From: Lachnoclostridium sp. An76
Lineage (GTDB): Bacteria; Bacillota; Clostridia; Lachnospirales; Lachnospiraceae
Direction of reading: 5' to 3'
DNA length: 64,000 nt
Assembly: GCF_002161355.1 (NCBI RefSeq)
Contig: NZ_NFHL01000001.1
Location: 372,001 to 436,000, forward strand
This document shows positions 1 through 64,000 of the stretch, piece by piece. A program made the position numbers and the translations under genes. The notes beneath the pieces were generated by a model. It was not told the DNA's origin. It ran no database searches and worked only from the letters and a program-made list of their open reading frames with translations. Each line of letters opens with the position of its first letter. Within the stretch, counting starts at the first letter, position 1.

Positions 1-16
1 ATCTCCCCTTTATCGT

Positions 17-1687
17 TTAAAACAGCCCTGTGATCTTTCCGTCATCTGTCACATCGATCCCGTTCGCCGCAGGTACTTTCGGAAGTCCCGGCATTGTCAT
101 GATCGCGCCTGTAAGAGCGACCACAAACCCGGCCCCGGCATTTACATACACTTCACGGATATGGATGTCAAACCCTTCCGGCCTTCCCAGTTTCTTCGCA
201 TCGTCTGACAGAGAATACTGGTTCTTTGCCATACAGACCGGGACATTGCCAAACCCGAGGGATTCGATCTTTGCGATCTGTTTTTCCGCCGCCGGTTCAT
301 AGACAACGCCTTTTGCTCCGTAGATCTCTTTTGCCACAGTCTCGATCTTCTCTTTGATCGGCAGATCGTCTGCGTAAAGTGTATGGAACTCTGACGCCTT
401 CCTCTCAAGCGTCTCAAGCACCTTCTCAGCAAGGGCGATACCGCCCTCTCCGCCTTTTTCCCACACTTCCGAAAGTGCAAACTCACACCCGCGCTCTTCG
501 CAGAACCTGCGGATAAATTCATTTTCCGCCTCTGTATCCGTGACAAAGGAATTCAGAGTTACGATCACAGGGACTCCGTACTTCTGTATATTCTCAATAT
601 GTTTCTCAAGATTTGCGATCCCTTTTGCAAGGGCGTCCAGATTTTCTTCCGCAAGATCAGCCTTTGCAACGCCTCCATTATACTTCAAAGCGCGCACAGT
701 TGCAACCAGTACCACGGCATTCGGTTTCAGCCCTGCCATGCGGCACTTGATGTCAAAGAATTTTTCTGCGCCCAGGTCCGCCCCGAATCCGGCTTCCGTG
801 ATGGCGATATCACTCAGTTTGAGAGCCATCTTCGTCGCCCGCACGCTGTTGCATCCGTGGGCGATATTGGCGAAGGGGCCGCCGTGCACGAGCGCCGGTG
901 TGTGCTCCAGCGTCTGGATAAGATTCGGTTTCACAGCGTCCTTTAAGAGCGCTGCCATAGCGCCTGTCGCTTTCAGGTCATCCGCTGTCACCGGCTCTCC
1001 GTCGAAGTTGTACGCGACAATGATCTTCCCCAGTCTCTTCTTCAGGTCAGCCAGGTCATCTGCCAGGCAGAGGATCGCCATGATCTCGGATGCGACAGTG
1101 ATCACGAAATGATCCTCTCTTACCATGCCATCCATTTTATTTCCCAGGCCCACGACAATATTCCTGAGGACGCGGTCATTCATATCCAGGCAGCGTTTCC
1201 AGACAACCTGCCTCGGATCGATGCCGAGACTGTTGCCCTGCTGGATATGGTTGTCAAGCATTGCCGCGAGAAGATTGTTTGCAGAGGTGATCGCATGGAA
1301 ATCTCCTGTAAAATGGAGATTGAGGTCCTCCATGGGGACTACCTGCGCGTAGCCGCCGCCGGCAGCGCCGCCCTTGATCCCGAAGCACGGTCCGAGAGAA
1401 GGCTCTCTCAGGGCAAGCATTGCATTTTTCCCGAGCTTTGCCATCGCCTGGCCCAGCCCGATCGAGGTCGTTGTCTTTCCCTCCCCGGCAGGCGTCGGGT
1501 TGATCGCAGTCACAAGGACAAGCTTCCCGTCCTCCCTGTCTTTGATCCGGTCCCAGAGTTCATCGGAAAGCTTTGCCTTATATTTCCCGTAAAACTCCAG
1601 TTCATCTTCCATGATACCCGCACGCGCCGCCACGTCCCGGATATGTTCCATTTTTGCTTCCTGAGCGATCTGAATGTCTGTCTTCAT
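17..1687 (-). CDS. fhs: Formate-tetrahydrofolate ligase
   Basis: This enzyme makes 10-formyl-tetrahydrofolate from formate, THF and ATP in the cytoplasm, feeding one-carbon metabolism or the methyl branch of acetogenesis. The protein is 556 residues, normal for the family, with the P-loop TPAGEGKT at residues 65-72 and a family-typical [10 protein letters not shown] stretch near the C-terminus. I chose ATG at 1687 because GAGGAGG lies a few bases upstream; a longer frame reaching 1723 would run through that ribosome site. It follows ftsK by 58 bp on the same strand and may be co-transcribed with it. The stop lies at the window edge, so the downstream context is not visible. The identity is secure. 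Confidence 0.97.
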
Positions 1688-1745
1688 TTTTTTCCTCCTC
1701 TGCGCCTTTCTTCTGTGCATCAATTTATCCTATGACGCTGTGTAT

Positions 1746-4352
1746 TTACTGGTTCTGAAGATACTCTTCAAATTCTTCCTTTGTCATCAGTACTTTTCTG
1801 GGCTTTGTGCCCTCCTCCGGGCCTACCACTCCCGCTTCTGCAAGCTGGTCCATGATACGCGCCGCGCGGTTGAACCCGATCTTGAACATCCTCTGGAGCA
1901 TGCCGATGGACGCCTTTTCCTTGTCAATGATCAGTTTCCCCGCATCAACAAAATATGTATCTCTGTCATCGCCGGCTTCGGACGGCGCTGCCGCCCCATC
2001 AGCCGGAATATTGGAATTCATATGCTCTTCCAGCTCATCATTATAAGATGCATTCCCGTTCTTATTGATAAGGTAATCTACCACATCCTGGACTTCCTTA
2101 TCAGAGACAAAAGACCCCTGGACACGCACCGGCTTCGGATAACCGGACGGGTAAAAGAGCATGTCACCTTTCCCGAGCAGTTTCTCTGCGCCGTTCATAT
2201 CAATGATCGTCCTGGAATCCACTCCTGATGATACGGAAAAGGCGATCCTGGACGGCATATTCGCCTTGATCAGTCCAGTGATCACATTGACCGATGGTCT
2301 CTGTGTGGCGAGGATCAGATGCAGCCCTGCTGCCCTGGCAAGCTGTGCCAGCCGGCAGATCGCGCCCTCTACTTCTCCCGGGGCAACCATCATCAGGTCC
2401 GCAAGCTCATCGATGATGATCACGATCTGAGGAAGCTTTTTCTTTATCTCCTCCCCGGTCTCACCTTTTTCAACTCTGGCATTAAACCCTTTCAGGTCTC
2501 TCACATTATATTCCGCGAACAGCTTGTACCGCTTCTCCATCTCTGCCACAGCCCAGTTCAGCGCGCCGGCTGCTTTTTTCGGATCTGTGACTACCGGGAT
2601 CATCAGGTGCGGGATCCCATTGTAGACACTCAGCTCCACAACCTTCGGGTCCACCAGGATCAGCTTCACTTCATCCGGGTCCGATTTGTAGATAATGCTC
2701 ATGATCAGCGTGTTGATGCACACAGATTTTCCCGATCCCGTCGCCCCCGCGACAAGGAGATGGGGCATCTTTGCTATATCCGCCACGACCACTTTGCCGG
2801 CGATATCCTTGCCGACCGCAAAGGTGATCGGGGATCTGCTGTTCCTGAATTCTGCTGATTCCAGGAGATCTCTCAGCATGACCGCCGTGTTCTCGCTGTT
2901 GGGCACCTCGATGCCAACGGCAGCCTTTCCCGGGATGGGCGCCTCGATCCTCAGGTCCGCCACTGCCAGGTTCAGTTTGATATCATCTGCCAGACCCACG
3001 ATCTTGCTCACTTTCACGCCCTGGTCCGGCTGGAGCTCATATCTCGTGACAGAAGGTCCGCAGCTTGCGTTTGTCACATGCACGCCCACCCCAAAGTTCT
3101 GGAGCGTCTGCTCCAGTTTCAGAGCTGTCGCCCGCAGATGCGCGTCCGAGTCTCCTCCCGTCTTCTTTCCTCTTTTCAGCAGAGAGAGAGGCGGCGTATG
3201 GTACACTGGCAGTTGCTTTTCCTGCCCCATCTCCGCCGCGGCCGCGACTTTCTCTGTCTCCGCCGCCACTTCAGCCGTATCTTCTGCCCTGCTGCGGCTG
3301 CGTCTTCTCCTGGTGCCGGCTTCCGCGTCTGCCGCTTCCGCGCCCGGCCCTTCTCCGGCCTCCGCCGGTCCGCTGTCCGCATGCGCGGCCGCTGTCTCTC
3401 CCAGGCTTTCCTGACCGCTGTTTCCCCGGTCAGACGGAGACGCAAAGGGATCCGGCATATCCTGCCCCGGACTGTCCGCGCGGTTGATCACAAAACTGTC
3501 CATAAAGGATCCGCCCTGGCCGGTCTGTGCGCTGTCCTCCATATCGTCCGGCGTGATCTCATAAATCTCCGGCGAACGTCTCTTTCCCCTTCTTACTTTC
3601 TTTGTCTCCTGCGGCTCCGGCTGTTCCGGCGCAAGCGTCGTCGCAAAAGAGACACCGGATACTTTCCGGTCTTTTCTCTTCCCGCCTGCCGTCCCCTGCT
3701 CAGCTTTCTCCGCGGCTCTTTCCCGCGCTTCTTCCCGCTGGCGCGCCCGGATCACCGCTGTCTCCTGGTGCTTTTTCCTTGCCTCTTCATATGCCTTTTT
3801 GCTCTGGCGTCCGAGAGGCGCCAGAAGGGTCTTCTCCGTGATCAGGATCACACAGATCACGGAAAGTACGAACAGGACCACATATGTCCCGATCTCTCCG
3901 ATGAGAGGACAGAGCAGACTGATGATACATCCCCCTGCCAGCCCTCCGGCATTGTGGTACCTGCTGGACTCTCTGTAATAGGAAAGCAGAGAAGCTCCCG
4001 GTGTATAGGAGTGAAAGATCAGCTCCAGTATAGCGGAAAGCAGCAGGATCAGTACAGCTCCCGCCGCAATCTTTACATAAGCATGTGTATTCCCTCTGTT
4101 GGATATCAGAAACGCAGTAAGTCCAAACAGGGCAAAGGGCAGCAAATATGCCATAAATCCAAAAAGCCCGAACAAAACTGATGAGACCGCCTCCCCTGCA
4201 GTCCCCCCAAGCCCGAAATTGCTCAGCACCAGAAGGATACATACTGCCAGCATGGCGAGTAAGATGATCTCTCCCCGGATCTCTGTATTCTGCTGGTCTT
4301 TCTTTGGCCTGCTCTTTGTGCTTTTCCTGCGTTTTGTCTGTCTGGCAGCCAT
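1746..4352 (-). CDS. ftsK: FtsK/SpoIIIE family DNA translocase
   Basis: This is a membrane-anchored, ATP-driven DNA pump that moves chromosomes through the division or sporulation septum. In the 868-residue protein, four to five hydrophobic segments lie at about residues 29-172. A long charged Ala/Glu/Arg-rich linker follows. The motor has Walker A GATGSGKS at 536-543 and Walker B IVIIIDE at about 643. A C-terminal winged-helix gamma domain occupies about 800-865 (MLQRMFKIGFNRAARIMDQL). All family landmarks are intact. It lies between a ClpP-fold protease gene (55 bp upstream) and fhs. Because sigG is also in this window, a SpoIIIE role in sporulation is plausible, but sequence alone does not separate SpoIIIE from a vegetative FtsK. 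Confidence 0.96.
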   Translation of the reverse strand: MAARQTKRRKSTKSRPKKDQQNTEIRGEIILLAMLAVCILLVLSNFGLGGTAGEAVSSVLFGLFGFMAYLLPFALFGLTAFLISNRGNTHAYVKIAAGAVLILLLSAILELIFHSYTPGASLLSYYRESSRYHNAGGLAGGCIISLLCPLIGEIGTYVVLFVLSVICVILITEKTLLAPLGRQSKKAYEEARKKHQETAVIRARQREEARERAAEKAEQGTAGGKRKDRKVSGVSFATTLAPEQPEPQETKKVRRGKRRSPEIYEITPDDMEDSAQTGQGGSFMDSFVINRADSPGQDMPDPFASPSDRGNSGQESLGETAAAHADSGPAEAGEGPGAEAADAEAGTRRRRSRSRAEDTAEVAAETEKVAAAAEMGQEKQLPVYHTPPLSLLKRGKKTGGDSDAHLRATALKLEQTLQNFGVGVHVTNASCGPSVTRYELQPDQGVKVSKIVGLADDIKLNLAVADLRIEAPIPGKAAVGIEVPNSENTAVMLRDLLESAEFRNSRSPITFAVGKDIAGKVVVADIAKMPHLLVAGATGSGKSVCINTLIMSIIYKSDPDEVKLILVDPKVVELSVYNGIPHLMIPVVTDPKKAAGALNWAVAEMEKRYKLFAEYNVRDLKGFNARVEKGETGEEIKKKLPQIVIIIDELADLMMVAPGEVEGAICRLAQLARAAGLHLILATQRPSVNVITGLIKANMPSRIAFSVSSGVDSRTIIDMNGAEKLLGKGDMLFYPSGYPKPVRVQGSFVSDKEVQDVVDYLINKNGNASYNDELEEHMNSNIPADGAAAPSEAGDDRDTYFVDAGKLIIDKEKASIGMLQRMFKIGFNRAARIMDQLAEAGVVGPEEGTKPRKVLMTKEEFEEYLQNQ

Positions 4353-4407
4353 ACAATTCCCCCTTGATAATTAAACATACTCTATTTAGTATAGCATCAT
4401 TTGAAAA

Positions 4408-5115
4408 TCATGTCATTATTTTTTTCTCCTCGATCAGCTCGTGCAGCTTGGCAAACGCCTGGCTGATCCCGCCCACTTCGTCGATCAGCCCCTCTCTCAC
4501 CGCTTCCTCCCCTTCCAGCATTGTGCCCACATCTTTTACAAGCTGGGTAGAATCCAACATCAGCTCCAGCAGCCTCTCCTGGGATATCCGGGAATGGGAT
4601 GAGATAAACCGGGCGATACGGTCCTGTGTCTTCTCCATATTGCGGTAACTCTGGATTACCCCGATGAACATTCCTGTAGACCGCACGGGATGCACGATCA
4701 TCGTCCCCGTCGGCACGATAAAGGAATAATCCGCTGACACTGCCAGAGGCCCGCCGATCGAATGGCTGCCGCCCAGCACAAGAGAAACCGTGGGTTTGCT
4801 CAGAGATGCGATCATCTCCGCGATCGCCAGCCCTGCTTCCACATCCCCGCCCAGCGTGTTCAAAAGAATGAGCACGCCCTCTGTCCGGTCATCCTCCTCC
4901 GCCTCAGCAAGCCTGGGCAGGAGATGCTCATACTTCGTGGCCTTCGTATTTCCCGATACCGCCTCATGCCCCTCGATCTCGCCGATGATCGTCAGGAGCT
5001 GTATCCCGTGCCTGGAGTGCCCGTTTCCCAGATCCAGCGTGCCCATCTCCCTGATCTCCGTATTCTCCTCGTTCCTCTCCTTCTGTGAATCCTCCTGGGA
5101 TGCTCTGTCTTCCAT
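4408..5115 (-). CDS. ClpP-fold serine protease, TepA-like
   Basis: This 235-residue protein resembles the ClpP/TepA (YmfB-like) group found beside ftsK/spoIIIE in many Firmicutes. Visible features are NTLGGDVEAGLAIAEMI, a GGSHSIGG motif placing the probable catalytic Ser at 119, and a MIVHP motif placing the probable His at 142. The first 35 residues are charged and probably flexible. ATG at 5115 was chosen because AGGAGG sits 9 bases upstream; a TTG further up would include that site inside the coding region. It is the first gene of the presumed tepA-ftsK-fhs unit. The substrate is unknown, and known TepA roles should not be transferred without tests. Confidence 0.88.
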   Translation of the reverse strand: MEDRASQEDSQKERNEENTEIREMGTLDLGNGHSRHGIQLLTIIGEIEGHEAVSGNTKATKYEHLLPRLAEAEEDDRTEGVLILLNTLGGDVEAGLAIAEMIASLSKPTVSLVLGGSHSIGGPLAVSADYSFIVPTGTMIVHPVRSTGMFIGVIQSYRNMEKTQDRIARFISSHSRISQERLLELMLDSTQLVKDVGTMLEGEEAVREGLIDEVGGISQAFAKLHELIEEKKIMT

Positions 5116-5180
5116 CTGTATATACCTCCTCAATGATCCGTCAGGACTAGTATCCGAAAAAAGAGAGTTTTTTATACAGT

Positions 5181-5526
5181 AAATCAGGATTTGTGGGGGA
5201 GCCCTTCCGATCGGATGTACGCAGAAAACCGCCCCTTTGATGCGCCTTTCGCGTCGGGCAGGGATATGGCGACGGTGACTTGGAGTAATCTGTTGGAAAG
5301 ACTTAAAAGAATGGGATGCGGCGTTAATTTCAAAGCGGATGCCTGAGCCGCAGGCGAATCTTCCGCTTTGAAATTGTCCTTAGCCGTATCCCATTCTTTT
5401 TACGTCTTTCCCAGATTACGGAACCGGAACCTGAGCCATATCCCTGACCGACGCGAAAACGTCCTGCATCAAACCGACGGTTTTCGGACATTTCTCTATC
5501 GGTTGGTCCCCCGCAGGTACAGATTT
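5181..5526 (+). repeat. Long palindromic repeat, copy 1
   Basis: This ~346-bp imperfect palindrome fills the gap between icd and the tepA-like gene. Its ends are a degenerate inverted repeat: AAATCAGGATTTGTGGGGGA on the left, and on the right the complement of AAATCTGTACCTGCGGGGGA. The centre is a small hairpin (GCCTG AGCCG CAGGC, 5341-5355). It is flanked by complementary arms AATTTCAAAGCGGA (5326-5339) and TCCGCTTTGAAATT (5362-5375), and further out by AAAAGAATGGGAT and ATCCCATTCTTTT. The 127 bases at 5295-5421 recur at 37179-37305 and, inverted, at 62870-62996 with one substitution each. Short frames inside it are by-products of the repeat. The icd stop codon lies at its right edge. The remaining gap up to 5180 shows no clear promoter. 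Confidence 0.9.
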
Positions 5527-6721
5527 ACAGCCGCTTTGCGATCGCTTTGATAAATCCTTCGCTGTTGAGCACTGTCGGATTTTCGATCGTGGTGATCAGC
5601 GCCAGGTCTTTTGTCATCTCGCCTGCCTCGATCGTATCAATGGTTGCTTTTTCCAGGCGGTCTGCGAATTCCATCAGTTCCTGATTTCCGTCCAGCTCGC
5701 CGCGCTTCCTGAGCGCTCCTGTCCATGCGAAGATCGTTGCCACAGAGTTTGTGGATGTCTCCTCGCCTTTTAAGTGTTTGTAGTAATGGCGCTGCACGGT
5801 CCCGTGTGCCGCCTCGTACTCATAATATCCCTCCGGAGATACGAGCACAGAAGTCATCATGGCAAGAGAACCGAATGCGGAGGATACCATATCGCTCATC
5901 ACATCTCCGTCATAGTTCTTGCATGCCCAGATATAGCCGCCCTCTGACTTCATCACGCGGGCAACCGCGTCGTCGATCAGTGTATAGAAATACTCGATGC
6001 CTGCTGCTTTGAACTTCTCGTCAAATTCTGCGTCATAGATCTCCTGGAAGATATCTTTAAATGTATGGTCATATTTCTTGGAGATCGTATCTTTTGTGGC
6101 AAACCAGAGATCCTGCTTTGTGTCCAGAGCGTAGGAGAAGCAGCTTCTCGCAAAACTCTCGATGGATTTATTCAGGTTGTGCATCCCCTGTACGATGCCC
6201 GGCCCGTCAAAGTTATGTACCAGCTCTTTTGTCTGTGTGCCGTCCTCTGCCGTATAGACAAGCTCTACCTTGCCCGCTCCCGGGATCTTCATCTCAGATC
6301 CTTTATACACATCACCGTATGCATGTCTTGCGATGGTGATCGGCTTCTTCCAGTTTTTCACGCACGGCTCAATGCCTTTCACTACGATGGGAGCGCGGAA
6401 TACCGTTCCATCCAGGATCGCGCGGATCGTTCCGTTGGGGCTCTTCCACATTTCTTTCAGGTCATACTCATCCATGCGGGCTGCATTGGGAGTGATGGTC
6501 GCGCATTTTACTGCGACTTTATATTTCTTTGTAGCAAGGGCAGAGTCCACGGTCACCTGGTCGTCTGTTTCATTTCTGTGCTCCAGTCCCAGGTCATAAT
6601 ACTCTGTCTTCAGGTCAATGTACGGGATGAGGAGCTCATCCTTGATCATCTTCCAGAGAATCCTTGTCATCTCGTCCCCGTCCATCTCTACGAGGGGTGT
6701 GGTCATTTTGATTTTTTCCAT
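5525..6721 (-). CDS. icd: NADP-dependent isocitrate dehydrogenase
   Basis: This enzyme oxidatively decarboxylates isocitrate to 2-oxoglutarate, here probably for glutamate synthesis. The 398-residue protein is of the dimeric type II class (also common in eukaryotes), with [15 protein letters not shown] in the substrate region and [16 protein letters not shown] from residue 322. ATG at 6721 has AGGAGG 9 bases upstream. It is the last gene of the citrate synthase-gntR-icd unit, 87 bp after gntR. The gene ends exactly at a long palindromic repeat whose terminal bases include the stop codon. No aconitase gene is present in this window. Confidence 0.95.
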
Positions 6722-6808
6722 TGTAGGTGTCCTCCTGATTCTTATTTCTATTGGATCGATCTTCCTTTTTACATCGGTTTCCCACAGCTGTCCCGCCGGC
6801 GCGGGATC

Positions 6809-7474
6809 TTACTCCTGTTCGTATCCCTGCTTTTTCAGATTCTGCATCACATGCATGATATGCTCATTGGCAAGCTGTTCCGCCATCTCAGCATCCCTGT
6901 CCCTGATCGCGCGCAGGATCTGACGGTGTTCACGGATAGATTTTCTCGCCCGGTCCTCTGACACCACAGACGACAGCCTGGCTGTCTGCACATAATTGTG
7001 GAAGTCCGCAAGGACATGACTCAGGATCCTGCTGCCGGAAGCTTCATACAGGACGGAGTGGAACCTGCCGTCCAGCGCCGTGACCTGCTCTGCGCTGAAA
7101 CCGCTCTCTTTCTTCATCTGGAACTCCGAGAGAAGGATCGTTTCCTCCAGTTCATCCAGCTGTGCATCCGTGATATGCTCCACAGCCCAGCGGGCACACA
7201 GCCCTTCCAGCATGGACCGGATCATGTAGATATCCCAGATATCCTTGTGGGAGATCCCGGTCACATATGCCCCCCTGTTCGGGATGATGGTCACCAGCCC
7301 TTCCAGTTCCAGCTGCCGCAGTGCTTCCCTGACAGGAGTGCGGCTCACTCCCAGCTCTTTTCCGATGGTGTTTTCCCTGAGCTCATCATTTTCCTTGTAT
7401 TTCCCGTTCAGGATGTCTCCCCGTATCTTGTGGAAGACACGCCCGCCCAGGGAATGGTCCTGATACTCTTCCAT
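6809..7474 (-). CDS. GntR-family regulator with FCD domain
   Basis: This 221-residue transcription factor has an N-terminal winged helix (GKELGVSRTPVREALRQLELEGLV, split by the usual turn) and an all-helical FCD ligand domain from about residue 85. Histidines and acidic residues in DGRFHSVLYE, DFHNYV and REHRQIL could bind a metal, as FCD domains often do. ATG at 7474 is preceded by AGGAGG with a 7-base gap. It lies between the citrate synthase and icd genes. The operon promoter carries a perfect 8-bp inverted repeat, so autoregulation in response to a TCA or amino-acid metabolite is likely. The effector is unknown. Confidence 0.9.
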   Translation of the reverse strand: MEEYQDHSLGGRVFHKIRGDILNGKYKENDELRENTIGKELGVSRTPVREALRQLELEGLVTIIPNRGAYVTGISHKDIWDIYMIRSMLEGLCARWAVEHITDAQLDELEETILLSEFQMKKESGFSAEQVTALDGRFHSVLYEASGSRILSHVLADFHNYVQTARLSSVVSEDRARKSIREHRQILRAIRDRDAEMAEQLANEHIMHVMQNLKKQGYEQE

Positions 7475-7505
7475 TTTCAGTCCTCCTGCTGCCAAGACCG
7501 GCCGG

Positions 7506-8894
7506 TCATAATGTTATGTGCAGCTCGTCACACACACTGTCTATTTTCGCAACTAATTCTTCATCTGTCAAGACTGTAACGCGCCCGTCCTCATATTCTT
7601 TGTCCACCCAGTCTTTCAGCCTGCGCACAAGCTCTGAGTTCTTGTCTACCTGGCGTTCGCCTGCCAGCTTATAGTACGCGTTGATCCAGTAAGCGATGCC
7701 AGCCGCTCCGGAGGTGTTGGACACAGAGACAAGCGCCGGACGGTTCAGGAATTTATCCGTGTCGAATATATTGTAGATCTCCTCGTTTTTCAGCATGCCG
7801 TCCGCGTGGATCCCTGCCCTTGTCACATTGAAATTCCTGCCCACGAACGGAGTGCGGGAGGGGATATGGTATCCGATCTCTTTTTCGTAGTATTCCGCAA
7901 GCTCTGTGATCACGGTCGTGTCCATCCCATCAAGAGTGCCCCTGAGCTGCGCGTACTCAAATACCATTGCCTCCAGCGGAGTATTTCCGGTGCGCTCTCC
8001 GATACCGAACAGGGAGCAGTTCACGCCGCATGCCCCGTACAGCCAGGCCGTCGTGGAGTTGTTGACCGCCTTGTAAAAGTCATTGTGCCCGTGGAACTCG
8101 ATCAGCTCGCTCGGCACACCGGCGTGTGTCATCAGGCCGTAGATGATGCCCGGGATGGATCTCGGGATCACTGCCCCCGGGAAATTCACGCCAAAGCCCA
8201 TTGTATCGCAGACACGGATCTTGACCGGAATCTTGTATTCTTCCATGAGCTTCATCAGCTCCACGCAGAACGGGATCACAAACCCATAGATATCCGAGCG
8301 TGTGATATCCTCCAGATGGCATCTCGGGCGCACTCCGGTCTCCATACACTCGCGCACAACAGAAAGATAGTGCTCCAGCGCCTGCTTTCTCGTCATTTTC
8401 AGCTTATAGAAAATATGGTAATCCGAACAGCTCACAAGGATGCCCGTCTCTTTCAGCCCGATATCCTTTACAAGCTGGAAATCCTTTTTGCTCGCGCGGA
8501 TCCAGCTGGTCACTTCCGGGAACTGATACCCCTTCTCCAGGCATTTGTACACCGCGTCCCTGTCCTTTTTGCTGTAGAGGAAAAACTCGCTCTGCCGGAT
8601 CTTCCCCTTCGGTCCTCCCAGACGGTGCAGATGATCATAGATCGTGACGATCTGCTCTGTTGTATACGGAGCCCTTGACTGCTGCCCGTCGCGGAAGGTC
8701 GTGTCCGTGATCCAGATCTCATCCGGCATGTTGTGCGGCACGATCCTGTCGTTAAACGCGATCTTCGGTATCTCATCATAACGGAACAGATTGCGGAACA
8801 CATTCGGCGTGTCCACATCTACAAGGGGGAACATATGCTCCTCCAGCTCCAGAAGATTTGTGTGCTTGTTCATAAATACTTTCCTGTCCTGCAT
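7506..8894 (-). CDS. Probable (Re)-citrate synthase (HMGL/IPMS family)
   Basis: The 462-residue protein belongs to the HMG-CoA-lyase-like TIM barrel family that includes isopropylmalate and homocitrate synthases. DTTFRDG (residues 64-70) and the metal-binding HGH (268-270 in EFHGHND) are intact. A conventional LeuA C-terminal allosteric domain is not evident. Position decides the call: it heads an operon with a GntR regulator and isocitrate dehydrogenase. Clostridia such as Clostridium kluyveri use an enzyme of this family, (Re)-citrate synthase, in place of the usual Si enzyme to make glutamate. ATG at 8894 is preceded by GGAGG. Homocitrate synthase or an unusual LeuA is the alternative, and the neighbours argue against both. 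Confidence 0.78.
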   Translation of the reverse strand: MQDRKVFMNKHTNLLELEEHMFPLVDVDTPNVFRNLFRYDEIPKIAFNDRIVPHNMPDEIWITDTTFRDGQQSRAPYTTEQIVTIYDHLHRLGGPKGKIRQSEFFLYSKKDRDAVYKCLEKGYQFPEVTSWIRASKKDFQLVKDIGLKETGILVSCSDYHIFYKLKMTRKQALEHYLSVVRECMETGVRPRCHLEDITRSDIYGFVIPFCVELMKLMEEYKIPVKIRVCDTMGFGVNFPGAVIPRSIPGIIYGLMTHAGVPSELIEFHGHNDFYKAVNNSTTAWLYGACGVNCSLFGIGERTGNTPLEAMVFEYAQLRGTLDGMDTTVITELAEYYEKEIGYHIPSRTPFVGRNFNVTRAGIHADGMLKNEEIYNIFDTDKFLNRPALVSVSNTSGAAGIAYWINAYYKLAGERQVDKNSELVRRLKDWVDKEYEDGRVTVLTDEELVAKIDSVCDELHITL

Positions 8895-8966
8895 CGTATC
8901 TGCCTCCTCCATATTCGATGCCCTTTCCGGTCCTGTATTTCCCGGATAGATCTTAGCTTCTCGATT

Positions 8967-8992
8967 TTGTATAATTGTATACACTTATACAA
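8967..8992. promoter_or_regulatory. Inverted-repeat operator of the citrate operon
   Basis: TTGTATAA and TTATACAA form a perfect 8-bp inverted repeat with a 10-base spacer that itself contains GTATAC. It covers the -10 element and most of the spacer of the operon promoter. FCD-type GntR regulators often bind short TTGTATACAA-like palindromes, so this is the natural site for the GntR protein encoded by the second gene. Binding here would block RNA polymerase. Confidence 0.7.
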
Positions 8993-9002
8993 CATTTGTC
9001 AA
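8974..9002 (-). promoter_or_regulatory. Promoter of the citrate synthase-gntR-icd operon
   Basis: A perfect -35 TTGACA (complement of 8997-9002) and a -10 TACAAT (complement of 8974-8979) are separated by 17 bases. Transcription would start near 8967, giving a leader of about 70 bases before the ATG at 8894. Confidence 0.85.
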
Positions 9003-9086
9003 TCCATATCTTTATTTCCCTGCGGTCTGTACAGGAGCAAAGGTCTTCCCGCACAGGCACAGGCGCCGCTCTCCGGCGTATCGCGC

Positions 9087-9108
9087 AAAAAAAGCCGGAT
9101 CCCCCAGC
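9087..9108 (-). terminator. Possible terminator after serA
   Basis: On the minus strand GCTGG-GGGAT-CCGGC forms a short stem with one G-T pair, followed by seven T residues. It lies 70 bases beyond the serA stop and before the citrate operon promoter. The stem is short, so strength is uncertain. Confidence 0.5.
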
Positions 9109-9176
9109 GTGTTCCGCCATTGGAAATCCAGCTTTTTGAATTCTCAGTTTTTTCCTTCTGTCCGCTCCAGCTTATT

Positions 9177-10337
9177 TTAAAGGATCCTCACTTTAAGCAC
9201 GCCGTCGATGCCTGCGAGCTGTTCTTCTACTTCTGACGGCACCTCTGCATCCACATCCATCATTGTGTATGCATACTCTTTCCGGCTCTTGTTTGTCATG
9301 AGGGAAATATTGATCCCTTTCTCTGCCATCAGGCCTGTAAACTGCCCCAGCATATTCGGGATGTTTTTGTGGAGGATCGTGATCCTCGGCCCCTCTCCCT
9401 TTGCTCCCATATCGCAGTCCGGGAAGTTGACGGAGTGTGTGATATTTCCGTTTTCCAGGAAATCCTTCACTTCCGCCGCTGCCATCTTTGCGCAGTTGTC
9501 CTCAGATTCTTCCGTGGATGCGCCCAGATGGGGGATGACGATAGCTCCTTTGACGCCCACGATCTCCTTTGTCGGGAAATCAGTCACATAGCAGCGCACT
9601 TTCTCGGATACAAGAGCGTCCACGATGTCTTCCTGGTTCACCAGCACGTCGCGGGCAAAGTTCAGGATGACCACGCCCTTTTTCATCAGGCTGATGGCAT
9701 TCCTGTCGATCATGCCCTTTGTATCCTCCAGCGCCGGTACATGGATCGTAATATAATCACATTCTTTGTAGATCTCATCCACGGTCTTTGCATGGTAGAT
9801 GCTGCGGGACAGTCTCCACGCAGAGTCCACGGATACATACGGGTCATAGCCGTATACTTCCATCCCCAGGTGCACAGCCGCGTTCGCGACCAGCACGCCG
9901 ATGGCGCCAAGGCCGATGACGCCGAGCTTCTTGCCCTCGATCTCTGTCCCTGCGAAAGCCTTTTTCTTCTTCTCCGTGATCTTGGCGATGTCGCCGTCCT
10001 CCTCGTACTCCTGCACCCAGTTGATGCCGCCGATGATATCGCGGGCAGCCAGGAGCATTCCTGCGATCACCAGCTCTTTTACTCCATTTGCATTCGCTCC
10101 CGGAGTATTAAAGACCACGATCCCGTCTTCTGCGCAGCGGTCCAGAGGGATATTGTTGACCCCGGCTCCCGCGCGCGCGATCACTTTCAGGTTCTCAGAG
10201 AACTCCATCTCATGCATCTTCGCGCTTCTGACGAGGATGGCATCCGCCTCCTCTGCGTTCTCTGTGTTTACATAATTTTCATCCAGTTGATCCAGTCCCA
10301 CTTTGGCGATCGGATTCAGGCAGTGATATTTGAACAT
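9177..10337 (-). CDS. serA: D-3-phosphoglycerate dehydrogenase
   Basis: This is the first step of serine synthesis, oxidising 3-phosphoglycerate with NAD. The 386-residue protein has a Rossmann motif GLGAIG at 142-147, the catalytic-loop His in IPHLGAST, and a C-terminal ACT domain from about residue 315 that probably senses serine. It is the short form without the extra intervening domain of longer SerA proteins. ATG at 10337 is preceded by GAGGAGAATC; the start lies immediately after the serC stop, so the two are translationally linked. It is the last gene of the leu-ilv-ser unit. Confidence 0.95.
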   Translation of the reverse strand: MFKYHCLNPIAKVGLDQLDENYVNTENAEEADAILVRSAKMHEMEFSENLKVIARAGAGVNNIPLDRCAEDGIVVFNTPGANANGVKELVIAGMLLAARDIIGGINWVQEYEEDGDIAKITEKKKKAFAGTEIEGKKLGVIGLGAIGVLVANAAVHLGMEVYGYDPYVSVDSAWRLSRSIYHAKTVDEIYKECDYITIHVPALEDTKGMIDRNAISLMKKGVVILNFARDVLVNQEDIVDALVSEKVRCYVTDFPTKEIVGVKGAIVIPHLGASTEESEDNCAKMAAAEVKDFLENGNITHSVNFPDCDMGAKGEGPRITILHKNIPNMLGQFTGLMAEKGINISLMTNKSRKEYAYTMMDVDAEVPSEVEEQLAGIDGVLKVRIL

Positions 10338-10338
10338 T

Positions 10339-11421
10339 TTACTGATTCTCCTCTTCAAACTTCTTCATAAACTCAACAAGTGCCACAACGCCCTCATACG
10401 GCATTGCATTGTAAATGCTGGCGCGCATTCCTCCCACGCTTCTGTGTCCTTTTAAGTTCTCAAGGCCTGCTGCCTTTGCCTCTTTGACGAATTTTGCATC
10501 CAGGTCCGCGTCCCCTGTCACAAAAGGAACGTTCATAAGGGAGCGGTCCTTTTTCTCCACAGTCCCTTTGAACAGCCTGCTCTGATCCAGGAAATCATAG
10601 AGGACTTTTGCCTTTTTCTCGTTTTTCTCTTTCATAGCCTCAAGGCCGCCCTGGGCTTTGATCCATTTGAACACTTTGCCGCAGATATAGATCCCGTATG
10701 CCGGCGGTGTATTATAGAGAGATTTTGCGTCTGCATGCGTCTTGTAGGTAAGCATAGTCGGCGTTCCCGGAAGCACGTCTTCCGTGATCAGGTCCTCGCG
10801 GATGATCACGATGACAACGCCTGCCGGTCCGATATTCTTCTGGACTCCGCCGTAGATGACGCCGTATTTTGTCACGTCCACAGGCTCAGACAGGAAGCAG
10901 GAAGATACGTCCGCCACAAGTGTCTTTCCCTTTGTATCCGGCAGCTCTTTGAACTTCGTGCCGTAGATCGTATTGTTCTCACAGATATAGACATAATCCG
11001 CATCCTCAGATACCGGAAGGTCTGAGCAGTCCGGGATATAGGAGAACGTCTTATCCTCGGAAGATGCGATACGGTTTACCTTTCCGTATTTTTCCGCTTC
11101 TTTTGCAGCCTTCTTCGCCCACTGTCCGGTGATGATATAGTCCGCCACACGGTTCTTCATCAGGTTCATCGGGATCATGGCAAACTGCTGGGAAGCCCCG
11201 CCCTGGAGGAACAGCACTTTATAGTTGTCCGGGATCCCCATCAGGTCCCTTAAGTCCTGCTCTGCTGTGGTGATGATCTCCTCGAATGCTTTGGAACGGT
11301 GGCTCATCTCCATCACAGACATCCCTGTCCCGTTATAGTCCAGCATCTCCGCTGCTGCTTCCTTCAGCACCTCCTCCGGCAGCACTGCCGGTCCCGCTGA
11401 AAAGTTATACACTCTGCTCAT
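10339..11421 (-). CDS. serC: Phosphoserine aminotransferase
   Basis: This PLP enzyme converts 3-phosphohydroxypyruvate plus glutamate to phosphoserine, the second step of serine synthesis. The 360-residue protein starts with the typical MSRVYNFSAGPAVLPEEVL and has the family QGGASQQF and GGVQKNIGPAG motifs, the latter carrying the PLP lysine. The start has AGGAGG 8 bases upstream. It sits 63 bp after ilvB and directly before serA, so both serine genes are appended to a branched-chain operon. No serB-type phosphatase gene is nearby. Confidence 0.95.
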   Translation of the reverse strand: MSRVYNFSAGPAVLPEEVLKEAAAEMLDYNGTGMSVMEMSHRSKAFEEIITTAEQDLRDLMGIPDNYKVLFLQGGASQQFAMIPMNLMKNRVADYIITGQWAKKAAKEAEKYGKVNRIASSEDKTFSYIPDCSDLPVSEDADYVYICENNTIYGTKFKELPDTKGKTLVADVSSCFLSEPVDVTKYGVIYGGVQKNIGPAGVVIVIIREDLITEDVLPGTPTMLTYKTHADAKSLYNTPPAYGIYICGKVFKWIKAQGGLEAMKEKNEKKAKVLYDFLDQSRLFKGTVEKKDRSLMNVPFVTGDADLDAKFVKEAKAAGLENLKGHRSVGGMRASIYNAMPYEGVVALVEFMKKFEEENQ

Positions 11422-11484
11422 TTTCCTTACCTCCTGTTTTCCTCTTTTCTATCAGCATGGCTGATCCTGCAGTTTCGTACAGGG

Positions 11485-13161
11485 TCATTTCCCCATGTCT
11501 TCCTCATCAAAAGCGTCGCTGATCGCCGCTCCCGGCGCCACCATCGGCCATACTTTATCATCGCTGTCGATCTGGCAGTCAATGACGACCGGCCTGTTCA
11601 GGGTCAGCGCCTTGGCAAAAGCCTCCCGGAACTCATCCTGGGATTCCGCGCGGATCCCTTCCGCTCCCATGGCTTCCGCCAGTTTCACAAAATCCACCTT
11701 ATCTCTGAGCACGGTCGCAGAATATCTCTCGTCATAGAAGAGGTCCTGCCACTGGCGGACCATCCCGAGCACATGGTTATTGACCACGACCTCAATGACC
11801 GGGATATTATGCCTTACCGCGGTGGCAATCTCGTTCATATTCATGCGGAAGCATCCGTCTCCCGCGATATTGACGACTGTCTTATCCGGGCAGCCTGTCT
11901 TCGCCCCCAGGGAAGCCCCCAGGCCGTAGCCCATCGTGCCCAGGCCGCCGGATGTCAGAAGAGTCCTCGGCTTTGTATATTTGTAGAACTGCGCCGCCCA
12001 CATCTGATGCTGTCCTACTTCTGTGACGATCAGTGCATCTCCCTTTGTCTGCCGGTAGATCTCTTCTACGATAAAGGGCCCTGTCAGCGCGTCCGGATGG
12101 TATTTCAGAGGATACTTTTCTTTATATGAACGGATCTGCTCCATCCATTCCGGATGGGACTGCTGCTTCAGGCGCCTGTTGAGCGCCCTGAGCACCTCTT
12201 TCACATCCCCGATCAGCTCCTCTGTGACAATGATATTTTTATTGATCTCCGCGGGGTCGATATCGATCTGCAGGATCTTCGCGTTTTTGGCGAATGTCGC
12301 CGTGTTTCCTGTCACACGGTCGCTGAACCTCGCCCCAATGACTACGAGAAGGTCGCATTCGCTGACCCCGTAGTTAGAGGCCTTTGTACCGTGCATTCCC
12401 AGCATTCCCGTATACCGCGGATCCGTTCCCGGGAATGCGCCTTTCCCCATCAGGGAATCCGTGACCGGCGCATCCAGCTTTTCCACGAATTCTTTCAGCT
12501 CTCCGCTGGCCCCGGAAGTCACTGCGCCGCCGCCCACAAAGACATACGGTTTTTCCGAAGCCTCGAGCATCGCAAGGGCGCGCGCGACCTCTTCTTCATT
12601 CATATGAGACTGGTCGGGAATATATTTCCCGAGTTCTTCTTTCTGGTACTCTGTGACCGCTGCCGTGATGTCCTTCGGGATGTCCACGAGCACAGGACCG
12701 GGCCTTCCCGTCCGCGCGATGCGGAACGCCTTGCGGATCGTATCCGCCAGCTTTGTCACATCTTTTACGATGAAACTGTACTTTGTGATGGGCATTGTGA
12801 TCCCTGCGATATCGATCTCCTGGAAACTGTCTTTCCCCAGGAGCGACACCCCTACATTACAGGTGATGGCCACGATGGGGATAGAATCCATGTACGCGGT
12901 GGCGATCCCGGTCACCAGGTTCGTCGCCCCGGGCCCGCTGGTCGCCAGACAGACGCCGACTTTGCCCGTTGCCCGCGCGTACCCGTCCGCCGCGTGCGCC
13001 GCGCCCTGCTCATGGGATGTGAGGATGTGGCGGATCTCATCCCTGTGTTTATACAGCTCGTCATACACATTCAGGATGGCGCCGCCCGGATAGCCGAATA
13101 CGGTGTCCACTCCCTGTTCTTTTAAACATTCGATTACGATCTCTGCTCCGTTTAACTGCAT
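11485..13161 (-). CDS. ilvB: Acetolactate synthase, large subunit
   Basis: This ThDP- and FAD-dependent enzyme joins two pyruvates, or pyruvate and 2-oxobutyrate, in valine/isoleucine synthesis. The 558-residue protein has the catalytic Glu in TSHEQGA and a complete ThDP motif from GDG at residue 434 to the NN pair about 27 residues later. GAGG precedes the ATG at 13161. It lies 61 bp after ilvD. No ilvN small subunit is adjacent; the ACT proteins at 43-45 kb are linked to arylpyruvate genes rather than to this operon. A catabolic AlsS is unlikely given the neighbours. Confidence 0.93.
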   Translation of the reverse strand: MQLNGAEIVIECLKEQGVDTVFGYPGGAILNVYDELYKHRDEIRHILTSHEQGAAHAADGYARATGKVGVCLATSGPGATNLVTGIATAYMDSIPIVAITCNVGVSLLGKDSFQEIDIAGITMPITKYSFIVKDVTKLADTIRKAFRIARTGRPGPVLVDIPKDITAAVTEYQKEELGKYIPDQSHMNEEEVARALAMLEASEKPYVFVGGGAVTSGASGELKEFVEKLDAPVTDSLMGKGAFPGTDPRYTGMLGMHGTKASNYGVSECDLLVVIGARFSDRVTGNTATFAKNAKILQIDIDPAEINKNIIVTEELIGDVKEVLRALNRRLKQQSHPEWMEQIRSYKEKYPLKYHPDALTGPFIVEEIYRQTKGDALIVTEVGQHQMWAAQFYKYTKPRTLLTSGGLGTMGYGLGASLGAKTGCPDKTVVNIAGDGCFRMNMNEIATAVRHNIPVIEVVVNNHVLGMVRQWQDLFYDERYSATVLRDKVDFVKLAEAMGAEGIRAESQDEFREAFAKALTLNRPVVIDCQIDSDDKVWPMVAPGAAISDAFDEEDMGK

Positions 13162-13222
13162 GCTGTATCCTCTTTTCTGTATCTCTCATTCCTGCCGGAT
13201 ATATGATCTGTTCCGCAGGCCC

Positions 13223-14896
13223 TTAATTTCCTTTCGGGATCTCCAGGATCGCTCCTCTGTTTCCTGATGTTACCATGGATGCATAGCGAGCGAGATATCC
13301 TGTCTTCACCTTTGGTTCTCTTGGCTGCCATTTTGCCTTTCTGGCCGCCATCTCCTCATCTGAAATATCCAGCTCCAGCTTCAGCTCTGGGATATTAATC
13401 TTAATAATGTCTCCTTCTTCCACCAAAGCAATAGGGCCTCCTACTGCCGCTTCGGGAGACACATGTCCGATGGACGCTCCCCTGGAAGCGCCGCTGAATC
13501 TGCCATCCGTGATCAGCGCGACCGTGGAACCCAGTCCATATCCCGCGATCGCCGAGGTAGGATTCAGCATTTCCCTCATGCCGGGTCCTCCCTTAGGTCC
13601 TTCATAGCGAATCACAATCACATCTCCTGGATTGATTTTTCCTGACTTGATCGCCTCTGTCGCTTCCTCGTCGCTCTCAAAGATCCTTGCAGGTCCCTCA
13701 TGGACGAGCATCTCGTCACATACAGCAGAACGCTTCACCACGCTGCCGTCAGGAGCCAGATTTCCTTTCAGTACAGCAAGTCCGCCAGTCTCTGAATAGG
13801 GGTTGTCGATGGGTCTTATGACTTCCGGATTTTTATTTTCACATCCTGCGATATTCTCTCCGATCGTCTTTCCTGTGACTGTCATGCAGTCTGTATTAAG
13901 AAGCCCCTTCTTATTCAGCTCATTCATCACCGCATACACACCGCCGGCCTCATTGAGATCTTCGATATATGTGTGTCCTGCCGGTGCCAGATGGCAGAGA
14001 TTCGGTGTTTTCTCGCTGATCGTATTTGCAAAATCGATCTCAAAATCCATTCCGATCTCATGGGCGATCGCCGGGAGATGGAGCATGCTGTTTGTGGAGC
14101 AGCCAAGCGCCATGTCCACGGTCAGCGCGTTGAGGATTGCATCCTCTGTCATGATATCTCGCGGGCGGATATTCTTCCTTACCAGCTCCATGACCTGCAT
14201 GCCCGCATGTTTTGCAAGCTGCAGTCTTGCCGAATAGACTGCCGGGATCGTACCGTTTCCGCGAAGTCCCATTCCCAGCGCCTCTGTCAGGCAGTTCATA
14301 CTGTTCGCTGTATACATGCCAGAGCAGGAACCGCAGGTAGGGCATGCCTTATTCTCATACTCGCAGAGATCTTCATCCGTAATCTTCCCGGCAGCGTGGG
14401 CTCCCACAGCCTCAAACATACTGGAAAGGCTTGTTTTTCCGCCTTTTACATGTCCCGCAAGCATGGGACCTCCGCTGACGAAGATGGTCGGAATATTTAC
14501 GCGCGCTGCTGCCATGAGCAGGCCCGGCACGTTCTTATCACAGTTAGGGATCATGACAAGCCCGTCAAACTGATGCGCCATTGCCAGTGCTTCCGTAGAA
14601 TCTGCGATCAGGTCTCTCGTCACAAGAGAATATTTCATCCCGATATGTCCCATTGCAATGCCGTCGCAGACGGCAATCGCCGGCACCATGATCGGCGTGC
14701 CGCCCGCCATTGCAACTCCCATCTTCACTGCCTCAGTGATCTTATCCAGGTTCATATGCCCCGGGACGATCTCATTGTAGGAGCTGACCACTCCGATCAG
14801 CGGTCTCTCCAGTTCTTCCTGGGTCATCCCAAGCGCATTAAACAACGATCTGTGCGGCGCCTGCTGGACGCCCTTTGTCACTGTGTCACTTCTCAT
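13223..14896 (-). CDS. ilvD: Dihydroxy-acid dehydratase
   Basis: This enzyme dehydrates dihydroxy acids to 2-oxo acids in valine, isoleucine and leucine synthesis. The 557-residue protein is full length. Fe-S ligand cysteines lie in [11 protein letters not shown] and in [17 protein letters not shown], and GRFSGASRG is present near the C-terminus. The ATG at 14896 lies 10 bp after the leuB stop, with GAGG upstream, so the pair is tightly coupled. It is oxygen-sensitive in other bacteria, in keeping with an anaerobe. Confidence 0.96.
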
Positions 14897-14906
14897 CTGT
14901 CAAACC

Positions 14907-15995
14907 TCACTTTCCGATATATGTGCAGATCCGGTCACCCATCTCTTTTGTACCGATCTGTTTCTTTCCTTCTGACATGATATCAATGGTCCGATACCCG
15001 TCTTTCAATACCATCCCTACCGCCTTCTCAACTGCATCTGCCTCCCTGTCAAGATCAAAGGAGTATCTCAGCATCATCGCTGCCGACAGGATGGTCGCGA
15101 TCGGGTTTGCGATTCCCTTGCCCGCGATATCCGGCGCAGAACCGCCGCTGGGCTCATACAGACCGAACTTTGTGTCATTCAGACTGGCGCTTGCAAGCAT
15201 CCCGATGGAGCCGGTCACCATACTTGCCTCATCTGAAAGAATGTCCCCGAACATATTCTCGGTCAGGATCACGTCAAACTGTGCCGGATCTTTCACAAGC
15301 TGCATTGCACAGTTGTCAACCAGCATATGCTCTAACGCAACTTCCGGGTAATCCGCTGCTACTTCCTCTACGATCTTCCTCCAGAGCCGGGAAGAGTCAA
15401 GGACATTTGCCTTATCCACGCTGGTCACCTTTTTCTTTCTCTTCATGGCGATATCAAAGCCGCGCTTCGCGATCCTGCGGATCTCTGTCTCACTGTATGT
15501 AAGCTCATCTCTCGCCACAAGCACTCCGTCCTCCTCCCGGGTGCTGCGCTTTCCGAAATAGAGTCCTCCGGTCAGCTCTCTCATAATCATCATGTCAAAT
15601 CCTCGGTCCGCGATCTCTTCTTTCAGGGGACACGCGCCTTTTAATTCTTCATAGAGCACCGCGGGTCTTAAGTTTGCGAACAGGTTCAGCCCTTTTCTGA
15701 GCTGCAAAAGCCCTGCCTCAGGCCTTTTGGACGGCTCTAACTGATACCATGGGGAAGTCTTCGCGTCTCCGCCGATGGATCCCATCAATACCGCGTCGCT
15801 GGCTTTCGCCGCTTCCAGAGTCTCATCCGTAAGGGGCACTCCGTTCACATCAATAGACGCCCCGCCCATGAGAAGCTGTGTATAAGAAAGGGAATGGCCG
15901 TATACCTCTGCGACCTTGTCGAGGACTTTCATCGCCTCGTCCACGATCTCAGGGCCGATCCCATCCCCCTTTATCACTCCGATCTTCATTTCCAT
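14907..15995 (-). CDS. leuB: 3-Isopropylmalate dehydrogenase
   Basis: This NAD-linked enzyme oxidises and decarboxylates 3-isopropylmalate in leucine synthesis. The 362-residue protein has [10 protein letters not shown], the metal-binding region DNCAMQLV and the nucleotide-site motif [18 protein letters not shown]. It is the first gene of leuB-ilvD-ilvB-serC-serA. An AGAAGGG ribosome site lies upstream of ATG at 15995; an in-frame ATG two codons later (15989) is also possible. leuA, leuC, leuD and ilvC are not in this window. Confidence 0.95.
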
Positions 15996-16032
15996 AGTTT
16001 TTCTTCCCTTCTAAGTCAAAATGTTACTACTA

Positions 16033-16061
16033 ATCATACCGCATTTCCCCGCTTGTTTCAA
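16033..16061 (-). promoter_or_regulatory. Promoter of the leuB operon
   Basis: TTGAAA (complement of 16056-16061) and TATGAT (complement of 16033-16038) are separated by 17 bases. Transcription would start near 16026 and leave a leader of about 30 bases. That is too short for a T-box or attenuator, so regulation at this promoter would have to be by a repressor or activator. Confidence 0.75.
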
Positions 16062-16075
16062 GTAGTTCAGGCATA

Positions 16076-16108
16076 AAAATAGAGGGCGCTCTAAAATATA
16101 AGAGCGCC
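16076..16108 (-). terminator. Terminator of the GH95 gene
   Basis: GGCGCTCT and AGAGCGCC form a perfect 8-bp stem with an 8-base AT loop, followed on the minus strand by CTCTATTTTT. It separates the fucosidase-like gene from the leuB promoter. The 120 bases between it and the GH95 stop are GC-rich and show nothing else. Confidence 0.8.
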
Positions 16109-16232
16109 GGGATCCGCGCCCTGGCGGCTGCCGGGAGATTTCCCCCGTTTTCTTCTGCCGCTGCCGGCGCAGACCCCGGCGCATCTGCCGGTCTGCTATA
16201 TTTCGCTTTTTCCCTGTATTACCTTTTCTCTG

Positions 16233-19200
16233 TTACCTGTTTCTTTTTTTCCATACCAGTGCCCCTGCTGCCGCTGCAAACGCAGTTCCCGTCAGTGCCA
16301 GGAGCCATCCCGCGCGTACGGGATCCCCGGTCCGGACCGCAGCCTGCTGCCCGCTGCCGGCGCCGCCGTCCTGGGATGTACCAGAGCCACCGCTGCTGGC
16401 TGTGCCGCTGCCGTCCCCGGTATTACCCTCATCTCCGGCACCGCCTGTATCCGGCTGCTGCGGCTGGTCCGCTTTCTCGAGCGCTTCCACAGCTGCCTTT
16501 AAGCCACTCACTGCTTCTTTTACACTGTCCTCATCCGCAGATATAAGGACCGCCCTGGCTTTATTCAGCTCGGCTGTCATGGCATTCCAGCTGTCCTCGG
16601 TATAGAGTGACGGATCCAGCTTTTCTGCCTGGCTGACCAGATCTTCCAGTTCTTTGATCTCTGTCCGTTTTTCCAGACCGCTGATACTGCTTTCCAGCCT
16701 GGTCCTGTCCACGTCCCTCACGAGATCCTCTATTGCCTGTTCCAGCGCATCCGCCGCCTCTTCCGCCGCCTGGTCGTCCGCATCCGCCGCGTCTTTCACT
16801 TTGAGTGCTGCATCCAGTGCTTCCTGCACTGCGGACCAGCTCTCTTCCGTATAATCTTCCGGATCCTTTGACTGGGCGCTAATGATCGCGGCGTCCAGAC
16901 GTTCCCACACGGTGGAAACCACAGTCACAGTCAGTGACGCGGTCATGCCCTGAGGATTCAGGATATCGTCTCCCAGTGTGAGTGCCCCGGTCAATGTATA
17001 CTCTCCCGGCGTATCTTTGTCATATCCTTCTTCTGACCATTCTGCCGGCAGCTGTCTTGACGTCCCATCATCCAATGTCACCGTAACCTCTTTCGGAAGG
17101 GCCAGCTCGCTGAACGCAGTCCCTTCTTTTACCGTGATCCCGGCAGGCTCATCCACTCCGGCCACAGACGGTATACGTACCCCTGATGCCTGGAGCTCAT
17201 AGAGCGTGATCCTCTTTGAAGCGTCTGTATTTTTAAACTGATAGCGCAGCGCGTCCGCATTGACCGGCTCCTTAAGTTCAAAGATATTGGTTCCCTGAGA
17301 CTGTCCGTCCTGGTCCGGTTCGGATTTGAGCGCCTTTTTGTCGACCAGCGTGACCCACTCGCCTCCGCAGAGCGCTTCGATCGTTGTCTCATCCCCCCGC
17401 GTTTTGTATCCGTCGTTCTTTTCAAGGAATTCCTGGACGTAAAGCGTATCGATCCTGTATGTGCCGTCCAGTTCGACTGTGACGGTAAGCGTATTCTGTC
17501 TGTCATCTCCCGCATAGCGTGTCGTACTGTCTCCGTCTACCATCGCTTCGACCGGGTATTTCGACTCATTCTGGGGTGCGCTGCCCGCCTCGATCTTCTG
17601 GCGGAGCATGATGTTTTTCTCCGCCCCGCTTTCAAGGAACTTCTCCCTTGCCTCTTTGATCCGCTGCGCAGACGCATCCACAGCATCCTGTCCGGCAGTT
17701 ATATCCTGAAGGAGTGCCGTGCCTTCTTCCCGCGCCTCCTGGAGTTCTCTCCTCTCAGCGCTCAATACATACTGGTCCAGGTCAAGCCCTGAGATTTCCT
17801 GCAGTTCCCGGAAAAGTTCCAGCTTATCCGCCTGTTCCGGCATGACCGCGGAGCACATCACCTCAGTGATACTTGCATATTTTGCCGGATCGCCCTGGTT
17901 GTCAAAGGTAATGCGGATCTTCACAGCCTCTTTCTGCTTCATATCAACTGTTTTTGTACCGCCGCATACGCAGGCAAATCCGCTCTGTACAGTCTCCCAT
18001 TCTCCTTCCGGATCCTGGATCTCCACCGTTGTATTCTTTGAGCGGGTCTTTCCCTCGCCGTTTTTCCACTCAACGATAGAAAGTGTTTTCAGGGTATAAG
18101 CCCCTTCCAGGTCGATCTCCATTGTCCAGGAGCCTTTTTTATCTCCGTTGAGGGCAATACGGTCGCTGCTGTCAGTGGGATCTGTTTTCCCGTTTACAGC
18201 CAGTTCTGCCGGATAGCTTGAATGGATCGTCTGGCCGCTTGTGACTTTCACGGTCTTGCCCAGCAGGATATTATCCAGTTCGGCAGAATCCCGGATCACA
18301 GCCTCTGTCATGCCGCTCTCCCTTCCGTCTCCGACTGCGCTCACCGCATAGGCTGCTCCTTCTTCCTTTTCTACATAAACAGTGGAATACTCTGTCTGGT
18401 ACAGTCTCTCCCACTCGTCTCCATCCTGTTTGTAGACCACATAGCTGTCCGCCCCGTCCACTTCGCTGATGACAAGCTGGACCGTAGTGTCAGACACAGC
18501 GTATCCGGTCACACTCTCAGGAGCCGTGATCGGAAGGATCTGCATGGTAGTGCCTTCGCTTTCCCTCCCATCGGCATCCACCGCTGTCACACGCATGGTC
18601 ACGCGGTCTTCCGCCCTCAACTCCGCCATGTCCGCCGCTTCATAGAGATATTCTGTATCCCTGATGTCTTCCGCTACGAGCGTATAATCCGATGCGTCAT
18701 TCACCGCTTCATATACCCGGTAGCTGACCGCGTCCCCGCTCTCGCCCCATGTCAGGGCCATACCGCCTTCTGTGCTTTCCGCCCTCAGTTCTGCCGGAGC
18801 CTGGGGATCCCTGACCACAGGGATGCCTGAGATCACATAAGTCTGGTCTTTCTCCGTCTCAAAGGAGATCCTGTCCTGGCCTTCTGTCTTCACTGCCACA
18901 GCGTCGCCGTCAGCGGTCTTTACATCCGCTTCTGCGAGTCCCGGATAATCTACGGTACAGGTTCCGCCTGACTGTGACGTGATCTGGAATTCTGTCGCAG
19001 TCCCGTCTGTCCACTCTGCGTCCACGACGAAATTCCCGCGCGCCAGCAGTCCCTCATAGCTTCCGTCTGCCCACGCGGATGGAAGGGCTGCCAGTGGAGA
19101 GATATAGCCTTCATGGCTCTGGAGGAGCATTTCCCCGATGCCGGCGGTAGCCCCGAAGTTCCCGTCGATCTGGAACGGCGGATGGGTATCCCAGAGATTA

Positions 19201-21215
19201 TCCATGATCTTTGTCTTCAAAAGCTGCTGGAGCTCCTGATAGCAGACATCTCCATCGCCGATCCTCGCCCATGCGCAGAGCCTGTGGGCGATCGACCATC
19301 CTGTGGAGCCGAGCCCGCGCTTTTCCAGAGAAACTTTTGCCGCATCCAGCCATGCCGGCGTGTTATGGCTGATCGATGTTCCCGGATAGAGTCCCACAAG
19401 CTGTGAGATATGGCGGTGCTGGGCCTCGCCGAACTCGCCGTAGTAATTTTCTTCCCGGTATTCTTTCACCTGTCCCGAATAACCTACATTGACCGGATCC
19501 AGTTTATCGATCTGTTCCTTTGCGGTCTGTACGATCGAATCGTCTTCTTTTCGGAGAAGTTCTGCTGCCTTGATCAGATTATTATGGTTTTCCCATGTCA
19601 TCTGCTGGTCAAAAGCACATCCCACAGTCTGCTTGTTATTCGCGTTCTCCGGCGAAGCGGACGGGGAGATCAGATATTTCCCATCCTGCTCGGTCAGGCT
19701 CTTGGAGAGGAACTTTGCCATCCCTGCCACAGCCGGATAGGTATGCTCTTCCAGGATTTCCTCATCCCTTGTAAAATCATACCAGTCCCAGAAAAGCATG
19801 CTGGTGAACGCCCCGGTCCCCGGTCCGGAATGGCCTCCCGCACTGGGCGCTCCTGCAGTATACGGGTAAACGCCGGTGCCGATCGCCCATCCGTTTTCCC
19901 CTGTTCCATCCGGAGCCTTCAGCTCAGAGCCTGTGGCAGCCAGATAAGAATCCGCGTTGCCTTCCGCCTGCTTCCTGAACGCCTCGTTAAAATCAGCGTA
20001 CGACTGGAACAGTTCCGGCATATTCGTGACAAATGCCGGCCAGTAATTCATCTGCACATTGATATTGTGCCAGTATCCGCCGCTCCACGGAGTATCCTCG
20101 TAGGCATTCCAGATGCCCTGGAGATTGGCCGGGAGGCATCCTTCCCTTGAGGATGCGATCAGCAGATACCGCCCGTACTGGAAGAACAGTTCCTCAAGAT
20201 ACGGGCTGTATGTGCCCTTCTTGTATTCGCTCAGGAGCTGGTCTGTCGTCTTTCCTTCATCCTCTCCGCCGATATCCAGGTTCACTCTGGAATAATAGGT
20301 CTGGTAATCCTCCACATGGCGCTCCCTGAGCTCCTCATAGCCATATTTTTCCGCCTCGTCCAGATATCCTGTCACTTTCTCGTGGGGATAGCTGTCCGGG
20401 TCAAGCTTCTCTTTCACAGAGTTAAGGAACGTCTCGGAAGTCATCTCATAGTTTGTCCCGACCGCAAGCAGGATGACCGCACTGTCCGCGCCTTCCACGC
20501 GTATCTGCCCGTTCCCGTCCCCGTCTTCGACAGCCTCCATGGTCCCGCCCTGGGGAAGCACCCGGTACTGCCCTTCATAATTGATCTGATAGTATTCCAT
20601 AGTTCCGGAAAGCACGATCGTCCCTTCCGTTCCTTCTTCATCCACCGATGCCTCTACCTGTCCGGTCTTTCCCATACCGTCTCCCGGCTCGATATAATAA
20701 TCGCACAGGAATGGTGCTTCCGGCCGCAGGGTAAAGCTGAGCGCCCCTTTCTCAGATGCGTCCAGTTTCACTGCCATGACCTTATCCGGATAGCTGGTGA
20801 AATATTCCCTGGAATAGGTGACCCCGTCATACTCATAGCTCACATGCGCTGTCGCATCGTCAAGCACCAGGTCCCTGCTGTAATCGGACACGTTCTCCTC
20901 CTCATGGCCGAAATCGATCCATGTCTTTGCGAGCAGGTTCAGCCCGGTACGGTTGCTCGTATCTGAGTTGCCGTCATTCTTCTGATATGGATTCGCAAGG
21001 CTGTTCTCAGTGACATAGATGGACTCTGTCTCTGTCCCGCCCCACACATTGACCCCCATATATCCGCATCCCAGCGGAAGGGAATACTCCTCAAACCCTG
21101 TGTCCGTGTCCCGTGACGGATTGTCGATCCCGGTAATGGGCGCAGGCTCATCATAATACAGACGGAGCATATCATCCCCGCCATCCTTTCTGCCGGCTTT
21201 GTTCTTAAAATGCAC
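16233..21215 (-). CDS. Large GH95-type alpha-L-fucosidase, wall-anchor-like tail
   Basis: The ~1660-residue protein begins with a GH95 fold (LRLYYDEPA, NINVQMNYWPA near residue 384, SPSASPENAN, DGNFGATAGIGEML). It should remove terminal alpha-1,2-fucose, or L-galactose, from host or plant glycans. A fibronectin-III-like stretch, two discoidin-like modules, a Big_4-like module and two FIVAR-like helical repeats follow. The tail has VRTGD, a hydrophobic segment and KKRNR, as in sortase-anchored proteins. I chose GTG at 21215 because AAGGAGG lies 9 bases upstream; ATG at 21170 or 21245 is possible. None of these starts gives a signal peptide, which conflicts with the anchor. The gene is monocistronic between two terminators. 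Confidence 0.88.
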   Translation of the reverse strand: MHFKNKAGRKDGGDDMLRLYYDEPAPITGIDNPSRDTDTGFEEYSLPLGCGYMGVNVWGGTETESIYVTENSLANPYQKNDGNSDTSNRTGLNLLAKTWIDFGHEEENVSDYSRDLVLDDATAHVSYEYDGVTYSREYFTSYPDKVMAVKLDASEKGALSFTLRPEAPFLCDYYIEPGDGMGKTGQVEASVDEEGTEGTIVLSGTMEYYQINYEGQYRVLPQGGTMEAVEDGDGNGQIRVEGADSAVILLAVGTNYEMTSETFLNSVKEKLDPDSYPHEKVTGYLDEAEKYGYEELRERHVEDYQTYYSRVNLDIGGEDEGKTTDQLLSEYKKGTYSPYLEELFFQYGRYLLIASSREGCLPANLQGIWNAYEDTPWSGGYWHNINVQMNYWPAFVTNMPELFQSYADFNEAFRKQAEGNADSYLAATGSELKAPDGTGENGWAIGTGVYPYTAGAPSAGGHSGPGTGAFTSMLFWDWYDFTRDEEILEEHTYPAVAGMAKFLSKSLTEQDGKYLISPSASPENANNKQTVGCAFDQQMTWENHNNLIKAAELLRKEDDSIVQTAKEQIDKLDPVNVGYSGQVKEYREENYYGEFGEAQHRHISQLVGLYPGTSISHNTPAWLDAAKVSLEKRGLGSTGWSIAHRLCAWARIGDGDVCYQELQQLLKTKIMDNLWDTHPPFQIDGNFGATAGIGEMLLQSHEGYISPLAALPSAWADGSYEGLLARGNFVVDAEWTDGTATEFQITSQSGGTCTVDYPGLAEADVKTADGDAVAVKTEGQDRISFETEKDQTYVISGIPVVRDPQAPAELRAESTEGGMALTWGESGDAVSYRVYEAVNDASDYTLVAEDIRDTEYLYEAADMAELRAEDRVTMRVTAVDADGRESEGTTMQILPITAPESVTGYAVSDTTVQLVISEVDGADSYVVYKQDGDEWERLYQTEYSTVYVEKEEGAAYAVSAVGDGRESGMTEAVIRDSAELDNILLGKTVKVTSGQTIHSSYPAELAVNGKTDPTDSSDRIALNGDKKGSWTMEIDLEGAYTLKTLSIVEWKNGEGKTRSKNTTVEIQDPEGEWETVQSGFACVCGGTKTVDMKQKEAVKIRITFDNQGDPAKYASITEVMCSAVMPEQADKLELFRELQEISGLDLDQYVLSAERRELQEAREEGTALLQDITAGQDAVDASAQRIKEAREKFLESGAEKNIMLRQKIEAGSAPQNESKYPVEAMVDGDSTTRYAGDDRQNTLTVTVELDGTYRIDTLYVQEFLEKNDGYKTRGDETTIEALCGGEWVTLVDKKALKSEPDQDGQSQGTNIFELKEPVNADALRYQFKNTDASKRITLYELQASGVRIPSVAGVDEPAGITVKEGTAFSELALPKEVTVTLDDGTSRQLPAEWSEEGYDKDTPGEYTLTGALTLGDDILNPQGMTASLTVTVVSTVWERLDAAIISAQSKDPEDYTEESWSAVQEALDAALKVKDAADADDQAAEEAADALEQAIEDLVRDVDRTRLESSISGLEKRTEIKELEDLVSQAEKLDPSLYTEDSWNAMTAELNKARAVLISADEDSVKEAVSGLKAAVEALEKADQPQQPDTGGAGDEGNTGDGSGTASSGGSGTSQDGGAGSGQQAAVRTGDPVRAGWLLALTGTAFAAAAGALVWKKRNR

Positions 21216-21284
21216 GGTTTCTCTCCTCCTTTTCCTGAATGGCATGATCTTACGCTGCCACTCACAATGATATTATCACAGGAG

Positions 21285-21313
21285 ATTATACCGGCTTCTG
21301 CCCTGCCTGTCTT
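21285..21313 (-). promoter_or_regulatory. Possible promoter of the GH95 gene
   Basis: A perfect TATAAT (complement of 21285-21290) lies 17 bases from AAGACA (complement of 21308-21313, four of six matches). A start near 21278 would give a leader of about 60 bases, which leaves no room for an upstream in-frame secretion signal. Confidence 0.5.
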
Positions 21314-21420
21314 GTACATTTGCGACCGGAATATAACAATATTCACTTTTTTGTAATTTAGTAATCACATTCAAAAAATTTACACCCGTAATCTCTCATA
21401 AAAAAGCCGGCAGATTTCTC

Positions 21421-21449
21421 ATAAAAAAACCGGAAGGCTTCCCTTCCGG
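21421..21449 (-). terminator. Terminator after yajC
   Basis: CCGGAAGG-GAAG-CCTTCCGG forms a perfect 8-bp stem with a 4-base loop, followed by TTTTTTT on the minus strand. It ends the tgt-yajC unit 28 bp after the yajC stop. Confidence 0.92.
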
Positions 21450-21476
21450 CTGTAACCATATTTACCGACGTATCCT

Positions 21477-21755
21477 TTATTCTGCGTTCGGTTTTTCAAT
21501 CTGAGCGATCGCAGCTTTCTGCATCGGGATACGGCAGTTTTTATTATTCCCGAACTCCACGATCACATCATCCTCTGTAATATCAATGATCACTCCGTAG
21601 AATCCGCTTGTTGTCAGAGCTGTGTCCCCGACTTCCATGGATGCGAGCATTGCCTGGATCCTCTTCTGCTCTTTTTTCTGAGGACGCATGAGCAGGAGCC
21701 ACATTACTCCGAACATTACCGCGATCCAGATGACCATCATTAACAATTCACCCAT
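21477..21755 (-). CDS. yajC: Preprotein translocase subunit YajC
   Basis: This 92-residue protein has one N-terminal membrane segment (about residues 5-23) followed by the typical RPQKKEQKR and a small beta-rich cytosolic domain (TTSGFYGVIIDI). YajC associates with SecDF at the Sec translocon. It lies 76 bp after tgt, the usual tgt-yajC order in many bacteria, and is followed by a strong terminator. secDF genes are not adjacent here. Confidence 0.93.
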   Translation of the reverse strand: MGELLMMVIWIAVMFGVMWLLLMRPQKKEQKRIQAMLASMEVGDTALTTSGFYGVIIDITEDDVIVEFGNNKNCRIPMQKAAIAQIEKPNAE

Positions 21756-21831
21756 AATCAGATTTCCTCCTAACTTTCATTACGCAATAAGATTACTATA
21801 CACAAAAATAAGACAATCTTCAAGAGGCATT

Positions 21832-22965
21832 TCAGGAATTTCCCCGAAGCATCCCTTCCAGCTTCCGCTTTTTATAAGCCTTGTATTCTCCCGCATCAAT
21901 AGCGTCTCTGATCTCTTCCATCATTGAATTGTAAAAATACAGATTATGAAGCACGCACAGCCTCATGCCAAGCATTTCCTTTGCTTTGAGAAGATGCCGG
22001 ATATAGGCGCGGCTGTAGCTCCTGCACGCGGGACATCCGCAGCCTTCCTCGATCGGTCTGTCGTCCAGTTCGTATTTTGCATTGAAAAGATTTAACTTAC
22101 CCTGGTCCGTATACACATGCCCATGCCTTCCGTTCCGGGTCGGGTAGACGCAGTCAAAGAAGTCAACCCCGCGGTCCACTGCTTCCAGGATATTCGCCGG
22201 AGTCCCAACCCCCATCAGATAAGTAGGCTTATTCTCCGGCAGATGCGGAACGACCGCATCCAGGATGCGGTACATATCCTCATGGCTCTCACCAACGGCA
22301 AGGCCGCCCACCGCATAACCATCCAGATCCAGCTCTGTGATCTGCCGGGCATGCGCGATGCGGATATCCTCGTAGATCCCGCCCTGGTTGATCCCAAACA
22401 GGAGTTGATGGGGATTGACCGTATCTGGCAGAGAGTTCAGTCTTGCCATCTCAGCTTTGCACCGTTTCAGCCAGCGTGTCGTACGCTCCACAGAATCCGC
22501 AATATATTTCTTTTCCGCCACACTGGACGGGCACTCATCAAAGGCCATTGCGATCGTGGAACCGAGATTAGACTGTATCTGCATACTCTCCTCAGGTCCC
22601 ATGAAGATCTTCCTGCCGTCAACATGGGAATGGAAATGCACTCCCTCTTCTTTGATCTTCCGCAGAGACGCCAGGGAGAATACCTGGAACCCGCCTGAAT
22701 CTGTGAGGATCGGCCTGTCCCAGTTCATAAAACGGTGCAGTCCGCCCAGTTTCTTTACGATCTTATCTCCGGGCCTCACATGGAGATGATATGTATTTGA
22801 AAGCTCTACCTGTGTCTTGATCTGTCTTAAGTCGTCTGTGGACACAGCCCCCTTGATAGCGGCCGCTGTCCCCACATTCATAAATACCGGCGTTTCGATC
22901 GTCCCGTGTACGGTATGAAAACGCCCGCGTTTTGCCTTGCCGTCTTTTTTCAGCAGTTCATACAT
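21832..22965 (-). CDS. tgt: Queuine tRNA-ribosyltransferase
   Basis: This enzyme exchanges guanine-34 for preQ1 in tRNAs for Asp, Asn, His and Tyr. The 377-residue protein has the catalytic Asp in LTDSGGFQ, the second Asp in FFDCVYPTRNGRHG, and a zinc site CGCPACRSYSRAYIRHL. ATG at 22965 was chosen over a TTG three codons upstream because GAGG lies 9 bases before it. No preQ1 synthesis genes are nearby, so the precursor may be salvaged. yajC follows downstream. Confidence 0.96.
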   Translation of the reverse strand: MYELLKKDGKAKRGRFHTVHGTIETPVFMNVGTAAAIKGAVSTDDLRQIKTQVELSNTYHLHVRPGDKIVKKLGGLHRFMNWDRPILTDSGGFQVFSLASLRKIKEEGVHFHSHVDGRKIFMGPEESMQIQSNLGSTIAMAFDECPSSVAEKKYIADSVERTTRWLKRCKAEMARLNSLPDTVNPHQLLFGINQGGIYEDIRIAHARQITELDLDGYAVGGLAVGESHEDMYRILDAVVPHLPENKPTYLMGVGTPANILEAVDRGVDFFDCVYPTRNGRHGHVYTDQGKLNLFNAKYELDDRPIEEGCGCPACRSYSRAYIRHLLKAKEMLGMRLCVLHNLYFYNSMMEEIRDAIDAGEYKAYKKRKLEGMLRGNS

Positions 22966-23004
22966 TCCTGTCAACCTCGTATTCGTTTTCCATATACAGT
23001 CCCA

Positions 23005-24804
23005 TCAGTAATGAAGGACGACCGGAGTCCCGGCGCTGATCATTCCGAACAGTGTGCCCGCGTCACCGTATGACATGTTCACACAGCCGTGCGAACCAAG
23101 GCTCTGATACAGGCTCCCTCCAAATCCGGGCTGCCATGTAGCGTCATGGAACCCGTGCCCCTGCCAGGTAAACGGCATCCAGTAAGCCACCGGAGTCCGA
23201 TAGATCGGTTCCCCTGTCGCCGGGTCTTTCTCCCCTACCAGGGTAGCATTTCTTTCCGTATAAAGTATAGAGTATACCCCTGACGGAGTCGCCCGGTCCG
23301 GTGTGGGCAGCCCTGTGACCACATCCGCCTGGAACGCAACGGATCCGTCCACGATATACCACATATGCTGGGCAGAAAGATCCACCTCGATAAATGTAGT
23401 CCCCCAGTCCTGCGCGGAATGCGATGCCGCTGTCTGGGCATAAGCTGGCTCCCTTGTTGCCACCTCGCCATTCTTGATACTGTTGATCAGATTCTGTGCC
23501 TCTGTCTCCTCATCGATCGACCATCCATACGTCCCGCCGGAAACTTCAACTGTCTTGCCGTTGGGCGAGGTGATCGTCCTTGTCGCTCCCACAGTGTCGT
23601 ACGTTGCTCCAAAAGTCGCCATCCACTCCCTGACTGCATCTTCATTAAATGTCACCTGCATATTTTCATCGTATGTCAGCCATGTAGAGATCAGATTTTT
23701 ATCTACTACGACATTTTCCGTCATGGGATACGTAATACTCGCCTTGCAGTACTGATTCATCGTGTCGCATGCTTCCTGCACCTCCGGCGATTCAGCGGTA
23801 TATTTCGGCAGCTTGTAGCACTCCTCCTCAAGCATATCCAGTGTCGGCTCAAACTCCGTGATATGTTCTTTGATCTTTTCGGTGAGGACTTCCATATTGA
23901 CCGCAGTCCCATAAACCTCAGGTTCTACTACAAATGAATTTCCATCAAACTTCGGATATGCTGAAGCAGGTTCCGTCTGCTCCTGTGTGACCGCCTTAAC
24001 AGACTGTATCTTATCTTCAAGCGCATTTTCATCATAATCTACTTTGATACTGACATTCTGGCTGGTCTTTGAAAAAAGCGAAGTGATCCATAAGACCGGA
24101 TTCTGCTTTTTCAGCTCGTCCTCTACACTGGAATCTTCTCTGTAAACCAGGGAAATATCTGCCCCTTTGATCACATCTGACGCATTGTCCAGTTCGATCA
24201 GTTCAAGCTCATAATCTTTAACCTGCTCTTTGAGGTATTCCTCGACATCTGCTACCGATCTGCCGGAGAAGTCCTTGCCATTTATCGTAGTGTTTATAAA
24301 AAAATGTCCGATAAAGAATGCAGAAATCCCGAGATAGATCACGATCAATCCGCCTGCAATGCTCCCTGCGATGATCCAGGGCTTTTTCCCCAGGCCTTTT
24401 TTCTCTTTGTTTTCTTTGTTTGCTTTTCTCGCAGCTCTTCGCCTTCTTCTCCTTTTTCTTTTTTTCTCCCCGTTCTCCACTTCTTCCTCCTGATCCACAT
24501 ACACAAGGTCCTCTTCAGGATCTCCCTCGTCTTCCGCCGGATCTTCCTCGTCTTCCGCCGGATCTTCCTCGTCTTCCGCCGGATCCCCCTCACCTTCTGC
24601 CGGATCTTCATTGCTTTCTACCGGGTCCTCTTCACCGCGTTCTTTTCCCGCAGTATCCTCAGCCTGGTCCGTTTCCAATACGTCAGCTGCATCGTCCGCC
24701 TCTTCCCCGGCATCCTCAAACCCTTCCTCACTGAGGATTTCTATATCTCCCTGATGTGTATCTGACTGTTTTTTTCTTTTCTTTCTGCTCATCAGCCTTC
24801 CCAT
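23005..24804 (-). CDS. L,D-transpeptidase with acidic repeat domain
   Basis: The 599-residue protein should cross-link peptidoglycan by 3-3 bonds or attach proteins to it. A cytosolic N-terminus of about 140 residues is highly acidic with three to four DPAEDE-type repeats, then strongly basic. One membrane segment lies at about 143-169. Peptidoglycan-binding-like YoaR regions follow, and a YkuD catalytic domain ends in SHGCVNM with the active Cys at 574. A nearby in-frame ATG at 24792 is the other plausible start. It lies alone, 39 bp upstream of tgt. A TATAAT-like -10 is at 24833-24838. Confidence 0.92.
   Translation of the reverse strand: MGRLMSRKKRKKQSDTHQGDIEILSEEGFEDAGEEADDAADVLETDQAEDTAGKERGEEDPVESNEDPAEGEGDPAEDEEDPAEDEEDPAEDEGDPEEDLVYVDQEEEVENGEKKRKRRRRRRAARKANKENKEKKGLGKKPWIIAGSIAGGLIVIYLGISAFFIGHFFINTTINGKDFSGRSVADVEEYLKEQVKDYELELIELDNASDVIKGADISLVYREDSSVEDELKKQNPVLWITSLFSKTSQNVSIKVDYDENALEDKIQSVKAVTQEQTEPASAYPKFDGNSFVVEPEVYGTAVNMEVLTEKIKEHITEFEPTLDMLEEECYKLPKYTAESPEVQEACDTMNQYCKASITYPMTENVVVDKNLISTWLTYDENMQVTFNEDAVREWMATFGATYDTVGATRTITSPNGKTVEVSGGTYGWSIDEETEAQNLINSIKNGEVATREPAYAQTAASHSAQDWGTTFIEVDLSAQHMWYIVDGSVAFQADVVTGLPTPDRATPSGVYSILYTERNATLVGEKDPATGEPIYRTPVAYWMPFTWQGHGFHDATWQPGFGGSLYQSLGSHGCVNMSYGDAGTLFGMISAGTPVVLHY
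24520..24606 (-). repeat. 21-bp tandem repeat inside the L,D-transpeptidase gene
   Basis: Two to three near-perfect copies of a 21-base unit, plus diverged copies on each side, encode the heptad EDPAEDE. Such in-frame repeats can change copy number without breaking the frame. Confidence 0.8.
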
Positions 24805-25112
24805 CTCTTTCCTTATACAATATTACGGCAACATTATAGTACGTTTATAAAAAAAAGTACAGAAAATTATTGTCCATTCACAAAAACTTAAAATCTGTTA
24901 AAAACTGTTAAACTGTTACATTTCCTCGTTCTTTCCATCTCTTTTTTTCAAAAGTCAGACACGATAACAGGAAAAAAGACTGTATTTTTCTTGTCAATTT
25001 CCACAGATGTCCTATATAATGAAAATGTTTTTGTACCTGATCTTCCAAAGAGAAGTACACTGTATATGTTAAAAATGTCTCATTCCATACTGGAATAGAA
25101 AGGAGTTTATCT
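24805..25112. other. Divergent intergenic region
   Basis: This 308-base AT-rich gap separates the L,D-transpeptidase (minus) and aroC (plus). It holds a TATAAT-like minus -10 at 24833-24838, three CTGTTA direct repeats at 24895-24900, 24905-24910 and 24913-24918, and the aroC promoter. No credible gene is seen in it. Confidence 0.7.
24991..25020 (+). promoter_or_regulatory. Promoter of aroC
   Basis: TTGTCA (24991-24996) and a perfect TATAAT (25015-25020) are separated by 18 bases. Transcription would begin near 25027, giving a leader of about 85 bases. Confidence 0.7.
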
Positions 25113-26210
25113 ATGAGCGGTTCATCTTTTGGCTCAATATTTCGCATCACTACATGGGGAGAGTCCCACGGTCCGGGGATTGGAGTCGTGATCGACGGCT
25201 GTCCCGCTGGCATCCCGATCTCTGAGGATGATATCCAGAGTTTCCTCGACAGGAGAAAACCCGGACAGAGCAAATATACTACAAAAAGAAATGAATCTGA
25301 TTCGGCTGAGATCCTTTCCGGCGTTTTTGAGGGAAAAACGACCGGCACGCCAATTTCTCTCATTGTACGCAACGAGGACCAGCGTTCCAGGGATTACGGG
25401 AATATAGCATCATTATTCCGCCCCGGACATGCAGACTATCCGTTTACGGAAAAATATGGCTTCCGCGACTACCGGGGAGGCGGCCGCTCATCAGGCCGTG
25501 AGACAATAGGAAGGGTAGCGGGAGGCGCTGTCGCTTCACTCCTTTTGAAAGAGCTGGGCATCCGTGTGCAGGCATATACAAAGTCCATCGGACCTTACTC
25601 TGTCCCGGAAGAAGATTACCATATGTCAGAGATCACGGAAAACCCACTCTATATGCCGAACAATCACACTGCCGCAAATGCGGGGGAATATATCTCCTCC
25701 CTGATGGCAGAATGTGATTCCTGCGGCGGAATCATTGAATGCGTTGCAGAAGGTCTTCCGGCAGGTCTGGGCGAACCTGTCTTTGATAAACTGGACGCTC
25801 TCCTCGCACACGCCGTCATGTCCATCGGAGCTGTAAAAGGAGTGGAGATCGGAGATGGTTTCTGCGCTTCACGATCCACAGGGAGTAAAAATAATGACCC
25901 GTTTTTCTCACAGGATGGTGTGGTCCTCAAAAAAACCAACCACGCAGGCGGGATACTCGGTGGGATGAGCGATGGTTCCCGCCTTGTCCTCAGAGCAGCC
26001 GTAAAACCCACAGCATCCATCGCACAGACACAGCCTACTGTAAACATTGATCACGAAAATACCGAGATCAAAGTCCTCGGCAGGCATGACCCTGTCATTG
26101 TACCGAGGGCAGTCGTCGTTGTAGAATCAATGACCGCCCTCACACTGGCTGACCTTCTTCTCAGAAACATGTCTGCCAGACTCGAAAATGTGAAAAAAGT
26201 GTACTGTTAA
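25113..26210 (+). CDS. aroC: Chorismate synthase
   Basis: This FMN-dependent enzyme makes chorismate from EPSP, the last shared step of aromatic amino-acid synthesis. The 365-residue protein begins with GSIFRITTWGESHGPGIG and has RPGHADYPF, RGGGRSSGRET and the C-terminal region that completes the FMN site. AAAGGAG lies 8 bases before the ATG. It is a lone plus-strand gene facing purL. Other shikimate genes are absent here. Confidence 0.97.
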   Translation: MSGSSFGSIFRITTWGESHGPGIGVVIDGCPAGIPISEDDIQSFLDRRKPGQSKYTTKRNESDSAEILSGVFEGKTTGTPISLIVRNEDQRSRDYGNIASLFRPGHADYPFTEKYGFRDYRGGGRSSGRETIGRVAGGAVASLLLKELGIRVQAYTKSIGPYSVPEEDYHMSEITENPLYMPNNHTAANAGEYISSLMAECDSCGGIIECVAEGLPAGLGEPVFDKLDALLAHAVMSIGAVKGVEIGDGFCASRSTGSKNNDPFFSQDGVVLKKTNHAGGILGGMSDGSRLVLRAAVKPTASIAQTQPTVNIDHENTEIKVLGRHDPVIVPRAVVVVESMTALTLADLLLRNMSARLENVKKVYC

Positions 26211-26235
26211 AAAACTGATATTTCAGACACAGATT

Positions 26236-26279
26236 AAAAAATACCCGCCGGACTGCTGTAAGTAAAGCTTCAGTCCGGC
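26236..26279 (-). terminator. Terminator between aroC and purL
   Basis: GCCGGACTG (26247-26255) and CAGTCCGGC (26271-26279) form a 9-bp stem with a 15-base loop. On the minus strand it is followed by a run of six T residues, so it mainly serves purL; on the plus strand the tail is weaker but it may also stop aroC transcripts. Confidence 0.8.
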
Positions 26280-26338
26280 AGGTACCCTTATTTCCCGTTC
26301 CCGCGGGGGGCTCTATATAACTCCATCCATCCCGCAGA

Positions 26339-29300
26339 TTATCTGAAATATTTAACTCCTGATTCAAAGATCTTCATATCCTGTTCACCATAAATATTGA
26401 CTGCCACGGAATCACCGCGCCGCTCTGAGTGCGCCATCTTCCCAAGTACACGGCCGTCCGGGCTAGTGATCCCCTCGATCGCACGGTAGGAGCCGTTTAC
26501 ATTCCACTCTTCATCCATACTCATATTGCCTTTCGGATCACAGTACTGCGTTGCCACCTGTCCGTTGGCAAATAAGCGTTCAATCCACTCATCATTCGCC
26601 ACAAAACGTCCCTCTCCATGTGATGCCGGGTTTGTGTACACGCCGCCAAGCTCCGCTTCCTGAAGCCATGGAGATTTATTTGTCACTACCTTTGTGTATA
26701 CCATCTTTGAGATATGGCGCCCGATCGTATTATAGGTCAGTGTCGGGGCATCCTCCGCCTGTCCCACGATCTTTCCGTAAGGCACGAGCCCAAGCTTGAT
26801 CAGAGCCTGGAAGCCGTTGCAGATACCGAGGGCAAGTCCGTCCCTTTCATTTAAAAGCTTCTCGACCTCTTCTTTGATCTTTGCATTCTGGAATGCAGTT
26901 GCAAAGAACTTCGCCGATCCGTCCGGCTCGTCACCCGCACTGAACCCGCCCGGGAACATGATCATCTGCGCCTGGGCGATCGCTCTGCTGAATTCCTCCA
27001 CAGAGGAACGGATATCCTCAGCATCCAGGTTGCGGAATACTTTTGTGATCACTCTCGCGCCCGCGCGCTCAAATGCCTTCGCACTGTCGTACTCACAGTT
27101 CGTACCCGGGAATACCGGTATAAAGACTGTGGGCTGTCCGATCTTATGGCTGCAGATATGGATATCAGAAGCATTGTACAGATTCTCCTCCACAGGAGTT
27201 TCCGCACTCTCCGAAGACTTCGTCGCGAACACACCTTCCAGTTTTCCTGTCCATGCGGCCAGCGCCTCGTCCATACCGATATGGACACTGCCATATTCAA
27301 AGCCATCCCGGTCTGTCACTTCACCGATCACTGTATACGTGATCTGAAGATTGCCAACCTCTCCGTCTTTCACCTCAGCGATGATATCCCCGAATGCCGG
27401 CGCGAACAGGTCCCTCTCATCCATATTGTGTTCGATCTTCACACCCATATGGTTCCCAAACGCCATCTTGCTCACCGCCGCGATCACACCATGGCGGTCA
27501 AGCGCATAGGCGGATACGATCCGGCCGGCTCTTATATCTTCCGTAAACTTCCCGTACTGATCCATGACCTGTCCGTATACCGGAAGGTCATATCCATCTC
27601 TGTCGATCCTCAGCCATACGAGCTTATTGCCCGGTTTCTTCAGCTCCGGAGTAATGATATCTTTCTCCACAGCCATGTCCACGGCAAAGGATACAAGGGT
27701 CGGCGGCACATCGATATCCTGGAATGTCCCGGACATACTGTCCTTTCCTCCGATAGACGGAAGCCCGAAACCGATCTGAGCCGCATAGGCGCCCAGCAGT
27801 GCTGCAAAAGGCTGGCTCCATCTCTTCGGATCTTCTGTCATACGGCGGAAATATTCCTGGAAGGTAAAACGGATCTTCCGGTAGTCTCCGCCTGCCGCAA
27901 CGATCTTTGCCACAGACTCAGTCACCGCGTACACAGCCCCGTGATACGGGCTCCAGCTCGACAGATACGGGTCGAATCCATAGCTCATCATGGACACGCT
28001 GTCGGTCTTTCCTGCCATGACCGGCACCTTCGCCACCATTGCCTGCGTCTCTGTAAGCTGATATTTCCCTCCATGGGGCATAAACACAGACCCTGCGCCA
28101 ATGGAGCCATCGAACATTTCCACAAGGCCTTTCTGTGAGCATACGTTCAGATCACTCAGTGTCTCAAGCCATGCAGCCTTCACATCATGAACCTCTTTCC
28201 TGGTGAACAGGCTTCCCGCGCGCTCCGGCATCTCCACCTCCACGCTGGTCTCCTGATGCGCCCCGTTGGTATCAAGGAACCTTCTGGACAGATTGACGAT
28301 CTCTTTTCCTCTCCAGATGAGCACAAGCCTGGGCTCCTCTGTCACTACAGCGACTTCCGTTGCCTCCAGGTTTTCTTCCCTTGCATATGCCATGAACTCT
28401 TCCACGTCTTTCGGATCAACCACCACTGCCATTCTCTCCTGGGATTCTGAGATCGCGATCTCAGTCCCGTCCAGACCGGCATATTTCTTCGGCACTTTAT
28501 CCAATTCTACGCGGAGCCCGTCCGCCAGCTCTCCGATCGCCACGGACACTCCGCCGGCTCCGAAGTCATTGCACTTCTTGATCAGACGGCTGACTTCCTC
28601 TCTTCGGAACAGCCTCTGGATCTTGCGTTCCGTAGGCGGATTTCCCTTCTGTACCTCCGCGCCGCATGTCTCGATCGACTCTTCTGTGTGTACCTTGGAA
28701 GAACCGGTCGCTCCACCGCACCCGTCACGGCCTGTCCTTCCGCCCAGAAGGATGATGATATCGCCCGGATCTGAACTTTCACGGATGACCGCGCGTCTCG
28801 GGGCCGCTCCCAAAACAGCGCCGATCTCCATGCGCTTTGCCACATAATCCGGATGGTAGATCTCTTTCACAAGCCCGGTCGCCAGGCCGATCTGGTTTCC
28901 GTAAGAACTGTACCCGTGCGCCGCCTCACGGACCAGTTTCTTCTGAGGCAGCTTGCCCTTAAGCGTATCCTTCACGGAAACAGTCGGGTCTGCGGCCCCG
29001 GTTACGCGCATTGCCTGATAAACATAGGTCCGTCCTGAAAGCGGGTCGCGGATCGCACCGCCAAGACAGGTGGCAGCGCCTCCGAACGGTTCGATCTCCG
29101 TGGGGTGGTTATGTGTCTCATTCTTAAAGTTGATCAGCCACTCTTCTTCCACACCGTCCACTTTGATCGGCACTACAATGCTGCACGCATTGATCTCATC
29201 AGATTCCTCCTGATCCTGGAGTTTGCCCTCCCTCTTAAGCCTGCGCATCGCCATGAGCGCAAGATCCATCAGGCAGACGAACTTATCCTCCCTGCCCGCA

Positions 29301-30094
29301 AAGATCTCGCTGTGGTCTTTTAAGTATTCTCTGTAAGTATCTTCGATCGGTTTTCTGTAATCGCCTTCGTCAAAGACTACGTCCTTCAGCTCTGTAGAAA
29401 ATGTCGTATGACGGCAGTGATCAGACCAGTAAGTGTCAAGAACACGAATCTCCGTCATAGTCGGATCTCTGTGCTCCTCATTTCTATAGTAGTTCTGGAT
29501 ATGCTGGAAATCCTTAAATGTCATGGCAAGCCCCAATGAACCGTAAAGCTCCTTCAGCTCATCCTCCGGCATATCCTGAAATCCGTCAAATACTTTGATA
29601 TCCTCCGGCTCCTCAAACACAGTGACCAGTGTCTCCGGCTTTTCCTCCTGAGCTTCCCTTGAATCCACCGGATTGATGCAGTGGCTGCGGATCGCCGCAA
29701 ACTCTTCCTCCGTAATGTCCCCTTCGATCACGTACGTGGTGGCAGTGCGGATCACAGGGATCTCATCCTCCCTGATAAAGCGGACACACTGCTCTGCGGA
29801 ATCCGCCCTCTGGTCGAACTGTCCCGGAAGATACTCCACAGAAAAGCTGTGGTCCTCTTCCCTCATCGGGAACGTCTCTTTATAGAGGATATCCACAGGC
29901 GGTTCTGCGAATACGCCCCTGCACGCCTTCTCAAATGTCTCATCAGAAAGATCCTCCACGTCATACCTGATCAGGACCCTTACTCCGCTTACACTGCGGA
30001 TGCCGAGGTAATGGCGGATCTCATGCCGTAATGCCTTTGCCGCAACGGCAAATTCCGGTTTCTTTTCCACAAACACACGCTTTACATTACTCAT
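26339..30094 (-). CDS. purL: Phosphoribosylformylglycinamidine synthase, fused PurL-PurQ
   Basis: This enzyme makes FGAM from FGAR, glutamine and ATP in purine synthesis. The 1251-residue protein is the single-chain form: an N-terminal PurS-like region, two AIRS-type ATP-binding halves (NETHNHPTEIEPFGGAATC; GGRTGRDGCGGATGSSK; GGKDSMSG) and a C-terminal class I glutamine amidotransferase with the nucleophile Cys in GICNGFQ. GGAGACAG precedes the ATG. It stands alone; other pur genes are not in the window. Confidence 0.96.
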   Translation of the reverse strand: MSNVKRVFVEKKPEFAVAAKALRHEIRHYLGIRSVSGVRVLIRYDVEDLSDETFEKACRGVFAEPPVDILYKETFPMREEDHSFSVEYLPGQFDQRADSAEQCVRFIREDEIPVIRTATTYVIEGDITEEEFAAIRSHCINPVDSREAQEEKPETLVTVFEEPEDIKVFDGFQDMPEDELKELYGSLGLAMTFKDFQHIQNYYRNEEHRDPTMTEIRVLDTYWSDHCRHTTFSTELKDVVFDEGDYRKPIEDTYREYLKDHSEIFAGREDKFVCLMDLALMAMRRLKREGKLQDQEESDEINACSIVVPIKVDGVEEEWLINFKNETHNHPTEIEPFGGAATCLGGAIRDPLSGRTYVYQAMRVTGAADPTVSVKDTLKGKLPQKKLVREAAHGYSSYGNQIGLATGLVKEIYHPDYVAKRMEIGAVLGAAPRRAVIRESSDPGDIIILLGGRTGRDGCGGATGSSKVHTEESIETCGAEVQKGNPPTERKIQRLFRREEVSRLIKKCNDFGAGGVSVAIGELADGLRVELDKVPKKYAGLDGTEIAISESQERMAVVVDPKDVEEFMAYAREENLEATEVAVVTEEPRLVLIWRGKEIVNLSRRFLDTNGAHQETSVEVEMPERAGSLFTRKEVHDVKAAWLETLSDLNVCSQKGLVEMFDGSIGAGSVFMPHGGKYQLTETQAMVAKVPVMAGKTDSVSMMSYGFDPYLSSWSPYHGAVYAVTESVAKIVAAGGDYRKIRFTFQEYFRRMTEDPKRWSQPFAALLGAYAAQIGFGLPSIGGKDSMSGTFQDIDVPPTLVSFAVDMAVEKDIITPELKKPGNKLVWLRIDRDGYDLPVYGQVMDQYGKFTEDIRAGRIVSAYALDRHGVIAAVSKMAFGNHMGVKIEHNMDERDLFAPAFGDIIAEVKDGEVGNLQITYTVIGEVTDRDGFEYGSVHIGMDEALAAWTGKLEGVFATKSSESAETPVEENLYNASDIHICSHKIGQPTVFIPVFPGTNCEYDSAKAFERAGARVITKVFRNLDAEDIRSSVEEFSRAIAQAQMIMFPGGFSAGDEPDGSAKFFATAFQNAKIKEEVEKLLNERDGLALGICNGFQALIKLGLVPYGKIVGQAEDAPTLTYNTIGRHISKMVYTKVVTNKSPWLQEAELGGVYTNPASHGEGRFVANDEWIERLFANGQVATQYCDPKGNMSMDEEWNVNGSYRAIEGITSPDGRVLGKMAHSERRGDSVAVNIYGEQDMKIFESGVKYFR

Positions 30095-30162
30095 ATACTG
30101 TCTCCTTTACATTATGCTGTATGTTATGGACATACAGACTTCTGCTGTTAGCCTCTGCATGT

Positions 30163-30192
30163 ATCGTACCATAATTTACATCATTAGTACAA
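30163..30192 (-). promoter_or_regulatory. Possible promoter of purL
   Basis: TTGTAC (complement of 30187-30192) and TACGAT (complement of 30163-30168) are spaced by 18 bases in an AT-rich gap. No purine riboswitch fold is apparent in the ~60-base leader. Confidence 0.5.
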
Positions 30193-30223
30193 TTAATATA
30201 ATTAAACTTTATGATAAGCAAGG

Positions 30224-30973
30224 CTAATCACTTTTCTTTTCCTTCCTCAAATACCCGGGTATCAGGCTTGCCACAAGAAGAACCGCAAGGATTCCCAGAA
30301 AGATCCCGCCAATGCGTATGACAAAATCATAGAACAGTCCCTCAGGCAGCATACGGATCATATAATCTGTCGCAGGATCAAAGATCCACTGATCGTTGTC
30401 AAAAAAGATATGATGGAACCGGACAAACACCGCATTAAAATCAATGACCGAGGCAATTCCGATAAAAGCTGCCGCAGCCGCCGATACACCGAGGGCAGCC
30501 TGATAGGATCTCGGGATGATCTTCCTGATATCCGCCCTTGTCACAAGGAGAAACACCAGACACAGCACAGCTGCAATACATGAGCCGGTCCGGATATTCA
30601 ACCCGCCAATGAACAGATCTCTGACTTCTCCCATATGGAATCTGTCCTGCTCATTAAAGAAATCCTGCTCTTTTCCCTCTACTGTCGTCACAACAGACAA
30701 AGTATCCCTGCCGCCCCTCAGGTACGACATCATCTCGCGCGTTACATACATCACATCATCCATTGTCATATCCAGTTCTGAGAGGACATCATACTTTTCA
30801 TACTCTTTCTGATATACACTGAAATCCGAATACATCGCGATCTCAAAGCTGGTGATCAGCACTGCAGCTATGACTGCAAAAGCAAAGATCACTCCTGCCA
30901 GCCATTGCAGCTTTATCACTGCATGACTCTGTTTAGCCGGATTTTTTGTTTTTTCCGTAATGCCTTTTTCCAT
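30224..30973 (-). CDS. DUF1461/TIGR01906-like integral membrane protein
   Basis: The 249-residue protein has about four membrane segments (near residues 27-47, 128-147, 158-178 and 215-240) and an outer loop after the first. The signature FHHIFFDNDQWIFDPATDYMIRMLP matches the DUF1461 family as I know it (split here by the usual turn). No function is established for the family. AAAGGA lies 10 bases before the ATG. It is divergent from the LysR gene at 31058 and lies upstream of purL. Confidence 0.8.
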   Translation of the reverse strand: MEKGITEKTKNPAKQSHAVIKLQWLAGVIFAFAVIAAVLITSFEIAMYSDFSVYQKEYEKYDVLSELDMTMDDVMYVTREMMSYLRGGRDTLSVVTTVEGKEQDFFNEQDRFHMGEVRDLFIGGLNIRTGSCIAAVLCLVFLLVTRADIRKIIPRSYQAALGVSAAAAAFIGIASVIDFNAVFVRFHHIFFDNDQWIFDPATDYMIRMLPEGLFYDFVIRIGGIFLGILAVLLVASLIPGYLRKEKKSD

Positions 30974-30999
30974 GACGTCGTGGTCCTTTCCAGATATTA

Positions 31000-31040
31000 T
31001 TGTATTTTTCTTTCATTTATCTTATAATACAACCAGTATT
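31000..31040 (+). promoter_or_regulatory. Promoter and inverted repeat of the lysR gene
   Basis: TTGTAT (31000-31005) and a perfect TATAAT (31023-31028) are spaced by 17 bases. AATAC-N5-GTATT (31026-31040) overlaps the end of the -10 and the start region, a plausible autoregulation site. Confidence 0.65.
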
Positions 31041-31057
31041 TATTAGGAGGTCTAATA

Positions 31058-31948
31058 ATGATCGATATTAATTATGAACTCTATAAAGTATTCTACCACG
31101 TTGCTTCGACTCTGAACTTTTCGGAGGCGTCCAAACGCCTGTTTATCTCTCAGTCTGCTGTCAGCCAGTCAATAAAGACACTTGAACGCAAGCTGGACCA
31201 GACCTTGTTTATCAGAAGTACAAAAAAAGTTCAGCTCACTCCTGAGGGAGAGATCCTGATGCGCCACATCGAGCCCGCCATGAACCTGATCCATAAAGGC
31301 GAAACTCAGCTCCTGGACGCCGCTTCCACAGGCGGTCAGATCCGCATCGGGGCAAGCGACACGATCTGCCGCTATTTTCTCATCCCTTACCTGGAGCGCT
31401 TCCACAAGGCATTCCCCGGCGCACATATCAAAGTCATCAACCAGACTTCCATGAAATGTGCGCAGCTCCTTCAGAACGGCCTGGTGGATCTCATTGTCGT
31501 CAACTACCCTAACAATCATCTGGGAGCTTCCGCTTCCGCGGTCCGTATCAAAAAATTCCGTGACGTGTTTATCGCAGGTAATACCTTTTCCGAGCTGAAA
31601 GGACAGACATTATCCTTTGCACAGCTCCTGCGCTATCCCATCCTGATGCTGGACAAAAACAGTACGACCAACGAATTCCTCCATCAGGTTTTCCAGCAGC
31701 ATCAGCTGGACCTTGTGCCGGAGATCGAGCTGACGAGCAATGACCTGCTGATCGACCTGGCACGGATCGGACTTGGGATCGCGTTCGTCCCGGACTACTG
31801 CATCAGCGCAAAGGGAGATGAGATTTTCCAGATCCAGACCAAAGAAGAACTTCCTGAGCGTGAACTTGCTATCGCCTATAATGAACACATCCCCCTCTCA
31901 AGGGCATCCATGGAATTCCTCAGCTATTTCCAGAATTCTTCCAGGTAA
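31058..31948 (+). CDS. LysR-family transcriptional regulator
   Basis: The 296-residue protein has an N-terminal helix-turn-helix (NFSEASKRLFISQSAVSQSI) and a periplasmic-binding-like effector domain from about residue 90. AGGAGG lies 7 bases before the ATG. It is divergent from the DUF1461-like gene and its last 25 bases overlap the 3' end of the nuclease-helicase gene on the other strand. The regulated genes and ligand cannot be read from the sequence; the divergent membrane gene is one candidate. Confidence 0.92.
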   Translation: MIDINYELYKVFYHVASTLNFSEASKRLFISQSAVSQSIKTLERKLDQTLFIRSTKKVQLTPEGEILMRHIEPAMNLIHKGETQLLDAASTGGQIRIGASDTICRYFLIPYLERFHKAFPGAHIKVINQTSMKCAQLLQNGLVDLIVVNYPNNHLGASASAVRIKKFRDVFIAGNTFSELKGQTLSFAQLLRYPILMLDKNSTTNEFLHQVFQQHQLDLVPEIELTSNDLLIDLARIGLGIAFVPDYCISAKGDEIFQIQTKEELPERELAIAYNEHIPLSRASMEFLSYFQNSSR

Positions 31949-34314
31949 GCAGGCAGGGATCCCGCACTGCATATACGGATCCCTTCCCATTCCCTCGGAA
32001 AAGCTTCTCTGTACTTCCTCTGCTGAAACCGATCATCCAGGAGAAGGATAAGCCCTCTGTCCCTCTCCGTACGGATGACACGCCCGGCAGACTGGAGTAC
32101 CTTATTCATCCCCGGATATAGATATGCATAGTCAAATCCCACCATCCCGTGTTCTTCAAAATATTTCCTCACGATCTCCCTGTCATTACATACCTGCGGG
32201 AGCCCTGTCCCCACGATGACCGCTCCGATCAGCCTGTCCTCTGTCAGATCGATGCCTTCTGAAAAAATCCCGCCCATGACGCAGAAACCGACAAAACTCC
32301 TTTCCCTGCTTTTCTCAAACAAAGACAAAAACTCTTCCCTTTCCAGTTCACTCATATTCGGGGACTGGATCACCGAATCAATTTCTCCGGCCCGACTGAG
32401 AAAGCACTCGTATACATCCTGCATCATCTTATAAGACGGAAAGAAAGCCATATAATTCCCTCTTTTCCCGGCAGCCGCTCCGGCGATATATCCCGCGATC
32501 CGGCTGTACATGGAAGCGCTCCGCATCGTATACCGCGTACTCACGTCTGTTCCCACGAGAAGAAGGCGGTTTTCCCTCGGGAATGACGACTCCGCATAGA
32601 TCGCATAATCATCTGTTTCTACCGAAAGAAGCTTCTTATAATAATGGAGCGGGAGAAGTGTCGCGGAAAAGAGGACCGCTGCCACACCATACTCAAGATA
32701 GGACTGGAGATTCACTGCCGGATTCACGCAGAAAAGCCTGACCATAAATCTGCCGTCGTCTTTAAGTTCGCAGTAGATCACATAATTTTCGTCCATTATA
32801 TCATGGATATTTACAAAGGAACGCACCTGGAAATACAGATCCAGAACCATCTCCCGCTTTTTTTCGTCCACTGTCCTCTCCAGATAGGCTTCCATCTCTG
32901 TCAGCAGGTTCATCAGCTTCAGCGTGATATGGGATACGCCGGGCAGGATCTGATAATCCTCGCATTCCCTTTTCAATGTAAGGAACAGTTTATTGACGGC
33001 TTCCAGCTTTCCTGCCAGAGCAGGGGCGTCTGTGCGGACTGCTCTTTTCAGTTCCAGAAAATCCTCCTTATAGAGCTCAGCACTGTACATCTCCCTGCCC
33101 CGTTCGACCAGGTTGTGGGCTTCATCGATCAAAAAGATGTAGTCCCTGCTGCCGCCTTCTGAAAAAAAGCGCTTCAGATGTGCATTGGGATCAAATACAT
33201 AGTTATAATCACAGATCACCGCATCTACCCATACCGAAATGTCCAGAGCCATTTCAAAGGGACAGACTCTGTAAGTCCGCGCCTGCTCTTCCACCGCCTT
33301 CCGTGTGATCTCGTTCCCGCTTGTGATCAGGTCGAACACAGCGTCATTCACACGGTCAAAATGTCCCTTCGCATAAGGACATGCTTCCGGATTACATACA
33401 GTTTCTTCACAGAAACAGATCTTCTCCTTCGCTGTCAGTGTTATGACCTTCATCCTGAGGCCTTTTTCTCTGAGAGTGTGAAACGCCTGTTCAGCCACAG
33501 TGCGGGTGATCGTCTTTGCTGTCAGATAAAAAATCTTTTCTCCCAGCCCCTCTCCGACAGCTTTGACTGCGGGAAAGACTGTGGATATCGTCTTCCCCAC
33601 TCCGGTTGGCGCCTGTATGAACAGCTTCTTCTTTCTCAGGATCGTGCGGTAAACTGCTGCCGCCACATCCCTCTGTCCTGCCCGATAGGGAAAGGGGAAC
33701 TCCAGACCGTGGATCGAACGGTTTCTTTCCTGTTCCCATTCGATCTGGAATCTCGCCCATTTTTCATATCGGCTGACCAGATCTTCAAACCAGGTTTTCA
33801 GCTCCTGCCTGGTATATGCCTCGGAAAACCTCTTGATCTCCTCTGTGTCCAGATTGCAGTATGTCATCTGCACTCCAACCCGGTCGAGATCATGCTGCTG
33901 TGCGTAAATATATGCATAGCACTTTGCCTGCGCCAGGTGGACATTTACCGGGCGCTCAATACGTGACAGTTCTCTGAGGACTCCTTTGATCTCATCCACT
34001 GTCACATTCGGATCCTGATCTGCCGGAGCAGAAGGGCTCTGCTTACTCCTGTCGGATCTTTTGCGCTTTTCTTTTATGATAATGCCGTCCGCGCGCCCTT
34101 CCACCTGTATCGCAAACTCCCCACACGGGATCAGCATCTTCATACTGACCTCTGCGTGATACTCCGGTCCCATGCTCCTCTGGATCTTTCGGTGCAGTCT
34201 GCCTCCCATAAGCATGGCTTCTTTATCCGGCCCGCCGGTGCTTCGGTTGTCAATATCCCCTTCCCGCAGGATAAATTCCACGAGATTACGCACAGAAATG
34301 CGGACGATCTTCAT
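31924..34314 (-). CDS. Cas4/RecB-like nuclease fused to XPD/DinG-type helicase
   Basis: The 796-residue protein combines two DNA enzymes. Residues 1-190 carry PD-(D/E)XK nuclease landmarks: H41 in GRLHRKIQ, D76, E108-I-K110 and QAKCYAYIYA (Q128, Y133). The rest is a superfamily 2 helicase with APTGVGKT (235-242), a cysteine set for a probable 4Fe-4S cluster (C301/C303, C308, C313, C352) and DEAH at 398-401. A role in processing branched or damaged DNA is inferred. I start at ATG 34314; a TTG four codons upstream is possible. It follows the TIGR03915-like gene on the same strand but has its own promoter. Confidence 0.88.
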   Translation of the reverse strand: MKIVRISVRNLVEFILREGDIDNRSTGGPDKEAMLMGGRLHRKIQRSMGPEYHAEVSMKMLIPCGEFAIQVEGRADGIIIKEKRKRSDRSKQSPSAPADQDPNVTVDEIKGVLRELSRIERPVNVHLAQAKCYAYIYAQQHDLDRVGVQMTYCNLDTEEIKRFSEAYTRQELKTWFEDLVSRYEKWARFQIEWEQERNRSIHGLEFPFPYRAGQRDVAAAVYRTILRKKKLFIQAPTGVGKTISTVFPAVKAVGEGLGEKIFYLTAKTITRTVAEQAFHTLREKGLRMKVITLTAKEKICFCEETVCNPEACPYAKGHFDRVNDAVFDLITSGNEITRKAVEEQARTYRVCPFEMALDISVWVDAVICDYNYVFDPNAHLKRFFSEGGSRDYIFLIDEAHNLVERGREMYSAELYKEDFLELKRAVRTDAPALAGKLEAVNKLFLTLKRECEDYQILPGVSHITLKLMNLLTEMEAYLERTVDEKKREMVLDLYFQVRSFVNIHDIMDENYVIYCELKDDGRFMVRLFCVNPAVNLQSYLEYGVAAVLFSATLLPLHYYKKLLSVETDDYAIYAESSFPRENRLLLVGTDVSTRYTMRSASMYSRIAGYIAGAAAGKRGNYMAFFPSYKMMQDVYECFLSRAGEIDSVIQSPNMSELEREEFLSLFEKSRERSFVGFCVMGGIFSEGIDLTEDRLIGAVIVGTGLPQVCNDREIVRKYFEEHGMVGFDYAYLYPGMNKVLQSAGRVIRTERDRGLILLLDDRFQQRKYREAFPREWEGIRICSAGSLPAYLEEFWK

Positions 34315-34360
34315 TTCTTCTTCCAACTGTATGACTCCGCCTTTTCATCATGATGTTTCT

Positions 34361-34389
34361 ATCATAATCTGATTTCCCATTTTGTGCAA
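34361..34389 (-). promoter_or_regulatory. Promoter of the nuclease-helicase gene
   Basis: TTGCAC (complement of 34384-34389) and TATGAT (complement of 34361-34366) are spaced by 17 bases. No GAAC-N4-GTTC box was found here, unlike the promoter of the two upstream genes. Confidence 0.55.
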
Positions 34390-34433
34390 GCGGCGGATCC
34401 CCGCATCCGTTTTTCTGTTCCGGAGCCTGAAGC

Positions 34434-35204
34434 TCAGGTACAGTCAGTCATTTCCGTCATTTTCTCCCTGTATCGGAGCGGCAGATGATTCTGCTGGCAC
34501 TTCAGGTTTTTTCTCTCTGCGATCGCCACAGACTCAAAAAAGCCCTTCCACAACTGTTCATATTCCTTCTCCTTTTTTGAGACTCTGTCTGCCGCTTCTC
34601 TGTCAAGCTGCTCTCCCCACACAAGTCCCCACTTTTCTCCTGCTTTATGGATCAGGAAGACACAGTGCGTCTTATCATATATCATCCAGTTTTCAAGAGG
34701 GAATCGATCAGTAAAATGATCCGCCACGCAGGTGAGGATCTGAGACTTTGGCGTTATCTCTGAAAAGAGGATCCCATTTTCCAATTCCCTGAAACGGATA
34801 AACTCTTCATATATATGCGCTTCATTGGACACACTCCGGCTCAGGGCAAACACTTTCGCCACATCAGGATCCCCCAGGTGATCCATGATCCTGCGGCTGT
34901 CCCTTATCCTCCTGGATTCCTGCATTGTCCGGAATACAGCTGTCCCCTTCTCCCCATCTTCGGACAGCAGCGCATGATAAATATCCCAGTATGCGTTATA
35001 ACCCAGATAGCGTTTGATCATCCGTTCCAGACGTGCTGCTTTCTGTTCACACTCTTCCACCGTCTGGTATTCGCAGAAAAGCTGCTGCTGCATTTTCCCC
35101 CGGATTTCAATCCCGGCATCTCCGTCCCGGCAGTCTTTCCATGCATCATGGAGTGCTGAGTACAGTCCGGTTATCGTATCCGTACATACATAAATCTGTC
35201 TCAT
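34434..35204 (-). CDS. TIGR03915-like putative DNA metabolism protein
   Basis: The 256-residue protein matches, in my recognition, the family that always travels with the TIGR03916 radical SAM protein and in other bacteria is fused to a uracil-DNA-glycosylase-like domain. Visible landmarks are the N-terminal YVCTDTITGLYSALHDAW, RYLGYNAYWDIYHAL and NWMIYDKTH. No catalytic motif is evident to me. Its start overlaps the stop of the radical SAM gene by 4 bases, so the two are translationally coupled. The biochemical function is not known. Confidence 0.82.
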   Translation of the reverse strand: MRQIYVCTDTITGLYSALHDAWKDCRDGDAGIEIRGKMQQQLFCEYQTVEECEQKAARLERMIKRYLGYNAYWDIYHALLSEDGEKGTAVFRTMQESRRIRDSRRIMDHLGDPDVAKVFALSRSVSNEAHIYEEFIRFRELENGILFSEITPKSQILTCVADHFTDRFPLENWMIYDKTHCVFLIHKAGEKWGLVWGEQLDREAADRVSKKEKEYEQLWKGFFESVAIAERKNLKCQQNHLPLRYREKMTEMTDCT

Positions 35205-36520
35205 CCTGTATTCACCCCGCCTAAACCCATATCGTCAAACAGAGAGAGCTGCCTGAATGTCATGCCGTCTGCCCCTTCGGGAAGACGCTCTTTTGTATTG
35301 AGCAGATTTCTTGTGATCGTATCTTCGTCCATTCTCACCGGATACATCATCTTCCCGCTGCAGGTGATAAAATACAGGGCTCTCTTGAGCACGACCCCCA
35401 TTTTCTTCAAGTCCTCAAAGCCAATGCATCCCCATCTCCGCGCTTTCACGATGCGTCCAGCCGATTTGTAACCGATCCCGGGCACCCGGAGAAGCGTATA
35501 ATAGTCCGCCCGGTTGATCTCTACCGGAAAGGACTCCAGATGCCGGAGCGCCCAGCAGCATTTGGGATCCAGATACACATTAAAGTTCTGATTTTCCTCA
35601 TCCAAAAGCTCTTCTGCCTCAAAATGATAAAACCTCAGCAGCCAGTCCGCCTGATACAGTCTGTGCTCCCTGAGCAGAGGCGGTCCCTGATCCCGGATCG
35701 ACGGAAGGTCTTTGTCCTCATTGACAGGGACAAACGCCGAGAAAAATACACGCTTCAGATCGAACTTTTTATACAGGTCTTCTGTCACTCTGAGGATCTG
35801 ATAATCTGTCTCCGGCGTAGCTCCTATGATCATCTGCGTGCTCTGCCCCGCAGGCACAAACCGCGGCGCGCTCCGGTACAGCATAATCTCCTGCTGGTTC
35901 TCCTTCATCTTCTCCTGGACAAACCTCATAGGAGCAAGGATATTTTTCCTCGACTTATGCGGTGCGAGGAGCCGCAGGCTCTCTGCCGTAGGGAGCTCCA
36001 TATTCACGCTCATCCTGTCAGCCAGGAATCCTGTCATCCTGATCAGCCGCTCATCCGCCCCGGGGATCGCCTTCACATGAATATACCCCTGAAAATTGCA
36101 TACATGACGGAGCCTGTATAAGGCAGCATAGATCAACTCCATCGTATAGTCAGGACTTTTTAATATGCCTGAACTTAAAAAAAGTCCTTCAATATAGTTT
36201 CTCCGGTAAAACTCCATTGTCAGAGTGCATATTTCTTCGGGCGTAAAAGAAGTCCTCACCACATCATTGGAAGAGCGGTTGATACAGTATTTGCAGTCAT
36301 AGATACACTCATTGGTAAATAAAATCTTCAGAAGAGAAATACACCTGCCATCCGAAGAAAAGCTGTGGCATATCCCGGCTTTCCGGCAGTTTCCCATCCC
36401 GGTCCCGTCTCCCCGGCGCTCCACCCCGCTGGAAGAACAGGAAACATCATACTTTGCCGCATCAGACAGAATGTTTAGTTTTTCGTAGAGAGACATCTCC
36501 TTCATGACCCTGTCCCGCAT
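35201..36520 (-). CDS. Radical SAM protein, putative DNA modification/repair (TIGR03916-like)
   Basis: The 439-residue protein has the radical SAM signature CIYDCKYC (C72, C76, C79), a helix-hairpin-helix VPGIGYKSAGRIVKA from about residue 346 that suggests DNA binding, and QLSLF at residues 424-428, a perfect match to the bacterial sliding-clamp-binding motif. ATG at 36520 is supported by AAGGGGTGG upstream; a longer frame to 36550 would leave almost no leader. It heads a two-gene unit with the TIGR03915-like gene. Two LexA-like boxes in the promoter suggest SOS control. The substrate is unknown. Confidence 0.85.
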   Translation of the reverse strand: MRDRVMKEMSLYEKLNILSDAAKYDVSCSSSGVERRGDGTGMGNCRKAGICHSFSSDGRCISLLKILFTNECIYDCKYCINRSSNDVVRTSFTPEEICTLTMEFYRRNYIEGLFLSSGILKSPDYTMELIYAALYRLRHVCNFQGYIHVKAIPGADERLIRMTGFLADRMSVNMELPTAESLRLLAPHKSRKNILAPMRFVQEKMKENQQEIMLYRSAPRFVPAGQSTQMIIGATPETDYQILRVTEDLYKKFDLKRVFFSAFVPVNEDKDLPSIRDQGPPLLREHRLYQADWLLRFYHFEAEELLDEENQNFNVYLDPKCCWALRHLESFPVEINRADYYTLLRVPGIGYKSAGRIVKARRWGCIGFEDLKKMGVVLKRALYFITCSGKMMYPVRMDEDTITRNLLNTKERLPEGADGMTFRQLSLFDDMGLGGVNTG

Positions 36521-36544
36521 CGCGACCCACCCCTTTTCTTTATC

Positions 36545-36556
36545 GAACATCTGTTC
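36545..36556. promoter_or_regulatory. LexA-like box 1
   Basis: GAACATCTGTTC is a perfect match to the GAAC-N4-GTTC operator of Gram-positive LexA. It covers the predicted transcription start of the radical SAM gene, where bound repressor would block initiation. Confidence 0.72.
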
Positions 36557-36564
36557 TTTTCAGT

Positions 36565-36593
36565 ATGATAGCACATATGTTCGGTAATTACAA
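36565..36593 (-). promoter_or_regulatory. Promoter of the radical SAM-TIGR03915 unit
   Basis: TTGTAA (complement of 36588-36593) and TATCAT (complement of 36565-36570) are spaced by 17 bases. Transcription would begin near 36558. Confidence 0.65.
36571..36582. promoter_or_regulatory. LexA-like box 2 (one mismatch)
   Basis: GCACATATGTTC fits GAAC-N4-GTTC with one mismatch and lies in the promoter spacer, 26 bases (centre to centre) from box 1. Two boxes this close in one promoter are unlikely by chance. Confidence 0.55.
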
Positions 36594-36597
36594 GAGG

Positions 36598-36956
36598 TAA
36601 ATTCTGTATTTGTGGGGGAGCCGACCGATTGGTTAAACGTCCGAAAACAGCGAAGCGAGGTTATAGAAGACGTATTCAGCACGGGGGGTGTGGGTGGCTT
36701 CGGCTCCGGGGCTCCGTGGCAGCAAAAACTAAGAAATCCGGGACTATGCTAAAGGCAGAAAGCAGCAGGGAGCAACTCGCCTTTGGCTCAGACAAGCCCC
36801 CTGCTGCTTTCAACGCATAGTTCCGGATTTCAAGTTTTTTCAAGCCCCTCCGCAGTCACCTCAGTCACCCACACACCCGTGCTGAAAGGTTTTCGAAAAA
36901 GGCGCTTCGCTGTTTTCTGGTTTTGCTCAAGACGGAAGGTCCCCGACAAATGCAGC
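36598..36956 (+). repeat. Palindromic element D, different core
   Basis: This ~359-bp imperfect palindrome starts with the same end as the copies at 5.2 and 62.8 kb (TTCTGTATTTGTGGGGGAGC), then has a different interior. Its arms include AAATCCGG-ACTATGC against GCATAGTTCCGGATTT, AGCAGCAGGG against CCCTGCTGCT, and CAGCACGGGGGGTGTGGGTG against a diverged copy ending CCCGTGCTG. AGCGAAGCG near the left is answered by CGCTTCGCT near the right. It closes with GGTCCCCGACAAATGCAG. No supported gene lies inside. Confidence 0.8.
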
Positions 36957-37088
36957 GTTTAAAAACGTAGTGAGAAGGGAACTCTCCCGGAAGTCCGCGG
37001 TCCCTTCCGATTGGTAAAACTTCTTGTTTCGCCGCCGAAGCTCCCCTTTCACCCTCGTTTCGAAATCCTGCATTTGCCTGCGGGGACC
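36938..37088. repeat. Short palindromic element E
   Basis: GGTCCCCGACAAATGCAG on the left is answered by CTGCATTTGCCTGCGGGGAC on the right, and AAACGTAGTGAGAAGGG by a diverged complement near 37030-37060. Its ends overlap those of the neighbouring elements D and copy 2, so the three share boundaries. An internal CCCTTCCGATTGG resembles the subterminal sequence of copies 1 and 2, so it may be a composite of two element ends. Confidence 0.65.
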
Positions 37089-37411
37089 TTCCGATCGGAT
37101 GCGCGCAGAAAACCGCTCCTTTGATGCGCCTTTCGCGGCGGACGGGGATATGGCGACGGTGACTTGGAGTAATCTGCCGGAAAGACTTAAAAGAATGGGA
37201 TGCGGCGTTAATTTCAAAGCGGATGCCTGAGCCGCAGGCGAATCTTCCGCTTTGAAATTGTCCTTAGCCGTATCCCATTCTTTTTATGTCTTTCCCAGAT
37301 TACGGAACCGAAACCTGAGCCATATCCCCGTCCGCCGCGAAAACGTCCCGCATCACATCAACGGTTTTCGGACGTTATATCTACAAGGAAGGCCCCCACA
37401 AATCCAGATTT
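37064..37411 (+). repeat. Long palindromic repeat, copy 2
   Basis: This copy has the same orientation and core as the copy at 5181-5526. The 127 bases at 37179-37305 differ from copy 1 by a single base (the C at 5403 is T here). The outer arms are more diverged. The right end runs into the ptsI stop: GAATAAATCTGG on the minus strand. With elements D and E it fills the 890-base gap between ptsI and the radical SAM gene. Apart from the radical SAM promoter, nothing else is seen there. Confidence 0.9.
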
Positions 37412-39032
37412 ATTCACACTCTCTGATCCGTTTCCTCAGCGGAAGGACCATTGCCGGGGAAACTGACAGCTCGTCCAGTCCCATTTTCAGGAACTCTTCC
37501 GTGAGCTCAAGGTCAGCGCCGAGCTCTCCGCAGATCCCGATCCATTTACCCTCTGCATGGGCATTGTCAGCCGCCATCTTGATCATGGCGAGCACTGCCG
37601 GGTGATGCGGGTCATAGAACGGATCCAGCTTGGAATTCTGACGGTCGATTGCCAGAGTATACTGGGTCAGGTCATTTGTACCAACGCTGAAGAAGTCAAC
37701 TTCCTTCGCCAGCTCACGGCTAACCATTACAGAAGCCGGAGTCTCGATCATGATGCCAAGCTCCACATCTTCCTTGAACGGGATCCCCTCGCTCCTGAGC
37801 TCTTCCTTCACCTCAGCGATAATTTCTTTGATCTTCCGCACTTCGCTCACAGAAATGATCATCGGGAACATAATGGAGATATTCCCGTAAACCGCCGCAC
37901 GGTACAGGGCGCGGAGCTGTGTCTTGAAGATTTCCGGCCTTGTCAGGCAGATACGGATCGCACGGTAGCCGAGCGCCGGATTGTCCTCTTTGTCAAGCCC
38001 GAAGTAATCCACCTGCTTGTCCGCACCGATATCCAGTGTACGGATGATGACCTTCTTTCCTGCCATGCTCTCTGCAACCTGCTTGTACACAGAGAACTGC
38101 TGGTCTTCGGTCGGGAAGTCTGTGTTTTCCAGATAAAGGAATTCGCTTCTGAAAAGACCGATGCCGCCGGCATCATTCTTAAGTACTGCGCCAAGGTCAG
38201 ATACATTTCCGATATTTGCGTATACGTTGATCTTCTGGCCGCTCTTTGTCACATTCTCCTTGCCTTTGAGCTGCTCCAGGAGCGCCTTCTGCTCCAGGTC
38301 TTTCGCCCGTTTTTCCTGCATCTCTTTCATCGTCTCTTCGTCAGGCTCGATATAAAGAGTGCCTGTAAAGCCGTCGATCGCCGCCATCTTGCCGTCATAC
38401 TCCGGCAGAAGGGCCTCGCCCATGCCGATTATGGCAGGAATATTCATCGTACGGGCAAGGATCGCGGTATGGGAATTGGATGACCCATACATTGTCGCAA
38501 ATCCAAGTACTTTATCTTTGTCAAGCTGTACTGTCTCGCTCGGCGCCAGATCGTCAGCCGCGATAATGCAGGGTTCTGTCATCTCTTTCATCCCCGCGTC
38601 AACGCCGCACAGGATATCCAGCACACGCTCGGACACATCCTTTACGTCCGCCGCGCGTCCCTGCATATAAGCGTCATCCATCGCCGCGAACATCTGCGCG
38701 AAATTGTCCGCTGTCGTAGCCACGGCAAACTCCGCATTTACCTCCTGGGTGCGGATGATATTCTCGATGGACTCGAGATAATCCAGATCCTCAAGCATCA
38801 TCTGGTGGATCTCAAAGATCATGGCATTCGCCTCGCCCACATCCTCGATCGCTTTGTCGTACAGCCCTTTCAGCTGGGATACTGCCGTATCCTTTGCATC
38901 CTGGAATCTCTTCCACTCTGCATCTACATCATCGACGTGCGTTCTCTTGATTGTCTTCTCGCTTCTCTTATAAAACATGAGCTTTCCGATAGATACGCCG
39001 CCGAATACACTTTTACCGCTTATCGTAATCAT
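37410..39032 (-). CDS. ptsI: PTS enzyme I
   Basis: Enzyme I takes phosphate from PEP and passes it to HPr, starting PTS sugar uptake. The 540-residue protein has the phosphorylated His at 188 (SSNSHTAILAR), the PEP-barrel motifs GIGLFRSEFLYL and GTNDLTQYTLAIDRQ, and the catalytic Cys in ICGELGAD. AAGGAG lies before the ATG. It follows ptsH by 22 bp. The stop codon sits at the edge of a long palindromic repeat. Confidence 0.96.
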   Translation of the reverse strand: MITISGKSVFGGVSIGKLMFYKRSEKTIKRTHVDDVDAEWKRFQDAKDTAVSQLKGLYDKAIEDVGEANAMIFEIHQMMLEDLDYLESIENIIRTQEVNAEFAVATTADNFAQMFAAMDDAYMQGRAADVKDVSERVLDILCGVDAGMKEMTEPCIIAADDLAPSETVQLDKDKVLGFATMYGSSNSHTAILARTMNIPAIIGMGEALLPEYDGKMAAIDGFTGTLYIEPDEETMKEMQEKRAKDLEQKALLEQLKGKENVTKSGQKINVYANIGNVSDLGAVLKNDAGGIGLFRSEFLYLENTDFPTEDQQFSVYKQVAESMAGKKVIIRTLDIGADKQVDYFGLDKEDNPALGYRAIRICLTRPEIFKTQLRALYRAAVYGNISIMFPMIISVSEVRKIKEIIAEVKEELRSEGIPFKEDVELGIMIETPASVMVSRELAKEVDFFSVGTNDLTQYTLAIDRQNSKLDPFYDPHHPAVLAMIKMAADNAHAEGKWIGICGELGADLELTEEFLKMGLDELSVSPAMVLPLRKRIRECE

Positions 39033-39054
39033 GGCCTGCTTCTCCTTAATCTAA

Positions 39055-39312
39055 TTATAAATTCTCTTTGAAGAATGCCTCTAATTCTGCGACCGCTGTA
39101 TCTTCGTCTGCTCCTTCTACGGTGATCGTAACTTCTTCCCCGGTCTTAACACCCAGTCCCATAACGCCAAAGATCCTCTTTGCGTCTGCTGTCTTCTCGC
39201 CTTTTGTGATCTTGACAGTTGACTGATATCCTGCCGCCTGCTTCACAAGGATGCCCGCCGGTCTTGCGTGGATTCCCTCCGGATCTGTCACCACGTATTT
39301 GAATTCTTTCAT
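39055..39312 (-). CDS. ptsH: HPr-like PTS phosphocarrier with Arg at position 46
   Basis: This 85-residue protein carries phosphate from enzyme I to sugar-specific EIIA domains. The active His15 is in GIHARPAG. Position 46, a serine phosphorylated by HPr kinase in most Firmicutes, is arginine here (AKRIFGVMG), so this HPr cannot take part in the usual P-Ser-HPr/CcpA catabolite control. AGGAGG precedes the ATG. It is the first gene of ptsHI. Being next to ptsI, it is likely the general HPr, but a second HPr elsewhere cannot be excluded. Confidence 0.95.
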   Translation of the reverse strand: MKEFKYVVTDPEGIHARPAGILVKQAAGYQSTVKITKGEKTADAKRIFGVMGLGVKTGEEVTITVEGADEDTAVAELEAFFKENL

Positions 39313-39350
39313 AACTGTTTGTCCTCCTTTGACTTCATAATTCTGTTATC

Positions 39351-39379
39351 AGTATATACCACATCCTCTGAATTTTCAA
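39351..39379 (-). promoter_or_regulatory. Promoter of ptsHI
   Basis: TTGAAA (complement of 39374-39379) and TATACT (complement of 39351-39356) are spaced by 17 bases; the start would be near 39344 with a leader of about 32 bases. Confidence 0.8.
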
Positions 39380-39406
39380 TTGCTGTTTCAGCGGGAAACA
39401 GCAATT
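39378..39406. repeat. Perfect inverted repeat next to the ptsHI promoter
   Basis: AATTGCTGTTT and AAACAGCAATT form an 11-bp inverted repeat with a 7-base loop touching the -35 element. It could end cysK transcription, though no T-run follows, or be an activator or repressor site for ptsHI. Confidence 0.6.
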
Positions 39407-39483
39407 TGTTGCACTATTTAACAGAGTTTTCCGGCAGGGGCGGCACACGAGGATCTGGCGGAAACCGGGGCGGTGATCCGGCG

Positions 39484-40410
39484 CTACTCAAACAATGGGG
39501 TAGACAGATATCTCTCTCCCGTATCCGGCAGGAGCGCAACGATCGTTTTCCCCTCGTTTTCCGGCTTCCCTGCTTCCCGGACTGCGGTGTGCAGCGCCGC
39601 GCCTGACGTGATCCCCACAAGGACTCCCTCCGATGATGCCAGGAGCCTTGCAGCTTCATACGCTTCCTCTTCTGTCACCTGGCTGACAGTGTCATACACC
39701 GTTGTATCCAGGATATCGGGCACAAATCCCGCTCCGATCCCCTGCAGGCCATGGGGACCCGGATTTCCGCCCGAGAGGACCGGAGAGGCTGCCGGCTCCA
39801 CTGCGATGACCCTGACATCTGATCTCTTTTCTTTCAGATAACGGCCCACGCCTGTCACCGTTCCGCCGGTCCCTGCTCCGGCGACAAAAATATCTACTGT
39901 CCCTTCCGTATCTTCCCATATCTCAGGTCCGGTCGTCCGGTAGTGCGCATCCGGATTCGCCGGATTTACAAACTGTCCGAGCACCACTGCATTCTCGGTC
40001 TCTTTTTCCAGTTCCGCTGCCTTCTCAATGGCTCCCTTCATGCCTTTTGCGCCTTCTGTGAGCACGATCTTTGCGCCATATCCGAGCAGGAGCTTCCTTC
40101 TCTCTATACTCATGGTCTCCGGCATGACAAAGACCGCCTTATACCCTCTCGATGCAGCCACGCTGGCGAGGCCGATCCCCGTGTTTCCGCTGGTCGGCTC
40201 AATGATCGTGGCTCCCGGCTGTATCCTTCCCGTCCTCTCCGCCTCCTCGATCATACTGAGGGCGGCGCGGTCCTTTACGCTTCCCGCCGGATTAAAATAT
40301 TCCAGCTTGACAAGCACTTTTGCCTTCAGCCCTTTTTCTCTTTCAATATTTTTCACTTCCAGGAGAGGAGTCTTCCCGATCAGTTCTGTTACGCTCTGGT
40401 ATACTTTCAT
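39484..40410 (-). CDS. cysK: Cysteine synthase (O-acetylserine sulfhydrylase)
   Basis: This PLP enzyme forms cysteine from O-acetylserine and sulfide. The 308-residue protein has the PLP lysine K46 in NPAGSVKDRAA, the phosphate loop TSGNTGIGLA and the GAGTGGTVTGVGRYLKE loop. It lies 102 bp after metY in a unit headed by an Rrf2 regulator, which fits control by cysteine or O-acetylserine. No serine acetyltransferase gene is nearby. Confidence 0.95.
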   Translation of the reverse strand: MKVYQSVTELIGKTPLLEVKNIEREKGLKAKVLVKLEYFNPAGSVKDRAALSMIEEAERTGRIQPGATIIEPTSGNTGIGLASVAASRGYKAVFVMPETMSIERRKLLLGYGAKIVLTEGAKGMKGAIEKAAELEKETENAVVLGQFVNPANPDAHYRTTGPEIWEDTEGTVDIFVAGAGTGGTVTGVGRYLKEKRSDVRVIAVEPAASPVLSGGNPGPHGLQGIGAGFVPDILDTTVYDTVSQVTEEEAYEAARLLASSEGVLVGITSGAALHTAVREAGKPENEGKTIVALLPDTGERYLSTPLFE

Positions 40411-40512
40411 CTTACTCTTCCTTTCTGTCTTTTCTTTCTATTTTTCACTTCAATCCCAAAAAATATGAAATGTTTCCATATGTATCCGCATGCCTGTATG
40501 CCGCACTGTACA

Positions 40513-41796
40513 TCACACCGCTTCAAGTGCCTGTCCGAGGTCCCAGAGGATATCGTCAATGTGTTCCGTACCAATGGATACTCTCACTGTATTCGGACGG
40601 ATCCCGGATGCTGCCAGCTCGTCTGGCGTCATCTGGGAATGAGTGGTGCTTGCAGGATGGATGACCAGGGATTTCACGTCAGCCACATTTGCCAGCAGGG
40701 AAAAGATCTCAAGCCTGTCAATAAACCGCTTTGTATCCTCTTCACTCCCGTTGATCTCAAATGTAAATATCGATGCTCCCCCTTTCGGGAAATACTTCTC
40801 ATAGAGGCTGTGATACGGGCTGTCAGGGAGCGACGGATGGTTCACCCCGGACACCCCGGGATGGTCTTTCAGGAATCCCACCACCTTCTCCGTATTTTCA
40901 ATATGCCGCTCCACTCTCAGAGAGAGAGTCTCAAGTCCCTGAAGGAAAAGGAACGCATGGAGAGGTGCCACCGCAGCCCCCATATCTCTCAAAAGCACTG
41001 CCCGGATCCTTGTCACAAACGCCGCCGGTCCGGCTGCATCTGCGAAGGATACTCCGTGGTAGCTCGGATCAGGCTCTGTGATCTGAGGGTATCTTCCGTA
41101 TGCCTTCCAGTCTGTCGTCCCGCTCTCTATGATCACACCGCCCAGCGCTGTCCCGTGCCCGCCGATAAACTTTGTGGCAGAATGTACGACAATATCAGCC
41201 CCATGTTCAAAAGGCCGGAGCAAGTACGGCGTGGCAAAAGTATTGTCCACAACAAGCGCGATCCCATGGGCATGGGCAGTCTCTGCAATCCTCCGGATGT
41301 CCACAAGGTTTGCATTCGGGTTCCCGATCGACTCAATAAATACCGCCTTTGTATTATCCCGGATCGCCGCCTCAAAGCTCCCTTCCTCATCCGGATCTAC
41401 AAATGTCGTCTCGATCCCCTGATCTCTCAGCGTATGTTCGAGAAGATTATAGGAACCGCCGTAAATGTACTTTGAAGCAACGATATGGTCTCCCGCCTTC
41501 GCGAGATTCTGGAAGGTATATGTGACCGCCGCAGCTCCGGATGCAACCGCAAGGGCCGCGCTCCCGCCCTCAAGCGCAGCAATGCGCTTTTCAAACACTT
41601 CCTGGGTAGGATTGGTCAGCCTTCCATATATATTCCCTGATTCTTCCAGGCTGAACCTGGCCGCCGCATGCTGACAGTCGCGAAAAACATATGACGTTGT
41701 CTGATAGATCGGCACAGCTCTGGCATCAGTCGCCGGATCCGGCGTCTCCTGTCCTGAATGCAGCTGCAGTGTTTCAAATTTTAAGTCTCTTTTCAT
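40513..41796 (-). CDS. metY: O-acetylhomoserine sulfhydrylase
   Basis: This PLP enzyme makes homocysteine from O-acetylhomoserine and sulfide, giving direct sulfhydrylation to methionine. The 427-residue protein has the PLP lysine K209 in HSATKFIGGHGT and the family motifs YGRLTNPTQEVFEKRIAALEG (split across the usual turn) and NPNANLVDI. ATG at 41796 is preceded by AAGGAAGG; an open frame continues 80 codons upstream but has no ribosome site and overlaps the rrf2 gene. It lies between the Rrf2 regulator and cysK. Confidence 0.95.
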   Translation of the reverse strand: MKRDLKFETLQLHSGQETPDPATDARAVPIYQTTSYVFRDCQHAAARFSLEESGNIYGRLTNPTQEVFEKRIAALEGGSAALAVASGAAAVTYTFQNLAKAGDHIVASKYIYGGSYNLLEHTLRDQGIETTFVDPDEEGSFEAAIRDNTKAVFIESIGNPNANLVDIRRIAETAHAHGIALVVDNTFATPYLLRPFEHGADIVVHSATKFIGGHGTALGGVIIESGTTDWKAYGRYPQITEPDPSYHGVSFADAAGPAAFVTRIRAVLLRDMGAAVAPLHAFLFLQGLETLSLRVERHIENTEKVVGFLKDHPGVSGVNHPSLPDSPYHSLYEKYFPKGGASIFTFEINGSEEDTKRFIDRLEIFSLLANVADVKSLVIHPASTTHSQMTPDELAASGIRPNTVRVSIGTEHIDDILWDLGQALEAV

Positions 41797-41860
41797 TCTG
41801 TTGCCTTCCTTTCCGTTCTTCTCTGCGACCTTTTTGATATGTACTGACAGGGCTCTCCTC

Positions 41861-42301
41861 TCAGATACTGTCCATTGCCGCGTCTTTTTCCAGATTCCTG
41901 CGGTACTCTCTGACCAGACTGCCCAGGGTCTTCTCCTGAAGGAACTGATCGACTCTCCTGTCGATCTCATCCCAGAGAAGCTCTCTGAGCGCATTTCTGA
42001 CCGGGTCTTGTGTATCCTCACCGGCATCTTCCGCAATGGAGAACTCTCCTTCCAGAGCTTCCAGTACTTCTTTTACTGTAATCTCATCCATATCCCGGGT
42101 GAGCCTGAACCCTCCGTTAGAGCCCTTAACTCCGGCTACGATCCCCGCCCTGCGGAGCATCCCGAATACCTGCTCCAGATAATTCAGGGACAGCTTCTGC
42201 CTCTGCGCAGTCCTGGCGAGGGAGACCGCCTCTCCCTCTTCATGCGCGGCAAGGTCCACCAGTGCACGCAGTCCGTATCTTCCTTTTGTAGACAGCCTCA
42301 T
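41861..42301 (-). CDS. Rrf2-family regulator, CymR-like
   Basis: The 146-residue protein has the Rrf2 winged helix (STKGRYGLRALVDLAAHE; SNGGFRLTRDMDEITVKEVL). It has no cysteine, so it cannot bind an Fe-S cluster. That matches CymR, the cysteine-metabolism repressor that works with CysK in Bacillus. The genes downstream, metY and cysK, support the same role here. GGAGGGG lies 10 bases before the ATG. Confidence 0.87.
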   Translation of the reverse strand: MRLSTKGRYGLRALVDLAAHEEGEAVSLARTAQRQKLSLNYLEQVFGMLRRAGIVAGVKGSNGGFRLTRDMDEITVKEVLEALEGEFSIAEDAGEDTQDPVRNALRELLWDEIDRRVDQFLQEKTLGSLVREYRRNLEKDAAMDSI

Positions 42302-42352
42302 CCGCGTATCCCCTCCTAATTCCTACTCTTTTAATATGTATTTTACAGCATA

Positions 42353-42381
42353 GTTATATCATCAAAAACCTGCCATGTCAA
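42353..42381 (-). promoter_or_regulatory. Promoter of rrf2-metY-cysK
   Basis: A perfect TTGACA (complement of 42376-42381) and TATAAC (complement of 42353-42358) are separated by 17 bases. The AT-rich palindrome-like stretch ATATAATTTAAATTTAT-type just upstream, at 42381-42393, may help regulator binding. Confidence 0.8.
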
Positions 42382-42387
42382 TATAAT

Positions 42388-42816
42388 TTAAATCTGTATT
42401 TGCGAGGGAGCCTGTGATTGCAGATCCGCCACCGTGACTTCCCCCGCGGTCTTTTTTATGATCTCCCACATCTCTCCCCACACCTCTCTTGTAGGGCATT
42501 GGCCGCACTCTATGCCGCAGTCTGTCTCCCGGGTCAGGCACGGCACAGGCGCGAGCTCCCCCTCAGATGCCTCCAGGATTTCCAGCAGGGTGATCTCCCG
42601 CGCGTCCTTTGCCAGACAGTAGCCGCCGCGGACGCCTCTCGCGGAGGATATAATCCCGGCCCTGCTGAGCATTTTCACGATCCTCTCCAGATATTTTTCG
42701 GACAGACCCCGGCGGCGGGCAATATTTTTCAGGCTCTCCCTGTGCTCACTGTCGGAGTGCATCGCAAGGTCCGCGGCAATCTCCAGAGCGTATCTTCCCT
42801 TTGTTGATACCTTCAT
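42388..42816 (-). CDS. Rrf2-family regulator with Cys-rich loop
   Basis: The 142-residue protein shares the Rrf2 winged helix (STKGRYALEIAADLAMH; RGVRGGYCLAKDAREITL). It has four clustered cysteines, C93, C100, C104 and C107, placed as in IscR-like Fe-S sensors. GAGGG precedes the ATG. Its last eight codons (QAPSQIQI) and the stop are made from the end of a palindromic repeat. Whether it controls the downstream sulfur genes or an isc/suf-type system elsewhere is unknown. Confidence 0.87.
   Translation of the reverse strand: MKVSTKGRYALEIAADLAMHSDSEHRESLKNIARRRGLSEKYLERIVKMLSRAGIISSARGVRGGYCLAKDAREITLLEILEASEGELAPVPCLTRETDCGIECGQCPTREVWGEMWEIIKKTAGEVTVADLQSQAPSQIQI
42390..42412. repeat. Solo end of the palindromic repeat family
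   Basis: AAATCTGTATTTGCGAGGGA followed by GCC matches the terminal sequence of the long palindromes at 20 or more of 23 positions. No second end or core lies nearby, so it is a remnant or a target-like site. It encodes the C-terminus of the Rrf2 protein. Confidence 0.75.
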
Positions 42817-42925
42817 ACTGATCCCTCATTTCATATGCATTCTGTCCTCATTTTAAAGGACGGATGCCCTGAATACAAGCACCCGCCATTTTTTGTATAA
42901 TTTTATGGAACAGCATAGAAATCCG

Positions 42926-42954
42926 TTGACTTTTATTGGTAAACATGCTACACT
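42926..42954 (+). promoter_or_regulatory. Promoter of the cold-shock gene
   Basis: TTGACT (42926-42931) and TACACT (42949-42954) are spaced by 17 bases. The ~63-base leader before the ATG could mediate temperature control, as in other csp genes, but no fold was worked out. Confidence 0.75.
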
Positions 42955-43023
42955 GAGCCAGTATTGTTCCTTTACGGGACAGTGCAGAAACTTATTTATT
43001 TTTCTTAAATGGAGGGCAGCACA

Positions 43024-43221
43024 ATGACAGGTACAGTGAAATGGTTTAACAACCAGAAGGGCTATGGATTCATCTCTGATTCTGAGGGAAACGACATCTT
43101 CGTCCACTACTCAGGACTCGTAATGGATGGGTTCAAAACTCTGGAGGAAGGCCAGGCTGTTGAATTCGAAGTGACAGAAGGCGCTAAGGGACCGCAGGCA
43201 ACAAATGTAGTAAAACTTTAA
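43024..43221 (+). CDS. Cold-shock protein, CspA family
   Basis: The 65-residue single OB-fold protein has both RNA-binding motifs, KGYGFI and DIFVHY. It is an RNA chaperone in the cytoplasm. ATG at 43024 was chosen because GGAGGG lies just upstream; an ATG five codons earlier would contain that site. It is monocistronic, followed by a strong terminator. Confidence 0.96.
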
Positions 43222-43300
43222 TCAGATTTTTTAATGTACCTTTTAATATATAAACAGACTTGATTTATTATTAAAAAGCTATACTGAGAAATGCGATTAA

Positions 43301-43365
43301 AAAACAGAGCTGCCGTATCATTGGTTTGGATCGTTCCTGACCTCTGATACGGCAGCTCTGTTTTT
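43301..43365. terminator. Bidirectional terminator
   Basis: CAGAGCTGCCGTATCA (43305-43320) pairs perfectly with TGATACGGCAGCTCTG (43345-43360) over 16 bp, flanked by A4 on the left and T5 on the right. It serves both the cold-shock gene and the converging arylpyruvate operon. Confidence 0.93.
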
Positions 43366-43439
43366 ATTGTTCTAACCTGTTACGGATGTCTGACAGGGAA
43401 AACGCTGTTCTTTACGATACGCTCTTTGCAATATGTCCT

Positions 43440-43889
43440 CTACAATGCGTTCTTTATATTGGACACGTACGCCTCCGAAGCTTCCCACACATCAAATCCG
43501 CTTCCCCTCAGGATATCCACTACCCTTGCAGGGTCATCGCATTTGAGGACAGCAGAAGCATCCTCGCCGTTGGCGAATGCGTACATGTATTCAATGTTCA
43601 CCTCGCCCTCCACGATCTGGTGCATGGCGCGGCTTAAAGACCCTGTCTCATGGGGCACCCGGAGCGCGACCACATCTGTGAGCATGGCTGTGATGCCGTT
43701 TTCTTTCAGGACCGCTTTTCCTTTGTTCGGATCGGATACGATCATGCGGAGCATGCCGTACTCTGTCGTGTCCGCCAGGCTGAGAGCGACGATGTTCACG
43801 TCATTCCCCGCAAGGACAGAGAGCACTTCGTCCAGCCTTCCTTCACGGTTTTCCAAAAATACCGATAACTGTTGGATCGTGATTCCCAT
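43440..43889 (-). CDS. Tandem ACT-domain protein (last gene of operon)
   Basis: The 149-residue protein consists of two ACT domains (VFLENREGRLDEVLSVL; RVPHETGSLSRAMHQI), with no enzyme domain. ACT pairs usually bind amino acids. AGGGAGG precedes the ATG. It follows a paaK gene by 18 bp, and a similar ACT protein is encoded three genes earlier. Such proteins often accompany phenylacetate-CoA ligases in anaerobes; an aromatic amino-acid sensor or ligase partner is a reasonable inference. Confidence 0.87.
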   Translation of the reverse strand: MGITIQQLSVFLENREGRLDEVLSVLAGNDVNIVALSLADTTEYGMLRMIVSDPNKGKAVLKENGITAMLTDVVALRVPHETGSLSRAMHQIVEGEVNIEYMYAFANGEDASAVLKCDDPARVVDILRGSGFDVWEASEAYVSNIKNAL

Positions 43890-43907
43890 AACTTCTACCT
43901 CCCTCTC

Positions 43908-45242
43908 TTATTTCAGATTTCTGTTGTCGATCACGCGGACAGCCTTGCCCTCGCTTCTCTGGATCGACTTCGGCTCTACCAGCTTCACTCTCACTGAGAC
44001 GCCGAGCGCGGTCTTAAGTGTAGCTGCGATCTTATTGCGCAGCGCGTCCAGCTTACGGATCTCGTCAGAGAATACGCTCTCATCCACTTCCACCATAACG
44101 GTCAGGACGTCCATATTGTCCTCTCTGTCAACGATCATCAGATAGTGAGGCGCTACCACGCCGCCCATGGACAGGAGCGCTGTCTCCACCTGGGTCGGGA
44201 ATACATTGACGCCGCGGATGACTTTCATGTCGTCTGTCCTTCCGGTGAACTTGGAGATCCTCGGAAGTGTACGCCCGCACTCACAGGTACTGTGGTCAAT
44301 GCTGGTCAGGTCCTTCGTGCGGTAGCGGATCAGAGGCATCGCCTCCTTCGCCAGCGTTGTGAATACCAGTTCTCCGGTCTCGCCGTCCGCGCAGCGCTCA
44401 TGCGTCGCCGGATCGAGCACTTCCGGATAGAAATAGTCGTGATGCACATGAAGCCCTGCCTTGTGGATGCAGTCCTGCGCTACGCCCGGTCCGGTTATCT
44501 CGCACAGCCCGTAGATATCGAAGCAGTTGATGTGGAGGATGCTCTCGATCTTCTTGCGCATCTCCTCTGTCCAGGGCTCCGCCCCGTGGATGCCTGCCTT
44601 TAACTTCATATGGTCAACAAGCCCTGCCTCCTGGATGGACTCCGCAAGATACAGCGCGTAAGAAGGAGTGCACGCGAACGCAGTGGCGCCCAGGTCTTCC
44701 ATGCACATCATCTGGCGCTTCGTGTTGCCCGCTGACATGGGGATCGCCATCGCGCCCAGCGCTTTCGCGCCGTAGTCAAGTCCCAGTCCTCCGGTAAAGA
44801 GTCCGTACCCGTAGCAGACATGGATGATATCTTCCTCCGTAAGTCCCGCCATCGTCAGGCCTCTTGCCACGCATTCTCCCCATACATCTACATCTTTCCG
44901 GGAGTACGGTGCGATCGTAAGTTTTCCCGTCGTTCCGGAGGTTCCCTGCACACGCACCACGTCTTTCTTCGGGATCGCAAGAAGCCCGAACGGATAATTA
45001 TCCCTCAAGTCTTCCTTTGTAGTAAACGGAAGTTTCCCGATATCCTCGATGGACCGGATATCCCCCGGCTCCACGCCTCTCTGCTGCATCTTCCTGCGGT
45101 AGAATGGCACATTGTCGTATACTCTCTTTACCACATCCACGAGACGCCGGCTCTGGAGGTCCGCCATCTCATCCCTGCTCATGCATTCGATCTTCGGATC
45201 CCTGATCCGCTCTACCCAGTTTTCTAATGATACTGCCGCCAT
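43908..45242 (-). CDS. Phenylacetate-CoA ligase family protein (paralog 1)
   Basis: This adenylate-forming enzyme activates arylacetates with CoA, or runs in reverse to make ATP from aryl-acetyl-CoA. The 444-residue protein has the phosphate loop TSGTTGK (101-107), the adenylation motif YGLCEITGPG and the C-terminal hinge YRTKDLT. AAGGAG lies 10 bases before the ATG. It is flanked by the two ACT genes. Beside iorAB it probably handles phenyl-, indole- or hydroxyphenyl-acetate. Confidence 0.9.
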   Translation of the reverse strand: MAAVSLENWVERIRDPKIECMSRDEMADLQSRRLVDVVKRVYDNVPFYRRKMQQRGVEPGDIRSIEDIGKLPFTTKEDLRDNYPFGLLAIPKKDVVRVQGTSGTTGKLTIAPYSRKDVDVWGECVARGLTMAGLTEEDIIHVCYGYGLFTGGLGLDYGAKALGAMAIPMSAGNTKRQMMCMEDLGATAFACTPSYALYLAESIQEAGLVDHMKLKAGIHGAEPWTEEMRKKIESILHINCFDIYGLCEITGPGVAQDCIHKAGLHVHHDYFYPEVLDPATHERCADGETGELVFTTLAKEAMPLIRYRTKDLTSIDHSTCECGRTLPRISKFTGRTDDMKVIRGVNVFPTQVETALLSMGGVVAPHYLMIVDREDNMDVLTVMVEVDESVFSDEIRKLDALRNKIAATLKTALGVSVRVKLVEPKSIQRSEGKAVRVIDNRNLK

Positions 45243-45266
45243 TTTCTTATTTCTCCTTTGATATCC

Positions 45267-45686
45267 TTATAGTTCTTCTTCCTCTACGAGCTTTACTTCG
45301 GCAGCCCGGAGGACATTTTCCGCTCTCTCAAAATCGTCCGTATGAAATACCATGACAGGAGCTTTCCCTTCGCGGATCACAAAAGAATAAATATAGTTCA
45401 CATTGATCTGTCCGTCTGCGAGGATCTTGAGCATCTGGTTTAAGTTGCCCTTCTCGTCCTGGAGTTCCGCCCCGATCACATCGCTGACTCTGGTCACAAA
45501 TCCTCTCTTTGTGAGGCTCTCCTTTGCCCGGACAGGATCATCGACTACAAGGCGCATGATGCCGAACTCCGGCGTGTCGAACGTTGAGATCGCGCGGATG
45601 TTTACATGCTCCTCTGTGAGGACAGAGGTCACGTTCATCATGCTCCCCGGCTGATTTTCCACAAATACTGATATCTGCCTGATCAT
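45267..45686 (-). CDS. Tandem ACT-domain protein
   Basis: The 139-residue protein has two ACT domains (QISVFVENQPGSMMNVTSVL and DEKGNLNQMLKIL). It is a paralog of the protein ending at 43440. ATG at 45686 is preferred to a GTG three codons upstream because AAGGG is then at workable distance. It lies between iorB and paaK. Confidence 0.85.
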   Translation of the reverse strand: MIRQISVFVENQPGSMMNVTSVLTEEHVNIRAISTFDTPEFGIMRLVVDDPVRAKESLTKRGFVTRVSDVIGAELQDEKGNLNQMLKILADGQINVNYIYSFVIREGKAPVMVFHTDDFERAENVLRAAEVKLVEEEEL

Positions 45687-45732
45687 TACTATCACCGCCC
45701 TTCATCACAAACTGTTTTCTGTCTGACCGAAG

Positions 45733-46308
45733 TTACTGCGCGATGCCGTAACCTACGTCAAATGCTTTTTTATTGATCTCCACTGTCTTCGGAGGCACTG
45801 TCTTTTCGATCACCTCATACCACTGCTCTTTTGTAAAGTCCATATGCTGCGCGGCGATCCCCAGCACGATCAGGTTGAACACACGGGGATTCCCCAGCTT
45901 CTTTGACTCTTCTGTGGCATTTACCTTATAGACTTTATGATCTTTTTCCAGATCTTCCAGTATATTTTTCGGATACTGCGCCGCGCCGATGACGACCGGC
46001 ATGGGGTCGATCCGCCAGTCATTGACGATGAGCACCCCGTCTTTTTTCAGGAAATGCGCGTACCTGAGGGCCTCCAGCCTCTCAAACGCGATGATCACGT
46101 CAGCCTGCCCCTCTTCCACGATGGGCTCTGCCACCTTGTCGCCGTAGCGCACAAAGGTCACAACGCTTCCGCCCCTCTGCGCCATCCCGTGTACCTCGGA
46201 CAGCTTTACATCATAGCCTCCCGCGATCGTCAGGCCTCCTAAGATACGGCTTGTGAGGAGAGTTCCCTGACCGCCCACACCGACGATCATAATATTCTTT
46301 ACTGCCAT
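45733..46308 (-). CDS. iorB: Indolepyruvate:ferredoxin oxidoreductase, beta subunit
   Basis: The 191-residue gamma-type subunit begins NIMIVGVGGQGTLLTSRIL and has EVHGMAQRGGSVVTFVRYG, as in IorB and related 2-oxoacid oxidoreductases. With IorA it converts arylpyruvates to aryl-acetyl-CoA, reducing ferredoxin. The ATG is 2 bases beyond the iorA stop and its ribosome site lies in the end of iorA, so the subunits are coupled. Confidence 0.93.
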   Translation of the reverse strand: MAVKNIMIVGVGGQGTLLTSRILGGLTIAGGYDVKLSEVHGMAQRGGSVVTFVRYGDKVAEPIVEEGQADVIIAFERLEALRYAHFLKKDGVLIVNDWRIDPMPVVIGAAQYPKNILEDLEKDHKVYKVNATEESKKLGNPRVFNLIVLGIAAQHMDFTKEQWYEVIEKTVPPKTVEINKKAFDVGYGIAQ

Positions 46309-46310
46309 GA

Positions 46311-48056
46311 CTATTCTCCCTCCTTTACAAGCTCGATGGCATCAAATTTACAGAGCTGTTCACACAGCCCGCAGCCCGTGCACATCGTATCATCGATGCG
46401 GATCGTACCGTCCGGGTTCTTTGTCATTGCCGGACATCCGGGCTTCATGCACATGCCACACTTTTTGCATTTATCCGCATGGGCGGTATAAAGCGGTTTT
46501 TTGCGCTTATCAAGAAGCACGCAGGGCGTCTTTGTGATGATGACAGACACCTCGTCCTTTTCATTTTCCTCTTTGATCGTCTTCTCCAGGAGCGGCAGGT
46601 CGAATGCATTGATCTCATACACATTCTTCACGCCGATAGCGCGGCAGAGCGCCTGGATATTGATCGCGTAGGTCGGATCTCCCTGGAGCGTCTTTCCTGT
46701 GGCCGCGTGGTCCTGGTGCCCGGTCATTCCTGTGGTTGAGTTATCCATGATGATAACGGTTCCCGTGGCATTGTTGTATACCATATTCATCAGGGAATTC
46801 ACGCCTGTGTGCATAAATGTGGAATCCCCGATCACTGCCACCCAGTTCTTTATGTAGTCTTTGCCCTTTGCCTTCTCCATCCCGTGCAGGGTGGAGATGC
46901 TGGAGCCCATGCACATGGTCGTATCGATCACGCTCAGCGGCGCCACTGCGCCCAGTGTATAGCAGCCGATATCTCCTGCCGCGTGCATTTTGAGCTTGTT
47001 CAGCACATAGAATACGCTCCTGTGCGGACATCCCGGACAGAGGATCGGCGGCCTTCCCGGCGCCTTTGCCGGCTCTTTGAGGCCCAGGTCCTGCTTCAGG
47101 ATCGCTTCTCTGAGCATGTTGGCGCTGTACTCGCCCTGGACAGTGAGGATTTCCTTTCCTGTACACTCGATGCCCCAGGACTTCACCTGCTCCTCGATCA
47201 CCGGATCGAGTTCCTCTACAATATATAATGTGTCAACCTTTGACGCGAAATCTTCGATCAGTTTTCTCGGAAGCGGGTTCACCATGCCCAGTTTCAGCAC
47301 GGACGCTTCCGGCATCGCCTCTTTTACATACTGGTACGGGATACCGCTGGTGATGACGCCGATCTTTGTATCGTTCATTTCCACCACATTGATGGGCAGC
47401 GTATTGGCAGCTTCCGCCAGTTCCAGGTTGCGCTTCTCGATCTCGATATGGCGGATCTTCGCGTTGCCCGGCATCATGACATTCTTTGTCACATTTTTCT
47501 CATAAGGCTTATCCTCCGGCTCCACACGTTCACACAGCTCCACCAGTCCCTGAGAGTGCGCCAGTCTCGTCGTCGTGCGGAAGATGAACGGACGGTCAAA
47601 TTTCTCGCTCAGCTCAAAAGCAGCCTTAAAGAACTCCTTTGCCTCCGCGCTGTCCGACGGCTCGATCACCGGGATCTGGGCTGCCCTTGCCACCATCCTT
47701 GTATCCTGCTCGTTCTGGGAGCTGTACAGTCCCGGATCGTCTGCCACCACGATGACAAGCCCTCCGTTCACTCCCATATAGGATACGGAATACAGCGGGT
47801 CAGCCGCCACATTTAGCCCCACATGCTTCATACACGCCATGGAGCGCACTCCGGAAAGGCTCGCGCCTACGGCAACCTCAGTCGCCACTTTCTCATTCGG
47901 CGCCCACTCCTCATATACATCGTCCCTGTACTGGACAAGGTATTCACTAATCTCCGTGCTGGGCGTCCCCGGATATGCAGAGGATACTTTTACCCCTGCC
48001 TCGTATGCTCCGCGGGCGATCGCTTCGTTGCCCAGCATGATCACTCTTTCTCCCAT
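46311..48056 (-). CDS. iorA: Indolepyruvate:ferredoxin oxidoreductase, alpha subunit
   Basis: The 581-residue catalytic subunit has a pyrimidine-binding N-terminal half, a ThDP domain with GDSTFMHTGVNSL and MDNSTTGMTGHQ, and a C-terminal ferredoxin-like part with two 4Fe-4S motifs (CKKCGMCMKPGCP and CTGCGLCEQLCK). It decarboxylates aryl-2-oxoacids from Trp, Phe and Tyr. ATG at 48056 is preferred over one four codons upstream, which would overlap the ribosome site. It follows the first paaK directly. Confidence 0.95.
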   Translation of the reverse strand: MGERVIMLGNEAIARGAYEAGVKVSSAYPGTPSTEISEYLVQYRDDVYEEWAPNEKVATEVAVGASLSGVRSMACMKHVGLNVAADPLYSVSYMGVNGGLVIVVADDPGLYSSQNEQDTRMVARAAQIPVIEPSDSAEAKEFFKAAFELSEKFDRPFIFRTTTRLAHSQGLVELCERVEPEDKPYEKNVTKNVMMPGNAKIRHIEIEKRNLELAEAANTLPINVVEMNDTKIGVITSGIPYQYVKEAMPEASVLKLGMVNPLPRKLIEDFASKVDTLYIVEELDPVIEEQVKSWGIECTGKEILTVQGEYSANMLREAILKQDLGLKEPAKAPGRPPILCPGCPHRSVFYVLNKLKMHAAGDIGCYTLGAVAPLSVIDTTMCMGSSISTLHGMEKAKGKDYIKNWVAVIGDSTFMHTGVNSLMNMVYNNATGTVIIMDNSTTGMTGHQDHAATGKTLQGDPTYAINIQALCRAIGVKNVYEINAFDLPLLEKTIKEENEKDEVSVIITKTPCVLLDKRKKPLYTAHADKCKKCGMCMKPGCPAMTKNPDGTIRIDDTMCTGCGLCEQLCKFDAIELVKEGE

Positions 48057-48057
48057 T

Positions 48058-49368
48058 TTACAGTCCATCCTTTCGTAAATCTGTCACTCTCTTTGCCTTG
48101 CCCTCAAACCGCTTCAGCGAATTCGGGGCTACCAGGCGGATCTGGGTCGCAAGCCCTAACTGTGCCTTCAGGGCTCTCTGGATCCTGGCTTCCAGCTCGC
48201 TCAGCTTTCCGTAGCTGTCGAGCAGCCTGTCATCGATCAGCTCTACGGTGATCGTCATGACATCCAGCCTGTTCTTCCTCTCCACGAGGATCTCATAGTG
48301 CGGTCCGATCTCTTCGATCTTTAAGAGCACTTCCTCGATCTGGGTCGGGAATACATTGACGCCGCGAATCACGAGCATGTCGTCCGCGCGCCCGGAGATA
48401 TTCTCGATCCTGCATGTGGTGCGTCCGCATCTGCACGGCTCATACATCAGCCGCGTCAGGTCGCCGGTCCGGTATCTGACCAGGGGCAGGGCTTCCTTGC
48501 CGAGGCAGGTCACCACCAGTTCTCCCAGCTCTCCCGGCGGGAGCACTTCTTCTGTCTCCGGGTCAATGACCTCCGGGATGAACCAGTCCTCATTGACATG
48601 CATGCCGCACAGCTCCGTACACTCTCCTGCCACACCCGGCCCGCACAGCTCGCTCATGCCGTAGTTCTGGGTGCAGATGAACTGGTCTCCCCAGACCTTG
48701 TGCATCTCGTCACGCATGGGCTCGGTCATGCCCTCGCCGCCGAACAGCCCGATGTGGAGCTTTAAGTCTTTCGCCGGGTCGATGCCTCTTTTGCGGATCT
48801 CCTCGCCCAGGTGCAGGGCGTAGGACGGTGTGGCCACGAGAAGGGTCACTCCCATATCCTGTAAGAACATGATCTGCTTGTTCGTATTCCCTGAAGACAT
48901 CGGGATCACGGACGCCCCGATCTTCTCAAGTCCCCCGTGGAGCCCCAGCGCTCCTGTGAATGTGCCGTACCCGAACGAGATCTGCGCCACATCGTCCGCT
49001 GTCGCGCCGCCCATACAGGCGATCCTTGCCACATTGTTCAGCCACATATCCAGGTCATTCCTCGTGTACCCCACGACCGTCGGCTTGCCTGTCGTGCCGG
49101 AACTTGCATGGTAGCGCACGATTTCCTTTTTGTCCACCGCGAACAGCCCGTCCGGGTAGTTGTCCCTGAAATCCGCCTTGTATGTAAACGGCAGTTTCTT
49201 AAGGTCATCCAGTGAGCGGATGTCCTCCGGCTTTATCCCTGCCGCATCCATTTTCTCACGGTAAGGCTTTACTCTGTCATAGATATAGCGGACCGTGCCC
49301 TTCAGCTTCGCGAACTGTATGGCTTCGATCTCATCTCTCGGCAGAGTCTCTTCCTTTGCCCATATCAT
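48058..49368 (-). CDS. Phenylacetate-CoA ligase family protein (paralog 2)
   Basis: The 436-residue adenylate-forming enzyme has ASSGTTGKPT (phosphate loop, 88-97), NYGMSELCGPG and the hinge YRTGDLT. ATG at 49368 is preceded by AAGGAGG. A -10-like TATACT (complement of 49415-49420) and a small hairpin TGCCGC-TTC-GCGGCA lie in the leader, so transcription of the whole six-gene unit probably starts here. It is clearly diverged from paralog 1, suggesting a different arylacetate. Confidence 0.9.
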   Translation of the reverse strand: MIWAKEETLPRDEIEAIQFAKLKGTVRYIYDRVKPYREKMDAAGIKPEDIRSLDDLKKLPFTYKADFRDNYPDGLFAVDKKEIVRYHASSGTTGKPTVVGYTRNDLDMWLNNVARIACMGGATADDVAQISFGYGTFTGALGLHGGLEKIGASVIPMSSGNTNKQIMFLQDMGVTLLVATPSYALHLGEEIRKRGIDPAKDLKLHIGLFGGEGMTEPMRDEMHKVWGDQFICTQNYGMSELCGPGVAGECTELCGMHVNEDWFIPEVIDPETEEVLPPGELGELVVTCLGKEALPLVRYRTGDLTRLMYEPCRCGRTTCRIENISGRADDMLVIRGVNVFPTQIEEVLLKIEEIGPHYEILVERKNRLDVMTITVELIDDRLLDSYGKLSELEARIQRALKAQLGLATQIRLVAPNSLKRFEGKAKRVTDLRKDGL

Positions 49369-49446
49369 TGTGTATACCTCCTTCAATATGCCGCTTCGCG
49401 GCAGAACTGCTACCAGTATACCACATTGCTTTTTCAAGTTAAAGTG

Positions 49447-49797
49447 CTAAATCAGTTTTTCTTCCCATTCTTTTTCCCTGAATCCGACCAGGACTTTTTC
49501 TCCGTCCACAAGGATGGGTCGCTTTACGAGCATACCGTCCGAGGCAAGGAGGGCAAACTGCTCTTCCTCTCCCATATCAGGGAGCCTGTCCTTTAATTTC
49601 ATCTCTTTATACAGGTTCCCGCTTGTGTTAAAGAAGCGCTTCAGCGGCAGTCCGCTCTTCTGATGCCATTCTTTGAGTTCTTCTGCTGTGGGATTGTCCG
49701 TCTTGATATCGCGCAGCTCATACTCCAGTCCTTTCTCCTCCAGCCATTTCTTCGCTTTCATGCATGTGCTGCATTTCGGGTAGCATACAAATAACAT
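49447..49797 (-). CDS. ArsC/Spx-family thioredoxin-fold protein
   Basis: The 116-residue protein has CSTC in YPKCSTCMKAKKWLEEKG and the family RPILVDG. It belongs to the ArsC/Spx/YffB group. Without arsenic genes beside it, an arsenate reductase role is unproven; a redox or regulatory role is equally possible. GGCGG precedes the ATG. It is divergent from the flavoprotein gene, and about 80 bp separate it from the paaK operon. Confidence 0.85.
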   Translation of the reverse strand: MLFVCYPKCSTCMKAKKWLEEKGLEYELRDIKTDNPTAEELKEWHQKSGLPLKRFFNTSGNLYKEMKLKDRLPDMGEEEQFALLASDGMLVKRPILVDGEKVLVGFREKEWEEKLI

Positions 49798-49933
49798 GTT
49801 TCTTTCCGCCTTTCTTCTTATCTAAAACCATCCATCACTATATTACCACAGAATCTTTGCCGCTTCAGCTTCAATTTGTCCTCTTTTTTGGCCTCTGCTC
49901 TCAAATAAATACATTTCAGGCGCCTCTGGCATA

Positions 49934-49961
49934 TTGCGAATTTCTGCTTTTATGTTAGAAT
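49934..49961 (+). promoter_or_regulatory. Promoter of the flavodiiron gene
   Basis: TTGCGA (49934-49939) and TAGAAT (49956-49961) are spaced by 16 bases. The leader contains a small GGCCGC/GCGGCC hairpin at 49985-50003, just before the ribosome site. Confidence 0.55.
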
Positions 49962-50024
49962 AGATACGTCTTAAGATTTTGTCTGGCCGCGCCGGATGCG
50001 GCCGTTACATAAGGAGGAATTATC

Positions 50025-51227
50025 ATGCATTGTTTTAGAAAAGTAACTGAGGATCTGTACTGGGTCGGCGGCAGCGACCGGAGACTGGAGCTCTTCGAAA
50101 ACATCTTCCCTCTCACAAAGGGAGTCTCTTACAATTCCTATCTGCTCCTTGATGAGAAGACTGTTCTCTTTGACTCCGCGGACTATTCCATTGGCCGCCA
50201 GTTCCTTGAGAACGTAAAAGCCGTACTGGACGGGCGCGCCCTGGATTATCTCGTAGTGAACCACATGGAGCCGGACCACTGCGCTATGATCGAAGAACTG
50301 GTCCTGCGCTATCCGGATATGAAGCTCATCGGGAATGCCAAGACCTTCCCCATGATCAGCCAGTTCTTTGACTTTGACCTGGACGGCAGGACAGTCACCG
50401 TAAAGGAAGGGGATACCTTCTCTTCCGGGAAGCACACTCTCCACTTCGTCATGGCTCCCATGGTGCACTGGCCGGAGGCGATGATGACTTATGATGAGAC
50501 GGACAAAGTCCTCTTCTCCGCTGACGCCTTCGGGACCTTTGGCGCCCTGAACGGCAATATCTTCAACGATGAGCTTGATTTTGACAGGGAGTGGCTGGAC
50601 GAGGCTCGCCGCTACTATACAAATATCGTCGGCAAATACGGCATGCAGGTGCAGAACGTGCTGAAAAAAGCTTCCGGGCTTGATATCAGCGTCATCTGCC
50701 CGCTCCACGGACCGATCTGGCGCACGGACCTGGACTACATCATCGGGAAATATGATATCTGGAGCAGATATGAGCCGGAGGAGAAGGGTGTTATGATCGC
50801 CTACGCTTCCATGTACGGGAACACAGAGAACATGGCTGAGATCTTCGCCGCAGCCCTCGCTGAGGCAGGCGTAAAAAATATCAGGATGCACAACATCTCC
50901 AAGACCCATGTATCCGAGCTGATCTCCGACAGCTTCAAATACAGCCATATCGTCCTGGCGGCGCCCACTTACAACAATGGCATCTACCCGCTCATGGACA
51001 ATTACCTGGAGGACATGAAGGCGCTGGCGCTGCAGAACCGCACAGTGGCAGTCCTGGGGAACGGCACCTGGGCTCCCCAGTCCACCAAGCTGATCTCCGC
51101 CAAGATCGGCGAGATGAAGAATATGCGTCTCCTGGACGGAGCAGTCACCATCAAATCCGCTGTAAAAGATCCCCAGATGGAAGAAATCACATCTCTGGCA
51201 GGACAAATCGCGGAAGAAGTGTTATAA
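50025..51227 (+). CDS. A-type flavoprotein (flavodiiron, FprA-like)
   Basis: This enzyme reduces oxygen to water, or nitric oxide to N2O, protecting anaerobes. The 400-residue protein has a metallo-beta-lactamase-like diiron domain with H80-x-E82-x-D84-H85 (HMEPDH), MVHWPEAM, SADAFG and LHGPIWR. A flavodoxin domain follows from about residue 255 (ASMYGNTENMAE). AAGGAGG lies before the ATG. The cytidylate-kinase-like gene follows by 42 bp. The NADH or rubredoxin partner is not nearby. Confidence 0.95.
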   Translation: MHCFRKVTEDLYWVGGSDRRLELFENIFPLTKGVSYNSYLLLDEKTVLFDSADYSIGRQFLENVKAVLDGRALDYLVVNHMEPDHCAMIEELVLRYPDMKLIGNAKTFPMISQFFDFDLDGRTVTVKEGDTFSSGKHTLHFVMAPMVHWPEAMMTYDETDKVLFSADAFGTFGALNGNIFNDELDFDREWLDEARRYYTNIVGKYGMQVQNVLKKASGLDISVICPLHGPIWRTDLDYIIGKYDIWSRYEPEEKGVMIAYASMYGNTENMAEIFAAALAEAGVKNIRMHNISKTHVSELISDSFKYSHIVLAAPTYNNGIYPLMDNYLEDMKALALQNRTVAVLGNGTWAPQSTKLISAKIGEMKNMRLLDGAVTIKSAVKDPQMEEITSLAGQIAEEVL

Positions 51228-51269
51228 TAGCAGTTATCTTACATTGTAATTTACGAAGGAGGAGTTCTT

Positions 51270-51755
51270 ATGAAATTAGTGATCACCATGAGCAGACGTT
51301 TCGGAACCGGAGCAAGCATCATCGCAAAAGAACTTTCCGAGCGTCTCGATATCCCTGTATACGACAAGGCGTACATCGAGGAACAGCTTCACGACCACAT
51401 GTATGAAAGCGAGGCGGAAGCCATCCGCAAACTGGCGGAGAAGCCCTGCATCATCCTCGGGAGATGCGCTTCCGATATCCTTAAGGACAGGATGAATGTA
51501 CTGAACATCTTCGTATGCGCGGACAAAGAAGACCGCATCCGCCGGATCATGGGCAAGGATAACCTGTCCTATGATGAGGCGAAGGAAAAAGTGGAGAAAA
51601 CTGACGAGGAGAGAGCCTCCTATTATTATGAGCATACCGGCAAGACATGGGGAGATGTGAATGATTACCACATGATCATGGACACCTCCGAGCTGGGCGT
51701 GGAGAACTGCGCGGATATCCTGATGCATTACTTTGAGAAGTGCGAGTATATCTGA
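51270..51755 (+). CDS. Cytidylate-kinase-like family protein
   Basis: The 161-residue protein begins VITMSRRFGTGASIIAKELSE (split by its P-loop turn), a degenerate version of the family P-loop, and has GRCASDIL and IRRIMGKD. It resembles the stand-alone cytidylate-kinase-like proteins common in Lachnospiraceae, but is shorter than the usual ~200 residues. True CMP kinase activity is uncertain. AAGGAGG precedes the ATG. It is probably co-transcribed with the flavoprotein gene. Confidence 0.85.
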   Translation: MKLVITMSRRFGTGASIIAKELSERLDIPVYDKAYIEEQLHDHMYESEAEAIRKLAEKPCIILGRCASDILKDRMNVLNIFVCADKEDRIRRIMGKDNLSYDEAKEKVEKTDEERASYYYEHTGKTWGDVNDYHMIMDTSELGVENCADILMHYFEKCEYI

Positions 51756-51779
51756 CCTTTCAGTTTACATTAAGAGATG

Positions 51780-51817
51780 AAAGAGGGCATCATCAGATCA
51801 GATGATACCCTCTTTTT
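51780..51817. terminator. Bidirectional terminator
   Basis: AAAGAGGG-CATCATC and GATGATA-CCCTCTTTTT pair over about 14 of 15 positions around a 6-base loop, with a T-run on the plus side and A residues on the minus side. It lies between the cytidylate-kinase-like gene and the converging gene at 51835. Confidence 0.88.
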
Positions 51818-51834
51818 AAATACCTTATTCCATC

Positions 51835-52980
51835 CTATATCTGTACCAGCCTGTGTTTTTCATAGTCAAAATAAGTGCCGTCCAGCATATTGGCCAGTGT
51901 ATTCGTCCTCACGATCTCGATCTGATTCTCTCCCTGTCTGACACATTCTTTCGGACAGATCCACTGGTATGGAGTAAAGGCGCGTACCCCCAGAGATTCC
52001 CCGTTTAACCTTACTTCCAGGCAGTCCGGACATGTATCGCCGAAATCAAAGGAGAGGATGCTTTCATCCGCCAGCTCCTCCGGGTGGAGCACGATCTTCT
52101 GCCTCAGAGTCATTTTCCCGCTGTAATAGGGAAATCCTTTTATATAATGGATGTCAAACAGTGCCTCCTCAGGCCGTACGGTCAGCGTGTGCTCTTCGCT
52201 CACTCCGAAATCCCCCAGCAGATACACCGGATCTCTCAGCCCGTCCGACTCTTTATATGCCGTAACCTGTAATTCCAACAGGTTTTTCCCTTGTTTCACA
52301 CAGGCAGTTATGTCCGCGAGGCGGTTATTTTCGTCATTGATAAAGCGATGGTAAAACTGTTCCCTGTCTACTTTATGTCCGTTGATCTTCATTTCCCAGC
52401 TTCCTGTTATCGCCCGTCTGTCCAGCAGGAGTTCTACCTGTTCCGGCATAGCTTCTACCTCAAACGCAGTGCGGTAGGTCAGGGACAGCGGGAAATCCAT
52501 ATGGATATGTTTTGGTGTACCGAAAGTGCTCTCGTACTTATAATCCTCTTTCTCAAGAAGCGGGACCGCCGCTGCCTGTTCGATCAGAGTCATAGGTTCC
52601 GTCTGATACCAGTTCTCCCCGTCTCTTGAAACATCAAATTTTGCGAGCCGGAATACATTCTTCCCTGACAGGCTGACCTGAAACGGTTGTTCCGAAGAGA
52701 TCACTACACGTTTCTTTCCTGCCGGGGATTCAGCCCTTTCTTCAGATTTTTCCTGTGTCTTTTTCTCATCTGTCGGTTTGAAACACAAATACCTGCTCTG
52801 ATAAGGATGGAATTGCAGTACCCGCTCCTCTTCCAGTTTCCCGGCTTTTTCTGCCGTCCCGCTCTCCATCGAAAGTTCTTCGACCGCAAACACGTTATCC
52901 CGGTTGTTCTTAATGACCGCCCGTGCAGATTTTTCCCCTGGTTTACAAGAGAGAGCCAGAGCCTTTCTGTATCCAAACAT
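51835..52980 (-). pseudogene. Probable C-terminal fragment of a glycosidase
   Basis: The 381-residue frame looks like beta-sandwich sugar-binding modules at the end of GH2/GH106-type proteins (TGSWEMKINGHKVD; LEVRLNGESLGVRAFTPYQW; GENQIEIVRTNTLANML). No catalytic barrel is present. The first codons begin abruptly in the middle of a beta-rich domain, no ribosome site precedes the ATG, and a TATAAT lies only 8 bases upstream of it. I infer loss of the 5' part of a larger gene. A short intact sugar-binding protein is the alternative. It has no signal peptide. Confidence 0.55.
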
Positions 52981-53051
52981 CCAAGTCTATTATAGCATAC
53001 TGCCCCAAAAATTGTTTTCTTCCTCTTTTCTGTTTTAATCCGTCTTTTTTG

Positions 53052-53099
53052 CCATAAAAAATGAGGCTTTCTGCCGATTTCTGATATCAGCAAAAAGCC
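53052..53099 (-). terminator. Terminator after the PrsA-like gene
   Basis: GGCTTTTTGCTGAT and ATCGGCAGAAAGCC pair on the minus strand with few mismatches, followed by a run of six T residues. Confidence 0.82.
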
Positions 53100-53118
53100 T
53101 TTCATCTATTCTACCTCT

Positions 53119-54279
53119 TTATTCCGCAGCATCCCCGCTCCCGTCTTCAGCGGCTGCGTCATCTGCTGCCCCGCTGTCAGCAGCAGCGTCTGCTGATCCG
53201 TCATCCGCAGTGCTGCCATCATCCGTCGTTCCGTCATCAGACGTTTCTTCCTCAGATGTGATGATCGTCACTCCGGTTTCATCAAAGTCTACTTTCTTCC
53301 ATACTTTTTCATTGACTTTGATATCAGCTGCATCTCTCCACTCTTCGAGAAGGGAATCATACTGTTCCTGTTTTCTCTGCTCGATGATATTCGTTTTCTC
53401 CTGATCCGTGGCCTCTCGGTCGAGCAGGCTGGTCAGCTTCGCCACATAGAGCCCGGAATCCGTCTCCACAACATCCGTCACATCGCCTTCCGCTGCGAGC
53501 GTGTCCGCCGCTGCCACAAGATCCTCATTCGGAGTCGTGCTCTCAGAATCAAATGTGGCTGTCTGCACTTCCACACCCAGCTCCCCGGCAACTGCTGCCA
53601 TATCCTCGCCGCCCTTCACTCTGTCAACGAGAGACTGAGCGGATGTCCTGAGCGTCTCTTTCTCCTCGTCCGTCAGTTCTGTGGAATTGCCGGAATCATC
53701 TGTTGAGGTGTAGGAGAAGTACACATAATCCATACTCTTCTGCGCCGCTTCTTCATCAGACACTTCCTCGTCCACGCCCTCTCTCATCTTACTGTCCATC
53801 TTATTCTGGATCGTAGAGAGCTCAAGGAATTTCTCAATGTGTTTCTGGTACCCGGAAACAATCTCTTTCGCATCCTCTGTATTATCTTCACTGAATTTTG
53901 CCGCCGCGTCTTCGATCGCTTTCTGCTCATCCTCAGACAGGGTAACCTCGTAGTCCGCCGCATGCTGGGAAATGATATACATATTTTCCAGGCTCTCAAG
54001 GATGCTGTCTTTCATGGACTCCTCATACGTCTTATCATCCCCTGCGTCCTGGGCCCACATCTCCTCCGCAGTCGTGCCCATCATACCTGCATAATAGGTC
54101 TCGTACTGTCCCTGCATCATCCTCGCATAAAAATTCGCCACTCCAAGGGTAATGTCCTCATCCCCCACTGTTGCCACAACAGCCTCTGTATCGATAGAGC
54201 CGCTGCATCCTGTCACAGACATTGCCGCAAACACGCCTGCCGCTGTCAGGACCGCCGCCTTTTTCCCAAACTGTACCAT
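53119..54279 (-). CDS. PrsA/SurA-like foldase lipoprotein
   Basis: The 386-residue protein has a lipoprotein signal with lipobox Cys25 (SVTGCSG). A SurA/PrsA-like N-terminal helical region and a degenerate parvulin-like part (GGEDMAAVAGELG) follow. The tail is low-complexity and rich in Asp, Ala, Gly and Ser (last ~45 residues). It should act outside the membrane in folding secreted proteins. GGAGG precedes the ATG. It is downstream of mfd but has its own promoter and terminator. Confidence 0.85.
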   Translation of the reverse strand: MVQFGKKAAVLTAAGVFAAMSVTGCSGSIDTEAVVATVGDEDITLGVANFYARMMQGQYETYYAGMMGTTAEEMWAQDAGDDKTYEESMKDSILESLENMYIISQHAADYEVTLSEDEQKAIEDAAAKFSEDNTEDAKEIVSGYQKHIEKFLELSTIQNKMDSKMREGVDEEVSDEEAAQKSMDYVYFSYTSTDDSGNSTELTDEEKETLRTSAQSLVDRVKGGEDMAAVAGELGVEVQTATFDSESTTPNEDLVAAADTLAAEGDVTDVVETDSGLYVAKLTSLLDREATDQEKTNIIEQRKQEQYDSLLEEWRDAADIKVNEKVWKKVDFDETGVTIITSEEETSDDGTTDDGSTADDGSADAAADSGAADDAAAEDGSGDAAE

Positions 54280-54386
54280 AACCAGCCTCCTCTTTTCTCT
54301 CTGTTTCCTGCTCCCGCAGTATCCCGGGATGTCAGGGCGGGCATCTTTCGTTCTTTTACCTGTACTTATCCCGCATACACTGATAC

Positions 54387-54415
54387 ATTATATCGTGTTT
54401 TTATAAAACTAACAA
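54387..54415 (-). promoter_or_regulatory. Promoter of the PrsA-like gene
   Basis: TTGTTA (complement of 54410-54415) and a perfect TATAAT (complement of 54387-54392) are spaced by 17 bases; the leader would be about 100 bases. Confidence 0.8.
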
Positions 54416-54479
54416 GCCTGAATCACAAAATGTTTACAAACCTGCGCATACACCGTTACCGTTCACAATAACCAGATGC

Positions 54480-57400
54480 CTACGTATGCAGGGACCGGAT
54501 ATCCTCCAGGATCTTCCGCAGGAGCGCCAGGATATCTTCCCCTTTCTCCTTCCCGCTCCTGCCTGTCTTCCTGTACAGGAAATAAGGCGGTTCCTCCGTC
54601 TTAAACACAAGGCTGTTCCTGTATGACTGCAGGAGGGCAGGGATCTTCCGGGGGTCGATCTTCGCCTTCTCATACATGGTGAACTTAAATTCTTCCCCCT
54701 TCTGCTCCACCGCGGTGACATAAGCCGAGTGGGCCAGTCCTTTGAGCGCCGCGATATGCAGAAGCTGCTGTACCTTCTTCGGGATATCCCCGAAGCGGTC
54801 GATCAGTTCTTCCATCATATCATCCATATCTTCTTCTGTCTCGATGGCAGCGATCCGCTTGTAGACATCCAGTTTCTGGTATTCATTCTTAATATAGGAT
54901 TCCGGGATATATGCATCGATGTTCAGGTCCACGGACGTGTTGAAGCTCTCTTCCACTTCTCCGCCCTTGAGCTTTGCCACTGCCTCGTTGAGCATCTTGC
55001 AGTAGAGGTCATACCCCACTGCCTCCATGTGCCCGCTCTGCGCTTCTCCCAGCAGGTTGCCCGCGCCGCGGATCTCCAGGTCCCGCATGGCGATCTTGAT
55101 GCCGGATCCCAGGTCGGTAAATTCCCTGATCGCGGCAAGGCGCTTCTCCGCCACTTCTTTTAAGAGCTTATCCCTGCGGTACAGAAGGAAGGCGTACGCC
55201 ATCCGGTTCGACCGACCCACACGCCCCCTGAGCTGATAGAGCTGGGAGAGCCCGAACCGGTCCGCGTCCTGGATGATCATGGTATTTGCATTGGAGATGT
55301 CAAGCCCGGTCTCAATGATCGTGGTAGAGACAAGGACATCGATGTCGCCGTTGATGAAATCATACATGATATCCTCCAGCTCCCGCTCCTTCATCTGTCC
55401 GTGGGCAAACGCCACATTTGCCTCAGGCACGAGCTGCTGGATCTTCACCGCCACATCCGCGATATCCGTGACCCGGTTGTACACATAGTACACCTGGCCG
55501 CCTCTTGCCAGCTCCCGGGTGACTGCCTCCCGGACCATCTCGTCATTGTACTCCATGACATAAGTCTGGATGGGCATCCGGTCATGGGGCGCCTCCTCCA
55601 GGACGCTCATGTCGCGGATCCCGATCAGGCTCATGTGGAGCGTCCTCGGGATGGGGGTGGCTGTCAGGGTGAGCACATCGATATTTTCCTTTAATTTCTT
55701 AATCTTCTCTTTGTGAGCCACTCCGAAGCGCTGTTCCTCGTCAATGATCAGAAGCCCCAGGTCCTTAAAGCACACATCCTTTGACAGCACGCGGTGCGTG
55801 CCGATGACAATGTCCACCATCCCTTTTTTCAGGTCTTCCACGGTCTTTTTCTGCTGGGCAGCGGTCCGGAACCTGCAGAGCAGGTCGATCCTGACCGGGA
55901 AGTCCTTAAGCCTCTGCACAAAGGTATTGTAGTGCTGCTGCGCCAGGATCGTAGTGGGCACAAGGTATACCACCTGCTTGCCCTCCTGGACCGCCTTAAA
56001 GGCGGCCCGGATCGCAATCTCTGTCTTGCCGTAGCCCACGTCCCCGCAGATGAGCCGGTCCATGATCTTCGTGCTCTCCATGTCATGTTTCGTATCTTCG
56101 ATGGCCTGCATCTGGTCTTCTGTCTCCTCAAAGGGGAACATCTCCTCGAATTCCTTCTGCCAGACCGTATCCGGCCCGTAGACAAAGCCTTCCGAGCGCT
56201 GGCGCGACGCGTACAGCTTCACCAGATCTTCCGCGACGCTCTGCACGGCCTTCTTCACCTGGCTCTTTGTCTTTCCCCACTGGACAGTCCCCAGCTTGTT
56301 GAGCCGGGGCTTTTTCGCATCCGCCCCGGCATACTTCTGGATCAGGTCCATCTGCGCCACCGGGATGTAGAGAACGCCCCCCTCTGCATAGGAGATCTTC
56401 ATATAATCCTTTACGACCTTATCCACCTCGATCTTCTCGATCCCCTGGTAGACGCCGATCCCGTGGTTTTCATGGACCACATAATCGCCGGGCTTGAGCT
56501 CCGCGAAATCCTGGATCTTCTGTCCCTCATACTTCCTGCGCCGCTTTTTCTTTTTCTTCCTTCCGAAGATGTCCGTCTCAGAGATGACCATAAATTTCAG
56601 CATGGGGTACTCGTACCCCTCCGCCGCATAGCCGCAGGAAACCATGATCTCCCCCGGCTTTACGGTCCGCTCCATATCATCGCTGTAAAAGCTGCTCAGG
56701 TCATAATCCCTTAGATCCTCTGCCAGGCGCTTTGCCCTTGTCCTGGAGGCGGACAGAAGGACAACCCGGTATCCTTCCCGTTTCAGCCGCTTCAGGTCAC
56801 GGGTCAGGAGTTCAAAGCTGTTGTTGTACGGATTCACTCCTTTGGCCTGGATGCTGTATACCTTCCTTACCCGGAACATCCCGCACCTGGACTCCAGAGT
56901 CGTGGTGCCGATGCCGCTGTATCCATTCATCCTGCCGATGATGTCCTTTGTCTGGAACACTCTGAGCCGCTCTTCCTGCGTCTCTTCCATCCCCGCCTCA
57001 GCCCGGCTCTCCCGGCTGTGGAAATACTCCTGCTCCACTTCTTCCGCCATCTCCTGGAGGCGCTGCGGCTCATCCAGAAAAAGGAGGCTCTTCTCCTTCG
57101 GGAAATACTCCAGGAAAGAGACCGTCTCCAGCCCGTCCGCCCAGTTCTCCGACGCCGGATAGATCGTAACTTCACTTAAATTCTCCACTGAGCGCTGGCT
57201 CTCGACGTCAAAGCTGCGGATGGAATCGATCTCATCCCCCCAGAGCTCGATCCGCACGGGCAGCTCCTCAGTCAGAGGGAACACATCCACGATCCCGCCC
57301 CTCACGGCGAACTGTCCGGGGCCCTCGATCTGGCTCTCCCGCTCGTATCCCATGGACGCCAGCCGCGCCTCAAACTCTGTCAGGTCGATCGTATCCCCGC

Positions 57401-57830
57401 CCGCCGCGCAGATCCGCGCCCCGCGGATCTCCCCGGGATGGGGCAGGCCGTCCAGAAAGGCGTCCATGGTCGTGATCACAGTGACAGACTCTCCTTCTTT
57501 TTTCTCGATCAGCGCCCTGAGCACCTGCATCCTCTGGTCCGTCAGCACTTTCCCTTTGATATCCGCATAGTAAAAGAGCAGGTCCCTGGCAGGGTACAGG
57601 CAGACGTCATCCGTAAACAGCCTGTACTCTTCATACGCCTTCTTCGCCTTTTCCTCACTGGAAAAAGCGATGACCCTGTACTCAAAGCCATCGCCAAGCG
57701 CATACATCAGATGGGTCTTCTGGGTATTCGTACACCCTGCCACCTGTATGATGCCGTTTCCTTTTTTCCTGTCACGTAATAGTTCCTGATAATCCGCAAG
57801 TTCTGCCAGCGGTTCCAGTAAAGCCTGCAT
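54480..57830 (-). CDS. mfd: Transcription-repair coupling factor
   Basis: Mfd pushes stalled RNA polymerase off DNA lesions and recruits UvrA. The 1116-residue protein has UvrB-like N-terminal modules, an RNA-polymerase-interacting domain ([20 protein letters not shown]) and a RecG-like translocase with [19 protein letters not shown] and [15 protein letters not shown]-terminal regulatory domain follows. It lies 17 bp after pth, the usual pth-mfd order of Firmicutes, and shares the pth promoter. Confidence 0.96.
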
Positions 57831-57847
57831 CGTTTTATCTCTTCCCT

Positions 57848-58423
57848 CTATTCTTTCTTTTTCCGGTTAAATTCATTCATCGCTTCATTCAGCTGTCCGG
57901 TCACGATCATCTCCGCCGCCCGGACCGCATTGTCATACCCTTCCTCCATCCGCTCTCTCTCCGCCTTTGAGAAATGCCCGAGCACATAGTCTGCAAGGTC
58001 GTATCCTTTCGGCTTTTCTCCCACTCCCACTTTGATCCGCGGGAAAACCTGGGTGCCGAGATGGGCAATGATATTTTTAATCCCGTTGTGGCCGCCCGCG
58101 CTCCCTTTGGCGCGGATGCGGAGCTGCCCCACATCCAGGCTGATATCGTCATAGACCACAAGAAGCTCATTCTCCTCATCGATCTTGTAATAATCCACAA
58201 GGCTGCGTATGCTCTCCCCGCTCAGATTCATATATGTCTGCGGTTTTGCCAGGAGCACCTTCTGTCCGCCTATGATCCCTTTCCCGATACAGGCTCTGTG
58301 TTTCTTTGTGTCCACTGCTATATTGTATTTCTCCGCGATCCGGTCTATTACATCAAAGCCAGCATTGTGCCTTGTGCCCTCATACTGTCTGTCAGGGTTC
58401 CCCAGTCCTGCTATGATAAACAT
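57848..58423 (-). CDS. pth: Peptidyl-tRNA hydrolase
   Basis: This enzyme frees tRNA from peptidyl-tRNA dropped by ribosomes. The 191-residue protein has the catalytic His19 (TRHNAGFDVID), the substrate motif PQTYMNLSGESI and KGSAGGHNGIKNI. In sporulating Bacillus the ortholog is called spoVC. GGAAG lies 10 bases before the ATG. It is the first gene of pth-mfd. Confidence 0.96.
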   Translation of the reverse strand: MFIIAGLGNPDRQYEGTRHNAGFDVIDRIAEKYNIAVDTKKHRACIGKGIIGGQKVLLAKPQTYMNLSGESIRSLVDYYKIDEENELLVVYDDISLDVGQLRIRAKGSAGGHNGIKNIIAHLGTQVFPRIKVGVGEKPKGYDLADYVLGHFSKAERERMEEGYDNAVRAAEMIVTGQLNEAMNEFNRKKKE

Positions 58424-58518
58424 TTCTGCAATTCTTCCTTCCTGTCTTTTTCAGCCTGCGGGCTCTCTTCTGCATTTATACGGAATTTATGCCAGCGCCC
58501 GCCTCTGCCGCACAAGCT

Positions 58519-58547
58519 ATTTTACAGCATCCTTCCCTGTTTGTCAC
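58519..58547 (-). promoter_or_regulatory. Promoter of pth-mfd
   Basis: GTGACA (complement of 58542-58547) and TAAAAT (complement of 58519-58524) are spaced by 17 bases, giving a leader of about 90 bases. Confidence 0.72.
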
Positions 58548-58642
58548 GCAGAGGCTATGAATATTTTCCTTTTTTCGGTCATACACTTATAAAAAACGGA
58601 CCGCCGCGGAAGCGGCAGCCGGATCGACCGGGAGGTAACTCT

Positions 58643-59077
58643 ATGAGTTCCAGAACAAAAATCGTTGTCCTGCACATGAAGGAGATCATCTACACTGCCA
58701 TCTTTGCGGCACTTGGGATCCTGCTCATCATCCTTCTGTTCATCATGTTCCGTCCTGACAGAGACGCAGGCAGCGCGGATACGGGGAAGCAGTATACTCC
58801 GGGGATCTATACATCCACACTTACATTAAACAACACAAACCTGGAGGTAGAAGTGGCCGTGGACAGCACGCGGATCAATTCCATCCGCTTCTCCAACCTG
58901 GATGAGACCGTGACCACCATGTTCCCGCTCATACAGCCCGCCATAGAAGATATCGCCGAGCAGGTGTATGAGACACAATCCTTAGACGATATCTCCCTGT
59001 CTGAAGATGCGCCTTATACATCCCAGATCATACTGGACGCCATAAAAGAAGCCGCAGGAAAAGCCGCAGTCAAATAA
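58643..59077 (+). CDS. Membrane-anchored protein with FMN-bind-like region
   Basis: The 144-residue protein has one N-terminal membrane segment (about residues 14-36) and an outer domain. The pattern PGIYTSTLTLNN followed by VDSTRINSIRFSN recalls the FMN-binding (RnfG/NqrC-type) fold, but the conserved flavin-attachment threonine motif is not evident. The start is firm: GGGAGG lies 7 bases before the ATG. It is divergent from pth and converges on the small gene at 59130. The function is unknown. Confidence 0.8.
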   Translation: MSSRTKIVVLHMKEIIYTAIFAALGILLIILLFIMFRPDRDAGSADTGKQYTPGIYTSTLTLNNTNLEVEVAVDSTRINSIRFSNLDETVTTMFPLIQPAIEDIAEQVYETQSLDDISLSEDAPYTSQIILDAIKEAAGKAAVK

Positions 59078-59129
59078 ACTGCGGCCTTTCTCCGTCCTCT
59101 CTGCACATCTTAAGGAAACGGATGCACGG

Positions 59130-59393
59130 TCATCCTTCCACGATCAGATATTTCCCATCCGGGAGAGGGAACACCTCGGAAGCTTCCTCCAGATCTTCCG
59201 GAGTCATTCCATCCACGTCCACTCCCTCTTCCTCAAAATATTCCCTCACCTCTTCCAGGGAATCCGCCACGACTGCCATGCAGTCCTCCAGAAAAGCCTC
59301 TGCCTCTTCCAGATTTTCAGCCACCGGTTCGTCAAAAAGCTTTCCCTGGTCTTTCAGAAATGTCTTCAGGCAGATCTCGCTGTAATCACTCAT
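59130..59393 (-). CDS. Small acidic conserved hypothetical protein
   Basis: The 87-residue acidic protein (DYSEICLKTFLKDQGKLFD; AEAFLEDCMAVVADSLEEV) is of unknown function; I believe similar proteins occur in Lachnospiraceae under misleading names such as glyoxalase. GAGGAGG lies before ATG at 59393. The start overlaps the stop of the HAD gene by 8 bases, so the two are coupled. It has no membrane segment or recognised motif. Confidence 0.8.
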   Translation of the reverse strand: MSDYSEICLKTFLKDQGKLFDEPVAENLEEAEAFLEDCMAVVADSLEEVREYFEEEGVDVDGMTPEDLEEASEVFPLPDGKYLIVEG

Positions 59394-60069
59394 GTACCTT
59401 CCTCCTCTCATCGATCATCTTAAGTATCTCCTCCGCAGAGTCCACGATCTTTGCCCGCCCTTCGCCGGCCTTCTCCAGTACTTCCCTTGGGCGGAACCCC
59501 CAGGATACGAGCACGGTCTCCATGCCCGCCGCTCTCCCGGTCGCCGCGTCCACCTCAGAATCTCCGATATAGACTGTCTCCCCAGGAGCCGCGCCGAATG
59601 CTTCCGCCATAGCCAGGGCTGCCGCCGGGTCCGGCTTTCGCGGCACGCCGTCTCTCTGTCCCCTCACGGTATCGAAAACACCCCTGCCAAAGATCGTCTC
59701 CACCACATGTACTGCCTGGCGGTCCGGCTTATTGGACAGGACACCCAGCCTGAGCCCCCTTTCCCTCAGAGCCTTCAAGAGCTCCGGGATCCCCTGATAG
59801 GGCGTCACGCGGTAAGTGCAGTTCGCATCAAAGATACGCCCGTAAGCGGCGAACGCCTCGTCAAAACGGCTCAGCGTTTCATCCCCGCCCGCCAGAAGCG
59901 TCTTTTCGATCAGCACTTTTGCCCCGTTTCCCACGAACTGCCTGCACTGCTCCTGCGTAATACCGGGGAATCCAATCTCCTTCATCGTCTCATTGACCGA
60001 AAATGTCAGGGAATCCAGTGTATCCGTCAAAGTACCGTCCAGGTCAAATATGCATGCTTTATAATCCAT
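59386..60069 (-). CDS. HAD-superfamily phosphatase, phosphoglycolate-phosphatase-like
   Basis: The 227-residue protein has all four HAD motifs: FDLDGT (nucleophile Asp9), SNKPD, KPDP and GDSEVD. A helical cap lies between motifs 1 and 2. It resembles Gph/PpaX, which hydrolyse phosphoglycolate or pyrophosphate. The substrate cannot be fixed from sequence. ATG at 60069 is preceded by AAGGAAG; an upstream extension of 19 Lys/Arg-rich codons is not supported. It lies 100 bp after sigG. Confidence 0.88.
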   Translation of the reverse strand: MDYKACIFDLDGTLTDTLDSLTFSVNETMKEIGFPGITQEQCRQFVGNGAKVLIEKTLLAGGDETLSRFDEAFAAYGRIFDANCTYRVTPYQGIPELLKALRERGLRLGVLSNKPDRQAVHVVETIFGRGVFDTVRGQRDGVPRKPDPAAALAMAEAFGAAPGETVYIGDSEVDAATGRAAGMETVLVSWGFRPREVLEKAGEGRAKIVDSAEEILKMIDERRKVHE

Positions 60070-60171
60070 TGTACTGCTCTTCCTTTCGTCTGTCTTCTCT
60101 TTTGTTGTCTGTTTTCTCTTCCGCATTCTTCTGTGCGGCTTTTCAGATGATAAGATATCTGCGGGCCGGCT

Positions 60172-60954
60172 TCAGTCCCCGAGGAGATACTTTCTCATGA
60201 TCTTCAGGGCATTTTTCTCCAGGCGGCTCACCTGCGCCTGGGAGATATTGATCTGCTCCGCCACTTCCATCTGCGTCTTTCCCTCAAAGAACCTCAGGGT
60301 AATGATATACCTCTCCCTCTCATTGAGCCTTTCCATGGCTGCTTCCAGGGAGAGCTCTTCCACCCAGTTTTCTTCTTTATTTTTCTTATCGCTCACCTGG
60401 TCCATCACGTACAGTGTGTCCCCGCCGTCGCTGTACACAGGCTCGTGCAGGCTGGCCGGCATCTGGATCGCGTCCAGTGCGTAGACCACGTCTTCCTTTG
60501 AGATCCCGATCTCATCCGCGATCTCCTGTACCGTAGGTTCCTTCATGTGCTGCCGGATATATCCTTCCTTTGCGTAGATCGCTTTGTACGCGGTATCCCT
60601 CAGCGACCTGCTGACCCGCATGGGGCTGTTGTCCCTGAGATATCTCCGGATCTCCCCGATAATCATGGGCACCGCATAGGTGGAAAACTTCACAAGCCTT
60701 GTCGGGTCAAAATGATCCACAGCTTTCATCAGCCCGACACAGCCGATCTGGAACAGGTCATCCGCATTCTCACTGCTGCTCTCGAACCGTTTGATCACAC
60801 TCAGTACCAGCCGGAGATTTCCTTTGATATACTGCTCCCGGGCTTCCTCGTCCCCGGCTTTGATCCTCTCGAAGAGCTCTGCCTTTTCCTCTTCTTTTAA
60901 AAGCGGGAGCTTCGATGTATTCACTCCGCAAAGTTCAACCTTGTTCACCATCAT
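60172..60954 (-). CDS. sigG: Sporulation sigma factor SigG
   Basis: SigG drives late forespore genes. The 260-residue protein begins VNKVELCGVNTSKLPLL, nearly the Bacillus SigG start. It has region 2 (FQIGCVGLMKAVDHFDP; FSTYAVPMIIGEIRRYLRD), region 3 and a region 4 helix-turn-helix (QMEVAEQINISQAQVSRLEK). AGGAGG lies 9 bases before ATG 60954; the next codon is also ATG. It stands apart from sigE here. This is the best evidence in the window that the organism sporulates. Confidence 0.95.
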   Translation of the reverse strand: MMVNKVELCGVNTSKLPLLKEEEKAELFERIKAGDEEAREQYIKGNLRLVLSVIKRFESSSENADDLFQIGCVGLMKAVDHFDPTRLVKFSTYAVPMIIGEIRRYLRDNSPMRVSRSLRDTAYKAIYAKEGYIRQHMKEPTVQEIADEIGISKEDVVYALDAIQMPASLHEPVYSDGGDTLYVMDQVSDKKNKEENWVEELSLEAAMERLNERERYIITLRFFEGKTQMEVAEQINISQAQVSRLEKNALKIMRKYLLGD

Positions 60955-61078
60955 CCCAAGAATCCTCCTAAGCATTTTCTACTTAGAATGATTCTCACCC
61001 GGGCGGAAAGATATTCCGGGAGCAGGAAAATTTTATAAAGTTTTAGTCCTTGACAAACGCGTCAGCGCGATATCCGGC

Positions 61079-62683
61079 TCAGTCATCCCACTTATCGGAA
61101 AGATTATTGATCTGAGCTTCAAATTTTGCTTTGTCCTTATTGGAGAGTCCTTCATTTCTGTAAATAATGTCCAGCAGCCGCTTTCCTGCCGCCACCAGAC
61201 GGTCGAATGCATTGTCCGCCCTGCGCTGCGCAGGTTTCTTCGCCTTCACCGGGATCTTCACGCCTTCATTGAGGATCTGGTTCGTCAGAAGATCAGCCTC
61301 GCAGCAGGGGTACGGAGCCCATGTACTGTATCCGAATTTCTCTGTGATCGTCTGCGCGAATTCTTCGGTCACGGTGTCCTCGCCGTGGACCACGAACACG
61401 CGCTCAACAGGCGTCCGGAAGGCTCCGATCCATTTCAGCAGGCCGTTCATGTCCGCATGCCCGCTGACACCGTGGAGGCTCTCGATCCTGGCGTGTACCT
61501 CGATGGGCTCGCCGAAGAGTTTGATATTCTTCTCGCCTTCGAGGAGCCTGCGTCCCAGGGTGCCGTTCGCCTGATATCCCACAAAGAGCACCGTACATTC
61601 CGGCCTCCAGAGATTGTGCTTCAGATGATGGCGGATACGCCCTGCATCGCACATTCCCGAGGCGGATATGATCACCTTCGGCTTTTCGATAAAATTGATC
61701 ATCTTTGAGTCATCACTTGTGGTCGATGTATGAAGCCCCGGGAATACCAGGGGATTCACTCCCGAATTGACCAGCGCCATGGCCTCCTCGTCAAAGCAGT
61801 CCCTCATGTTCATGGTAAATACCTTTGTCGCCTCAATGGCAAGCGGGCTGTCCAGGTATACATCAAAATCCGCATATTCCGGGAGCAGGTTCTTTTCCTT
61901 GATCTCACGGATAAAATACAGCATTTCCTGGGTCCTGCCCACTGCGAACGACGGGATTACCACATTTCCGCCCCGGTCGAACGTCTCTTTGATGATCCTC
62001 GTAAACTCACCGATATAGTCCGGCTTCTCCGCTGTGTGGATCCGGTTGCCATAAGTAGACTCCACCACCACATAGTCTGCCGCGTCCGTATAGGTCGGAT
62101 CCTTGATGATGGGCTGGTCCAGATTTCCCACATCCCCGGAAAATACGATCTTCTTTGTGACTCCATCCTCTTCCGCCCAGACCTCGATGCTTGCCGACCC
62201 GAGCAGATGTCCCACATCCGTAAACCGGATCTGGATCCCGTCGCAGATCGTGATCCTCTCCCCGTACTGGCACGGCACGAGCAGCTCGATGGCATCCAGG
62301 GCGTCCTGCATCACATACACCGGCTCGTACTCCGGCTGTCCGGCCCTCTTTCCTTTCCGGTTCCGCCACTCCGCCTCAAATTCCTGGATGTGCGCGCTGT
62401 CACGCAGCATAATGTTGCACAGGTCCACAGTCGCAAACGTGGCGAAGATCTGTCCCTTAAACCCTTCCTTCGCAAGCCTTGGCAGCATCCCCGAGTGGTC
62501 GATGTGCGCGTGGGTAAGGAACACATAGTCCACATCCTTCGCCGGGATCGGCAGCCCCGGATTCTCATACAGATCCGGTCCCTGCTCCATACCGCAGTCG
62601 ATCAGGATATTTTTCCCCGCCGCCTGGAGAAAATGACAGCTTCCCGTAACTTCATGGGCAGCTCCGATAAAAGTAAGCTTCAT
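61079..62683 (-). CDS. Metallo-beta-lactamase/beta-CASP ribonuclease-like protein
   Basis: The 534-residue protein has the metal-binding HAHIDH at residues 58-63 (THAHIDHSG), SGDVG, a beta-CASP domain (SFAVGRTQEMLYF; SASGMCDAGRIRHHL) and an RMM-type C-terminal part (VSGHADMNGLLKW). It belongs to the bacterial CPSF-like (YsgD/Ysh1-like) RNase group rather than RNase J. RNA is the likely substrate. ATG at 62683 has GGGCGGGTGAG upstream. It is followed by sigG with a 124-bp gap. Confidence 0.9.
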   Translation of the reverse strand: MKLTFIGAAHEVTGSCHFLQAAGKNILIDCGMEQGPDLYENPGLPIPAKDVDYVFLTHAHIDHSGMLPRLAKEGFKGQIFATFATVDLCNIMLRDSAHIQEFEAEWRNRKGKRAGQPEYEPVYVMQDALDAIELLVPCQYGERITICDGIQIRFTDVGHLLGSASIEVWAEEDGVTKKIVFSGDVGNLDQPIIKDPTYTDAADYVVVESTYGNRIHTAEKPDYIGEFTRIIKETFDRGGNVVIPSFAVGRTQEMLYFIREIKEKNLLPEYADFDVYLDSPLAIEATKVFTMNMRDCFDEEAMALVNSGVNPLVFPGLHTSTTSDDSKMINFIEKPKVIISASGMCDAGRIRHHLKHNLWRPECTVLFVGYQANGTLGRRLLEGEKNIKLFGEPIEVHARIESLHGVSGHADMNGLLKWIGAFRTPVERVFVVHGEDTVTEEFAQTITEKFGYSTWAPYPCCEADLLTNQILNEGVKIPVKAKKPAQRRADNAFDRLVAAGKRLLDIIYRNEGLSNKDKAKFEAQINNLSDKWDD

Positions 62684-62763
62684 AGTCTCACCCGCCCTTT
62701 TCACTTTTCTTCTATTGTACCATCCTTTTTCAAAAGATACAGCTCTTTCTTCCCAAAAGATTC

Positions 62764-63112
62764 AATCTGTATTTGTGGGGGAGCCGTTCTGTCGGCGAAA
62801 CGTCCGAAAACCGTCGATATAATTTAAGACGTTTTCGCGGCGGGCAGGGATATGGCTCAGGTTCCGGTTCCGTAATCCGGGAAAGACATAAAAAGAATGG
62901 GATACGGCTAAGGACAATTTCAAAGCGGAAGATTCGCCTGCGGCTCAGGCATCCGCTTTGAAATTAACGCCGCATCCCATTCTTTTAAGTCTTTCCATCA
63001 GATTACTCCAAGTCACCGTCGCCATATCCCTGCCCGCCGCGAAAGAAGCATCAAAGGGGACCGGTTTTCGTCCGATATACTCAACCACAGGCTCCCCCAC
63101 AAATACACATTT
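62764..63112 (-). repeat. Long palindromic repeat, copy 3 (inverted)
   Basis: This copy is about 349 bp and is inverted relative to the copies at 5.2 and 37.1 kb. Its ends are the best preserved: AATCTGTATTTGTGGGGGAG on the left and the complement of AAATGTGTATTTGTGGGGGA on the right. The core 62870-62996 is the reverse complement of 5295-5421 with only one or two changes. It fills the 430-base gap between the permease stop and the beta-CASP gene; nothing else is seen there. The right end lies two bases from the permease stop codon. Confidence 0.92.
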
Positions 63113-63114
63113 TC

Positions 63115-64000
63115 CTATCTTTCTTCCCGGAAGTAGTTGAGTCCGCAGCTCTTTGGCTGAGCGTGCTCCCTGCTCTGCCTCATGCTTGTGATCACGAGCA
63201 CGAGGATCGTTGCGATATACGGGAACATATCGTAGATCTGCGCCGGAAGCCCGGGGATGTTGACATACATGCGCATGATCGTCAGCCCGCCGAAGATCAG
63301 CGCTACGATCATCCCCCTTGCCGGGCTCCATGTCGCAAAGATAACGAGCGCCACCGCGAGCCATCCGTAACCGCTGACGCAGTCGTGTACCCACACGCCG
63401 GAAGTAGTCACCATACTCATGTACATACCGCCGATCCCGCAGATACCGCCTCCGATGACCGTTGCCAGGTACTTGTAAAGCGTCGTATTGATCCCGGCCG
63501 CATCCGCGGTCGCCGGATCCTCGCCTACCGCCCGCAGGTTCAGTCCCACACGGGAGCGGTTAAAGAACCAAGCCATGACCACAGCCACGATGATGGCAAA
63601 ATATACAAGCCAGTTATACTCAAAGAGGAGCGGTCCGATCACTGGGATATCGGAAAGTCCCGGGATATGCAGGCCGGAGAACGCTTTTTTTGTCGTCTCT
63701 GAGACTGCAACATACCCGCCGGCTTTCTGGCCGATGTACTCGCCGAAGAAATTCCCGAAGCCCGTGCCGAAGATGGTCAGCGTCAGTCCGGTCACATTCT
63801 GGTTCGCCCTCAGGGTGATGGTCAGGAAGCTGTAGATCAGCGCCCCGCCCGCGCCTGCCAGGAAGGAAGTCAGGAGAGCGATCGCCGCTGAGAGGACTCC
63901 GTTCGGATTTCCTCTCGCGCTGATCACTGCCTGCTCATAATAATAGGAGCCGGCAAGCCCTGTGATGGCGCCCATGAACATCATACCTTCCACGCCGAGG
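63115..64000 (-). CDS. ABC transporter permease, sugar/nucleoside type (partial)
   Basis: The frame runs off the window edge, so about the first 40 residues are missing. The visible ~295 residues begin in the conserved EGMMFMGAITG and hold about eight membrane segments. The EAA-like loop GEDPATADAAGINTTLYKYL identifies the BPD_transp_2 fold of RbsC/BmpC/NupQ permeases. The first segment and the GLEGMMF-type start favour the NupQ (nucleoside or BMP-dependent) group. The partner permease and ATPase are presumably just outside. Confidence 0.9.
   Translation of the reverse strand, partial: LGVEGMMFMGAITGLAGSYYYEQAVISARGNPNGVLSAAIALLTSFLAGAGGALIYSFLTITLRANQNVTGLTLTIFGTGFGNFFGEYIGQKAGGYVAVSETTKKAFSGLHIPGLSDIPVIGPLLFEYNWLVYFAIIVAVVMAWFFNRSRVGLNLRAVGEDPATADAAGINTTLYKYLATVIGGGICGIGGMYMSMVTTSGVWVHDCVSGYGWLAVALVIFATWSPARGMIVALIFGGLTIMRMYVNIPGLPAQIYDMFPYIATILVLVITSMRQSREHAQPKSCGLNYFREER

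What the first reader, a model, noticed from the sequence alone, without database searches (positions are those of the whole stretch)
5181..5526. A dispersed ~345-bp palindromic non-coding element with near-identical cores
Three intergenic copies (5181-5526, 37064-37411, 62764-63112 inverted) share terminal inverted repeats and a 127-nt core differing by one or two bases (5295-5421, 37179-37305, 62870-62996). Each can fold along its whole length into one long hairpin with repeated internal asymmetries. Unpaired bases are as conserved as paired ones, which points to recent copying. Both orientations relative to flanking genes occur, which argues against a simple terminator. No transposase is present, so a non-autonomous mobile element or a structured RNA family are the leading ideas.
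Basis: partly seen in the sequence, partly recalled or inferred. Interest (0 to 1): 0.75.

Follow-up and report, generated by a model that had tools for sequence, protein, structure and literature searches.

The report
Bacterial hairpin repeats sharing one core
The repeats in this gut-bacterium window belong to a large family of mobile-element-like hairpins that mostly sit right behind genes and share a conserved hairpin tip with repeats in unrelated bacteria, which may point to a common but unknown partner molecule.

Summary
The three copies exist, and 45 elements bounded by the same terminal inverted repeat (TIR) were paired in the stretches fetched from the genome; 27 of them are 601-961 bp long, and the window's middle copy is half of such a composite: hairpin 1, spacer, hairpin 2. 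Read on opposite strands, the two hairpins share one apical plan. Its arms covary (18 of 20 pairs changed on both sides, 97.9% paired against 35-44% when slid) while the loops stay fixed, so conservation is not only recent copying. The apical motif also caps palindromic arms in Betaproteobacteria and Bacteroidota. In one Bacteroidota genome it lies inside mostly ~200-bp elements with 17-bp TIRs and 3-bp TTA/TAA direct repeats (8 of 14 copies, 4.1 by chance). In the window's genome the elements abut stop codons (47 of 52 gene ends within 3 nt). The closest relative has an element at the same 9 of 9 gene ends, often with other contents. Best reading: non-autonomous, MITE-like hairpins round a selected structured core. 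No mobilising enzyme was found.

The parts
5182..5525 (+). Copy 1: solo hairpin 2 with TIRs; right end shares a base with the stop codon of the isocitrate dehydrogenase gene (5525-6721, minus)
5340..5360 (+). Apical motif of copy 1 (TGCCTGAGCCGCAGGCGAATC)
36601..37410 (.). Composite element, 810 bp TIR to TIR: hairpin 1, spacer, hairpin 2
36601..36958 (-). Hairpin 1 (its apical architecture is on the minus strand)
36774..36795 (-). Apical motif of hairpin 1 (TTGTCTGAGCCAAAGGCGAGTT)
36959..37063 (.). Spacer module between the two hairpins; similar sequence lies left of many other hairpin 2 copies
37064..37410 (+). Hairpin 2 of the composite; right end shares a base with the stop codon of the PTS enzyme I gene (37410-39032, minus)
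37224..37244 (+). Apical motif of hairpin 2 in the composite
62764..63111 (-). Copy 3: solo hairpin 2, inverted; right end 3 nt from the stop codon of an ABC transporter permease gene (63115-63993, minus)
62931..62951 (-). Apical motif of copy 3
42391..42412 (+). Lone TIR remnant; no partner end found by the TIR scan

Best explanation
These are non-autonomous, MITE-like palindromic elements. Each is a backbone of terminal inverted repeats, differing between lineages, built round a conserved hairpin core whose single-stranded fold on one strand (RNA or single-stranded DNA) is under selection. A divergent pair of cores (motif strands minus then plus) between TIRs is the longest form here; solo hairpins and short TIR hairpins are probably deletion derivatives. 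In the window's genus (Mediterraneibacter) the elements are long-standing fixtures immediately behind stop codons whose contents change between species. Where two genes converge on one, the element has to supply whatever ends both transcripts. Shown: copies, composite anatomy, covariation, shared tip across phyla, TIR with direct repeats in one Bacteroidota genome, stop-codon abutment, conserved sites with differing contents. Inferred: that the core is recognised by a trans-acting protein for mobility or processing, that solo forms are derived, that contents are exchanged between sites, and the role at 3' ends.
For: 45 TIR-bounded elements of 41-961 bp. Covariation: 18 of 20 pairs with changes on both sides, 97.9% of 820 cells paired, slid controls 35-44%. 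Model survey of the order: 12 of 392 genomes (own included), in 4 of 173 genera. Exact-pattern scan of genome contigs: 115 stretches, stopped at its limit, mostly Betaproteobacteria by title. Arms beside the tip pair at 6 or more of 7 positions in 47 of 73 matches (listed loci outside Lachnospiraceae, one of them Clostridiales) against 6.7 for shuffled partners, with 33 distinct left arms. The model, built without them, matches Noviherbaspirillum loci full length at E 1.5e-8 to 5.8e-8. Inverted pairs are minus-plus in 9 of 9 betaproteobacterial cases and 20 of 20 own-genome cases. Bacteroidota: both TIRs in 14 of 17 copies, identical 3-bp flanks in 8 of 14; shuffled flanks give 4.1, P 0.007. 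Stop codons: 47 of 52 gene 3' ends within -3 to +3 nt of a TIR end. Closest relative: an element at 9 of 9 gene ends.
Against: No autonomous element or mobilising enzyme was found: Y1 transposases do not track the element, the two own-genome RAYT-like genes have their own short palindromes, and the Bacteroidota TIR search gave no TIR-bounded transposase. No empty site in the closest relative and no convincing target duplication in the window's genome. Stop-codon abutment is not a property of the Bacteroidota elements (4 of 26 ORF ends), so it needs a separate cause. Exchange between sites rests on few cases: of 9 orthologous ends 3 are best matched by the orthologous copy, 3 cannot be compared because the own copy is a 41- or 124-bp remnant, 1 is a near tie and 2 are clearly closer to another site. 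Two far pairs are direct and one is plus-minus.
Confidence: 0.6

Rival explanations
1. A host-serving 3' untranslated RNA or bidirectional terminator: the elements are kept because they end transcription or protect mRNA ends, and their spread is secondary.
For: 47 of 52 gene ends abut a TIR end, and 15 of 45 elements have gene ends on both sides. Relatives without the element, such as L316 and L321, have ordinary-looking hairpins with T runs some 17-50 nt after the same stop (by eye). Stems show more G-U than A-C mismatches on the motif strand, 52 to 25 unique contexts in the set from the own order.
Against: Both orientations relative to genes occur. The simple scan found no intrinsic terminator in two elements, though it cannot model such long stems. 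Bacteroidota copies do not abut gene ends. G-U against A-C is weak in the other set, 90 to 69.
Confidence: 0.2
2. REPIN-like doublets moved by a RAYT or other Y1 transposase acting on single-stranded hairpins.
For: Divergent doublets, solo derivatives and a possible one-strand structural constraint resemble REPINs. RAYT-like genes occur in several element-bearing genomes.
Against: G417, G390 and G364 carry the element without any Y1 match. The two own-genome RAYT-like genes are flanked by different short palindromes, and a profile of nine Mediterraneibacter RAYT-like proteins found none in loci L141-L285; it could miss divergent ones. TIRs with 3-bp direct repeats in Bacteroidota point to another chemistry.
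Confidence: 0.06
3. Plain copied DNA repeats whose palindromy is kept by arm-to-arm gene conversion, with no selected structure.
For: High identity within the genome and symmetric arm changes between the two hairpin 2 types.
Against: Loops and apical motif are kept while arms change, within the genus and across phyla; conversion alone would not preserve a 22-nt tip in unrelated bacteria. The far loci were picked by that tip, so only their arms are independent evidence.
Confidence: 0.1

Closest known systems
MITEs and long palindromic intergenic repeats (ERIC, Correia/NEMIS, RUP, bcr1)
   Same: Non-coding, dispersed, TIRs, long hairpin; ERIC, NEMIS and bcr1 are listed as folding families in PMC2267715 (passages seen); other features recalled.
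   Different: Here a covarying core with the same tip occurs in different phyla inside different TIR backbones; doublet composites; stop-codon abutment at 47 of 52 gene ends in this genome.
REP/BIME/REPIN with RAYT
   Same: Inverted doublets of hairpins, solo forms, mosaic composites.
   Different: Hairpins of about 350 nt, no RAYT association seen, TIRs and 3-bp direct repeats in Bacteroidota. REPIN features are recalled.
Beta-proteobacterial repeat element (BRE), PMC3110155
   Same: Similar host range (29 copies in Polaromonas JS666, also Rhodoferax, Azoarcus), 75-91 bp in Bordetella, usually intergenic (section 14 read in full).
   Different: The text gives no sequence, so identity with the betaproteobacterial form could not be tested; BRE is described as tandem in several loci.

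Membership tests
MITE | Terminal inverted repeats | tested here: met
   Window genome 45 TIR-bounded elements; Bacteroidota 17-bp TIRs, both recognisable (at most 5 and 6 mismatches) in 14 of 17 copies
MITE | Target-site duplication | tested here: inconclusive
   Bacteroidota 3-bp TTA/TAA in 8 of 14, shuffled 4.1, P 0.007; none consistent in the window's genome by eye
MITE | Autonomous partner with the same TIRs | tested here: not met
   Own genome: TIR scan at up to 3 mismatches; the hits looked at belong to short non-coding elements, lone remnants or two apparent chance matches. Bacteroidota genome: no ORF of 90 aa between paired TIRs at the 4 hits outside known copies, pattern at up to 2 mismatches
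MITE | Empty sites in relatives | tested here: inconclusive
   None at 9 gene ends in G030; more distant relatives lack the element at some of the same gene ends, but neighbours are rearranged
REPIN/RAYT | RAYT-type Y1 transposase associated with the repeat | tested here: not met
Known Rfam RNA family | Score at or above a family's gathering threshold over the element | tested here: not met
   0 matches in the window; in 18 loci only rRNA, RNase P and tRNA. Laxer searches gave sub-threshold microRNA models over the hairpins (best 40.8 bits, threshold 137) and above-threshold families elsewhere in the loci, such as group II intron parts in L200 some 470 nt away and an L10 leader in L146
Intrinsic terminator | G+C-rich stem followed directly by a T run | tested here: inconclusive
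   0 found by a scan limited to loops of 3-8 and 20 counted pairs
BRE | Sequence identity with the published repeat | not testable with these tools
   No sequence in the text read; figures and supplements not available here

The most novel reading that the evidence does not exclude
The apical core is an undescribed structural motif, spanning phyla, that acts as the recognition handle for one widespread class of protein. Selfish hairpin elements in Bacillota, Pseudomonadota and Bacteroidota have acquired or kept it on unrelated TIR backbones because binding in single-stranded form (RNA or ssDNA) is what makes them persist or move; in Mediterraneibacter the host has turned them into standard gene 3' ends.
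Probability: 0.35. Interest if true: 0.85.

Novelty: new variant of a known kind. Interest (0 to 1): 0.66.

Why it matters
Bacterial intergenic repeats are usually treated as lineage-specific. A covarying core that recurs with the same tip, and in Betaproteobacteria with the same doublet polarity, implies a shared interaction partner and gives a concrete bait for finding it. The precise placement behind stop codons, at sites kept between species while contents change, also offers a test of how intergenic regions are replaced and how chromosomes rearrange at gene ends.

Tried and rejected
RAYT/Y1 as mobiliser: no co-occurrence and other flanking palindromes. Recurrent neighbour gene: all-against-all comparison of 540 ORFs near hairpins gave one large cluster (97 ORFs of 63 loci), which I judged without a separate test to be ORFs over the hairpin itself, and no convincing associated gene. 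Phages and plasmids: no match to the composite; one Variovorax record for a Polaromonas copy. Phylum survey with the pattern at up to 1 mismatch: 2 of 398 genomes including the own one, so the spread in Bacillota is patchy. Literature: letter searches gave 21 papers, judged unrelated from their titles, for the short terms and none for the 14-letter terms; topic searches gave no description of this family. PMC5217627, PMC2267715 and PMC10969869 were seen as passages, PMC3110155 as passages and section 14 in full, PMC3733652 in the listing only. Truncation of host genes by insertion: in the 10 orthologues of the icd gene read by eye (L316-L325) the protein ends at the same codon. First palindrome-extension scoring ran past the ends and was discarded. 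Kink-turn and hammerhead readings of the apex were considered from memory and dropped as not fitting.

Rows dropped and flaws: 3 truncated copies (L038, L040, L103) and 2 near-duplicates (L012, L013) were left out of A1. In one search one right end (C22:190240) was read from the wrong stretch by a script fault and counted as no gene end; one search reads it correctly. In one search, 17 of 90 sides lacked sequence and were set to NA, and genes running more than 12 nt into an element would be missed. In one search copies without both TIRs were skipped. The 'far' sets took in three Lachnospiraceae loci (L251, L257, L278; titles first seen); none is among the pairs, and repeats the arm test without them. 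Searches scored only part of their candidates. L038 and L040 lie at contig edges with swapped arms, probably misassembly.

Full report
Observation. The three copies are present and near-identical in the core, and copy 1 folds end to end far better than shuffles. The own genome gave 40 places of hairpin 2 and at least 30 of hairpin 1, full or partial; both are lower bounds, because only 40 candidates were scored in each. A TIR scan allowing 3 mismatches gave 95 hits, reversed control 2. In the fetched stretches a looser scan paired these into 45 elements of 41 to 961 bp: 27 of 601-961, 4 of 439-532, 9 of 344-360 and 5 of 41-160.

Anatomy. The window copy at 37064-37411 is the right half of an 810-bp composite: hairpin 1 (36601-36958), spacer, hairpin 2. 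Copies 1 and 3 are solo hairpin 2. At the site of window copy 1 the closest relative G030 has both hairpins, about 0.9 kb, so solo and composite forms alternate at one site. The short TIR hairpins look like further deletions.

Structure. Hairpin 2 has two types whose palindromic core differs symmetrically in both arms. Read on opposite strands, hairpins 1 and 2 share one apical plan: arm, GCGTTRA, arm, TTGYCTGA (or TGCCTGA), a short G-C stem with a three-base loop, GARTY, arm, a T-rich strand ending TTTTAGC or similar, arm. On a sequence-only alignment of 41 copies, 18 of 20 pairs have changes on both sides and 97.9% of cells pair, against 35-44% when slid and 70.9% when shuffled. Related rows inflate the shuffle contrast, but the slid control keeps relatedness. 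Isolated mismatches favour G-U over A-C, 52 to 25 unique contexts in the set from the own order and 90 to 69 in the set, mostly Betaproteobacteria. This leans towards RNA on the motif strand but does not decide it.

Range. The genus is Mediterraneibacter by inference: contigs of same-genus genomes G020 and G026 have the lengths of titled records of M. catenae and Ca. M. vanvlietii. DNA search: 14 of 61 genomes, own included, all in the genus. Covariance model: 12 of 392 genomes of the order, in 4 of 173 genera, with strict filters. Two of the other genera, in the same family, have compact ~200-nt forms. An exact 22-base pattern scan of genome contigs stopped at its limit with 115 stretches, largely Polaromonas, Dechloromonas, Undibacterium and other Betaproteobacteria, with some Bacteroidota and others. 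These were chosen by the tip, so tip identity there is by selection. The flanking arms are independent: 47 of 73 pair at 6 or more of 7 positions against 6.7 for shuffled partners, with 33 distinct left arms (the larger set gave 69 of 112 against 7.5). One Bacteroidetes locus, L274, also has the GGCGTTA and TTTTAGCC strands of the second internal loop, which most Betaproteobacteria shown lack (by eye). In 11 such genomes the pattern with up to one mismatch occurs 1 to 34 times and its reversed control never. In Bacillota at large it is rare, 2 of 398.

Doublets. Neighbouring motifs within 1 kb are minus-plus in 20 of 20 own-genome pairs. In far loci 9 are minus-plus, none plus-minus, 2 direct; all 11 lie in Betaproteobacteria, 6 of them in Polaromonas, so they are not independent. 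The genome search lists 4 minus-plus pairs and 1 plus-minus pair (G821) within 1 kb, some possibly the same pairs.

Mobility. In the Bacteroidota record labelled Cellulophaga sp. BC115SP (title), 17 of 34 pattern matches were fetched. 14 of the 17 have both 17-bp TIRs, and 8 of these have an identical 3-bp TTA or TAA on both sides; shuffling the flanks gives 4.1 on average and 8 or more with probability 0.007. TIR hits outside the known copies gave no TIR-bounded transposase. In the window's genome no target duplication is convincing.

Placement. With a codon-usage test, 52 gene 3' ends were found next to element ends; 47 have the stop codon within 3 nt and 27 share one base with the TIR, while the 13 gene starts found lie 63-252 nt away. 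The cruder ORF test gives 30 of 45 left and 37 of 45 right ends at -6 or closer, against 5.3% of random positions. The Bacteroidota elements do not show this (4 of 26). For the icd gene, orthologues end at the same codon, and relatives carry an ordinary hairpin, another element of this kind, or a different palindrome family there (by eye). In G030, 9 of the 14 gene ends searched were read separately and all 9 carry an element at the same stop codon; 2 more belong to the window copy-1 site, also occupied, and 3 were not seen. Of the 9, 3 are best matched by the orthologous copy, 3 cannot be compared because the own copy is a short remnant, 1 is a near tie and 2 are clearly closer to another site. 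In G010 two gene ends that border different elements in the own genome face each other across one element, which suggests inversion between copies. How the abutment arises is unexplained.

Not found. No Rfam family at threshold over the element, no phage or plasmid match to the composite, no Y1 association, no description in the papers searched. BRE of Bordetella and relatives (PMC3110155 section 14) has a similar host range and length and may be the betaproteobacterial form; this could not be tested.

Verdict. A real, large family of MITE-like hairpins with a structurally constrained core whose tip recurs across phyla. The kind is known; the shared core, doublet polarity and stop-codon abutment were not described in what I could search.

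Noticed in passing
L323, L318, L330 (G004, G021, G002), right after gene stop codons: Another palindromic element family at gene ends of the kind used by the main family, with a different apical sequence in L323 and L318 (GGTACATAGG..GCGC..CCAAGTGCC type, read by eye on either strand).
   Followed up: partly
L372, L374, L382, L383: Four of 17 Bacteroidota copies carry a small G+C-rich palindromic insert (CGGCCGCCGC..) at the same point between the two internal hairpins.
   Followed up: no
L350, L351 (G000:C20:334900-339500, G000:C25:71000-75500): RAYT-like genes of about 285 aa flanked by their own short palindromes (GGGGTCTGACCCC; GGGGACGTAGTAAAATC), so this genome may have a second, REP-like repeat system.
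   Followed up: partly
window 24508-24633: 21-bp tandem repeat inside a long minus-strand ORF (23005-24804), probably coding.
   Followed up: no
L386-L388, L188, L240, L369-L385: In the Polaromonas and Bacteroidota copies the core hairpin is followed by a second palindrome (CTTACTTTCTTTTGGCGAAGCAAAAGAAAGTGAG or a similar one).
   Followed up: no
L169: Tandem repeats of the element's right arm downstream of a compact copy in another genus of the family.
   Followed up: no
window 42391-42412: A lone TIR remnant overlapping the 3' end of a predicted minus-strand ORF (42388-42816).
   Followed up: no
L200:89-705: Group II intron parts some 470 nt from the hairpin motif in a Rhodoferax contig.
   Followed up: no
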